Virus record (IMG/VR): IMGVR_UViG_3300035670_000581
Location: 1 to 38,936 of that record
Reading direction: 5' to 3' (one strand)
Origin: a virus
DNA length: 38,936 nucleotides
Position numbers and translations under genes: made by a program. A model generated the notes under the pieces. It was not told the DNA's origin, ran no database searches, and saw nothing but the letters and a program-made list of their open reading frames with translations. Numbering within the stretch: position 1 is the first letter of the stretch; every line of letters begins with the position of its first letter. Positions 1 through 38,936 of this stretch are shown here, in pieces.

Positions 1-210
1 CAGCGTGAGGCGCTGCTGAAAGGGATGGAGGCCTACGGGCCAGGGTTGCCGGTGAGCACTGCTGGTCAGGTGATGCAGCAGGTGTTGAGCAACCCGGCCG
101 CGGCCTATGGGTTGCCAGCAGCGGGGGTAGGGCTGGCGGCCTGGGGTGTGGCGGATGTGATGAGAAGCCAGCAGCAGGCCGCGAAGGAGTCGCAGCTGCC
201 GCTGAGTTAG
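1..210 (+). CDS. C-terminal end of a virion-type protein (partial)
   Basis: The frame is open from the first base and stops at TAG 208-210, so this is the last 69 codons of a gene that begins outside the window. The visible part has an Ala/Gly-rich hydrophobic stretch (AAAYGLPAAGVGLAAWGVA) followed by a short polar tail rich in Gln. The same design, a membrane-like segment near the C-terminus plus a short hydrophilic tail, recurs in several proteins further right, so it is probably another member of that virion-type set. The stop overlaps the stop of the convergent leftward gene by a few bases and no terminator separates them. Function unknown. Confidence 0.6.
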   Translation, partial: QREALLKGMEAYGPGLPVSTAGQVMQQVLSNPAAAYGLPAAGVGLAAWGVADVMRSQQQAAKESQLPLS

Positions 211-608
211 TTGGTGATGTGTTCGACAAAGCGCTCCCAGCTACCGATGCGGTAGCGGTCAACTGGGGAGGATGAGCGGGCTTCGGCGTAGTGCATGACA
301 GCCCAGCCGTAGCCCAGTTCTTCCAGTTGGGCTTTGTTGAGGATTGCGCCCTCGGGTGGGCGCTGGTTGGGTTTGAAACAGAGGAAGAAATCCCCTTGCT
401 TGGGTTGAACCGCCAGGCGGTTCATGGTGACGGGCTGCCCGAGGAGGGCTTCCATTACCTCTGCCGTGGACTGGTGTCCGACAGCAGAGGTGTAGTCGTG
501 CAGGCGCACGAGTTCTCGGGCAGCGTCGAGGGTGACGCAGCTGAGTTCCCAGGTTCCTGCAGCGTCTGCAGGGATGACTGTGGTGCTCATCAGGTAGAGG
601 TTGGGCAC
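207..608 (-). CDS. DUF1874-family protein, candidate viral cA4 ring nuclease (AcrIII-1-like)
   Basis: A 133-aa protein with GTG start at 606-608. It follows the DUF1874 (STIV B116/YddF-like) pattern: N-terminal LYLMSTTVIP, then SAVGHQSTAEVM, PVTMNR, GDFFLCF, PPEGAIL and a C-terminal YGWAVMHY. The known viral member AcrIII-1 (SIRV1 gp29) cleaves cyclic tetra-adenylate and so switches off type III CRISPR; its catalytic histidine lies in the SAxGHxxTA segment, which is kept here. Inference: this may degrade cyclic oligoadenylate in the host, though some family members have no proven activity. It is the last gene of the leftward small-gene cluster, with a terminator-like hairpin upstream. No good Shine-Dalgarno is seen. 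Family assignment is strong, activity unproven. Confidence 0.8.
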   Translation of the reverse strand: MPNLYLMSTTVIPADAAGTWELSCVTLDAARELVRLHDYTSAVGHQSTAEVMEALLGQPVTMNRLAVQPKQGDFFLCFKPNQRPPEGAILNKAQLEELGYGWAVMHYAEARSSSPVDRYRIGSWERFVEHITN

Positions 609-630
609 TTGGGTACTTGAGGTGAGAGGA

Positions 631-660
631 CAGAAAGAAGGCGCCCCCGTGAGGGAGCGC
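631..660 (-). terminator. Intergenic GC-rich hairpin, terminator-like, leftward
   Basis: Read leftward, arms GCGCTCCC (660-653) and GGGGGCGC (648-641) pair through a TCAC loop and are followed by CTTCTTTCT. It sits between the genes at 672-1034 and 207-608. It belongs to the same hairpin family as those at 1084, 1539, 1773 and 2780. The weak T-run suggests a partial terminator or processing site. Confidence 0.55.
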
Positions 661-671
661 TGAGGTGTTGA

Positions 672-1034
672 TCAGATGGCCACTTTGCCGTAGTAGGGCA
701 GTTGGCAGATGTGATCGCTGCGGAGGTAGAAGCCCAGGCCGGAGCGTTGGACTTTGCCGGTCTTGTCGTCTTTGGTGACGACGCCGATCTCTGCGCCGAT
801 GGAATTGGCGACAGGTGTTTTGGCGGCGTAGAAGACGCCGGCGTCGGCGTAGGTCTGGAGGTCTTCTCGCGCTTGGCCGAAGCCCAGGCGTGCCTCATCA
901 GCGCGGTTGCGCTTGGCGAGCTGCACGGCAGGCGATTCCAGCTGCTGGGTTTCCTGGGCAGGAGCGACAGGAGCAGCGGGGGTAGGGGCTTCCACAGGTG
1001 CGGTGTTGGCAGTGGAAGCAGTCTTGTTGGACAT
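672..1034 (-). CDS. Small hypothetical phage protein with disordered N-terminus
   Basis: A 120-aa protein with ATG at 1032-1034, preceded by a short AGGA Shine-Dalgarno. Residues 1-35 are Ala/Pro/Thr/Gln-rich and probably disordered. The remainder (from about ESPAVQLAKRNRADEARLGF) looks folded, with a predicted helix followed by beta-rich sequence (GAEIGVVTKDD, GLGFYLRSD, QLPYYGKVAI). No family recognised. It is flanked on both sides by copies of the GGC-TCCC...GGGGGCC hairpin and lies in the middle of the leftward cluster. It could be an accessory factor or a small virion protein; the sequence does not decide. Confidence 0.7.
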   Translation of the reverse strand: MSNKTASTANTAPVEAPTPAAPVAPAQETQQLESPAVQLAKRNRADEARLGFGQAREDLQTYADAGVFYAAKTPVANSIGAEIGVVTKDDKTGKVQRSGLGFYLRSDHICQLPYYGKVAI

Positions 1035-1083
1035 AGTCCTGAGGGGTGTGCAGGCGCCGATCTCTGCTGAGGCACCCCAACAA

Positions 1084-1102
1084 GGCCCCCGGGGAGGGAG
1101 CC
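1084..1102 (-). repeat. Repeated GC-rich hairpin (copy 2)
   Basis: Read leftward, GGCTCCC pairs with GGGGGCC across a TCCCC loop and runs into CCTTGTTGGGGTGCCTC. The same core recurs exactly at 1539-1557 and 2780-2798. Copies at 1084 and 1539 also share the downstream text CCTTG-N3-(G/T)GGTGCCTC, so the repeated unit is longer than the hairpin. Likely an intercistronic terminator or RNA-processing/stability element. Confidence 0.6.
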
Positions 1103-1121
1103 TTCTGGGTTGGGGATGAGA

Positions 1122-1508
1122 TCAGGCGGCGAGGCACCTGCGGAGATGGGTGATGATCTGTGTTGTGTAGAGCTGAAAGTCGTTGTTGGTGGTATCGCAG
1201 AGCGGGCTGAAGATTCGATCTGCGATGATGTTGAGCCGAGCCTTGGAGTTGGCCGAGGCCGGCTTGAAAGTGATGATGTAGTTGCGGGATACTGGGACGA
1301 GTTGTTCGTGGCTTGAGTCGTCATCTTGATCAGCGAAGCGTATGCCGAGATCGAAGATGCCGTTGATGCCGGCCTCGCTGAGCCAGTAGTGCCAGCGTGC
1401 GGCGGCTTGTTGAGCTTGATGGAGTTGATGTTCTTCACACCAGCCTTGAATGATGATGTGGTTGCTGGTGTTAGAGAAGAAGAATTTGTCGGTGAGAGTG
1501 ACTTGCAT
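1122..1508 (-). CDS. Hypothetical protein, leftward cluster
   Basis: Start taken at ATG 1506-1508 (MQVTLTDKFFF), giving 128 aa; the frame is open further upstream, but that would run into the hairpin region. The protein is rich in Asn, Gln, His and Ile, unlike the Ala/Gly-rich virion proteins, and its codons are less GC-rich than those of the rightward genes. This suggests a different origin or lower expression. No motif recognised; predicted alpha/beta with alternating hydrophobic strands (NHIIIQG, NYIITFKP). The preceding hairpin (1539-1557) and following hairpin (1084-1102) mark it as its own cistron. Confidence 0.65.
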   Translation of the reverse strand: MQVTLTDKFFFSNTSNHIIIQGWCEEHQLHQAQQAAARWHYWLSEAGINGIFDLGIRFADQDDDSSHEQLVPVSRNYIITFKPASANSKARLNIIADRIFSPLCDTTNNDFQLYTTQIITHLRRCLAA

Positions 1509-1538
1509 TGGGTGAATGCGTGAGAGGCACCAGTGCAA

Positions 1539-1557
1539 GGCCCCCGGGGAGGGAGCC
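1539..1557 (-). repeat. Repeated GC-rich hairpin (copy 3)
   Basis: Identical 19-bp core to the hairpins at 1084 and 2780. It lies 30 bp upstream of the start at 1508 and 11 bp downstream of the stop at 1569, so it separates the two leftward genes. Confidence 0.6.
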
Positions 1558-1568
1558 TGCAGGGTGTT

Positions 1569-1757
1569 TCATTGATTGATGAGGGAGGTGAGGAGGTGGT
1601 GAGCTTCCTCGATGGTGAGGAGGTGTGTGGGGCTACCGTCCCGTTTGGAGACGGAGACGTAGTGGCCGAAGAGCGGCCAGTAGAACCGAACGCTGTGGAT
1701 GTTGAAGCGTTCAGATGATGTGAGTGAGTTGATGCGATCCATGGCTGATTGATACAT
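1569..1757 (-). CDS. Small hypothetical protein (62 aa)
   Basis: ATG at 1755-1757, 62 aa. The sequence runs from an N-terminal helix (SAMDRINSLTSSER) through a short beta-like stretch (HSVRFYWPLFGHYVSV) to a C-terminal helix (IEEAHHLLTSLIN). Balanced composition and the same hairpin spacing as its neighbours support a real gene. It is the first gene after the long gene-free region, so it probably opens the second leftward transcript. No family recognised. Confidence 0.55.
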   Translation of the reverse strand: MYQSAMDRINSLTSSERFNIHSVRFYWPLFGHYVSVSKRDGSPTHLLTIEEAHHLLTSLINQ

Positions 1758-1772
1758 GGTTCACCAGCCAAT

Positions 1773-1803
1773 GGCCCCCGGGGAGAGGGGGTAGGAGGAG
1801 CCA
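1773..1803 (-). repeat. Diverged copy of the GC-rich hairpin
   Basis: Read leftward, GGCTCC and a pyrimidine-rich stretch precede CCCCGGGGGCC, a lengthened variant of the 19-bp element at 1084, 1539 and 2780. It lies just upstream of the start at 1757. Confidence 0.45.
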
Positions 1804-2395
1804 GCCTGTTATGTGGGGGCTGGAATACACAGGAGATTGGTGAGGGGGTTGCGAATGAAGCGGATGCGGGGCTAGTTTGTAGGGAATTAGCCCACGCAGA
1901 TAAAAGTTGTGGTGGGGGGGTGTTATTGAGAACGGGCAAAGGTGTTGCCCTGTGAGTTGATTATTGATGACGAAGCAGAGCGTGAGTACGCACATACGAA
2001 AGAAATCGAAGCACTCGTGCGCCCGTGATGTGGTGTGAAAAGACTGCAGGAGAACGGAAGCAGAGCGTTCTGTAGTGCTGTGCAGCCTGTTGGGTTACAC
2101 CAAAGAAGCCTTTAGTGCTGTCGGGCGAGAGTGCATGAGATGCGTGAGTGCGAGTGTGCGTGGGTGGGTTGGTGGTTGGTGCGTTGGTGAGTTGGTGTTC
2201 CGTGCGTTGGTGCTGCGGAACGGTGGTGCGTTGGTGCTGCGGAACGGTGGTGCGGTTGAACGGTGGAACGGTGGTGCGGTTGAACGGTGGTGGTGCGTGC
2301 TGCGGAATTGGGTGCCGCAGCGCGTTTCCGTAGTGGCCCACCACGGAAAGGCACTTGAGTTCCTGCAAGTAGCGGCGGAGCCGCTACGCAGGTAC
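1804..2395. other. Gene-free region between two leftward transcripts
   Basis: No reading frame here has a convincing protein composition. Visible contents are a short hairpin (GGGCAA...TTGCCC, about 1932-1948), a GT-rich repeat tract (2155-2310), and an A-rich end that forms the T-run of the leftward terminator at 2396-2423. The leftward genes at 1757 and below must be transcribed from inside this stretch or by readthrough; no clear promoter is seen. Confidence 0.5.
2155..2310. repeat. GT-rich minisatellite-like tract
   Basis: Repeats of about 24 bp are built from the words GTTGGTGCTGCGGAACGG and GTGGTGC, followed by the variants GGTTGAACGG and GTGGAACGG. Two adjacent copies near 2208-2255 are nearly identical. 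On the leftward strand the tract would read as Pro/Thr/Arg-rich nonsense, so coding is unlikely. It could be replication slippage, a recombination patch or a structured RNA. Confidence 0.6.
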
Positions 2396-2423
2396 AAAAG
2401 AAAAAACGCCCCCGAAGGGGCGT
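2396..2423 (-). terminator. Strong intrinsic terminator, leftward
   Basis: Read leftward, ACGCCCC-TTCG-GGGGCGT forms a perfect 7-bp stem with a UUCG tetraloop, followed by TTTTTTCTTTT. It lies 24 bp after the stop of the gene at 2447-2749 and ends that transcript. Confidence 0.9.
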
Positions 2424-2446
2424 GATGGACTGAGGCTGTGGGTGGA

Positions 2447-2749
2447 TCAGCGGTTGAGTTCTTCCTGGTAGACCGTCTCGATGACGGTCTTCATAACTGT
2501 CTCCCCTGCCTGTACGACGGGGACTTGTTTGACCCAGGCCTTGTAGACCCAGTGGGTTCCCACGGTAGGCTCGGGCAGGTGATCGAGGATCTCCTGCTGG
2601 TTGGAGTAGCGTCCGTCGGACGGTTTGAGAACTCCGCTGAAGAAGTCTTCGTTGCGGGTTTCCCAAAGGGAACCCAGCGAAATGCGCCGGCCCTTGAATA
2701 CCTCGGCGGTGGTCTTGGTGGCGGTGGTCTTGGCAGCTGCGCGTGGCAT
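2447..2749 (-). CDS. Hypothetical protein (100 aa), leftward cluster
   Basis: ATG at 2747-2749, 100 aa. A basic, Ala/Thr/Lys-rich N-terminus (about residues 1-20) precedes a compact, mixed region with conserved-looking aromatic positions (GSLWETRNEDFF, GTHWVYKAWVKQ) and a C-terminal helix (VMKTVIETVYQEELNR). The basic N-terminus could bind nucleic acid, but this is a guess. It is followed by a strong terminator and preceded by a 25-bp leader block shared with the next gene upstream, so both are probably controlled alike. No family recognised. Confidence 0.65.
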   Translation of the reverse strand: MPRAAAKTTATKTTAEVFKGRRISLGSLWETRNEDFFSGVLKPSDGRYSNQQEILDHLPEPTVGTHWVYKAWVKQVPVVQAGETVMKTVIETVYQEELNR

Positions 2750-2756
2750 GATTGCC

Positions 2757-2798
2757 TGTTGCGTTGGACATAAAGCAAAGGCCCCCGGGGAGGGAGCC
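2757..2798 (-). promoter_or_regulatory. Shared leader block plus hairpin upstream of the 2749 gene
   Basis: The plus-strand text TGTTGCGTTG-gaca-TAAAGCAAAGG (2757-2781) recurs before the next leftward gene as TGTTGCGTTG-tgcg-TAAAGCAAAGG (2998-3022): 21 of 25 bases are identical and both are attached to the GGCCCCCGGGG hairpin. In leftward sense it lies between the hairpin and the start codon, so it is a transcribed leader or promoter element. Confidence 0.6.
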
Positions 2799-2808
2799 TT
2801 CGTTGGTG

Positions 2809-2991
2809 TCAGCGCTTGATGCGGAGGTGTGGGTATTGGCGGCAGAGTTTGGCTGCCGCCTTGGGGCTGATGTCCTCAGCGGCGTAGCCGGGATGGCCGT
2901 GGTACTGGCTGAAGATCAGCTCCGCTGTGCCGATAGCGCGGGGGCGGAAGTCTTCTGTGCTGTAGCCAACGGCCAGGTTGTTGAGGCTCAT
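2809..2991 (-). CDS. Small hypothetical protein (60 aa)
   Basis: The start is taken at ATG 2989-2991 because it lies just below the shared leader block; the frame is open further upstream, but that sequence is hairpin and non-coding in character. The 60-aa product has a mixed N-terminal half (LNNLAVGYSTEDFRPRAIG), a stretch with several aromatic and His residues (IFSQYHGHPGYAAEDIS) and a basic C-terminal helix ending in RIKR. No family recognised. It is the first gene of the leftward cluster, facing away from the rightward late genes. Confidence 0.6.
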   Translation of the reverse strand: MSLNNLAVGYSTEDFRPRAIGTAELIFSQYHGHPGYAAEDISPKAAAKLCRQYPHLRIKR

Positions 2992-2997
2992 TGCTCG

Positions 2998-3042
2998 TGT
3001 TGCGTTGTGCGTAAAGCAAAGGCCCCCGGGGAGGGGTTTTTT
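2998..3042 (-). promoter_or_regulatory. Second copy of the shared leader block, with bidirectional hairpin
   Basis: TGTTGCGTTG-N4-TAAAGCAAAGG (2998-3022) is followed by CCCCCGGGGAGGGG and six Ts (3037-3042). Read rightward, the last part resembles an intrinsic terminator; read leftward, it is the leader of the gene at 2809-2991. The position between the leftward and rightward blocks fits an insulator role. Confidence 0.5.
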
Positions 3043-3064
3043 CGTGGAGGGTCCCCGAAGGGGG

Positions 3065-3074
3065 GAGGGTAAAG
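3065..3074 (-). promoter_or_regulatory. Leftward variant of the late motif (CTTTACCCTC)
   Basis: On the minus strand CTTTACCCTC is followed by a small CCCC-TTCG-GGGG hairpin. It resembles the rightward CATACCCTC elements and lies about 75 bp upstream of the first leftward gene. A single diverged copy, so only suggestive. Confidence 0.35.
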
Positions 3075-3184
3075 GAATGGCCCGTGGGTGTCTGAAGCAA
3101 TTTCCACGCGCACGCGAGGCGGAGTACGAATGTATTGGTGCGTAGGTTTTTGGTGCGCGCCGGAGGTGCTGCACAGCAGCCAGG

Positions 3185-3193
3185 CATACCCTC
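3185..3193 (+). promoter_or_regulatory. CATACCCTC late motif (copy 1)
   Basis: Exact 9-mer, 21 nt before GTG 3215. It is the first rightward copy and marks the divergence point between leftward and rightward blocks. Confidence 0.7.
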
Positions 3194-3214
3194 CGCACAC
3201 TCGTTCGCTCTCTC

Positions 3215-3346
3215 GTGAAGCAAGCCAAAGGCGGCCTCAGTGGCACCATCCGCCAAGAGCCCAAGCCCAAACGCACCAGACAAGGTGACGGCCTGCGCTC
3301 CAAGCCCTCGCATCGCCGCAAGAAATCACGCGGTCAAGGGCGGTAG
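3215..3346 (+). CDS. Small highly basic protein (43 aa)
   Basis: GTG 3215-3217 to TAG 3344-3346, 43 aa. The start is chosen because the late motif lies 21 nt upstream, as for other genes here. The protein is extremely basic: an N-terminal KQAKGGLSG, then KPKRTRQGDG, then SKPSHRRKKSRGQGR. From memory, small proteins ending in a similar RTxQG...KKxRGQGR pattern occur in marine T4-like and other phages, with no known function. The composition fits nucleic-acid or DNA-packaging association, but this is inference. A perfect GC-rich hairpin follows immediately at 3351-3380. Confidence 0.75.
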   Translation: MKQAKGGLSGTIRQEPKPKRTRQGDGLRSKPSHRRKKSRGQGR

Positions 3347-3350
3347 AGGC

Positions 3351-3380
3351 AAAAAAAAGGCCCGGGTTGTCGCCCGGGCC
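3351..3380 (-). terminator. Intrinsic terminator, leftward polarity
   Basis: GGCCCGGG-TTGTCG-CCCGGGCC (3359-3380) is a perfect 8-bp stem. The eight As at 3351-3358 give the T-run when read leftward. It would stop antisense transcription coming from the right before it enters the small basic gene; the hairpin may also protect the 3' end of the rightward message. Confidence 0.75.
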
Positions 3381-3420
3381 TATGTCCTCACTGTGTCACC
3401 GCCCAAACCCTAGTTGCCTC

Positions 3421-3429
3421 TTACCCTTC
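3421..3429 (+). promoter_or_regulatory. Variant late motif (TTACCCTTC)
   Basis: CTTACCCTTCC lies about 21 nt before GTG 3450 and is followed by CGCAACTGCTG, like the CGCAACGCAG that follows other copies. One mismatch in the TACCCTC core. Confidence 0.4.
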
Positions 3430-3449
3430 CCGCAACTGCTGCACCCATC

Positions 3450-4028
3450 GTGTACGCCCCCGGCGCTACCCCAAACAACTACGCCCAGGCGTCACCCCTC
3501 GATCTCCAAAACATCGCCGCAAACCTCTTCATCCCCCCGCCAGCAGGCTCCTTCAACGAGCAGCCCGATCCCTTCAACGCCGAACAGTCGCAAGAAGACC
3601 CCGCACTCATCCCGCAACTCATCGTCCTCGCTGCGTTCTGTAAAGAGCTGGAACTCCAGGCGCACCTCGTCCACCTCAATTACACCGGGCCTGACTTCCT
3701 GCCCCTTCATCAGTTCCTCAAATCCCAGTACCAGCTCCATCAAGAGCAGTTCGACACCCTCGCAGAGTTCGTCCGGACACAGGGCGCATTCCTGCCAACC
3801 ACCAATGCCGCTCTACGCGCTGCCCTTCCGCAGTTCTCCGAGCCGGAATCACCAGATCCCCTCGCCATGGTCGCCATCTACGCCGAAAACCTCGCCCAAC
3901 AAGCCCAGATGGCTCGCAATCTCGATCAGTCCGCCTCCGCTGAACGCGCCATTGATGTCCAGAACTACGCCGCAGAACTCGTCGCAGCTGCCAACAAGGC
4001 CATCTGGTTCCTCGCTGCCTCCCGGTAG
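3450..4028 (+). CDS. Dps-like (ferritin-fold) protein
   Basis: 192 aa from GTG 3450; an upstream in-frame extension is rejected because the late-motif variant at 3421 would lie inside it. Residues about 55-112 and 135-192 follow the Dps four-helix pattern: LVHLNYTGPDFLPLHQFLK, then QFDTLAEFVRTQG, and a C-terminal NYAAELVAAANKAIWFL matching the Dps helix that ends in WFL. Of the ferroxidase ligands in E. coli Dps, counterparts of His51 (H75), His63 (H87), Asp78 (D102) and Glu82 (E106) are present, but Asp67 is replaced by Lys91. The first 45 residues are a Pro/Asn-rich extension. Possible roles are DNA binding, iron/peroxide handling, or a fold reused as a structural protein. Fold assignment good, function open. 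Confidence 0.7.
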   Translation: MYAPGATPNNYAQASPLDLQNIAANLFIPPPAGSFNEQPDPFNAEQSQEDPALIPQLIVLAAFCKELELQAHLVHLNYTGPDFLPLHQFLKSQYQLHQEQFDTLAEFVRTQGAFLPTTNAALRAALPQFSEPESPDPLAMVAIYAENLAQQAQMARNLDQSASAERAIDVQNYAAELVAAANKAIWFLAASR

Positions 4029-4033
4029 CCCCC

Positions 4034-4042
4034 CATACCCTC
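4034..4042 (+). promoter_or_regulatory. CATACCCTC late motif (copy 2)
   Basis: Exact 9-mer, 22 nt before GTG 4065, followed by a small CAGC...GCTG hairpin. Confidence 0.75.
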
Positions 4043-4064
4043 CCCTCAGCATCAAGACGCTGCG

Positions 4065-7000
4065 GTGATCCTCGCTCCAACCGATTTCGCAGCGTTCTCA
4101 CAAGCCACCGGCACCCCATACCCCGACTCCCCGGATCAGAAAGCTGCCCTCTACCCCGTTGTCTCCGAGTGGAAAGCTCGTCAACAGGCCGCAGCGACTG
4201 AAAATCGTGGCCCCAACGCGCTCACCGTTGGCCTGGGGCTCATCGGCGCCGCAGGACTCGGCACCGCCGGCCTCGCAGCCTTCAATGCACTGCGCCGCAA
4301 AGGCCTCGATGACGCCACCGCAGCTCAAATCGCCAAGGAAACCGAAGTAGCCACAGCCACTGCGGCTGCCACAGGCGGCAGCCCAGCAGTCATCCCGCCA
4401 CGCGACAGCGATCTCACCACTGCACGGCCGCAGTTCGGCCCCAATGGGCCCATCCTCCGAGCTGATGGCGTACCCTCCGCCGTTCTCCAGGACTCAACAG
4501 CCGCCGGCAGCACTCTCGGCACCACCACGGCACGCCAGGCCGGTCAATACCGCGCTCGCTCCACTGCCGGTTTCCACGATCCCAGCGTCGCGCTCCTCGA
4601 CACCCCCGAAAAGCGCGATGCCTTCCTCCAGGAAGTCGCTCGCGTTCACGGCGAAAACTCCGACACCTTCAAGCGCACCGTCCAATCCATCCGTGCCATG
4701 GAAGTCATCGCCCCGAGTGATGACACCGTCAACCCCAAGTCCCTCATTGGGCACCTCAGCTCGCAAGAGCGCTACGGCACCTCCACCGCAGCAGAAGCCG
4801 CTGCAGCTGGTCAGTCCATCTCCACCTCGCGCACCAAAAACAACACCAGCGCTCAGGCCGGCTATGTCCCGCGGGGCTCCAAACCGCAGTACCAGGCGCT
4901 CACTTACGACAACAGCGGCGATCTCCGCACTCTCCTCAACGCCGCAGCATCCTCTTCGCCCTTCGATCGCGGTGCCACCCTCGCCAACAGCACCTCGCCA
5001 GCGCCAAGCCAAATCGATGTCGAAGGCTCCCTCAGATCCGTCACTGGCATTGATCCCACCAAAGCCGCTCTCTTCTACGAAGACTCCGACGACACCACAA
5101 AGCCCTACCTCGGCGGTGAACCCATCTACGGCAAAGCCGATCGCAAAGGCAACCGTCCCGTCATCTACACCGGACGGCGCTCCGATGGCTCGCCCATCGC
5201 CATCACTCACCTCATCGATGCGCCAACTGACGATCTCGCCTACTACCAGCGCACTGGCCAGGCGCACCCGGCCCTCGCCATCGACAATCCTGTCCTTCAA
5301 GCAGCAGCAGCAGCCCGCCGTCAGCTGATCACCGAATCGGTTCGCTCTGGCTCCGGCGAAGTCATCGAACGTAAGCGCCGCCCCACCGATTCCGAGATCG
5401 AGCAGCAGTTGGGCCTCAACCCTGGTGCTCTCGCCAAGCTCACTGACATCCGCCACAACGCACAAGAGAAAGCAGACCTCCGCATCTCTGATCGAGAAGA
5501 CCAAAGCATCAAAGGGATGCTGGAAGATCTGCCCGCCTCCCATGTGCGCTTCTACGACGGTGTCCCGCGTAATGAAGGCGCAGAAGACAACAAGGTCTAC
5601 GCCTCTGTCTCCGGCAGCCGCCAAGTCAGCGACACGGGCGTTCCCTATTGGCAGCCGGACAGCCCCGTCATGCTCGACGATTCCGGTTCCCAGTCCGAAG
5701 TGCTTCGTGGCTCCCCGGCACTCCTGGCCGCAGAACGCCTCTGGCGTGCTACCGAAGATCACCGCAGCCAAACCGGCCAAGATCTACCCCCCTCCGTCCT
5801 CAATCAGTGGGCCACGGACCTCGCTCGGCAACACGGCACTGATCCGGTCACAGTTCTCACTCTCGCAACGACAGGCACATCAGGGGTTCAGGGCCCCAGG
5901 TCGGAACCCACCTTCCACCGCGTCCCGGGCGTTCGCGGCGGTACTTCCGCACGAGCGCTCGCGGCAGGTACCGGCGACGCCCTTGATCGGATCTACACCT
6001 CCCTTGGCATGCACGCCAATGCCAACGCCTGGGATCTTGAAAGCTCCATTCGCAACGGCAACATCCATACCGCTGCCAACGCCCTCGCCAATCAGCTCCC
6101 TGATCTCGCTGATGTCTTTGGCACCTACATGCCTTCCCTCAGGGCTGATGAACGCCTTGATGTCGTTGCTGAAGGCGTCGCCGCTGGCCTCCAGGATCTC
6201 TCCACAGCCATCGCCAAATACCCCGATCAAGCTGCCTCCTTCGGCATCGGCAAAGGCCCTGGTGGTTTTGGTGTCGATGGCTTTATCAAGTCCTATGTCC
6301 GCGATTGGGTCGTCACCCGCGGCCTGCAGCTCGATCCCTCCGGTCAGCCCACCTATCGCGTTCCCGCTGATGCCTTCGATCTCATCGCTCTTGACGCCAA
6401 CGAAAAGGGCCGGCCAATCGTCGAAGAGCTTCAGTCACGCATCGACGGCAGCCCCAACGGTATCACCGCTGCGTTGCGCATTGATCGCCTCGTCTCCTCC
6501 GCACAAAGCACCAAGGAGGGCGATCCCAATACCAATGCAACCCGCTTCGCTCAGTTCGTCTTCGACGCTCCTGATGCCGATCTGATCTCCACCAACCTCC
6601 AGCAGGAAAGTCCCGCCGACATTCGCCTTGGCTTCGCTTCACGCATGCAGGACGATGCCACCACTGGCTACTACGGCAGGGATCCCTCTGAAGCCGACAT
6701 CGTCGATCGCATCAGCTCCTACGGCGCCCTCGATCGCCCCAATAAGATCCTCGCCGCACGCCGCAGCGGCACCGACTCCAAGTCCGACGACTTCAAGACC
6801 GTCGCTACCGATGTCAACAAGAAACAGGCCTGGCTCTCCCAAAACGCAGAGGCCCTTGAACTGGAGCGCACCAACCTGAATCGCGGACTTATCGCAACCC
6901 CCTCGGGCCTCGTCTCCGCCGGCCAGGGCCTCGTCATCTCCACTGGCAAACGCGGCGCCTTCATCGCTGGCGACACCGCTGGCGTCAACACCTCCTTCCG

Positions 7001-8525
7001 CGAAGAGTCCTTCAGTGATGACGACGCCATCGCGCTCGACACACGCGAGGACATCCGCCGCGAAGACGCTGCCCTCAACCTTGATCGCGTCGCTGATGAA
7101 GGTGATCTCCTCATCAACAGGTCCACTGCAGGTGAATCCACCCTCGATGTCACCAGGCCGGCTGATGCCGTAGGTCGCGGCTTGATCACCGGCAACGCCA
7201 TCGGCGAAGTGCCGGCTCTCACCGCACAGGGCTTCGCTTTCGCACCTGAGCCCACCGCCGATGCCACTGCTCGCCAGTACGCCGGCAGCAAGCTCTTCTT
7301 CAAGAGCCTCGGCGATCGCTCCCTCAGTGCCGATGCCTCCTTCCGGCACGGCACCGGCGCGCTTCCGGCCGCAGAAGCCTTTACCCCCCGCCGCAATCTC
7401 CGCGCTTACCTCGCCGAACAAGCCAGTGCCCGCGCAGCACTGGCCCAGGAAGACGCCATCCAAAGGCGCATCAACGCCACATTCCCGGGTGATTCCACTA
7501 CCCAGTTCCGCACCCTCCTCTCTGGCGGGCAGCTGGAAAGGAATCCCGCCGCCACCGGCGGCAGTCGCACACCCGACAGTCGCTGGAGTGTGGTCTGGGA
7601 TCCCTCCGGCGAACCCGTCGATGTCAAGCGGGATCTCACCCCCGGAGCGCTTCCTTCTCACCTCCGCTCCGTCAACATCTCCCAGCTCTCGCCCGCAGAA
7701 CGGCTTGATGCCGGCCTCCCCTTGTCACCACCGCCTGGGCCAGGGATGGACCCTCACGGCGCCTACGGGCAGAAGGGCATCCACACCGCTCTGCGCCCAC
7801 CGGCAGATCCCTATGCCGGCCTCTCCATCGCTCCACGCTCTGAAGTGCCGCAAGTCGGCAGCCCACAAGCCGCTGCCTCCCTCGATGGCGCCATCGCCGC
7901 TCGCGGTGCTGGCCGCGGCGATGCCTTCCTTGATGACAGCAACCGCCGCGATGCCATCGCTCTGGCCACTGGCTACGTCGATGCCATGCGCAAGGCCAAT
8001 GCGCAGATGAGCAGCACTGCTCCCTCCACGGCGCCTCGCATCAACACCATCCCCCAGATCATCGACGAAGGCGAACTCACCGGTGTCGGGCGCCGCGGCA
8101 GCACCTTCGCACAAGCGCCCATCACCCAGACCGTCGGCAGTCAGGAGTTTGTCGATCTCAGCAATGCCGCCAGCGGTTCCCTCTCTCCAGACAGCCTGGA
8201 GCGCCTCAATACCCTCCGCCAAGAGATCGGTGCCGCCGTGCCAGCAGGCCCTACTTCAGCTGAGCGGCAAGCCGCCATGGCATCCATCACCGGCGACTAC
8301 TGGGACAAGGCCGTCAGCCGTGGTGGCTTCCGCACCACCAAGTCCGGCAGCCCCAACCTCAATGGCATGCCGGCTTTCACCGAGCCCTCGGACGCTGTCG
8401 TCGCTGGACGGATGAACTTCCTGCGCGATGAACTCAACCGCCGCGCAGCACGCCATCAAGAAGCCGCCACTGCTGGCACCACTGCTGATCACTGGGATTC
8501 CATTCGCCTCCGAGGCCGGTACTGA
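4065..8525 (+). CDS. Very large virion-type protein (1486 aa)
   Basis: GTG start placed 22 nt after a late motif; the stop TGA overlaps the next ATG. Residues about 50-80 form a Gly/Ala-rich hydrophobic segment (LTVGLGLIGAAGLGTAGLAA) that could span a membrane. The rest is hydrophilic, Asp/Ser/Ala/Arg-rich, with many SDDD-type turns and no enzyme motif that I can recognise. The size, its place as first of a set of membrane-like genes and the lack of catalytic signatures suggest an internal (ejected) or tail-associated virion protein, comparable only in role to the large internal proteins of podoviruses. No homology to them is visible. Codons are the typical GC-rich set of the window. Confidence 0.75.
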   Translation: MILAPTDFAAFSQATGTPYPDSPDQKAALYPVVSEWKARQQAAATENRGPNALTVGLGLIGAAGLGTAGLAAFNALRRKGLDDATAAQIAKETEVATATAAATGGSPAVIPPRDSDLTTARPQFGPNGPILRADGVPSAVLQDSTAAGSTLGTTTARQAGQYRARSTAGFHDPSVALLDTPEKRDAFLQEVARVHGENSDTFKRTVQSIRAMEVIAPSDDTVNPKSLIGHLSSQERYGTSTAAEAAAAGQSISTSRTKNNTSAQAGYVPRGSKPQYQALTYDNSGDLRTLLNAAASSSPFDRGATLANSTSPAPSQIDVEGSLRSVTGIDPTKAALFYEDSDDTTKPYLGGEPIYGKADRKGNRPVIYTGRRSDGSPIAITHLIDAPTDDLAYYQRTGQAHPALAIDNPVLQAAAAARRQLITESVRSGSGEVIERKRRPTDSEIEQQLGLNPGALAKLTDIRHNAQEKADLRISDREDQSIKGMLEDLPASHVRFYDGVPRNEGAEDNKVYASVSGSRQVSDTGVPYWQPDSPVMLDDSGSQSEVLRGSPALLAAERLWRATEDHRSQTGQDLPPSVLNQWATDLARQHGTDPVTVLTLATTGTSGVQGPRSEPTFHRVPGVRGGTSARALAAGTGDALDRIYTSLGMHANANAWDLESSIRNGNIHTAANALANQLPDLADVFGTYMPSLRADERLDVVAEGVAAGLQDLSTAIAKYPDQAASFGIGKGPGGFGVDGFIKSYVRDWVVTRGLQLDPSGQPTYRVPADAFDLIALDANEKGRPIVEELQSRIDGSPNGITAALRIDRLVSSAQSTKEGDPNTNATRFAQFVFDAPDADLISTNLQQESPADIRLGFASRMQDDATTGYYGRDPSEADIVDRISSYGALDRPNKILAARRSGTDSKSDDFKTVATDVNKKQAWLSQNAEALELERTNLNRGLIATPSGLVSAGQGLVISTGKRGAFIAGDTAGVNTSFREESFSDDDAIALDTREDIRREDAALNLDRVADEGDLLINRSTAGESTLDVTRPADAVGRGLITGNAIGEVPALTAQGFAFAPEPTADATARQYAGSKLFFKSLGDRSLSADASFRHGTGALPAAEAFTPRRNLRAYLAEQASARAALAQEDAIQRRINATFPGDSTTQFRTLLSGGQLERNPAATGGSRTPDSRWSVVWDPSGEPVDVKRDLTPGALPSHLRSVNISQLSPAERLDAGLPLSPPPGPGMDPHGAYGQKGIHTALRPPADPYAGLSIAPRSEVPQVGSPQAAASLDGAIAARGAGRGDAFLDDSNRRDAIALATGYVDAMRKANAQMSSTAPSTAPRINTIPQIIDEGELTGVGRRGSTFAQAPITQTVGSQEFVDLSNAASGSLSPDSLERLNTLRQEIGAAVPAGPTSAERQAAMASITGDYWDKAVSRGGFRTTKSGSPNLNGMPAFTEPSDAVVAGRMNFLRDELNRRAARHQEAATAGTTADHWDSIRLRGRY

Positions 8526-8896
8526 TGCCTTACCGCCCCATCTCCAAGCCACAGCGCTTTCAGTCTCTCAACGCTGAGCGGCGCGACAACGATGCCGTTG
8601 GCACTCGCACCTTCGGCGGTACCGCTGACAAGGCGAAACTCGCCGCCAAAGCCTTCGCTCGCGGCCTCGGCGTCAACGATCAGGCACCAGCCTGGGGGCC
8701 CGGCACTCGCTCCTTCTCCGAGCAACGACAGCTCAACCCCAACACCTTCCGCACCTGGGGTGAGCAGCTCGCCACCACCAACGCCGGCTACGAGTTCCAG
8801 GCACCCGTACAGGAACCCCTCCAGCAAACCGGAGGTGCCGCCTCCACCGCCGACGCCAACAGCAGCGCCCTCACCTCTGACAAGGAGGTGCTCTGA
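8525..8896 (+). CDS. Small hydrophilic virion-type protein (123 aa)
   Basis: ATG 8525 overlaps the previous stop (TGATG), which implies translational coupling, and its own TGA overlaps the next ATG in the same way. The protein is polar and basic at the N-terminus (YRPISKPQRFQSLNAERRDND) and Gln/Asn/Thr/Ser-rich towards the C-terminus, with no hydrophobic segment. It lies between two proteins with membrane-like segments, so it may be a soluble partner or chaperone of them. No family recognised. Confidence 0.65.
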   Translation: MPYRPISKPQRFQSLNAERRDNDAVGTRTFGGTADKAKLAAKAFARGLGVNDQAPAWGPGTRSFSEQRQLNPNTFRTWGEQLATTNAGYEFQAPVQEPLQQTGGAASTADANSSALTSDKEVL

Positions 8897-9420
8897 TGGC
8901 CATGGCGCGTATGGCAGGTGTCCTTCATCACGCTCTCAAGAGCGGCAAGCGCCTGCCCATCCCTGATGCCGGCTTCCGCGCAGAAGCCGTCCAAACCCTC
9001 ATGCCCAAGGGCATCGGTGGCTGGGCCTGGGAACTCGGCCCTGATCTCCTCGGTGCTGCCGCTGCCACCGCCTACGCCGGCCCCACCGCTGGCCTGGAAG
9101 ATCTGGTCCTTGGCGTCGGTGGTTCCTTCGGTGGGCGCATGGCCGGCAGTGGCCTCGCCTACGGCATCGCCAAGCTCTCTGGTCAATCCCCCGGCAAGAT
9201 GCGCGCTCTCGTGCAGCAGAGCCAAGGCCTTGGTGGCATGGTCGGTGGCCTCGGCGCCACCATGTTCGGCCCGCGGCCCTTCACCGATCAGATGCGTCAG
9301 CAGCAGCAACAGGAACTCCTCGCCCAGCAGCAGGCCGAACAGCACTGGCTGATGAGCCAGCTCACCGGCTCTCCAACCGTTCAGAACTACGACGCGCTTC
9401 TCTCCGGGGGCTTGGGGTAA
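8896..9420 (+). CDS. Membrane-like virion-type protein (174 aa)
   Basis: ATG 8896, preceded by AGGAGG (8883-8888), overlaps the previous TGA. A central Gly/Ala-rich hydrophobic region (about residues 43-85: WELGPDLLGAAAATAYAG, then LGVGGSFGGRMAGSGLA) looks like one or two membrane-inserting helices with glycine-zipper spacing. A Gln-rich helix (MRQQQQQELLAQQQAEQHW) follows. Such features are common in phage internal/ejection proteins that insert into the host membrane. No specific family recognised. Confidence 0.65.
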   Translation: MAMARMAGVLHHALKSGKRLPIPDAGFRAEAVQTLMPKGIGGWAWELGPDLLGAAAATAYAGPTAGLEDLVLGVGGSFGGRMAGSGLAYGIAKLSGQSPGKMRALVQQSQGLGGMVGGLGATMFGPRPFTDQMRQQQQQELLAQQQAEQHWLMSQLTGSPTVQNYDALLSGGLG

Positions 9421-9423
9421 GCC

Positions 9424-10584
9424 ATGACCGGTGCCGTCAGCCCCGTCCTTGATCCCAAAACGGGACAGCCCGTCGATCTCTACCCCAACACCTCCTTCGG
9501 GGGGATGCTTCGGGTTGGCATCGATGATCCCGAAGGCCTCGGCCGGCTCACCGATAACCGCTTCCAGTCCATCGTCCGTGGTTCCGCTCTCGCAGTAGCT
9601 GATCGCGGCTATCGCCAGGCCTTCACCGATCCCAATGTCGGCACAGCGGGCAAGGCCGGCTATGTCGCTGGTCGCCTCATCCACGACATCGTCAACGACG
9701 GTTCCCGCGTCCCCTGGTGGGTGCTCAATCACCCGATGGCGCAAGCCGCCGTCCTCAGTGATGTCGCCGCCGACGCCGCTGGCCTCAACCCCGACTACGG
9801 CGCCTATGAGCAGCTCCGCGCCGCACGCGGCGATGAGATCAGCCGCCCCGCGATCGATGAAGAGTTCGCCAAGGAGTACATGGGGTTCTCTTTCCGCGGC
9901 GAAGGCGCCGGCATCCCCCTTGGCCTTGCTCGCAAGGTGCCGGCCGTCATCGCTTCCTCCGCTCTCCTCGCCACCAGCGGCAACAGCAACTTCGCCAACA
10001 TCACTGGTGGCGGCCGGCAGCCTGGTTTTGAATCCATCCTCCCCGTTGAAGGTGACAAGACCCAGTCCTCCAACCCCCTCAGTGAACTCGGCATCCGCTA
10101 TATGTTCGGCCGCACCGGACGCCTGCTCCCCTGGGAGGAGTTCACCACCGAGCGGCCTGATGTCTCACCCACTGACTACGGCAGCTACCGCGCCTATCAA
10201 TTCGACTCCGGCCCCTTGATGGGCATCGCCAAGGCCACCAGTCGCAACATCGATGCCGAACCTGAACTCGGAATGCTCGGATTCCGAGTGCCGCTCTCCG
10301 CTGCATCCACCGTTGGTGGCACGCTCATCGGTGGCATCGCCGGCGCCAAGGCGCTCGATGCCATGGTCAACGAGCAAATGCAGAACCGCTTCGGGGGGGC
10401 GCTCAAGGCACGCGGCAACCGTCGCCTCGCTGGCTATGCCCTCGGCGCTCTCGCTGGTGGCATCGCCGGCCGCGCCGGCAGCCAGGTGATCAATGACGCC
10501 ATCATCCAGCCCACCCTCAATCCAGAGGCCGTGGCCGCGGCAGCACAGTGGCACGCTGAGCAGCAGGCCAAGGGACTCCTCTAA
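9424..10584 (+). CDS. Virion-type protein with two C-terminal glycine-zipper segments (386 aa)
   Basis: ATG 9424, three bases after the previous stop; 386 aa. The N-terminal 280 residues are mixed and look folded (for example YPNTSFGGMLRVGIDDPE, SRVPWWVLNHPMAQAAV). The C-terminal 100 residues carry two hydrophobic, glycine-spaced segments (STVGGTLIGGIAGAKAL and LAGYALGALAGGIAG), followed by a short polar tail. It is the last gene of a four-gene run starting at 4065 with overlapping or nearly overlapping junctions; a late motif opens the next unit. Membrane insertion is predicted from sequence only. Confidence 0.65.
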   Translation: MTGAVSPVLDPKTGQPVDLYPNTSFGGMLRVGIDDPEGLGRLTDNRFQSIVRGSALAVADRGYRQAFTDPNVGTAGKAGYVAGRLIHDIVNDGSRVPWWVLNHPMAQAAVLSDVAADAAGLNPDYGAYEQLRAARGDEISRPAIDEEFAKEYMGFSFRGEGAGIPLGLARKVPAVIASSALLATSGNSNFANITGGGRQPGFESILPVEGDKTQSSNPLSELGIRYMFGRTGRLLPWEEFTTERPDVSPTDYGSYRAYQFDSGPLMGIAKATSRNIDAEPELGMLGFRVPLSAASTVGGTLIGGIAGAKALDAMVNEQMQNRFGGALKARGNRRLAGYALGALAGGIAGRAGSQVINDAIIQPTLNPEAVAAAAQWHAEQQAKGLL

Positions 10585-10589
10585 CCCCC

Positions 10590-10598
10590 CATACCCTC
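10590..10598 (+). promoter_or_regulatory. CATACCCTC late motif (copy 3)
   Basis: Exact 9-mer directly after the stop at 10584 and 19 nt before ATG 10618, followed by ACCGCAACGCAGAGG. Confidence 0.75.
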
Positions 10599-10617
10599 AC
10601 CGCAACGCAGAGGTGTC

Positions 10618-11394
10618 ATGGCGCTTGGCAGCAGTCTTCAGTCGGATGCCTTCCGTGACAGCGTCAATGCCGCCCGCGGCCGGTCCTACCTCAGCGTCTA
10701 CAACGCCCTCAGCCAGGACTCACCAACCAACGCCGTCATCCGCAACGCCTTTCAAGATGACGGCAGCGACATGAACGCCTTCGGTCAAGGTGCCTCCATG
10801 GCCTCGACAGGCATCAACTGGCTGCAGGGGTTGAACGGCTCCCTGCAGGGCCTCGCCACGCAGAACGCCGCAGCAGGCCTCAACCGCACCGCCACTGCCA
10901 TTTCCAACCAGCAGGAACTGGAAACAGCTGAGGAGATCGCCAAGAACCAGAAAGAGGCCTACGAAGACGCCCAGACCGGCAGCGCCATCAGTAGCGGTAT
11001 CGGCTTGATCGGCTCCGTTGCCTCACTCTTCTGCGAGCGACGGCTCAAGACCGACATCGCTCCCATTGACGCCGATCAGGCCTGGGCCACCATCCGCGAT
11101 CTCCCCCTCTACTCCTTCCACTACCGCCACCAGCCCAACACCCCCGCCTACGGCCCCATGGTCGATGAGGTTGAGCAGCTCGATCCCTCCCTCCTCCGGC
11201 CGATGGACCGCGAAGCCGAACAGCTCGGCATCCACGACGGTGAGCCCGTCCGCGGTGTTGATCAGCCCCGCCGGCAGATCTACGAATCCGCCGCTCTTCA
11301 GCAGGCCCTCCAGCGCATCGAAGCCCTGGAAGCCCGCCTCGCCAAACTTGAAGGCGCCGCCATCACGCCTCAACCTCTCCTCCGCGTTGCCTGA
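10618..11394 (+). CDS. Protein with C-terminal S74-type intramolecular chaperone domain
   Basis: 258 aa. Residues 1-120 are helical (Gln/Asn/Ala-rich), residues about 122-138 are hydrophobic (ISSGIGLIGSVASLF), and residues 139-248 match the Peptidase_S74 pattern: CERRLKTDIAPI, then LPLYSFHYR, YGPMVDEVEQLDP, and a final coiled coil (QQALQRIEALEARLAKLE). S74 domains trimerise fibres and endosialidases and cut themselves off with a Ser-Lys dyad in S-D-x-R-x-K. Here the position of Ser is Cys139 and Asp is Glu140; Lys144 is kept. It could use Cys or be non-cleaving. The short N-terminal part is not a typical fibre, so the domain may assemble another trimeric virion part. Confidence 0.8.
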   Translation: MALGSSLQSDAFRDSVNAARGRSYLSVYNALSQDSPTNAVIRNAFQDDGSDMNAFGQGASMASTGINWLQGLNGSLQGLATQNAAAGLNRTATAISNQQELETAEEIAKNQKEAYEDAQTGSAISSGIGLIGSVASLFCERRLKTDIAPIDADQAWATIRDLPLYSFHYRHQPNTPAYGPMVDEVEQLDPSLLRPMDREAEQLGIHDGEPVRGVDQPRRQIYESAALQQALQRIEALEARLAKLEGAAITPQPLLRVA

Positions 11395-11399
11395 TCGCC

Positions 11400-11999
11400 A
11401 TGGCCTTCACTCCCAACCCTGAGGCGATGCTCATCGCCGCCAAGGAGAAAGCCCAGGCCGCCAGCAGTGCCTTCGACGGCCCCCGCTACGGCAGTGCCGC
11501 GGAAAGCCTCTGGAGTGATGCCGCCCCCTCGCCATCCGGCAGTGCCATGGCCTACGGCTCCAGCACCCCCGCCGTGGGCAATGTCGTCACCAGCAACCTC
11601 ACCCTGCCCCAAAGCAACAGCGAGCAGGAAAGCGCCCGCTACAGCCAGACGATCAGCAACGCCGCCAAGGGCATGATGAACGCCGGCATCTCTTCCGCCG
11701 TCGGCAACTTCAGCACCCTCAATGGCCTGGCCAACCAAAACATGGATGCTATCCGCAGCCTCGATCATCAACAGGCGATGAATGAAATCGAGATCGAGAA
11801 AAGCAAGATCGGCGGCGGCACCTCCGTCTCTGCCGTTCTCGGTGGCATCGGCTCTGCTCTCGGCGCCGCCAGCAGCTTCGGTGCATTCGGCGGCGGCTCC
11901 TCCTCTTCCTCCTTCACTCCTTTCTCCTCCAGCAACCCCGTCACCTACAGCAGTGACTTCCAGTTGGGCAGCCCCTCCCTCTACAACCCCTGGGGCTGA
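11400..11999 (+). CDS. Small virion-type protein with Gly/Ser-rich C-terminus (199 aa)
   Basis: ATG 11400, five bases after the previous stop. The N-terminal half is polar and helical; a Gly/Ala hydrophobic segment (SVSAVLGGIGSALGAASSF, about residues 140-158) is followed by a Ser/Phe/Gly tail (GGGSSSSSFTPFSSS). The pattern resembles its neighbours on both sides. It is probably co-transcribed with the S74-domain protein from the motif at 10590. No family recognised. Confidence 0.6.
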   Translation: MAFTPNPEAMLIAAKEKAQAASSAFDGPRYGSAAESLWSDAAPSPSGSAMAYGSSTPAVGNVVTSNLTLPQSNSEQESARYSQTISNAAKGMMNAGISSAVGNFSTLNGLANQNMDAIRSLDHQQAMNEIEIEKSKIGGGTSVSAVLGGIGSALGAASSFGAFGGGSSSSSFTPFSSSNPVTYSSDFQLGSPSLYNPWG

Positions 12000-12006
12000 A
12001 CCCCGC

Positions 12007-12015
12007 CATACCCTC
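12007..12015 (+). promoter_or_regulatory. CATACCCTC late motif (copy 4)
   Basis: Exact 9-mer, 26 nt before ATG 12042, followed at once by a CCTG-ACAG-CAGG hairpin. Confidence 0.75.
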
Positions 12016-12041
12016 CCTGACAGCAGGTTGGACAACAGCAC

Positions 12042-13190
12042 ATGAGGAGGCGCTATCGGCGTCACGGCCGGCTCTATGACTTGACCGGCGACGCCACTCC
12101 TGCTGGCATTCAGAACATCGATGCTGTTGATGCGCTCGCTCGCGGCCTTGATCCAGCCCTGATCGGTGCAGCTCGGCCCGCGCTCACGATGGAGCCGGAT
12201 CCTTGGGCCGGTACCTACACCACCAATCCCGCTCGGCTGGAGGCCGCGCAGATCGGCGGCAGTCAAGCCGTCCCCTCCTCCGGTGGCCTCGTCACCGCCA
12301 CCCCCGACATCCCCTCGCCGCCGGAGCAACTCGCAGCACTCGTCAACGCAGACACCAATCCAGTCGCAGCACAAGCTGTCGCTACGGCAGCAGAACTCAC
12401 TGCTGATCCCGGTATCGATATTCGCCAGGCACCGGCCACCAACCGCGGTGTTCCCATCACCGCTGACGACACCGTCCCCACCGCTCCTGATCCCATCGCC
12501 CAGGAGCAGGGCCGCCGGCAGCAGAACAAGCGCCAGCAGGCCGCCGCGCAGATCGCAGGCACTGTCGACGAGGACTCCCTCCCCTTCCTCGCAGCAGATC
12601 TCGGCATCGGCAGCTGGATCAAGCAGGCCAGCGCCAACGCTGCAGCCGGCATGCACCCCACCGGTGCCGCGGGGCACACCGCCAAGGCGGCATTGCTGGG
12701 TGGCGGGAAACTCCTCGGTGCTGGTGTTCAGGCACTCCCCTGGGTGGCAGCCGCCGCTCCGGCGGTGATGGGCGCCATGGAGGGTGCCCAGTCCGGCGGC
12801 GGCGGCGCCGTCATTCAGGGCGGCGGTGCCGGGATCGGCAGCATCATTGGCGGTGCGCTCGGTGCTGGCGCTGGCCCCCTCGGCATTGCCGTCGGCGCTG
12901 GCATCGGTGGGATGATCGGCAATGCCGTTGGTGGTATGGGCCGCCAGGCCGCCGTCTCCGCAGTGGAAGCCGCCCAGGGTGGTGATACCGGCATGGCCGG
13001 GCAGATCGGCCGCTCCCTCGATGGCGTCATCGATACCCCGATGGAGCTGGAAAGCCGGCAGATGGTCGCGCAGATGAACTCCCCAGCCGTGCTGGCCCTC
13101 AAGGAAGAAGAACGGCGCCGCAGCGCCGCGCAACGGGCACAGGCCGCTCAGGATCTCCTGATGCAGGCCTACGCCAGGGGGATGGGCTGA
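12042..13190 (+). CDS. Glycine-zipper membrane-like virion protein (382 aa)
   Basis: ATG 12042; the stop overlaps the next ATG (TGATG). Residues 1-180 are polar, with a Gln-rich basic patch (GRRQQNKRQQAAAQIAG). Residues about 205-315 form a long Gly/Ala-rich hydrophobic region with repeated GxxxG spacing (GGAGIGSIIGGALGAGAG, GIAVGAGIGGMIGNAVGG), as in pore-forming or membrane-inserting glycine-zipper proteins. A charged C-terminal helix follows (ALKEEERRRSAAQRAQAAQ). The design fits a virion protein that enters the host envelope during DNA delivery; this is inference from composition. Confidence 0.65.
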   Translation: MRRRYRRHGRLYDLTGDATPAGIQNIDAVDALARGLDPALIGAARPALTMEPDPWAGTYTTNPARLEAAQIGGSQAVPSSGGLVTATPDIPSPPEQLAALVNADTNPVAAQAVATAAELTADPGIDIRQAPATNRGVPITADDTVPTAPDPIAQEQGRRQQNKRQQAAAQIAGTVDEDSLPFLAADLGIGSWIKQASANAAAGMHPTGAAGHTAKAALLGGGKLLGAGVQALPWVAAAAPAVMGAMEGAQSGGGGAVIQGGGAGIGSIIGGALGAGAGPLGIAVGAGIGGMIGNAVGGMGRQAAVSAVEAAQGGDTGMAGQIGRSLDGVIDTPMELESRQMVAQMNSPAVLALKEEERRRSAAQRAQAAQDLLMQAYARGMG

Positions 13191-13597
13191 TGGCTGCCAG
13201 CACCCAATACACCGGGCTCAACAGCGCCGCCCAGCGTGGTGACTATCGCGTCCAGCGCAAGCCCGTTCAGCTGGTTGGCAGCAGCCAGGACTGGGTGCGT
13301 GCTGTCGAGGCCTCCTCGTCCCGCGCTGCCAGCCAGAACAACACCGCCATGGCAACAGCCGGCGCCATGGGCCGCGCCGGCGTTGAAGGTGTCACCGCCC
13401 TCGGTGCGTCCAGGCTCAACGCCCAGGCCGACATCGCCAATGCAGGCATGGCCGCTACCACGTCAGCGTTCAACTCCAAGACGCAGGCCGACGCCCTCAT
13501 CCAGCGGGAGAAAATCGCTCGGGGTGACACCACCCTGCCGTACCTCAAGCTCGCCGGTGGCCTCGCCCTCGCCGGAGCTGCTTACGCCCAGGCCTGA
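13190..13597 (+). CDS. Small virion-type protein with C-terminal hydrophobic segment (135 aa)
   Basis: ATG 13190 overlaps the previous TGA. The body is Ala/Ser/Gln/Asn-rich and helical, and the last 17 residues are hydrophobic (LKLAGGLALAGAAYAQA), a tail-anchor-like end. It is followed immediately by the next late motif (13601), so it closes the two-gene unit opened at 12007. No family recognised. Confidence 0.6.
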   Translation: MAASTQYTGLNSAAQRGDYRVQRKPVQLVGSSQDWVRAVEASSSRAASQNNTAMATAGAMGRAGVEGVTALGASRLNAQADIANAGMAATTSAFNSKTQADALIQREKIARGDTTLPYLKLAGGLALAGAAYAQA

Positions 13598-13600
13598 CGC

Positions 13601-13609
13601 CATACCCTC
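13601..13609 (+). promoter_or_regulatory. CATACCCTC late motif (copy 5)
   Basis: Exact 9-mer, three bases after the stop of the previous gene and 20 nt before ATG 13630. Confidence 0.75.
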
Positions 13610-13629
13610 CCCTCAGTGCTGCAACCACC

Positions 13630-14286
13630 ATGACGGCCCCCGCACCTGACAGCCTGCAGGGCCCCGGTTTCTGGGGAGGCATCGGGAACTTCCTCACCGG
13701 CAAGCCCACTGAGCAGCGCGGCCGGCCGGTCATGGTCAACGGTGAGTGGCGCGTCCCCAAGTACGACGGCGACAGCCGGTTCACGGGCTACGGCACCCTT
13801 GATCCCGTCCTGGATGCACGCTGGGGGCCGGGCAAGCTCCAGGCCGATGCACAGGACAGCAAGCGCGAATCCCGCGAGCAGAAGCTGGAGGGGATGTACC
13901 GCAACAACCTCAACCATCAGCAAGGGATACAAACTCAACAGCTGCAGAACCAGACAACGCAGATTGCAAACGCCAACAACATCAACCTCGCCACCCTGCA
14001 GCAGCAGATCGCAGAAGGTTCACAGCGTCACCAGCTGTTGATGGCTCAGCTCGCCCAGCAGGGTGAGCAGGCGAAAGATGCCAACGCACATGCCGCTGAA
14101 TCCCTCCGTCAGCAAACTGCACTGCAGGGGCAGGCGCTTGGGCTGAAGGGCCAGGAGTTGCAGGCGAATATCGCCTTTCAGCAGGATGAGATGAACTTCC
14201 GCCGCGAGCAGCTCGCTGATCTCAGGGGCTCGCGCAAGTTGGCAGTTCTCGCCAACGCCGCCAACGCATTGCTCGCCGGCGTCTGA
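13630..14286 (+). CDS. Gln-rich coiled-coil virion-type protein (218 aa)
   Basis: ATG 13630. The N-terminal 65 residues look folded (FWGGIGNFLTGKPTEQRGR, MVNGEWRVPKYDGDSRF). Residues about 75-205 are a long Gln/Asn/Ala-rich helix (HQQGIQTQQLQNQTTQIANA, SLRQQTALQGQALGLKGQEL), typical of coiled coil. The protein ends in a short hydrophobic stretch (VLANAANALLAGV). It is paired with the giant repeat protein that starts 15 bp downstream, so the two long-helix proteins may assemble together. No family recognised. Confidence 0.65.
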   Translation: MTAPAPDSLQGPGFWGGIGNFLTGKPTEQRGRPVMVNGEWRVPKYDGDSRFTGYGTLDPVLDARWGPGKLQADAQDSKRESREQKLEGMYRNNLNHQQGIQTQQLQNQTTQIANANNINLATLQQQIAEGSQRHQLLMAQLAQQGEQAKDANAHAAESLRQQTALQGQALGLKGQELQANIAFQQDEMNFRREQLADLRGSRKLAVLANAANALLAGV

Positions 14287-14301
14287 TCACAGGAGGCACC
14301 C

Positions 14302-15993
14302 ATGACGGCATCCACCACATCCACCACAACATCCACCACCACGCCTTCAACATGGTGGGAGCAGGCCTACGGCGCCATCATCAACGAGCCCGTTCAACCC
14401 GGCCAGGAGAACGAGGACTGGGGTGCCATGCAGGATGCCTTCCTCATCTCCACCGCTGAGGCCGGCCTCAACTATGAACTCACCCGCTCACTGGAAGCCT
14501 CGGCAACCAATGACGAGAAGGAGCTGATGCAGCTCAGCGCTGATCTCGATCGGCGCAACTCCCTGGACATGATGGCCGCTGAGCAAACCTTCAAGATCGA
14601 AGGCCTCACTGTCGCCAACGATCTCTCCAAGGATTACCTCTCCGCAGAAGGTGAGCAGACCCGCGCCACCATCTCAGCCCAGGGCGAGCAGGACCGCAGC
14701 CTGCAAACCATCCAGAATGAAGGCGCCGTTGATGTCGCCAAGCAGCAGCGTGCCGCCGACGAGAACGTCGCCGTCACCCAGGCCGGCTCGGCCATGTACA
14801 CGGCCGATCGCGGGCTGGAGGCTGCCCGTTCTCAGGCATTCGCGGAGCAATACGTCAGCGAGCAGCAGCGGGCCGCTGATGAAAATGTCGCCGGCACCCA
14901 GGCGGAGGCCTCCAAGTCCGTTGCCAACACCCAGGCCGATGCTCAGCGGGATGTGAGCACCATCGAGGGCAGCACCGCCCGTGATGTCGCCGGCACCCAG
15001 GCGGAGGCCTCCAAGTCCATTGCCAACACCCAGGCCGATGCTCAGCGGGATGTGAGCACCATCGAGGGCAGCACCGCCCGTGATGTCGCCGGCACCCAGG
15101 CGGAGGCCTCCAAGTCCGTTGCCAACACCCAGGCCGGAGCGCAGCGGTATGGCGCAGATCAGCAGCGTCTCGCAGCACTGGGCGTCGCCACGACAGAAGC
15201 CGGCGCTGCTCGGGATGTCGCCTCCACCCAAGCCGGCGCTGCTCGGGATGTGGCTTCCACTCAGGCCGGTGCTCAGCGGTATGGCGCAGATCAGCAGCGT
15301 CTTGCAGCGCTGGGCGTCGCCACAACAGAAGCTGGCGCTGCTCGGGATGTCGCCTCCACCCAGGCTGGCGCGCAGCGGTACGGCGCAGATCAGCAGCGTC
15401 TCGCAGCACTGGGCGTCGCCACGACAGAAGCTGGCGCTGCTCGGGATGTCGCCTCCACCCAGGCTGGCGCGCAGCGGTACGGCGCAGATCGCGGTCTGGA
15501 TGCAGCCCGCGCCCAGGCCTTTGCTGAGCAGTACGTCAGTGAGCAGCAGCGTGCCGGTGCTGAAAATGTCGCCACCACGCAAGCCGGTGCGGCTCGGGAT
15601 GTCACCCGCGAAGAAGGCAGCACCGCACGGGATGTTGCTGGTATCCAGGGCCGCACTCAGCTGGGGATTGCAGAAACCGAGGGCAACACGGCCCGCGATG
15701 TCGCCAACATCAGCGGCAGTTGGGGACTCTCTGGCGTGCGGCTGCAGGATGCCGGTGAAACCACGCGCACTGGCATGAACCTTGCCAGCCAGGAGCGGCA
15801 GATCGGCCTGACGGGCAGCGAGGCGCGTCTCAATATCGGCAAGCAGGGCGAGGAGTCCCGCCGAACGATTGAGACAGAAGGTGAGCAGTCGCGCCGCAAC
15901 ATCCGCACCCAGGCGGAGGAAGGGCGCTATTCCGTGCGTGATGAACGCGAACACGCTGCAGGTTTGGCAACACGGATGTCCCGCCGGGGGTAA
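14302..15993 (+). CDS. Giant hendecad-repeat coiled-coil protein (563 aa)
   Basis: ATG 14302 with AGGAGG upstream (14291-14296). After a Thr/Ser-rich start and a mixed region to about residue 190, the protein consists of consecutive 11-residue units, for example ARDVASTQAGA, QRYGADQQRLA and ALGVATTEAGA. The three-unit block of 33 aa repeats almost exactly three times, and another block (RDVAGTQAEAS, KSVANTQADAQ, RDVSTIEGSTA) twice. Unbroken 11-residue periodicity predicts a long right-handed coiled coil with an Ala/Val core, roughly 50 nm for about 330 residues at 0.15 nm per residue. Likely a fibre, needle or internal rod. The DNA repeats are nearly identical, so length may vary between isolates. 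Confidence 0.8.
   Translation: MTASTTSTTTSTTTPSTWWEQAYGAIINEPVQPGQENEDWGAMQDAFLISTAEAGLNYELTRSLEASATNDEKELMQLSADLDRRNSLDMMAAEQTFKIEGLTVANDLSKDYLSAEGEQTRATISAQGEQDRSLQTIQNEGAVDVAKQQRAADENVAVTQAGSAMYTADRGLEAARSQAFAEQYVSEQQRAADENVAGTQAEASKSVANTQADAQRDVSTIEGSTARDVAGTQAEASKSIANTQADAQRDVSTIEGSTARDVAGTQAEASKSVANTQAGAQRYGADQQRLAALGVATTEAGAARDVASTQAGAARDVASTQAGAQRYGADQQRLAALGVATTEAGAARDVASTQAGAQRYGADQQRLAALGVATTEAGAARDVASTQAGAQRYGADRGLDAARAQAFAEQYVSEQQRAGAENVATTQAGAARDVTREEGSTARDVAGIQGRTQLGIAETEGNTARDVANISGSWGLSGVRLQDAGETTRTGMNLASQERQIGLTGSEARLNIGKQGEESRRTIETEGEQSRRNIRTQAEEGRYSVRDEREHAAGLATRMSRRG
14869..15500 (+). repeat. 33-bp / 99-bp tandem repeats inside the coiled-coil gene
   Basis: The tract encodes 11-aa units as 33-bp repeats, organised in 99-bp higher-order copies that differ only by scattered silent changes (for example blocks beginning near 15145, 15277 and 15376). 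The near-identity suggests recent duplication. Confidence 0.8.
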
Positions 15994-16001
15994 TCTCAAC
16001 T

Positions 16002-16013
16002 CAACAGCTGTTG
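16002..16013. other. 12-bp perfect palindrome CAACAGCTGTTG
   Basis: A perfect dyad in the 24-bp gap between the repeat protein and the terminase small-subunit candidate. It ends five bases before the ATG at 16018. It could be an operator or a hairpin that covers the ribosome-binding region. Confidence 0.35.
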
Positions 16014-16017
16014 CTTC

Positions 16018-16545
16018 ATGAGTGAATTGCTTGTTCAGCATGAGCAACCGGTGGAAGCCTGGTTGATGCGTGTCGATGAGCGCAGACGCTCGGCCGTTCT
16101 TCAGTACGCCGCGGCCGAGCGTTCTGCCGTTCTTTCCTACCTCTACGCCGCTCTCCTCGGCTGTGATGCCTCCGTGGACGAATGGGAGGCATTTGTCCTT
16201 TCACGCTGGAAGAAGCTCGATCACCGCGCTCTGTTGGAGACGGAGATCATGGCCTTGCACAGCGACATCGCTGAGCTGCGCCGCCAGGTGGAAGAAGGCC
16301 GGCTCCGCGCCGGTGACGCGGCCACCAAGATCTCCTACCTCTCCAAGGAGCTGCGCGGTCACATCGAGCAAGTCGGAAAGGATGTCGGCACCCACGATCG
16401 CCGCAGTCTCCTACTGGCTGGTGTGGAGATCGCCAGCAAGTTGTTGCGCAAGGTCTTCGGTCGTGACGCGCAGGTCTGGCCTGCGATTGAAGCCACCTTG
16501 GAATCGGCCTGGGCTGACATCGAAGCCAAGCATCAGGGCAAATAG
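16018..16545 (+). CDS. Putative terminase small subunit
   Basis: 175 aa, ATG 16018. It is all-helical in character: an N-terminal segment (EAWLMRVDERRRSAVLQYAA, SYLYAALLGCDASVDEWEAF), a central coiled coil (ETEIMALHSDIAELRRQVEE) and a C-terminal helical region (TKISYLSKELRGHIEQVGK, RRSLLLAGVEIASKLLRKVF). Small terminase subunits often have an N-terminal DNA-binding helical domain plus a central oligomerisation coiled coil, and this gene lies directly upstream of TerL. The assignment rests on location and helical layout, not on a recognised motif. Its stop codon lies in the loop of an intrinsic terminator. Confidence 0.55.
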   Translation: MSELLVQHEQPVEAWLMRVDERRRSAVLQYAAAERSAVLSYLYAALLGCDASVDEWEAFVLSRWKKLDHRALLETEIMALHSDIAELRRQVEEGRLRAGDAATKISYLSKELRGHIEQVGKDVGTHDRRSLLLAGVEIASKLLRKVFGRDAQVWPAIEATLESAWADIEAKHQGK

Positions 16546-16560
16546 GCCCTGAAATTTTTT
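16534..16560 (+). terminator. Intrinsic terminator overlapping the TerS stop codon
   Basis: CAGGGC (16534-16539) pairs with GCCCTG (16546-16551); the loop AAATAG contains the stop codon. AAA and six Ts (16555-16560) follow. It ends rightward transcription just before TerL. Confidence 0.8.
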
Positions 16561-16572
16561 CTGATGAAATTC

Positions 16573-16655
16573 CCTCGCGCAGGCGAGGCCTCCTCTCCTT
16601 ACCCTCCGGCCACAACGCCGTCAGACAAAAAGTGATGAGCCGTTCTGTTTTTGTC
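16573..16655 (+). promoter_or_regulatory. TerL leader: hairpin, variant late motif, long hairpin
   Basis: In order: CCTCGC-GCAG-GCGAGG (16573-16588), the motif variant CTTACCCTC (16598-16606), and an 8-bp stem GACAAAAA / TTTTTGTC (16624-16631 / 16648-16655) ending 8 nt before the TerL ATG. The GAGGT Shine-Dalgarno is immediately next to the last stem, so folding could limit terminase translation. Confidence 0.5.
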
Positions 16656-16663
16656 GAGGTCTG

Positions 16664-18211
16664 ATGGAGCTGGCTCTCGCCCACCTGCATCGCGCCAGGG
16701 CCCTGGCCTCCGGGGTCGAGCGGGTGGAGTTGGAGGTGCATCCTCTGGTCCGGCAGGCGCGGCGCGACTTCTCCGCCTTCTGCGAGCACCTCGGCAAGCC
16801 CAACGCCGAGCATCACAAGCTCTGGGTGCGGGAGTTCGTCACTGATGAGGACAGCACCCAGCTGCTGCACTGCGCCGGGCCCAATACCGCTATCCTCGCC
16901 CCCCGCGGCAGCGCCAAATCCACCCTGCTCGGCATGCTCTGCGCCTGGCTGGTTGGCATCCACGCCCAGCAGGGGCAGATGCTGCGCTTCCTCTACCTGG
17001 GCTACTCGCTGGACATCGCCCGCTCCCGCTCGCACACAATCAAGTCGATCATCGGCTCCTCCAGCTACCAGGAGGTGTTCCCGATGGTGCGCCTCTCCAA
17101 GACGCGCCAATCCGATGAACTCTGGGCCATTGACTTTGAGTACGCCGGCATCGACACCAGCTCAGACGATCCCTACACCTGTGTCGCTCAGGGCCTCTCT
17201 GGTTCCATCACCTCCCGCCGTTCGCAGTTGATCGTCCTCGATGACGTGGTCAAATCCTCCGAGTCGATCCAGAACGCGGAGATCCGGCGCAAGCTGATTA
17301 CCAACTGGCAGGAGGTGGTGCAGCCCACCCTGCTGGAAGGCGGGCGCACCATCGCCCTCGGCACGCGCTTCTCCACCGTCGACATCTTCGCGTCCACCTT
17401 CAACGAGAAGAACGGCTGGCGGGTCGTCACCCAGCAGGCCATCGTCACCAATGATGAAGGCCTGGAGGAGAGCTACTGGCCGGACTTCTACTCCCTGGAG
17501 CACCTGCGCAAGCTGCGGGCGGAGGATCCCGTCGCCTTCAGCTTCCAGTTCATGAACCGCCCCGTCTCCCGCAGCGAGGTGGACTTCCCGGCTGACTGGC
17601 TCAAGAGCGGTGATCTGATCGAGTCCTATGACGCCCTGGCGGTCGGCATCGATCTCTCCTCCGGCCTCAAGGAGCGCAACGACTTCACCGTGATGGTGCT
17701 GGGCGGCATCATCGGCGATCGCGTCGAGGTGATCGACTATCGCCGCATCCGCTCGATGGGCAACCTGGAGAAGCTCGATGAACTCTGCGCGCTCCTGGCT
17801 GACTGGGGCGTGATCGTCGAGGGCGATGGCGAGCACGCCGATCAGTGGTTCCCCACCGATGTCCCCGTCACGATCAACATTGAGGCCATCAGCTACCAAC
17901 AGTCGATGCAGGCCGACGCCCGCAAGATCCTGCTGGATGAACGCGGCCTGCACAACATCGTCCTCAAGGCCGTCACCGGCTACCGCGGCGACAAGCTCAC
18001 CCGCTTCCGCGGCACCTTCGGGTTGTTCCAGACCGGCCGCGTGATTTGGAATCGCTACCTCAGCTGGGAGCCGTTCTGGCAGGAGATGATGAACTTCGGC
18101 GCCGGCGAGCACGACGACTGCGTCGATGCCTTCGTGTTGATGGTGCGGGCCCTGGTTGGCGTCGGCCGGCTCCAGCCCAGCTGGGGCGAATGGCGGGATG
18201 AAGATGCTTGA
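16664..18211 (+). CDS. terL: Terminase large subunit (ATPase-nuclease packaging motor)
   Basis: 515 aa from ATG 16664 with GAGGT three bases upstream. It pumps phage DNA into the prohead and cuts the concatemer. N-terminal ATPase: Walker A RGSAKST (81-87), Walker B LIVLDD (189-194), coupling motif ALGTRFS (231-237). C-terminal RNase H-like nuclease: GIDLSSG with Asp330, INIEAIS with Glu407, and EHDDCVDA with Asp484/485. All key residues are present and the length is normal. It lies between the putative TerS and a membrane-like gene, with an upstream terminator and its own variant late motif, so it appears to be expressed separately from TerS. Confidence 0.95.
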   Translation: MELALAHLHRARALASGVERVELEVHPLVRQARRDFSAFCEHLGKPNAEHHKLWVREFVTDEDSTQLLHCAGPNTAILAPRGSAKSTLLGMLCAWLVGIHAQQGQMLRFLYLGYSLDIARSRSHTIKSIIGSSSYQEVFPMVRLSKTRQSDELWAIDFEYAGIDTSSDDPYTCVAQGLSGSITSRRSQLIVLDDVVKSSESIQNAEIRRKLITNWQEVVQPTLLEGGRTIALGTRFSTVDIFASTFNEKNGWRVVTQQAIVTNDEGLEESYWPDFYSLEHLRKLRAEDPVAFSFQFMNRPVSRSEVDFPADWLKSGDLIESYDALAVGIDLSSGLKERNDFTVMVLGGIIGDRVEVIDYRRIRSMGNLEKLDELCALLADWGVIVEGDGEHADQWFPTDVPVTINIEAISYQQSMQADARKILLDERGLHNIVLKAVTGYRGDKLTRFRGTFGLFQTGRVIWNRYLSWEPFWQEMMNFGAGEHDDCVDAFVLMVRALVGVGRLQPSWGEWRDEDA

Positions 18212-18214
18212 GTC

Positions 18215-18223
18215 CATACCCTC
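18215..18223 (+). promoter_or_regulatory. CATACCCTC late motif (copy 6)
   Basis: Exact 9-mer, three bases after the TerL stop and 22 nt before ATG 18246. Confidence 0.75.
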
Positions 18224-18245
18224 CCGGTGACGGCGGGTGGGATGG

Positions 18246-19175
18246 ATGGCTGGATCACCGTTTGCGGCGGATCGGCTGATTGCCTGGGCACAAACCCCCT
18301 TCGGAGAGGAAGTGCTGGAGGGCACCCTCGGCGGCTTGATGGCAGGTGTGCCCATCGCCATGCAGGGTGATGCCCACCCCGGCGCCGCTGCTTTGACAAC
18401 AGCCACTGCAATCCTGGGCGGCATCGGCATGGGAATGGCGGGCCGGCGTATCGGTGCCTCGCTTGGGGCGCGGTATCGAGATGGCGCACCATTACAGGAT
18501 CAGGCCGGGCTGGCAGCCACCATCGGCCGCATCGGCGGCCAGGAAACGATGGGCAAGGCACTGGAGGAGAACGGCAAGATGCTCCGCTCCCAGGTGGCGG
18601 ACTATCTGGTGAACCGCCAGGCCGCCAAAATGGTGCGCGATGGCGAGGTGCCTCAGGCCGTGATGGATCAGTTGATGGAGCTGCGCCAGGCAAACGGCTT
18701 TGTCGATGCGATCAACAACGCACCGCCGGCAATCCGTCAGCAGCTCGATGCCGCCCTGGCGGCTGACAGTGCCACCCTGCGCCAGGCCATCAACAACCCC
18801 ACCCTGCGCCAGCAGCTGTTGCAGCAGTCGGGGATTGATCTCGATGCCCTAGTGGACCTGGAGGCCGATCTGGTCAGCCGCGCCAATGCGTCGATGCCAG
18901 AAGGTTTGCATCGCCTGGCGGATCGCTTTGGCGACACCACAGCCGTGCAGAAGATGCCGCTGGTGACACCGGAGCTGCTGCGTGCCGTCGCCGACAGCGA
19001 GGCAGCGCCGATTACCGGCGAGCATGTAGGCCGCGCCGTGGGGCGCTTCATCGGCGATGAGGTGGGCATCCTTGGCGGGATTGGCGTCGGCATGCTCGCC
19101 GCCAATCAACTGGGGTTGGAGACGCCCAAGGATCGGAAGATCCGCGAGCTGGAAGCACAGCTAGCGGGGCGGTAA
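18246..19175 (+). CDS. Membrane-like virion-type protein (309 aa)
   Basis: ATG 18246 (MAGSPFAADRL) is preferred to the in-frame GTG 18237, as it has GGTGGG just upstream and the usual spacing from the late motif. A Gly/Ala hydrophobic stretch lies near the N-terminus (TATAILGGIGMGMAGRRIG, about 50-70) and another near the C-terminus (GILGGIGVGMLAANQLGL), followed by a short charged helix. The centre is polar and helical, with repeats of Leu and Gln (NPTLRQQLLQQSGIDLDALV). Its TAA overlaps the ATG of the next gene (TAATG), so it is coupled to the macro-like/SLOG protein. No family recognised. Confidence 0.65.
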   Translation: MAGSPFAADRLIAWAQTPFGEEVLEGTLGGLMAGVPIAMQGDAHPGAAALTTATAILGGIGMGMAGRRIGASLGARYRDGAPLQDQAGLAATIGRIGGQETMGKALEENGKMLRSQVADYLVNRQAAKMVRDGEVPQAVMDQLMELRQANGFVDAINNAPPAIRQQLDAALAADSATLRQAINNPTLRQQLLQQSGIDLDALVDLEADLVSRANASMPEGLHRLADRFGDTTAVQKMPLVTPELLRAVADSEAAPITGEHVGRAVGRFIGDEVGILGGIGVGMLAANQLGLETPKDRKIRELEAQLAGR

Positions 19176-20287
19176 TGGCCAGGATTCGTAACGGCTTCAT
19201 CGAATCGCTTGATCCCGGGGAGGTCTTCGTTTTTGGCAGTAACCTGGCTGGGCGCCATGGCAAGGGCGCGGCCTTGACGGCTCGTCAGCGTTTTGGGGCT
19301 GTCAATGGACAGGGCCAGGGCTTGCAGGGCAATGCGTATGCCTTGCCAACAAAAGACGAGCGGTTGCGGGTCAGGCCGCTTGATGAAATTGGGGCGTCAC
19401 TGGATCAGCTCGCCGCTGATGCTGCACTCTATGGCGATCGGACTTTCTACCTCACTCGGGTTGGGCAGGGCCTGGCCTCCCTGCCAGAGGAGGTAATCCG
19501 TGAGCGGGTTGAAGCTGCGGGGATGCCGGCAAATGTGCGGCCCTGGTGGGAGTGGGAAGGCGCTGCGCCAGTGGCTATGCCTGGCGTCCCCGTGGGGCAG
19601 CCCTTTCGTCTGGTTGTTGCCGGTGGCCGGGACTTCCAGGATCCGGCCTTCCTTGATCAGGCCCTGCAGTGCTCCTTGCAGGAGTACGGCCCAGCCGAAC
19701 TGTTGCAGCAGCTCAATAAGGCCAGCCCCTACGGGCCGCTGCAGATCGTCAGCGGTGGGGCCCGCGGCGCTGATGCCCTCGGGGAGCAATGGGCAAAAGC
19801 AGCTGGCGTGCCCATCCAGCGCTACCACGCCGCCTGGGATGACATCCACGCCCCCGGTGCGGTCGTTCGCACGAACCGCCAGGGCCGGCCCTACAACGCC
19901 AATGCCGGCTTTGCGCGCAATGCGCTGATGGCGCAGAACGCTGATGCCGTGCTGGTGATGCCCGGCGGCCGCGGCACTGATCACATGGTCAAGGTGGCTC
20001 AGGAGCAGGGGCTGCCGGTCTGGGATGCCCGCGGCGGCGACCTCGACGCTATCCAGTTGTTGGCGGCGCAGAAGGCCGCGGCCGCCCCACTTCCGGTGTC
20101 AGCGCCGGTGTCCCAGTCCACGGCAGCACCGGCGGCGGAGCAGCTCAGTTTTTTCGATGATGCCCGCCGTTTCGCCGGCCAGGCCTGGCCGTGGATGGCG
20201 GGCCTCGGCGGCAGCGCAGCGCTGGTGGCCGCGGCGATGCAACTCCAATCCAGCAATCCCGAGCAGCCGCCATACCCTCCGGCGTAG
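19175..20287 (+). CDS. Macro-like + SLOG (YspA/DprA-type) fusion with C-terminal membrane segment
   Basis: 370 aa. Residues about 15-105 resemble a phage macro-like domain: VFVFGSNLAGRHGKGAA, then GQGQGLQGNAYALPTKD and FYLTRVGQGLA. Residues 144-286 are a SLOG-type Rossmann domain: RLVVAGGRDF, IVSGGARGADALGE (192-204), GFARNALM (245-252), MPGGRGTDHMV (262-272). After an Ala/Pro linker, residues about 338-356 are hydrophobic (WPWMAGLGGSAALVAAAMQ) with a short tail. Macro and SLOG domains bind NAD-derived and other nucleotides; Thoeris effectors use both. The gene is coupled to the preceding one and precedes portal, so the product may be virion-borne. Inference: it may sense, process or sequester host nucleotide signals. 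Domain calls are firm for SLOG, moderate for macro. Confidence 0.75.
   Translation: MARIRNGFIESLDPGEVFVFGSNLAGRHGKGAALTARQRFGAVNGQGQGLQGNAYALPTKDERLRVRPLDEIGASLDQLAADAALYGDRTFYLTRVGQGLASLPEEVIRERVEAAGMPANVRPWWEWEGAAPVAMPGVPVGQPFRLVVAGGRDFQDPAFLDQALQCSLQEYGPAELLQQLNKASPYGPLQIVSGGARGADALGEQWAKAAGVPIQRYHAAWDDIHAPGAVVRTNRQGRPYNANAGFARNALMAQNADAVLVMPGGRGTDHMVKVAQEQGLPVWDARGGDLDAIQLLAAQKAAAAPLPVSAPVSQSTAAPAAEQLSFFDDARRFAGQAWPWMAGLGGSAALVAAAMQLQSSNPEQPPYPPA
20271..20279 (+). promoter_or_regulatory. CATACCCTC late motif (copy 7), inside the end of the preceding gene
   Basis: Exact 9-mer overlapping the last coding residues (PPYPPA) of the SLOG gene and 20 nt before the portal GTG. Keeping it inside coding sequence argues for function at DNA or RNA level. 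Confidence 0.75.
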
Positions 20288-20299
20288 CGAGGGTTCCCC

Positions 20300-22600
20300 G
20301 TGAGCTTCGACGCCACACGCTTTCAGTCCATCCTTGACGCGGCTCGCAACCGCACCGTGGGCGATGGCGTCGACACGATGGTCGTGGCCGCCCATCTCTC
20401 CCAGATGCGGCTGTTCATGCTTCGGCAGGGGATCGAGTTCTTCGCCAGGCAGGATTCCTTCAACCAGCGCCGCGAGTTCCTGCGCCGCGTGGTGGACTTC
20501 AACGAGCTGTCCTCCCGCTTTGAGTCGATCATCGACTCGTTCCTGATTGATGGCAAAGGGCTCCTCTACTTCCGCCCCGCCAAGGATCTCTACCGCATCC
20601 ATTACTTCTCCCAGGATCAGTACCGCACCTACTACGACGAGGACGGCTTCCTGGAAGAAGTCCAGATCATCTACTCCTTTAAGGTCAGGCCGCCCCGGGG
20701 CTTCGGCAGCGCTCTGGATGCCAGCCAGCTTGGTAGCGCTGAGGAGCGGTTCTTTGCCGGTGCCAGCAATGGCGAGCTGCGCTGGATTCGGCTGCGCGTC
20801 TTCGCTGATCGCATCGAGCAGGCCATCTCCCCTGAGCGCCCCCAGTTCGGAGAGGAGATGGTCGCCGGGCGGCCCGGTGAAACCCTCGTCAATTCACTCG
20901 GCTTCATCCCTGCCACCGAGGTCTTCAACAACCGCGGACTGCAGGCCGGCAGCGGCCACGGCGAGTTCGACTGGGTGGGCAGCTACATCCTTCAGCACGA
21001 TCGGATGGTGAAGGCGATCAAGGGCAACCTGCGCTTCTTCGGAACGCCCACCCTCGTTTCCAGCCGCCCGCGCCACGATCTGGTGGAGCCCGATAGTGAA
21101 TCGAGCACGGCCCAACGCGCCACCATCTCCTCTTCCAGCGGCTTTGTCGGCCTGAACCGCGCCGCCAGCCGCGTCTCCCAGCCCACAGGTGGCGGCTCCT
21201 CCGAGGGTCTGCGGGTGCCGCGGATCATTGCCAACGTCGAGGCCGCCGATCGCGTCGGGTACATCACTCCTGATCCGGTCAGTGGCGATCTCACGGCCTA
21301 CGCCCAGGCATACCAGGAGATGATCCGCGCTGCCCTCGGCGGCGTCGATGATCTCTCCATCTCCTCCGGTGCCACCGCCTTTGAGGTGCGCACGCTCTAC
21401 GGCCGCGTCGCAACAACGGCCACCCGCAAAAACCGGGATCTGATGGAGTACGGCTTCTGCCGGATCTTCGCGTTGATGATTCACCACGAGGAGACGATCT
21501 TTCGTGAGTCTCTGGCGCAGGCGCTGGGGTTGCTCAAGCCTGAGCCCGTCCTGTCTGAAGCCCTGCCTCCAGAAGAGGTGGAAGCCGCTCAGGCCAAGTA
21601 CGACAAGGCTTTCACCGGTTGGCAACAGCAGGTGGCGCAAGCCATTGAGGAGGTCAAGCAGACTGGCGACATCCCATCGGAAGTCGTCGGACTGATCCCC
21701 GATGGGGATTCACGGGTAGACTGGCGCTGGACGGGTCAGGTCTTTGAAGACTCGCCCCAGGACATCCTCAACAATTCCATCGTCTGCCGGAACCTGCAGG
21801 AGCTTGGCGTCTCATCTATCGAGGCACTTCAGTACCTGTTCCCGCAGAAAACACCAGAAGAGCGCGCTGCCATGCTGAGCGGTTATCCGTTCCGCATGGT
21901 GGAAGCGACACAACGCTCAGCTGGAATTTTCGTCGATTTGATTCGCAGCGCTTTCCAGGTGCCGCATCCCCAAGAGCCGGATCTGCCTCTCGCCGCTGAT
22001 CCACAGCTCGATCTCGTCCCGTACATCTACAGGACGCTTGATCACCTCAGGCGAGAACTTTCCTACTCCGGTCAGTATTCCGATGTCGACTTCGCAAGTA
22101 TCCCAACAACCCTCACCGACGCCGATCGCCTACGCGCCTCCCGCGGTGAGCCAACCCAGCTGGAACGGAGCCGCACCAAGCGCCGCACCAATGCCGCCCA
22201 GCGTCTCGATGCCACCTGGGGTTATGCCTCAGATGGCGCAGCAGGTGGCGGTGCCTACACAGCCCAGCTGGGATTCGGCGGCAATGGCGCCCCAGGCTCA
22301 ACCCTGGCAGGCGGCGTTCAATCAGCTGATCGGCGCCCCGACAGCAGTGCAGCCATCTACGGGATGGGTGGCACCCTCAGCTATGACCCCACAAGGGTTG
22401 ACGGCGGCACAGACGGGCAACTGGGGCGTTCCGCAAATGCCGCAGGTGGTCGCCTCGCCTATGGCAGCCCAGATCTCCTCGCCCCCAGCAATGCCGGCGT
22501 ACTCTCCCAGCCCGGTGGAGATGGCGCAGCTGGCACAGCAGGCCGCGGCCGTTCAGGCGATCGCCCAGCAGCAACAGCAGGCCGCCGCGCCCGCCGTTGA
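20300..22600 (+). CDS. Portal protein
   Basis: GTG 20300, 20 nt after a late motif; up to 766 aa. The portal forms the dodecameric ring for DNA entry and exit. Evidence: location after terminase and before a scaffold candidate and the capsid gene, and a portal-like N-terminal half (FNELSSRFESIIDSFLIDGK, YRIHYFSQDQYRTYYDEDGF, DWVGSYILQHDRMVKAIKGN, YAQAYQEMIRAALGGVDDLS, then ATTATRKNRDLMEY). The size is close to the N4 portal. The last 170 residues are Gly/Ala/Arg-rich, probably disordered, and overlap the next gene in another frame by up to 518 bp. I assign it from layout and general pattern; no single diagnostic motif exists. Confidence 0.8.
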   Translation: MSFDATRFQSILDAARNRTVGDGVDTMVVAAHLSQMRLFMLRQGIEFFARQDSFNQRREFLRRVVDFNELSSRFESIIDSFLIDGKGLLYFRPAKDLYRIHYFSQDQYRTYYDEDGFLEEVQIIYSFKVRPPRGFGSALDASQLGSAEERFFAGASNGELRWIRLRVFADRIEQAISPERPQFGEEMVAGRPGETLVNSLGFIPATEVFNNRGLQAGSGHGEFDWVGSYILQHDRMVKAIKGNLRFFGTPTLVSSRPRHDLVEPDSESSTAQRATISSSSGFVGLNRAASRVSQPTGGGSSEGLRVPRIIANVEAADRVGYITPDPVSGDLTAYAQAYQEMIRAALGGVDDLSISSGATAFEVRTLYGRVATTATRKNRDLMEYGFCRIFALMIHHEETIFRESLAQALGLLKPEPVLSEALPPEEVEAAQAKYDKAFTGWQQQVAQAIEEVKQTGDIPSEVVGLIPDGDSRVDWRWTGQVFEDSPQDILNNSIVCRNLQELGVSSIEALQYLFPQKTPEERAAMLSGYPFRMVEATQRSAGIFVDLIRSAFQVPHPQEPDLPLAADPQLDLVPYIYRTLDHLRRELSYSGQYSDVDFASIPTTLTDADRLRASRGEPTQLERSRTKRRTNAAQRLDATWGYASDGAAGGGAYTAQLGFGGNGAPGSTLAGGVQSADRRPDSSAAIYGMGGTLSYDPTRVDGGTDGQLGRSANAAGGRLAYGSPDLLAPSNAGVLSQPGGDGAAGTAGRGRSGDRPAATAGRRARR

Positions 22601-23243
22601 CGGCTACCTCTCCTCCGTCTCGGATGAATCGCTGGAAGTCCTGAGCCACTTCGGCGCAGAAGCCCCCGCCAAGCTCAATGCCTATTCCATCCAGGTGGAG
22701 GACGCCCTGCTGGAGGCCCTTGGCCAACAGCGGCAGCAGTCCCAGGCGATTGCCGAGCAGCGCGATTACATCAAGCGGGTGCAGAGCGTCCTGCGCGCTG
22801 CCTCTGCGGATCGCAAGGCGATGATGAAGATCCTCACCGATCCCGCCACCCTCTCCGACTACACCCTCAAGTTCTTCTCGGAAGGTGGCCCCTACCCCGT
22901 GCAGACGCCGGCCGAGCGCGCCCAGAAAGCACTGGAGCAGGGCATGGTGCAGGGCGGTGAGCCCCTGATGCCCCGCGCCGAGAATCCCAGGATGGATCCC
23001 TACGGCGAGGCGCTGCAGCGTCAGCAACAGCAGCAGGCCCAGGTGCAGGCCCAGGCTCAGGCGTTCCAGCGCCCGCAGATGCCCCCGATGCCCAACCCCG
23101 CTGCCAGCGCCGCTGGACAGGTGGGCGATCCCTGGTCCCAGTTCAGCCAGCTGATGGACACCAACCCCCAGGAAGCCTGGAAGGTGCTGGCCACCGCCCC
23201 CGCTGATGCCGTGCGCCGCAAGGTGCTCTTCATGGAGGGTTGA
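22083..23243 (+). CDS. Putative scaffold / head-assembly protein overlapping portal
   Basis: The frame is open from TTG 22038; ATG 22083 (MSTSQVSQQP) gives 386 aa. Residues 1-165 are Pro/Gln/Ala/Met-rich and probably disordered; the rest is helical (SDESLEVLSHFGAEAPAKLN, ALLEALGQQRQQSQAIAEQR), with a Gln-rich coil near the end (RQQQQQAQVQAQAQAFQ). A long, charged, helical, Gln-rich protein between portal and capsid fits a scaffold, but no family was recognised. A later start at ATG 22521, with GGTGGAG just before it, would cut the overlap with portal to 80 bp. The true start is uncertain; the C-terminal two thirds are secure. Confidence 0.65.
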   Translation: MSTSQVSQQPSPTPIAYAPPAVSQPSWNGAAPSAAPMPPSVSMPPGVMPQMAQQVAVPTQPSWDSAAMAPQAQPWQAAFNQLIGAPTAVQPSTGWVAPSAMTPQGLTAAQTGNWGVPQMPQVVASPMAAQISSPPAMPAYSPSPVEMAQLAQQAAAVQAIAQQQQQAAAPAVDGYLSSVSDESLEVLSHFGAEAPAKLNAYSIQVEDALLEALGQQRQQSQAIAEQRDYIKRVQSVLRAASADRKAMMKILTDPATLSDYTLKFFSEGGPYPVQTPAERAQKALEQGMVQGGEPLMPRAENPRMDPYGEALQRQQQQQAQVQAQAQAFQRPQMPPMPNPAASAAGQVGDPWSQFSQLMDTNPQEAWKVLATAPADAVRRKVLFMEG

Positions 23244-23246
23244 GCC

Positions 23247-24137
23247 ATGCCTCCCTCCCTCAAGGGACGGGGTGTCGTCAGTGACACCCCCGTCTATGAA
23301 GCTGGCACAGCAGCAGCGCCTGGCGCCGCCCCCCGCCGCACTTCCGGCGCTGGCGGGGGTGGGGGCGGTGATAGGCCGCCCAAGGACAAGGAGCTGGAGC
23401 GCTACTTCCGTCGAGGCGTGTCCCTTGACGGCAAGGGCAAGATCTGGCCAGAGGAGAACGCGATCGTTCAGCGGGCCATTCAGGGTCAGGGCGATGGCGG
23501 ATATGTCACCATCGCCTACGACAGGGGCAAAGGCGAAACCACTTATGTCCCGGTCCTGCACAGGGTCTGGGACAAGGCCACGAATCAGTCGCGGTATGAA
23601 ACCCTCGATGAGGCCCTGGGCCAGATCTCGGCCAACACCGGACTGCTTCCTGATGAGATCATCGAGCAGGTCAGCCAGATCCCCCGCGCCAATGCCACCG
23701 ACGAGCAGTGGCAGGCGGCCCGTCAGCTGACAGAGGCCGGCATGCGCCGGAACCAGGAGCTGGCCGGCATGCACACCGAGGCCATGGGCCACGGCGCTGC
23801 CCGCGCCGCCAAGGTGATGGGCGCTGATCTGATGGGTGAAGACGAGAAGCGCCGCGCACTGGCCGCCAGGGCGATGGGCCTCGATGAAGCCGCCTTGGCA
23901 TCCCGCTTCGGCGCTGCACCTCTGCCCAATGCCACTGCGGACATCGGCATGCCCGACTGGATCCCGCGGATGGACAACCTCTCCCCCGTGCAAACCGGCA
24001 TGGCCTATGGCGCTCTCGCCGCTGGCACCGGCGCTGCGGGCCTCGCCCTGGTCAATCACCTGATCGCCCAGGGGCAGCAGCAGGCCAACCCCGTTGAGTA
24101 CGCCGCAGCAATGCAGGCCCTCAATGCTTACGCCTAA
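23247..24137 (+). CDS. Virion-type protein with C-terminal membrane segment (296 aa)
   Basis: ATG 23247, three bases after the previous stop. The protein begins with a Gly/Pro-rich linker (GAGGGGGGDRPPKDKELERY), continues with a mixed, folded-looking region (GYVTIAYDRGKGETTYVPVL, HRVWDKATNQSRYETLDEAL) and a helical region, and ends with a hydrophobic segment (MAYGALAAGTGAAGLALVNH) and a short polar tail. This matches the C-terminal design seen in other proteins of the window. No family recognised. Confidence 0.65.
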   Translation: MPPSLKGRGVVSDTPVYEAGTAAAPGAAPRRTSGAGGGGGGDRPPKDKELERYFRRGVSLDGKGKIWPEENAIVQRAIQGQGDGGYVTIAYDRGKGETTYVPVLHRVWDKATNQSRYETLDEALGQISANTGLLPDEIIEQVSQIPRANATDEQWQAARQLTEAGMRRNQELAGMHTEAMGHGAARAAKVMGADLMGEDEKRRALAARAMGLDEAALASRFGAAPLPNATADIGMPDWIPRMDNLSPVQTGMAYGALAAGTGAAGLALVNHLIAQGQQQANPVEYAAAMQALNAYA

Positions 24138-24151
24138 CCCAGGAGGATCTG

Positions 24152-24709
24152 ATGGGCATTCAATTCCGTAGAAACCTCGGCGAGCTGATGCAGGCGCAGC
24201 AGGATGCCGCGGCACTGGGCGGGCACCAGGCCGGTGACTTCCGCCTGGCTGGCACCCCCGCCGCACCCAAGGCTGCGCCGATCGACCCCCTGCAGCGAGC
24301 CGTGGATCTGGGGGACATGGAGGCCTCCCGCCAGCTCAGCGGCGAGGTGTTCTCCCCCGGTGCACCTTCTGCACCGCCGACGCGCACCTTCGCGGTGGGC
24401 ACCCCGCAGCAGTCAGCTGCTTGGGACTCGCACTTCAGCAGCAACCGTCAGCTGCAGGAGGCGCAGATCGAAGGCGAGAACGCCATGCGGTTTGCTGAAA
24501 CCGTCGCACCAGCCCAGGCCACTCAGCGACAGCTGGATGCCCTGCGCGGTGCCAGTGCGGGCTATCAACAGCCCGACACCACCGATGCGTTCGTCAGGGC
24601 GCAGGAGGCGCAGGAGTTCGCCAACCAGCAGGTGTGGAGCCGGATGTCCCCCCAGGGCCGCGGCATGGTCGACGCCGCCCTGCTCCAGCTCTCTGAGAGG
24701 CCGATGTGA
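24152..24709 (+). CDS. Hydrophilic virion-type protein (185 aa)
   Basis: ATG 24152 with a strong AGGAGG Shine-Dalgarno (24141-24146); the stop overlaps the next ATG (TGATG). Polar and Ala/Gln-rich throughout, with helix-forming segments (RRNLGELMQAQQDAAALGGH, NRQLQEAQIEGENAMRFAET, AQEAQEFANQQVWSRMSPQG) and no hydrophobic segment. Possibly a soluble head or internal protein. No family recognised. Confidence 0.65.
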   Translation: MGIQFRRNLGELMQAQQDAAALGGHQAGDFRLAGTPAAPKAAPIDPLQRAVDLGDMEASRQLSGEVFSPGAPSAPPTRTFAVGTPQQSAAWDSHFSSNRQLQEAQIEGENAMRFAETVAPAQATQRQLDALRGASAGYQQPDTTDAFVRAQEAQEFANQQVWSRMSPQGRGMVDAALLQLSERPM

Positions 24710-25290
24710 TGAACGCGGGAATGGCTCGTGTGGCCAGGGCCCGGCAAGCCCTCGGCAGTCCAGTCGTTGATCCCACCTTGATGGATCAGGCCGTCAGGGG
24801 ATCCTCCGCGCCCGGGAGCCCCTTCAGCTCCTGGGACTCTGACGTGGAGTTCATGCAGCGTCACCTGCCGAATAGAGCTGCGATGCAGCAGGGGGAGGTA
24901 GGCCGAGAAGTCCTGGCCGGCGCTCTCCCTGACGCAGCGGCCAGCGGTTCCTATCAGGCACCGGTTGGTGCGGTGCCGCACATCAACGCCACCCGTCTCT
25001 ACCAGCAGGAAGGCCGCGGCCGGCTCGCGGGGTATGCCAACAACCCCTTTGACGAGCAAGGCCGTCAGGCGATCCTGCGGCAGATGATGTCTGCCCCGAT
25101 GGGCGGACACATCCGCTCTGCGCTCCAGGGCCAGGAGGTGTTTGGTCACACGATCACCAACGCCCAGGCACGAATGGCGGAGCAGGCCGCGGCGATCACC
25201 GCTACCGGCGTGGGTGCCTGGGGGTTCCTGGGTGCCATTGATGCTCTCAATGGCGACAGCCAAACACCTGGCACCATGCCGATCGTCTGA
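24709..25290 (+). CDS. Virion-type protein with C-terminal hydrophobic segment (193 aa)
   Basis: ATG 24709 overlaps the previous TGA; the GTG three bases earlier is less likely. A polar, mixed body (residues 1-165) is followed by TATGVGAWGFLGAIDALNG and a short tail, the same tail-anchor-like plan as the neighbours at 23247 and 18246. It ends the run of genes that follows the portal motif; the next late motif is 39 bp downstream. No family recognised. Confidence 0.65.
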   Translation: MNAGMARVARARQALGSPVVDPTLMDQAVRGSSAPGSPFSSWDSDVEFMQRHLPNRAAMQQGEVGREVLAGALPDAAASGSYQAPVGAVPHINATRLYQQEGRGRLAGYANNPFDEQGRQAILRQMMSAPMGGHIRSALQGQEVFGHTITNAQARMAEQAAAITATGVGAWGFLGAIDALNGDSQTPGTMPIV

Positions 25291-25328
25291 TCACAGCAGA
25301 ACCCAGTCGGTGCAAGTCGGCTGGGTTC

Positions 25329-25337
25329 CATACCCTC
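25329..25337 (+). promoter_or_regulatory. CATACCCTC late motif (copy 8)
   Basis: Exact 9-mer followed by TCCGC-AGCTACA-GCGGA, a perfect 5-bp hairpin. It lies 20 nt before TTG 25358. Confidence 0.75.
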
Positions 25338-25357
25338 TCCGCAGCTACAGCGGAACC

Positions 25358-25663
25358 TTGAGACGCTTCGCGGGATCGAATGAGGTGGCTGCTGAAGCAG
25401 TACGCCACACCCAGTCGCCCACCGCGGCGCAACCAGGCGAAGGCCGCCCCGAGGTCTACACAGGTCCGCCACCACGGTTTGCCGGCGAACGCGGAGATGA
25501 GCTGGAGTTGCGCATCGAGCAGTTCCGTGAAGATCACGCCAATCTCCGCTCCAAGGGATACAGCGATGACGCTGCCGTTCAACTGGCTGAACTGGCCCAG
25601 CTGACGGGCGAGCGGCCGATGCCCTCACGCCGCTATGAAATGCTCAGCGGAGCTGTGCAGTGA
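25358..25663 (+). CDS. Small charged protein (101 aa) upstream of the lysozyme
   Basis: TTG 25358 is chosen since it is 20 nt after a late motif, and its frame gives a natural protein: MRRFAGSNEVAAEAVRHT, then a Pro-rich stretch and a charged helical region (FAGERGDELELRIEQFREDH, YSDDAAVQLAELAQLTGERP). The frame beginning at ATG 25380 gives only a Ser/Arg/Pro-rich 74-aa product. The end overlaps the lysozyme GTG (GTGA), implying coupling, so it may assist the lysozyme. It has no membrane segment and is therefore not a holin. No family recognised. Confidence 0.6.
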   Translation: MRRFAGSNEVAAEAVRHTQSPTAAQPGEGRPEVYTGPPPRFAGERGDELELRIEQFREDHANLRSKGYSDDAAVQLAELAQLTGERPMPSRRYEMLSGAVQ

Positions 25664-26460
25664 ATGGGATCACGGCTCGGGAACGCGCCCTGCTGGACAC
25701 GATCAGCAAGGCGGAAGGCACCTGGGACAGCAAGTCCAGTCGCCCGCGCTACGACATCACCTTCGGGTATCAGAAGGTGGATCCATCCAAGCCCCACCCG
25801 GGGCGGGTGGTGAAAAGCGGCGGCTACGCCTCGGATGCCACCGGCGCCTACCAGTTCCTCTCCACCACCTGGAAGGGCGCCAATGGTGGGCAGAACACAG
25901 CGATGACACCGGAGAACCAGGACAGGGCCGCCCTGCAGCTCGTGCGGGGCCGCGGCGTTGATCCCTCCAAGCCGCTCGATGCCGCGGCGCTCAACCGCCT
26001 GGCGCCGGAGTGGGCATCCCTGCCCACCAGTGCCGGCAAGAGCTACTACGGCCAGCCGGTGAAGGGCCGCCAGGAGCTGCTCGATTTCTACAACGCCCGT
26101 CTCGGCGCAGCGCCCAACCCGGGTAATGGCGACCAGGCGCCGGCCTCCAGCGCATCACCACCTGCCCCCTCCGCTCCTGCGGCATCGGGCGGCGATACAA
26201 GCGTCCTGTTGGCTGCGCTGGCGGCCGGCCACTCCGGCAGCGCAGGCGATCTTGCCCCCCTGCTGGGTGGTGGCGGTGGCACCTCGCCACTGGCCGTAGC
26301 GGCGATCAACAGCACCCGCAACCTCGATGCGTTGATCGCTGAACTGGGCAGCACCTTCCGGCCAGCAGCGCAGGCCGTCAGTGCTGATCTGGAGGGGACG
26401 GGTCGGCGGCGTTTCGCCCAGTCCCCCTACTTCCTGGAAGCACTCAGCTTGCTTGGTTGA
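25660..26460 (+). CDS. Lambda-R-like lysozyme / lytic transglycosylase (GH104-type) with C-terminal extension
   Basis: GTG 25660, 266 aa. Residues 1-150 match phage lambda R endolysin: AEGTWD with Glu19 (the catalytic Glu19 in lambda R), YDITFGYQ, SDATGAYQFLSTTWKG (58-73), TPENQDRAALQLVRGRGV (83-100), APEWASLP and YYGQP. Lambda R cleaves peptidoglycan without water, leaving 1,6-anhydro ends. Residues 150-266 are an Ala/Pro/Ser linker plus a hydrophobic/Gly-rich region, absent from lambda R. This, with the lack of a signal peptide, may mean a virion-associated lysozyme used at entry rather than a free endolysin. It converges on the leftward gene with a 17-bp overlap. Confidence 0.85.
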   Translation: MNGITARERALLDTISKAEGTWDSKSSRPRYDITFGYQKVDPSKPHPGRVVKSGGYASDATGAYQFLSTTWKGANGGQNTAMTPENQDRAALQLVRGRGVDPSKPLDAAALNRLAPEWASLPTSAGKSYYGQPVKGRQELLDFYNARLGAAPNPGNGDQAPASSASPPAPSAPAASGGDTSVLLAALAAGHSGSAGDLAPLLGGGGGTSPLAVAAINSTRNLDALIAELGSTFRPAAQAVSADLEGTGRRRFAQSPYFLEALSLLG

Positions 26461-27298
26461 GCAGCGGCGGCAGCATTGGCCGCTGCACGGGAATGCGTCG
26501 GTTGCGCTTGCGCTCTGCCGGCACCGGCGCGGCACCGGCCGGTCCGGTTTCCATTGCCGCTGAGAGGGCCAGCCGGCGGCGGCGAGAGCGACGCGGCATC
26601 GCCTTGGACGGCGGCGGCAGTTCGGGCTGGAACTTGCCCAGCAGACAGGGCGCCTGCGCCATCCAGGTGGGCCGCAGCGCCTGCAGCATTGCCAGCAGAT
26701 CCTCCTGCTCCAGGAAGAGCATCGGTGCGTTGGCGTTGCGGGGGCTGCGGTCCACTTCGCCGTTGGCGCCGGTCAGCCGGGCGATCCAGGCCGCCAGCAG
26801 GTCGGCCTCTTCAAAGGAGATGCGACTGAGGTTCAGCTGCCCCTTGAGCGCGCCAGAGCCACGCAGGACACGGCCACGATCCGCCCACAGCGAAGCGATC
26901 GCCTCCGCACCCAGCAACTCCAGTGCTGGCTGCTCGATGCGGAATGGGCGGAAGCCCGTCTCGGCGTCCGCTCCACTGAGGGGATAGAGCATGTTGTAGG
27001 CCGTCTCAAACCAGCGACTGGTGATCCGCAGCCGCCACTGGCCGCGGTCATCTCCCTCCCCCTCCAGCGGCTCACCGAGGGGATGGAAGCGCGGTGCCTT
27101 GGCGGTTGGGATGAACTGGCAGATGCGCCGCCACTGGTAGTGGGCGTAGTCACCGGCGCGATTGGGCTGGGCAATCTGCAGGACATAGCAACGGCTATAC
27201 AGGCAGAGCGAGCCCTTGCCCAAACAGAAGGACATCACCAGCCGCGTCAAGGCCGCTGATTCGTAGGGATTGAGGATCGTGCGTGGCGTGCCAGCCAT
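26444..27298 (-). CDS. LAGLIDADG-fold protein with both catalytic acids lost
   Basis: 284 aa from ATG 27298 (MAGTPRTILNPYE); ATG 27331 would add 11 residues. It parallels the intact endonuclease encoded in the nearby intron: motif 1 RLVMSFCLGKGSL (19-31) against RLLIAVSIGDGHL; YVLQIAQPN...YAHYQW against LLCIGHSAKQLEYLQY; NMLYPLSG against QLLYPGG; motif 2 SLWADRG (136-142) against FFYMDDG; and AAWIARLTGA against REWVYSLTGA. The metal-binding acids are Lys28 and Arg141 here, so cleavage is unlikely. Homing proteins of this fold can survive as maturases or DNA-binding regulators. A basic, Pro-rich tail (PRRSRRRRLALSAA) could bind nucleic acid. It is the only leftward gene in the rightward late region. 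Confidence 0.65.
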   Translation of the reverse strand: MAGTPRTILNPYESAALTRLVMSFCLGKGSLCLYSRCYVLQIAQPNRAGDYAHYQWRRICQFIPTAKAPRFHPLGEPLEGEGDDRGQWRLRITSRWFETAYNMLYPLSGADAETGFRPFRIEQPALELLGAEAIASLWADRGRVLRGSGALKGQLNLSRISFEEADLLAAWIARLTGANGEVDRSPRNANAPMLFLEQEDLLAMLQALRPTWMAQAPCLLGKFQPELPPPSKAMPRRSRRRRLALSAAMETGPAGAAPVPAERKRNRRIPVQRPMLPPLLNQAS

Positions 27299-27328
27299 TG
27301 CAGTTGCTCTTACACAGGCATAAGGGTA

Positions 27329-27337
27329 CATACCATC
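27329..27337 (+). promoter_or_regulatory. Variant late motif upstream of the major capsid gene (CATACCATC)
   Basis: One mismatch from CATACCCTC. It lies 52 bp upstream of the AGGAGG at 27390-27395 and overlaps the start region of the leftward LAGLIDADG gene. Confidence 0.45.
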
Positions 27338-27389
27338 CGGCTTAAGGCACACGGGAATAACCCGGGTTGTCTCCACACCGAATTCGCGC

Positions 27390-27395
27390 AGGAGG
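27390..27395 (+). promoter_or_regulatory. Shine-Dalgarno AGGAGG with no continuous coding frame downstream
   Basis: A perfect ribosome-binding sequence, but every rightward frame after it closes within a few tens of codons. The capsid coding sequence resumes only after the group I intron core, near 27766. The simplest reading is that splicing joins this site to the capsid start. Confidence 0.5.
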
Positions 27396-27407
27396 CGCTT
27401 TCTGTTT

Positions 27408-27765
27408 TGTGGATTGATAGGTGAACCTCACACTGTCCCCTTGATCGGCAACGATCGAGTGAGCATCGGGTGAATTCAGGGAAGCCCCATCGGCATCACT
27501 TCTGAGCAGACCAGCAGCAGCTGGGAACCTTGACAACTGAGCACCAGCGACAGCTGCAGCATCAACTGCCGCTGGTGTGCCTGAAAGTGCCTGCGTCTCA
27601 GAAGCGCAGGCACGGGTAATCCTGAGCCAAGCCGGCGGTACACCGCCGGAAGGTGCAGAGGCCACTGGAGGGGTCCAGCCCCCTTAATAACCAGCACGAG
27701 CGCCCGACATCCTCAACGGTGGAGGATGATGAGATGGTCCAAGCCCCTGGGAAACCAGGGATCCC
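27408..27765 (+). ncRNA. Group I intron 1 (tRNA-Leu(UAA)-intron-like core, no ORF)
   Basis: Ends are approximate. Core elements: P4 TCAGG (27476-27480) with CCTGA (27621-27625); GGGTAATCCTGAGCCAAGCC (27614-27633), nearly the plastid/cyanobacterial trnL intron sequence GGGCAATCCTGAGCCAA; a perfect P6-type hairpin CCGGCGG-TACA-CCGCCGG (27632-27649); GGTGCAGAGGCCACTGG (27652-27668) against trnL GGTGCAGAGACTCAATGG; P7 GGCCA (27660-27664) with TGGTC (27735-27739), a compensated change from trnL; P8 CATCCTC / GAGGATG (27708-27728); P9 CCCTGG-GAAA-CCAGGG (27745-27760). A 5' hairpin CTTGATCG-GCAA-CGATCGAG (27440-27459) could be P2. The 5' splice site lies somewhere in 27400-27430. No tRNA-Leu exons flank it. 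Confidence 0.75.
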
Positions 27766-27882
27766 TTGAGTGATTTCCCCAAGATCCTTGGGGCAGAGCT
27801 TTACAGGCCCCATCCGACCTACGTGTCGGAGATGGCAATCGAGCCAGTTGTTGTGCACGATTTCTCAAGCAGCCTGGCCAAA
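27766..27882 (+). CDS. Major capsid protein, N-terminal exon (between the two introns)
   Basis: 39 codons in one frame from TTG 27766: MSDFPKILGAELYRP, then HPTYVSEMAIEPVVVHDF and SSSLAK, followed by a stop in the second intron. It supplies the N-terminal arm expected before the C-terminal exon that resumes with MPGQTVQLDRY. The start could be TTG 27766 itself or lie in a tiny upstream exon after AGGAGG 27390-27395. The last six bases (GCCAAA, 27877-27882) recur just before the second exon (28856-28861), so the splice junction can slide without changing the protein. Confidence 0.75.
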
Positions 27883-28856
27883 TGCTAGGCTGACGGGGAA
27901 CCCAGTCGGGAAACCGTCTGGTGCCAATCCCGTGAATTGCTGGAACTCCATGGCAGCTCTTACGAGCCACAGGACAATCAGCAGCCAAGCCGTCCAGGAA
28001 TGGGCGGAAGGTTCAACGACTACCTCTGTCGGAGACACTGATGTAGCCAGGCTTCTCATTGCCGTTTCAATCGGCGATGGGCACCTGAAGTCAGTCAGTT
28101 CGGCGACTTCATTGCTGTGCATCGGGCACAGCGCTAAACAGCTTGAATATTTGCAATACAAGGCTGACTTGCTGAACGCCGCTCTCGGATCTTCAAATGA
28201 AGTGAAGGAGAGGTCCGTATTCAACAAGCAAACCGGCAAGACCTACGGGACTTGCCAGTGGTGGACCCCTTCCCTTCCCTGCCTGGAAGGACTAAGGCAG
28301 CTTCTCTACCCTGGTGGTAAGAAGTTAATCTCCCCCGCTCTACTGAAATACGCGGGCATTATGGGACTTGCATTTTTCTATATGGACGATGGGCATCTTC
28401 ATTTGAGGTATCGCCGGTCGAAACATACAGGGGAGATGCAGCTCCGTGAACGGGAGACAACACTTGCCGTCTGCGACACCGCTGATCAATGCGAAGTGAT
28501 CCGCGAATGGGTCTATTCGCTAACCGGCGCGGATATGAAGCTGAAGCCCCACAACACCTCTCCCGGGAAGTTTATTCTTCGGTGCTCAGGGAGGATGTCA
28601 GCCAAGCTGGTTGAGTCGCTTAAATCGTGGATTCCATCTTGCATGGAATACAAGACCGACCTCCGGTTTTCATCTTGCAATCGCGGCAAGGCGAACTGGA
28701 GCGAGCCCCAACGCTAAGCAGTGGGCGATAAGGAGGCACGAGCGCGGGACACCCAAACAGGTAGTGCTGTGGGTGATGATATAGTCTGAACACTTACAAT
28801 GCCATAAGTAAGTGAACTAGGGGATAAAGAGCCTCTAGGGTAACAACCCGGCAATG
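27878..28856 (+). ncRNA. Group I intron 2, carrying a homing endonuclease gene
   Basis: Junctions are approximate; the 3' end is placed at G28856 so that the exons join in frame. P1-like stem AGCCTGGC / GCTAGGCT (27871-27891) spans the 5' site. P4 TGCTG (27938-27942) with CAGCA (27979-27983); P6 CCGTCC / GGGCGG (27990-28007); R element GGAAGGTTCAACGACTA (28006-28022); S element GATATAGTCTGA (28778-28789), giving P7 GACTA/TAGTC; P9 CACTTAC / GTAAGTG (28791-28814); P9.1 CTAGGGG / CCTCTAG (28817-28838). The endonuclease gene fills most of the space between R and S, i.e. the P8 region. The DNA is visibly less GC-rich than the exons, fitting recent transfer. Confidence 0.85.
27950..28717 (+). CDS. 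LAGLIDADG homing endonuclease (intron-encoded)
   Basis: 255 aa from ATG 27950. Two intact motifs: LLIAVSIGDGHL (35-46, catalytic Asp43) and GLAFFYMDDGHL (139-150, catalytic Asp147), as in single-chain two-motif homing endonucleases. Such enzymes cut the intronless allele and drive the intron into it. The first 25 codons coincide with P4-P7 of the intron, so either the gene has grown into the core or translation starts later inside the P8 region; no good Shine-Dalgarno is seen. The target is expected to be the capsid-gene exon junction near the GCCAAA repeat. Confidence 0.9.
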   Translation: MAALTSHRTISSQAVQEWAEGSTTTSVGDTDVARLLIAVSIGDGHLKSVSSATSLLCIGHSAKQLEYLQYKADLLNAALGSSNEVKERSVFNKQTGKTYGTCQWWTPSLPCLEGLRQLLYPGGKKLISPALLKYAGIMGLAFFYMDDGHLHLRYRRSKHTGEMQLRERETTLAVCDTADQCEVIREWVYSLTGADMKLKPHNTSPGKFILRCSGRMSAKLVESLKSWIPSCMEYKTDLRFSSCNRGKANWSEPQR

Positions 28857-28861
28857 CCAAA

Positions 28862-29920
28862 ATGCCGGGCCAGACGGTCCAGCTGGATCGTTACAGCTAT
28901 TGGGGAGCGCCTGGTTCCAAGGAAACCCGTCAGCGGAATCCTGATCAAACCATCGGCACCGCCAGCAGCCGGAACATCACCAAGCAGAAAGTCTTGGTGA
29001 CGCTCCACGAATACACCGGTCCCGCTGATCCGGTTGAACCCGATCAGCCCAGCACTTTCAAGGTCAGCCGGGAGAATTTGCTTACCGCTCAGCGTCTACT
29101 TTTGGACACTGGGAATATCGGAGTCTTCCACCAATCAATCGGTTCGTTGACACTTTTGGACGACTATCGCCGCTGGCGCGATCGTGTCTTTATCAACGAA
29201 CTCTACAAGGCTTACTCTCGCGGTCAGGCCAATGATGAGCAGGGTGGTTACTACTTCCCTGGTGGTCTGAGTGAAGCCGGCCTGGCGACGCCTGGCTACG
29301 ATGTCTCCGGTGCTGGTGATGAGAACCAGGCCAAGTTCTCGGTGAAGAACGATCTACTCAAGGTCGTCACCGATATGCGTGCACGTAACGTCCCCACATT
29401 TGCGGATGGTTACTATAGAGCACTGGTCGATCCTGCCTTCCTCATGCACCTCAGGCAGGACGAAGATTTCCGCGAAGTGGCACGCTATCCTGGCAGCGGG
29501 ATGGTCAATCCGATGCAGCCATTCATGGCGCCAAACGCATCGAATTTCCTGGGCATGGGCCCCGCCTATGGACAAGCCGGCTTTGTCGCCGGTGCTCCTG
29601 TAATGCCGCAGGGATTCCTCTTTGAGGGCGTGCGCTTCTTCGAGTCAACCAACGTCCCCGAATATAACTATTCGGTGTCGATTGACGGTGCATCGGGCTT
29701 CTCCGCCAACACCGCGAAGAGCACCCGTGCTGCAACGGCCATGTTCTTCGGGCCTCAAGCTGTCGGAATTGGGGTTGGCGGGAATAACGCTCAAATCCTG
29801 ATTAACTCGAATGATGACTTCAGTAGGTATGTAATCCTCATCTGGAGCCTCTTCGCTGGGTTCGAAAATCTGAATCTAGATTTCGTTACCATCGCCCACA
29901 GCTTCATCTACTCCGTCTGA
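28862..29920 (+). CDS. Major capsid protein, C-terminal exon (N4-gp56-type, HK97 fold)
   Basis: Continues the capsid frame after intron 2 with MPGQTVQLDRYSYWGAPGS; 352 aa to TGA 29918-29920. With the upstream exon the protein is about 391 aa, close to N4 gp56 (about 400). Family-like segments: QTIGTASSRNITKQKVLVTL, FHQSIGSLTLLDDYRRWRD, KNDLLKVVTDMRARNVPTFA, DGYYRALVDPAFLMHLRQDE, and a C-terminal FENLNLDFVTIAHSFIYSV. It forms the icosahedral shell. A perfect hairpin CCCGGCA / TGCCGGG (28847-28869) spans the exon start and may act in splicing. Assignment is by pattern and position. Confidence 0.85.
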   Translation: MPGQTVQLDRYSYWGAPGSKETRQRNPDQTIGTASSRNITKQKVLVTLHEYTGPADPVEPDQPSTFKVSRENLLTAQRLLLDTGNIGVFHQSIGSLTLLDDYRRWRDRVFINELYKAYSRGQANDEQGGYYFPGGLSEAGLATPGYDVSGAGDENQAKFSVKNDLLKVVTDMRARNVPTFADGYYRALVDPAFLMHLRQDEDFREVARYPGSGMVNPMQPFMAPNASNFLGMGPAYGQAGFVAGAPVMPQGFLFEGVRFFESTNVPEYNYSVSIDGASGFSANTAKSTRAATAMFFGPQAVGIGVGGNNAQILINSNDDFSRYVILIWSLFAGFENLNLDFVTIAHSFIYSV

Positions 29921-29961
29921 ACTTAAGGAGGACATTTCACCCATCCAAGAGGTAACTTTCC

Positions 29962-30732
29962 ATGGCTGAGTCTTACAAGAAGATTTTCCCGGGCAATGCT
30001 GTCGTTCACCTGAACGCCTACGCATCGCCCAACGACGACTTCTCCACCAATGGCCGTGCTTCCGGCGATCCCCGTGATCGCAAGCAGCAGGCCCTGATGT
30101 TCTGCCCCGGTTGGCTGGCAGTGCGGAAGGTGGGTGTCGCTCACATCACCGCCGGTGCCACCAGTTGGGACTTCAAGATCCTCTCGCCGGATCTGCGCCC
30201 TGATGACAAGCCCCGTGCTGACATCACCGGGCTGTTCATCCCCTCCGGTGCTGCCGTTCTCCGCGCTGGTTTCCGCGTCCCCGCGGTCAACGCCCAGCCT
30301 GGCTACTACAGCTCCGGCAGCCGCCAGGCCGCCGACGGGCTAGGCAGCGGCCTGGTCGGCACCGCCACCGATCTGCTGGCGATCTCCACCGCCACCATTT
30401 CCTCGTCCGCTGCTGGCTCGATCGCCGCCGGTGCAATCCGCACCGCGTCGGATGGCACCGCCGCCATTGTTGTCAATGCGGCCGGCCAGGTGCCCACCGG
30501 TACCGAGCTGGTGCAGACGGCCTTCGGGGCGCCCGTCATCACCAACACCGATCTGACCCTCAAGCTCTACTCCATCGCCACCGCCGGCAACACCGCCGGC
30601 AGTGCCATCAGCTCCTCCCTCACCGGCGGCTGCTACGTGGTGGGCGAAGTGGTCTATCTGGTGCCGGAGACGGTGGCTGGTATGGATTCCGTCTCCCTGC
30701 CCGGGGCGGAGTACAGCGGCTACGCCGGTTGA
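29962..30732 (+). CDS. Virion structural protein, probably head decoration (256 aa)
   Basis: ATG 29962 with AGAGG 10 bases upstream; a second strong AAGGAGG (29924-29930) lies too far from this ATG. 256 aa. The N-terminal half is mixed and beta-like (AVVHLNAYASPNDDFS, WLAVRKVGVAHITAGATSWD, GLFIPSGAAVLRAGFRVPAV), the C-terminal half Thr/Ser/Ala/Gly-rich beta (AISTATISSSAAGSIAAGAI, CYVVGEVVYLVPET). Its place directly after the capsid gene and before a terminator suggests an abundant decoration or cement protein. No family recognised with confidence. Confidence 0.7.
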   Translation: MAESYKKIFPGNAVVHLNAYASPNDDFSTNGRASGDPRDRKQQALMFCPGWLAVRKVGVAHITAGATSWDFKILSPDLRPDDKPRADITGLFIPSGAAVLRAGFRVPAVNAQPGYYSSGSRQAADGLGSGLVGTATDLLAISTATISSSAAGSIAAGAIRTASDGTAAIVVNAAGQVPTGTELVQTAFGAPVITNTDLTLKLYSIATAGNTAGSAISSSLTGGCYVVGEVVYLVPETVAGMDSVSLPGAEYSGYAG

Positions 30733-30795
30733 GCTGGTAGGCTGCTTTCGGTGTAGGCTTCACTTCGCTTCGGGGAGGCTTAACTCCGAGCGAGA

Positions 30796-30824
30796 GCCCG
30801 GTCCTTGTGGCCGGGCTTTTTTTT
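30796..30824 (+). terminator. Strong intrinsic terminator after the capsid operon
   Basis: GCCCGG (30796-30801) pairs with CCGGGC (30811-30816), followed by eight Ts (30817-30824). It closes the capsid/decoration transcript. Confidence 0.95.
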
Positions 30825-30851
30825 GCCCTGTCAGCAGCGGCAATCCCCTGT

Positions 30852-30878
30852 GCAACAACCGCGGTTGCATCTACCCTC
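30852..30878 (+). promoter_or_regulatory. Hairpin plus variant late motif (CTACCCTC)
   Basis: TGCAAC / GTTGCA (about 30851-30869) is a perfect 6-bp stem just before ATCTACCCTC (motif core 30871-30878). The motif is 24 nt before GTG 30903, the spacing of the other copies. Confidence 0.5.
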
Positions 30879-30902
30879 ACTCCAGTCCAGCCAGCCACAG
30901 TC

Positions 30903-31346
30903 GTGTCCACCATCTATCAGGACAAGCGCACAGGCAAGCGGGTGAGGCGCGTCGGCGCCGAGGGAGGCAAGGAGGATTTTGTGCTGGTCAAGGGCCAGGA
31001 CAACGTCCCCTACTACGCCCTGCTCTCCAACCTGCTGCCCTGCGATGAACAGGGAACGCCCGATTACTCCACCACCGCTGCCGGCCGGGTGGGAGAAGAG
31101 GCGGATGACCCGATCCCTGATCCGATCATCGACATCGCCGAGACCCGCCTGAACGTCAACACCGCCACGGCAGAGGAGATCGCCAAGCGGGTGCCAGGCG
31201 TCGGCTACCGGGTGGCCAAGACGATCAAGTCCAACCAGCTCTCCCAGCCCGGCGAGGTGTACCGCACGCTCGATCAGCTGCGCGCTGCCAGCACCCGGGT
31301 GAACTGGGACACCGTGTTCTCCAGCAACACGCTCTATGTGAGCTGA
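30903..31346 (+). CDS. Helix-hairpin-helix protein (147 aa)
   Basis: GTG 30903 (MSTIYQDKRT) is preferred: upstream in-frame sequence runs back into the terminator at 30796-30824, and the start lies 24 nt after a motif variant. Residues 83-133 form a ComEA-like helix-hairpin-helix region: LNVNTATAEEIAKRVPGVGY, RVAKTIKSNQ, then YRTLDQLRAAS. Such motifs bind DNA backbone without sequence specificity. The first 80 residues are mixed (GKEDFVLVKGQDNVPYYALL) with an acidic linker. Located just after the capsid genes, it may be a head-completion or DNA-end binding virion protein. Not the usual Gly/Ala-rich composition. Confidence 0.7.
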   Translation: MSTIYQDKRTGKRVRRVGAEGGKEDFVLVKGQDNVPYYALLSNLLPCDEQGTPDYSTTAAGRVGEEADDPIPDPIIDIAETRLNVNTATAEEIAKRVPGVGYRVAKTIKSNQLSQPGEVYRTLDQLRAASTRVNWDTVFSSNTLYVS

Positions 31347-31355
31347 GGTCGCGGC

Positions 31356-31364
31356 CATACCCTC
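31356..31364 (+). promoter_or_regulatory. CATACCCTC late motif (copy 9)
   Basis: Exact 9-mer, 22 nt before ATG 31387, followed by CTGA-TG-TCAG. Confidence 0.75.
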
Positions 31365-31386
31365 CTGATGTCAGGGGGCGCGGCCG

Positions 31387-31881
31387 ATGCGGCTGAATCA
31401 GCACGACATTGAGAGGGCCGCCTTTCACCTCGGCATGAATGAAGGTGCCACGGTCCCCGCCGGGGACATGGCTCGCTTCCATGAAGCGGTGAATCGCATC
31501 CCGAACAGCCACTGGTACGAGCGGATCATCAACCAGCTGGATCGCTGTGATCGAGCCTGGGATGCCTCGGAGGTGCTGCGGGCGGTGTCCACCACCGGGC
31601 AGATCGCCCCCAGTCGCACCCAGACGATCTTCGGGGATGCCAACCGGGCGATCAGCATCGCCGATCCCCTCTCGGCGGATACCCAGTACCGGGAGATCTA
31701 CCTGCGCGAGGTGGATCGCCTGGCGGAGACGCTCTACCTGGCGAACTATCGCCGTGAGGAGGTGCGGCGGTATGCGTTTGAGCGCAGCGGCAGCGAGTTC
31801 ATCCTGGCGGTGCCCGGCCCTGCAGACACATCGGTGGGCACGCGATTGCTGGAGGCCTCAGGCGGAATGGCCTGGGCGTAG
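31387..31881 (+). CDS. Putative head-tail connector / adaptor-like protein (164 aa)
   Basis: 164 aa, single gene between two late motifs. Compact, helical and charged (RLNQHDIERAAFHLGMNEGA, RFHEAVNRIPNSHWYERIIN, QYREIYLREVDRLAETLYLA, NYRREEVRRYAFERSGSEFI), without low-complexity parts. Size, helical nature and position after capsid and HhH genes fit a head-completion or connector protein, but no motif proves it. It could also be another soluble virion protein. Confidence 0.6.
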   Translation: MRLNQHDIERAAFHLGMNEGATVPAGDMARFHEAVNRIPNSHWYERIINQLDRCDRAWDASEVLRAVSTTGQIAPSRTQTIFGDANRAISIADPLSADTQYREIYLREVDRLAETLYLANYRREEVRRYAFERSGSEFILAVPGPADTSVGTRLLEASGGMAWA

Positions 31882-31887
31882 GGCCTC

Positions 31888-31896
31888 CATACCCTC
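31888..31896 (+). promoter_or_regulatory. CATACCCTC late motif (copy 10)
   Basis: Exact 9-mer, six bases after the previous stop and 20 nt before ATG 31917; followed by ATCGCAACACGG. Confidence 0.75.
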
Positions 31897-31916
31897 ATCG
31901 CAACACGGATTGAGCA

Positions 31917-33398
31917 ATGCCGATCACCAACCCCGGCGATATGCGGCGTGCTGTGTCAGGCCGCTCGGTGGCGCCTGTCCTTCCACCGCTGAACCTGGAT
32001 TACAGCCAGCAGATGGACCGGGCGATGAATGGAGGCCGGGGCGGGGGGCGGAGCAGTGCTCCCAACCCGGGCAATGTGGCAGCCCCACCTGCAGGTCGTC
32101 CCCCCTCCCGCTTTGCCAATCGCCACGATGAATACTTCCAGATGGCCCGGCAGGGCATCACGGTTGGTCCGCCCAAGTCCGGCAATAGACAGCCGCCGGT
32201 GAGGGGTGCCGCCCCTGCTCCCCCGCCGCCTGGCCCTGGCGGGCCGGCAGGTGGTGGCAGCATCCCACCAGCGCAGCGCACGATGGCCCGGGTGGCGGCC
32301 ACGGCTCCCGCATCCGTGGGTGCCGGCGGTGCGCCGGCGGTGGATGCCAGCCGGAGCATGGCTGCTTCGATCCCCCCTGGCGCCAGGGATCTGGCGGACG
32401 CCTCGGCGCAGCTGCAGGCCCTGGGCCTGGGCCGCGGCGGCGCCGCTGGCGGAATGGACTGGAGGGCAGCGTTCGCCGCCGGCGCCCCTGGCGTCGACGC
32501 CAGCAAGTTGATGACGAGCGGCTGGCAGCCCAAGCCCGGTGCGATGAGTGGCGAACCACCCATCGATCCGGCCGTGGCATTCGGCGCCAACGCACCGCAG
32601 TTGAACCTGGGCGGGGGCGGCGTCACCAGCACAAACTTTGATCCAGCCGCTGCAGCTCCAGCCGCAGGCGGCGATCTGGAAAGCCGCCGCCGCCGGGCCT
32701 TCCTCGATGCGCCGGACTCCCTGGAGGGCATGCGCCGGGCCCGGCTGGTGGTGGCCGACGAGATTGCAGCTCAAGGCGGCGATCTACAGCAATTTGCAGC
32801 CGACAGCAATCAGATGCGGCCGATGTCGATGAAGCAGCTGGAGGGATACCTGGGGCAGGTGCAAAACGGTCAGGTGCCAGTGGCAGCCGCCGCAAGCGCA
32901 GCGATGCCGCAGAACTTCTCGCTTTCCAGCGCTGAGCTGGGGAGCAGCGGCATCGATCCAGCCGTTGCCTTCAGCGCCCAGACGCCTCAGGTGCCGGCAG
33001 CTGCAGCAGCGGCTCGCTCACCCGCCTTCTCGATGACGGCCGCGGCCGATCAGGCACTGCGAGCCCGGGGGGCGGAGGCGTTCAAGGCGGCCGGCACCGG
33101 CATGCTCCCGTATCAGGTGAACGCCCAGGTGGTGCCTGGCGTCAACGGTGAGACGAATCCCACAGCGCTGTCGGCACTGGCCAATGCCGGGGTGGACGCA
33201 CGCACGCTCACCCCGCCGGAGATGACGGCGATGTACGGCGCCACGAATGCGCTGGCCCTGGGGCTGGGTGCCCCGAAGGCCGGCGCCACCACCAAGCTGC
33301 CGATGCTCACCCCCGAACAGGTGGACGCAGCGCGGCGCATGGGCCAGGGGCCGTCCTTCGTGACGCCACCGGCAGGCTTCAACTTCTACAACCGCTGA
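31917..33398 (+). CDS. Large Pro/Gly/Ala-rich virion-type protein (493 aa)
   Basis: ATG 31917. The first half is Pro/Gly-rich and disordered (APAPPPPGPGGPAGGGSIPP); the second half has short helical pieces between Ala-rich linkers. A short sequence recurs: PIDPAVAFGANAPQ and GIDPAVAFSAQTPQ, suggesting repeated binding motifs. No membrane segment or enzyme signature. Probably a flexible virion component or linker. It is followed by the next gene after nine bases with a GAGGAG Shine-Dalgarno. No family recognised. Confidence 0.65.
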   Translation: MPITNPGDMRRAVSGRSVAPVLPPLNLDYSQQMDRAMNGGRGGGRSSAPNPGNVAAPPAGRPPSRFANRHDEYFQMARQGITVGPPKSGNRQPPVRGAAPAPPPPGPGGPAGGGSIPPAQRTMARVAATAPASVGAGGAPAVDASRSMAASIPPGARDLADASAQLQALGLGRGGAAGGMDWRAAFAAGAPGVDASKLMTSGWQPKPGAMSGEPPIDPAVAFGANAPQLNLGGGGVTSTNFDPAAAAPAAGGDLESRRRRAFLDAPDSLEGMRRARLVVADEIAAQGGDLQQFAADSNQMRPMSMKQLEGYLGQVQNGQVPVAAAASAAMPQNFSLSSAELGSSGIDPAVAFSAQTPQVPAAAAAARSPAFSMTAAADQALRARGAEAFKAAGTGMLPYQVNAQVVPGVNGETNPTALSALANAGVDARTLTPPEMTAMYGATNALALGLGAPKAGATTKLPMLTPEQVDAARRMGQGPSFVTPPAGFNFYNR

Positions 33399-33407
33399 GG
33401 AGCATCA

Positions 33408-34088
33408 ATGAATCCGACAGCACGAGCAGCACGGCGGATGGCCCCCGGGGCGTACCTCAGTAAGGGCAGCGATCCAGAAGGTGCCGGGGTGTTGAACAAG
33501 CGGGAGCAGTCCCGCGCTGACACCTTCTACAAGCAGCTGGGGATGGTGGCACCGGCCGAGCAGCGCACGGTGCCGAACAACCCGCGCAACTTCGACAGCC
33601 ACAAGGATGCCGCCTTCCCCGTGGTTGCCAGCAACCTCTATGGCGACTGGCAGCAGCTGCGGCAGGGCACGGCGGCGTTTGAGGTGCCGCCCACGCCTGC
33701 AGCGACGCGACTGCTGGCCCCCTCCTGGCAGAACAACGAGCGGCTGGCGATGCAGGAGGGCCTGAAGCTGCCGCAGATGCAGGCCCGCACCGGCTTCTCC
33801 CCCGTGCAGCAGGCACCGAATGAATGGGTGCTGAGCAACCAGCCGATCGCTCGGCCGGGCATCAGCGGCTACGAGGGTGCCCCCCTGCCGGCGCAGCCGC
33901 TGCAGAGCTTCGATGATCTGATGGTGGTGGCGCAGCGGGGGCAGGCGCCGATGCCGGCATCGATGGATCTCGATCCCCGCTTTGCTCCATACACTGTCCA
34001 GGGTGATCCTTCGATGGCGCAGTTCCCATCGATCAAGAAAGAGATGACGAGCAAGGGCAAGCCCAGCTCGATGCCACCTTCCGCTTGA
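33408..34088 (+). CDS. Virion-type protein (226 aa)
   Basis: ATG 33408 with GAGGAG upstream. Polar, Pro/Gln/Ala-rich, with several short motifs that look like binding segments (AAFEVPPTPAATRLLAPSWQ, LKLPQMQARTGFSPVQQAPN, NEWVLSNQPIARPGISGYEG) and a basic C-terminus (IKKEMTSKGKPSSMPPSA). No hydrophobic segment. Genes 31917-34251 form one unit driven from the motif at 31888. No family recognised. Confidence 0.6.
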   Translation: MNPTARAARRMAPGAYLSKGSDPEGAGVLNKREQSRADTFYKQLGMVAPAEQRTVPNNPRNFDSHKDAAFPVVASNLYGDWQQLRQGTAAFEVPPTPAATRLLAPSWQNNERLAMQEGLKLPQMQARTGFSPVQQAPNEWVLSNQPIARPGISGYEGAPLPAQPLQSFDDLMVVAQRGQAPMPASMDLDPRFAPYTVQGDPSMAQFPSIKKEMTSKGKPSSMPPSA

Positions 34089-34098
34089 GGACTCATCG

Positions 34099-34251
34099 AT
34101 GACACAGCACGGAGACTCCGGCCAGGCGTTCCTGGTCAGCTACATCAACCAGGCCCTGCCGCAGTACACCCCTGAGCGGGCAGAAGCCTATGGCCAGGTG
34201 CAGGCGATGGACGCCCCTACCCTCTCGGAGAACAGCAGGGGGCAGGGCTGA
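34099..34251 (+). CDS. Very small protein (50 aa)
   Basis: ATG 34099 to TGA 34249-34251, overlapping the ATG of the next gene (TGATG). The 50-aa product (MTQHGDSGQAFLVSYINQAL, PQYTPERAEAYGQVQAMDAP) has one amphipathic helical region and an Asn/Ser/Gly-rich end. GAGG lies upstream (34087-34090). Translational coupling to the following charged-repeat protein and the natural composition support it as a real gene. A late-motif variant lies inside its 3' end. Function unknown. Confidence 0.55.
   Translation: MTQHGDSGQAFLVSYINQALPQYTPERAEAYGQVQAMDAPTLSENSRGQG
34216..34224 (+). promoter_or_regulatory. Variant late motif (CCTACCCTC) inside the small gene
   Basis: One mismatch from the consensus, 26 nt before ATG 34251, followed by TCGGAGAACAGCAGGGGG. 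Confidence 0.5.
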
Positions 34252-35288
34252 TGAGCAAGGACAAGGACGACAAGGACAAGGACAAGGAGAAAGAGAAAGA
34301 GGGCGGCGGCGGCGACAACAAGGACAACGGCGGCGGTGATAGCGGCGGCGGCGGCGGTGATAGCGGCGGCGACAAGAACAAGGACAACGGCGGTGGCGAC
34401 AAGGACAAGGAGAAAGAGAAAGAGGGCGGCGGCGGCGACAACAAGGACAACGGCGGCGGTGATAGCGGCGGCGACAAGAACAAGGACAACGGCGGTGGCG
34501 ACAAGGACAAGGAGAAAGACAAGGAGAAGGACAAGGAGAAGGACAAGAGCAGCAGTGGTGGTAGCAGCAGTGGGCTGACCAAGGAGGAAGAGGAGCAGGC
34601 CGTCCTTGCCAAGGAAAAATCAGAGACTGCGCAGAAGGAGCTGACGGTCAACTCCGGCGAGGAGCAGGTTGGCGACACGCTGAGCAAAAAGGAAACCAAG
34701 CAGCTCAAGGAGGACGGTTACACCCTCGATCAGATCAACAAGATCGAGGACAACACCGAGACGGTCAAGCCCGGCGCTGAGCAGAAGATCGACCGCTGGA
34801 ATGAAAACGAGGCCATCGCTGCCAAGGAGAAGTCAGCGGCAGCGCAGGAGAGCGCGTCTGTTCAGCCCACGCAGACCATGCCCAGCAGCTCATCTTCTGC
34901 GGTTCAGCCGACAACCCCGCCCCCTTCCACCGGCCAGAGCTATGGCACGGCCGATCTCGACAGCTGGCTCAATGCTGAGCTGAATGCGATCGACACCTTT
35001 GAGCCGGATCTGGAGCCAGTGATTTTCAACGGCTACCAGCCCTATCAGCCCGGCTCGCTGGACGATGACATGGAGAGCGCCATCGATGAGGCCAATCAGT
35101 ACATCGATGACAACAGCAGCAGCTGGAGCAGCGATACGTCCAGTGATTCCTCGTCTTCAAGCAGCAGCAGTTCCACCGCGGTGCGCCCCGAGTCCCTGCT
35201 GGATGAGGACGCGCAGGAGCGCTACGGGTTGAGCATGGACGAGGACGAAGACGAGGACGAGCGCTACGGGTCGAGCACGGGTCTGTAG
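34251..35288 (+). CDS. Extreme low-complexity charged protein (345 aa)
   Basis: ATG 34251. Residues 1-105 consist almost only of Lys, Asp, Glu, Gly, Asn and Ser (for example KDKEKEKEGGGGDNKDNGGG), containing a 41-residue duplication. Residues 105-200 are Lys/Glu helix (KEEEEQAVLAKEKSETAQKE, NENEAIAAKEKSAAAQ). The remainder is acidic and Ser-rich (SSDTSSDSSSSSSSSS, MDEDEDEDERYG). No fold is expected in the first and last parts. Such charged, disordered proteins can act as spacers, phase-separating factors or DNA/ion-binding parts of the virion. The following gene has a related charged start. No family recognised. Confidence 0.7.
   Translation: MSKDKDDKDKDKEKEKEGGGGDNKDNGGGDSGGGGGDSGGDKNKDNGGGDKDKEKEKEGGGGDNKDNGGGDSGGDKNKDNGGGDKDKEKDKEKDKEKDKSSSGGSSSGLTKEEEEQAVLAKEKSETAQKELTVNSGEEQVGDTLSKKETKQLKEDGYTLDQINKIEDNTETVKPGAEQKIDRWNENEAIAAKEKSAAAQESASVQPTQTMPSSSSSAVQPTTPPPSTGQSYGTADLDSWLNAELNAIDTFEPDLEPVIFNGYQPYQPGSLDDDMESAIDEANQYIDDNSSSWSSDTSSDSSSSSSSSSTAVRPESLLDEDAQERYGLSMDEDEDEDERYGSSTGL
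34287..34532 (+). repeat. Tandem duplication (123-bp period) in the charged gene
   Basis: GAGAAAGAGAAAGAGGGC begins at 34287 and again at 34410, with near-identical sequence after each, i.e. a 41-codon repeat. Length variation between relatives is likely. Confidence 0.75.
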
Positions 35289-35295
35289 CGCCGTC

Positions 35296-35304
35296 CATAC
35301 CCTC
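35296..35304 (+). promoter_or_regulatory. CATACCCTC late motif (copy 11)
   Basis: Exact 9-mer, 20 nt before ATG 35325, followed by a CCTG-CAGCG-CAGG hairpin. Confidence 0.75.
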
Positions 35305-35324
35305 CCTGCAGCGCAGGGCAAGCA

Positions 35325-36233
35325 ATGGGCCAGGGCAGACGGGATGATGATCGGGATCGCCGCGGCGATGGCCGTGATCGCCGTGATGGCCGCGATGGCA
35401 GGAATCGCCGTGATGGCGATCGAGAGAAGAAGCCCTGGCAGCGGCACTCCGTCGAACTTCCCGGCACATCCGGCCAGCGCCTCTGGCTCAACGAAGATGG
35501 CGGCGTCGCTGCCCGTGGCGGCGATGTGGATCCCGAGTGGAAGGGTGAATATGGCGTGCCGAGCTGGCGCAATCGCATGGCCGGCGGCAAGTCAGCTGAC
35601 AAGCTGAATGCCTATCTGGATCGCACCGGCTACTCCCTGAAGGGCGGCAAGGGCGCCCCCGTGGTGGGCTACAAGCGGATCGACATCGAGGCAGACAGCG
35701 CCGGCGCGGTGATGCCCTGGCTGTTTGACGGTGCCGGGTCGCGGCTGGAGAACCGCCCGGGGAGCACCGAGTACGTGCCGATCTACGGCGAGCGCACCCG
35801 GGGCGGCGATGGCGGCAATGGCCGGGGCGATGGCCGCGGCGACAAGGACAAAAACAAGAACAAGGACAAGAACAAGGGCGGGGAGATCGAGGGCGCCTTT
35901 GATGGCACCGATGAGGCCAATGCCGCCATCAACAGCGGCATGTTCGATGTCCCCTATCGCCCCACCTGGGGTGAGGAGTTCCTGCGGGACTACACCGATC
36001 GGGAAGTTGGCGGCGAGATGATCAATGTCAATGCGCCGATCATGCAGCCCAATCCAGCACTGGGCGATCTGGATGACGGCTACCCCAGCAGCAGTGACTG
36101 GACCGTGCCGGCCACCGGCAGTGGCAGCACCAGCACGGGCGGCAGCAGCACGGCGGATGACGAGGAGCTGGCGCGCACGTTCGCCGCGTCAGCCGCGTTC
36201 CGCAATGAGTTGATGGGGATGGCCGCCGCCTGA
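35325..36233 (+). CDS. Arg-Asp-rich-N-terminus virion-type protein (302 aa)
   Basis: ATG 35325. The first 35 residues alternate Arg/Asp/Gly (RRDDDRDRRGDGRDRRDG). Residues about 40-160 look folded and beta-rich (WQRHSVELPGTSGQRLWLNE, GAPVVGYKRIDIEADSAGAV). A Lys/Asn/Asp linker (GRGDKDKNKNKDKNKGG) and a mixed C-terminus follow. The RD-rich head may interact with the charged protein encoded just upstream. No family recognised. Confidence 0.65.
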   Translation: MGQGRRDDDRDRRGDGRDRRDGRDGRNRRDGDREKKPWQRHSVELPGTSGQRLWLNEDGGVAARGGDVDPEWKGEYGVPSWRNRMAGGKSADKLNAYLDRTGYSLKGGKGAPVVGYKRIDIEADSAGAVMPWLFDGAGSRLENRPGSTEYVPIYGERTRGGDGGNGRGDGRGDKDKNKNKDKNKGGEIEGAFDGTDEANAAINSGMFDVPYRPTWGEEFLRDYTDREVGGEMINVNAPIMQPNPALGDLDDGYPSSSDWTVPATGSGSTSTGGSSTADDEELARTFAASAAFRNELMGMAAA

Positions 36234-36238
36234 GGCGC

Positions 36239-36247
36239 CATACCCTC
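36239..36247 (+). promoter_or_regulatory. CATACCCTC late motif (copy 12)
   Basis: Exact 9-mer, five bases after the previous stop and 25 nt before ATG 36273. Confidence 0.75.
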
Positions 36248-36272
36248 GGCGCAAGCAGTCCTGTGATCTGAG

Positions 36273-36770
36273 ATGGCGAGCACCAGCACCAACAAGGCGC
36301 CGCTGCTGATCGATCGGCCACTGCTGGAGATCAAGCGCCTTGATGGCACCAGCACGCCGGCTGGTTCCGTCGATCCGGCATCCGGTACCAACGCTGCCCT
36401 GCTGGTGGATTGCACCGCCAATGACGGCGCACTGATCGAGGTGGTGCAGTTGGTGCAGCGGGTGGCGGGCAACACCACATCGGTGAATCTCTACGTCAGC
36501 ACCAACGCAGGACTACTGGGGGCGGATGCGTTCTTCCTGGGGCAGACGAATCTCTCCGGTGGCGGTGATCCTGGCGCCACCGCCGTCTTCCCCCTGCCCC
36601 CCCTGCTGGCACCCGTGCCCCACAGTGGCGGCAATGACGCGGCCACCGATCTGATCCCGCAGTTCACGGGGCTGCGGTTGGCCAAGGGTTGGGCGCTGTG
36701 GGCGGCATGCAACAGCAGCACGCCCGTTGCCAATGCACCCAACATCCTGGTGCAGGGCGGCTACTTCTGA
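36273..36770 (+). CDS. Beta-rich virion protein (165 aa), tail or surface type
   Basis: ATG 36273, 165 aa, Thr/Ala/Gly/Asn-rich and predicted all-beta (NKAPLLIDRPLLEIKRLDG, ALIEVVQLVQRVAGNTTSVN, LRLAKGWALWAACNSSTPVA), like small receptor-facing or tail-attachment domains. The stop is 11 bases before the GTG of the next gene, so they are probably co-expressed. No family named with confidence. Confidence 0.6.
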   Translation: MASTSTNKAPLLIDRPLLEIKRLDGTSTPAGSVDPASGTNAALLVDCTANDGALIEVVQLVQRVAGNTTSVNLYVSTNAGLLGADAFFLGQTNLSGGGDPGATAVFPLPPLLAPVPHSGGNDAATDLIPQFTGLRLAKGWALWAACNSSTPVANAPNILVQGGYF

Positions 36771-36781
36771 GGCCTGACGCA

Positions 36782-38305
36782 GTGGGGCGGCGCGGCGATG
36801 GGTTTGGCAGCAGTGGCCGCTTTGATCAAGGGTTCTCTCGCTTCAGCCGCCCTGATCGTCTGGATGTCGGCAGCGCGCAACCGTCGGGCGTCTACCCGCG
36901 CAAAGGCCGCGGCTATGGGCAGATCGGGGAAGCGGCCTACCCGGATCTCTTCCGTCACTGGAACCAGCAGGGCCGGTGGGCCAGCTGGCGGCGGGGGATG
37001 GAGCTGGCGTTCACCCAGCTGAACCGGGACACCAGCCAGTTTCAATCCATCGAGGTGTTGTCCCTGCCGGAGTTCAGCCCGCAGGATGGCTTCATCGCTC
37101 GCCGCTCCCTGGCGATCGGCTTCCCCTCTCGCCTCAGCCCGGAAGGCCGCTGGACGACGGTGATCAAACCGCGAGGGACGGAAATCGCACCGGTGCCGAT
37201 CGGTGCCAACGCCCAGTTCGATGTCACCGCCACCAGTGATGACGGCCAGGTGGCACCACTGCTGGTGGTGCAGTTGCCCGGGTGCTGGCAGCCTGGCGCC
37301 CTCGCCGCCGGCAGTGGCTTGATCGGCGAGTTGGTTGAGGACTCGGCGATCAGCGCAACAGCACTGGATCCCGATCCCAGTGATGGCATCGCCCTGCTTT
37401 GCGTTGCCGTCTACCAGGACGATGGCCTGATGGTGTTCGATGGATCGCAGTTCTGGCAGCGACAGCGGCAGCGGGATGGCTCACTGTTGCTGCGTCACAT
37501 CATCCAGACGCCCGAGGATCCCCCCTTGCGGTTTCGGGTGGGCCGCCATCTCACCCAGTCCACGGTGGTGAGCTGCAACTGCCCCGCCCATCTCGGTGTG
37601 GCCTACGGCCGCCTGCGGCCGGACACGCCCCTGGGCAGCCAGGGACTGTTCCCTCAGCGGGGCCCGGGTGGTGCATCGGATCTGCAACTGCCCCTGCGCG
37701 ACGCCATTGATGCCATCCTCCGGCAGGAACCGGAGAAGCGGCCGGTCGACGCGATGGAAGGTGCAGCGCGGCGCTTCGCCTTGCTGGATTGGCGCCGGCT
37801 GCCGGAGGAGGCCTGCAAGCATTGCCACGCGGCACGGTTCGCCCTTGGCGCGCCAACGGCCGAACCCAGTGATGTGCCGGTGATGCTGGGCAGCGACGCC
37901 CCCCTGCCATCCGGCGAGCTGTTGCCCTACGAAGAGTTCAACGCACCGCTGGCATCGGCAGGCTTCATCGAGCGGCTCAACCGTCAGGCCTTTGACGCGG
38001 AGGCCTGGAAGGGTCTGGCCAGTACGATCACCACCGGCGCCGTCGGTGACGCCTGGACGGTGACGGTGGAGCGGATCGGCCTGCCGCCGAACCAGATCGA
38101 TGGCACCTTCCCGGGGAACTGTGCACCGCGGTTCAGCCAGCAGCAGCTGACGGCAGAACCCCAGGCCGCCGAGGATTCGCTGCTGGGCGATGTCTGGGCC
38201 GGCCGGCTCACCCAGGCCTACAGCTATCCGTACCTGGCCCCGGGTGAACTGCTGGATCAGCCCTTCTACCTGCCATCGGCTGAACCGCCCTTGCTGGCGC
38301 CATAG
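36782..38305 (+). CDS. Virion-type protein with paired Cys motifs (507 aa)
   Basis: GTG 36782 (MGRRGDGFGS) is chosen as it follows the previous stop by 11 bases; the frame is open further upstream but overlaps the previous gene. 507 aa, no low complexity, so a well-folded protein (QSIEVLSLPEFSPQDGF, RWTTVIKPRGTEIAPVPIG, VYQDDGLMVFDGSQFWQRQR). It contains SCNCPAH (264-270) and CKHCHA (345-350), an arrangement reminiscent of SWIM zinc sites (CxC...CxH) but with a long insert. Metal binding is a guess. Probably a tail or baseplate-type structural protein. Confidence 0.65.
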   Translation: MGRRGDGFGSSGRFDQGFSRFSRPDRLDVGSAQPSGVYPRKGRGYGQIGEAAYPDLFRHWNQQGRWASWRRGMELAFTQLNRDTSQFQSIEVLSLPEFSPQDGFIARRSLAIGFPSRLSPEGRWTTVIKPRGTEIAPVPIGANAQFDVTATSDDGQVAPLLVVQLPGCWQPGALAAGSGLIGELVEDSAISATALDPDPSDGIALLCVAVYQDDGLMVFDGSQFWQRQRQRDGSLLLRHIIQTPEDPPLRFRVGRHLTQSTVVSCNCPAHLGVAYGRLRPDTPLGSQGLFPQRGPGGASDLQLPLRDAIDAILRQEPEKRPVDAMEGAARRFALLDWRRLPEEACKHCHAARFALGAPTAEPSDVPVMLGSDAPLPSGELLPYEEFNAPLASAGFIERLNRQAFDAEAWKGLASTITTGAVGDAWTVTVERIGLPPNQIDGTFPGNCAPRFSQQQLTAEPQAAEDSLLGDVWAGRLTQAYSYPYLAPGELLDQPFYLPSAEPPLLAP

Positions 38306-38308
38306 CTG

Positions 38309-38317
38309 AATACCCTC
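38309..38317 (+). promoter_or_regulatory. Variant late motif (AATACCCTC)
   Basis: One mismatch from the consensus, three bases after the previous stop and 22 nt before GTG 38340; followed by GCC-GCA-GGC. Confidence 0.55.
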
Positions 38318-38339
38318 AAGCCGCAGGCGGGGGGACAGC

Positions 38340-38936
38340 GTGGCGTTGACGGTCAGGCGGGAGGGCGCGGCCAGCGGCGGCACCATCGGCCGGCCCATCC
38401 CGGTTGCCATTGATCTCTCCCGCGTCAATCCAGCGCCGATCGAGCGGCGGCAGCAGCTGGGGTATGAAGCACTGCCATCCACGGCGGTGTATGGGATCAG
38501 CAGCCCCCGCCGCTTTGAATTGCGGCTGGCGCGGGATGGCAGTGATCGCTACGCCGTTCACATCCAGATCACCCTGATCGACAGCACTGGTCAGGCGGTG
38601 GCAGCCGTCACCAGCGCTCGCGGTCAACTGGAGTGGCAGCAGCTGCCGGCCGGCGACTACCGCATCATTGCCGCCCTGTTGATTCCCGAGCAGGTGGAGC
38701 TTGGGCTGACGATCGAGGCCAGGCCGCATCGGGTTCGCCTCGCCAATGCCATCGCCGCTGGCCAGGGCGGCGGCAGTGGACAGCTGGGCCGCGGCATTCC
38801 GCTCATCGCCAGCGGCGCCAGTCCCCATCAGCTCAGGCTGGAGCAACCGGCACTGCAGGGGCAGGGCGGCGGCGGCGGCGGCGGACAGGGGCAGGTCCTG
38901 GCGGTGCAGGGCTCCACTGCCCGCTGCCGCTCGATT
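38340..38936 (+). CDS. N-terminal part of a beta-rich virion protein (partial)
   Basis: GTG 38340, 22 nt after a late-motif variant; the frame is open to the window end (199 codons). The visible part has an alternating beta pattern (IGRPIPVAIDLSRVNPAP, YAVHIQITLIDSTGQAVAAV, QQLPAGDYRIIAALLIPEQV), as in immunoglobulin-like or fibre-base domains, then a Gly-rich linker (LQGQGGGGGGGQGQV). Likely the first domain of a tail/fibre-associated protein; the rest is missing. Confidence 0.65.
   Translation, partial: MALTVRREGAASGGTIGRPIPVAIDLSRVNPAPIERRQQLGYEALPSTAVYGISSPRRFELRLARDGSDRYAVHIQITLIDSTGQAVAAVTSARGQLEWQQLPAGDYRIIAALLIPEQVELGLTIEARPHRVRLANAIAAGQGGGSGQLGRGIPLIASGASPHQLRLEQPALQGQGGGGGGGQGQVLAVQGSTARCRSI

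Follow-up and report, generated by a model that had tools for sequence, protein, structure and literature searches.

The stretch of DNA analyzed here (hereafter, the window) is recorded in IMG/VR as a linear virus sequence of 38,936 bases and is a fragment (38.9 kb; G000 in our labels). Close to its left end, a DUF1874 gene terminates a minus-strand cluster of small genes, the position that the original prediction had given it, and is convergent with a plus-strand gene whose 3′ end opens the window (Table 1). The stop codons of the two genes overlap by two bases, the DUF1874 stop occupying positions 207 to 209. The open reading frame stands far above chance and is a genuine gene. A terminator-like hairpin ends 32 bases ahead of its start codon, and the gene therefore needs a promoter of its own or read-through transcription; no sigma-70–like promoter was found between the hairpin and the start codon.

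Table 1. Features at the DUF1874 locus, in window coordinates.
Feature	Position	Strand	Details
Conserved gene, 3′ end; left flank of the empty site	1-210	+	Stop codon TAG at 208-210; 96% amino acid identity in the sibling
Segment replaced by 25 nt in the sibling G001; holds the whole DUF1874 gene	205-640		436 nt; from alignment with the sibling
DUF1874/AcrIII-1-type ring nuclease gene	207-608	−	133 amino acids, GTG start; S8, T9, S41, G44, H45, R64, R83, E86, G87
Terminator-like hairpin, after the 672-1034 gene and before the DUF1874 gene	641-660	−	8 pairs; hairpin prediction
Small conserved phage gene, function unassigned; right flank of the empty site	672-1034	−	96% amino acid identity in the sibling

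The small-gene cluster also contains repeated elements. The sequence GGCCCCCGGGGAG, the core of a GC hairpin, is present in five exact copies at positions 1084 to 3033, all inside the minus-strand cluster, with no exact copies elsewhere in the window; some of these hairpins are scored as minus-strand terminators. The possibility that such intergenic GC hairpins are an insertion signal for the DUF1874 gene was not adopted, since no exact copy is located at the DUF1874 junctions. Short overlapping tandem repeats of the CGGTGGTGCGTTGGTGCTGCGGAA type lie between small genes at positions 2205 to 2300, and similar repeats of different extent are found in a sibling phage (see below) near L082 6660 to 7000. 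A second exchange site was observed at window positions 1122 to 1538 (minus strand) and L082 7511 to 7837 (plus strand), where matching flanks enclose different small genes without Pfam matches.

The gene encodes a divergent DUF1874 protein

The identification of a DUF1874 homolog in the original prediction was to be checked by an HMM search, and this search bore it out: the protein matches Pfam family PF08960 (DUF1874, STIV B116–like) with an E value of 5.1e-22 and a score of 78.3 bits against a cutoff of 26, residues 4 to 100 being aligned to positions 1 to 99 of the 101-position model. No other Pfam family was matched at E ≤ 1. PHROG 5063 (E = 7e-18) and the solved protein 2J6B (AFV3-109; E = 4e-17) were also matched. 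A profile of 52 aligned relatives, the window protein included, found the solved members 2J6B, 2X4I, 2J85, and 6SCF and the Csx1-Crn2 entries with E values of 3e-41 to 1e-16, and had zero matches beyond DUF1874 members at E ≤ 0.001 in this search of solved proteins. The PADLOC model of Csx16, a separate ring nuclease family with a reported structural similarity to 2J6B (PMC12409355), matched the protein much more weakly than DUF1874 did (E = 3.8e-10); its 38.5 bits are not the best profile match.

The three sequence motifs described earlier, SAxGHxxTA, GDxxLxF, and PPEGxxL, are present as SAVGHQSTA (residues 41 to 49), GDFFLCF (72 to 78), and PPEGAIL (84 to 90). Four residues, G44, H45, R64, and R83, are invariant in all 52 aligned sequences, and S41, T48, E86, and G87 are near-invariant, being found in 48 to 51 of them (S41 and T48 in 50 each, E86 in 48). 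H45 aligns with H47 of SIRV1 gp29 and H495 of Csx1-Crn2. The H47A variant of SIRV1 gp29 has been described as an inactive ring nuclease (PMC7213978), and H495A of Csx1-Crn2 fails to degrade cA4 (PMC7293037). The catalytic His position is thus kept, as had been proposed.

An AlphaFold2 monomer model, computed from an alignment in which 44 viral-contig proteins accompany the window protein, had a mean pLDDT of 88.8 and a pTM of 0.79. Foldseek matched it to 16 PDB chains at E ≤ 0.001, and all 16 are DUF1874 proteins, which extends the family traits claimed for the protein to its predicted fold. These matches include AFV3-109 (2J6B; E = 3e-10, TM score by target of 0.80), STIV B116, SIRV1 ORF114, AcrIII-1 (6SCF; E = 9e-8), and the Marinitoga Csx1-Crn2 entries, among them 8Y7G, the H495A variant with cA4 bound. 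The predicted model of the AcrIII-1 protein of phage THSA-485A is a fold match as well, and the two sequences align. The C-terminal ~27 residues of the window protein lie outside the domain; they are modeled with low-to-middling confidence, with a helix at their end. Nothing in the sequence suggests a filled active-site pocket.

The window protein resembles viral AcrIII-1 enzymes (SIRV1 gp29, 6SCF/2X4I; THSA-485A Tsac_2833; STIV B116; AFV3-109, 2J6B) in being a small stand-alone viral protein with the DUF1874 fold, the catalytic His, two invariant Arg residues, and the Glu-Gly motif. It differs from the characterized or solved members in its low identity to them (20 to 35%), in the presence of Ser instead of Asn8, and in the C-terminal extension. 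Fold and His are likewise shared with the Crn2 domain of Marinitoga Csx1-Crn2 (8Y6Z, 8Y7F, and 8Y7G). However, Crn2 is a cellular protein encoded with type III CRISPR and fused to Csx1 in Marinitoga, whereas the window protein stands alone and is phage-borne: the window also encodes a terminase and virion proteins, which place it in a virus, outside a type III CRISPR locus. AcrIII-1 has been described as the ring nuclease found most often in phages (36 of 28,114 genomes; PMC12409355), and DUF1874 genes of phages, including Synechococcus and Microcystis cyanophages, are already on public record. The protein is thus a new, divergent member of an established ring-nuclease family and is not new in principle.

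The gene is absent from a near-identical sibling

A 90-kb record, G001 (IMGVR_UViG_3300035670_000105), is a close sibling of the window. The genes flanking the DUF1874 gene are highly conserved in it (Table 1); identity in much of the structural region is 88 to 99%, with some genes more divergent. On the left, 200 of 204 bases are identical up to position 204; on the right, identity resumes near position 635 and amounts to 95.8% over 501 columns. The sequence in between is replaced by a short linker in G001, and no DUF1874 gene was found anywhere in that record. The linker is not recognizable as a gene remnant, since 118 of 500 shuffles match equally well. The DUF1874 gene with its short leader is therefore a single-gene presence/absence difference between two convergent genes. 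No DUF1874 gene was found in S-EIV1 and four other relatives, some of them fragments, and a search of viral contigs for further siblings, with either flanking gene as the query, returned only G001. Of the earlier description of an accessory anti-defense gene, the accessory part is supported by the empty site in G001; the anti-defense part is inferred by homology.

The window is a fragment of a probable cyanophage

Compared with Synechococcus phage S-EIV1, the window terminase has 48% identity over 93%, against ~20 to 24% for the other isolates listed. A virion gene at positions 20300 to 22600 (PHROG 20475, E = 2e-162) is also 48% identical to its S-EIV1 counterpart, and further structural-region genes show about 26 to 61% identity. 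These similarities support the assignment of the window to a putative S-EIV1–like cyanophage, in agreement with the probable cyanophage origin proposed before. Its hosts are probably freshwater-type cyanobacteria.

Several other genes of the window have features of their own. A ferritin-like (Dps/ferritin) gene at 3414 to 4028 on the plus strand (PF00210, E = 6e-10), 93% conserved in the sibling, lies just upstream of an open reading frame of 1486 amino acids. The gene at 28862 to 29920 is continuous in the window; its homologs in two relatives (L085 15579 to 17839 and L088 5037 to 7237) are interrupted by ~1.1 to 1.2 kb near codons 102 to 106, which suggests an intron or a homing insert. Just upstream of this gene, a LAGLIDADG homing endonuclease domain (PF03161, E = 8e-16) is encoded on the plus strand at 27770 to 28717. 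The sibling counterpart of the gene at 19175 to 20287 (L086 6341 to 7732) is interrupted by roughly 0.7 kb between codons about 296 and 310. A predicted tRNA-Ser (gga) at 26878 to 26952 on the minus strand is antisense to a conserved plus-strand open reading frame and may be false.

In one survey, CRISPR-Cas was reported to be lacking in almost all marine picocyanobacteria but present in 15.9% of the freshwater genomes, in which subtypes I-G and I-E prevail and III-B occurs (PMC11316352). A further paper on the host side concerns lacustris Tous (PMC9361551). A search of bacterial genomes for DUF1874 yielded 22 loci, of which 0 were in records titled as cyanobacterium; the host-side evidence therefore rests on these papers. 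It is consistent with, though short of proof of, a type III target that is available but patchy in likely hosts, and such a patchy target fits an optional gene.

Relatives of the gene are found in unrelated phages

A scan with a closer set of five sequences yielded 64 DUF1874 loci from viral contigs; the single window protein used as a query returned none, and a 10-sequence alignment was too divergent for this purpose. The best relative, L013, is 55% identical to the window protein. In a maximum-likelihood tree, the window protein, L013, L014, L015, L016, L017, and the protein of S-CBWM1 form a clade of seven (support 100/99), within which the window protein, L014, S-CBWM1, and L013 form a supported clade of four; S-CBWM1 has a long branch, which makes its placement less sure. 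The C-terminal extensions of L015 to L017 differ from that of the window protein. L014 belongs to a T4-like cyanophage contig that is in part 79% identical to S-SRM01, the host of S-CBWM1 is Synechococcus, and L016 shares short matches with phages of Synechococcus and Microcystis. Judged by such similarities, the clade brings together phages of unrelated types, of which at least four are cyanophage-like. No relative of the window terminase was found in five clade contigs, which are fragments; the gene therefore appears to have been passed among phages of unrelated types, several of which are cyanophages.

The cyanophage proteins S-CBWM1 gp35, a member of the window protein's clade, and that of the Microcystis phages MaMV are 31 and 26% identical to it, respectively. 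They come from phages of types different from the window and are annotated only as DNA-binding or hypothetical proteins. The annotated start of S-CBWM1 gp35 (L002, about 2992) seems to be an internal Met; with an ATG farther upstream (MAKYFMACC), the first strand is recovered.

The protein is probably a cA4 ring nuclease

We consider it probable that the protein is a phage cA4 ring nuclease of the AcrIII-1 family that shuts off type III CRISPR signaling. From the family, the fold, the catalytic positions, the cyanophage context, and the presence/absence pattern, we infer cA4 cleavage, dimerization, and a benefit to the phage against a host type III system as follows. Cas10 of a type III system would sense phage RNA and make the second messenger cA4. 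The window protein, as a homodimer, would bind cA4 and cut it to di-adenylate with His45 as the general acid, and Csx1-type effector nucleases would then stay inactive. The gene is optional in its phage lineage, which would be expected of one that is useful only against hosts with a cA4-signaling type III system. For comparison, AcrIII-1 of phage THSA-485A abolishes cA4-dependent immunity in E. coli (PMC7371418).

Two points weigh against this reading: the Ser at position 8, beside a residue that affects cA4 affinity, and the scarcity of CRISPR-Cas, mostly I-G and I-E, in freshwater picocyanobacteria (PMC11316352). The substitution was absent from the original description and is added by the present analysis. 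Asn8 is near-invariant, being found in 47 of the 52 aligned members, and is lacking in the window protein; the other exceptions are L014 and L064 (Ser), S-CBWM1 (Ala), and L071 (Thr). Residue correspondence through the 52-relative profile pairs Ser8 with N451 of Csx1-Crn2 and Thr9 with S452, whose replacement by Tyr strongly reduces both binding and cleavage of cA4 (PMC7293037). Thr9 is small and polar and is the commonest residue at the S452-equivalent position. Judging from these residues, activity is expected to persist despite Ser8.

If the Ser8 pocket altered the kinetics while the fold and the His were kept, the protein could be a cA4 sponge or a slow enzyme that sequesters the signal rather than rapidly destroying it. 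Such behavior is suggested by the replacement of Asn8 in three members of the clade of four (all but L013) and by the control of cA4 affinity in Csx1-Crn2 by the adjoining residue. We nevertheless regard it as unlikely, given that the catalytic His and the invariant Arg, Glu, and Gly residues are all retained and that both Ser8 and Thr9 are small and polar, unlike the disabling S452Y. It is quite unlikely that the cyanophage clade of four has a retuned pocket and acts on a signal other than cA4, either as ring nuclease or as sponge, against a picocyanobacterial defense other than classical type III CRISPR.

The protein itself might also cut or bind another cyclic oligonucleotide (cA3, cA6, or a CBASS-type signal) and counter a different defense. 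The gene has been kept or acquired although type III-B is uncommon in likely hosts (PMC11316352), the pocket differs at position 8, and the Csx16 model is matched. However, the characterized DUF1874 enzymes cited act on cA4 (PMC12409355, PMC7293037), and the Csx16 score is far under that of DUF1874, which makes a different ligand very unlikely. A role as a DNA-binding regulator, extremely improbable in our estimation, would agree with the names of some DUF1874 records (S-CBWM1, “putative DNA binding protein”; several crenarchaeal viruses, “DNA binding protein”), but these labels are annotation only, and the ring-nuclease activity established later accounts for the conserved His, Arg, and Glu.

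With cA4 cleavage as the preferred reading, a countermeasure to type III CRISPR would be a gene gained or lost between near-identical phages of the S-EIV1–like lineage. The window and G001 would then offer a natural with/without comparison for asking whether this gene decides infection of type III-B hosts, and position 8 may be a single candidate site for ligand tuning.
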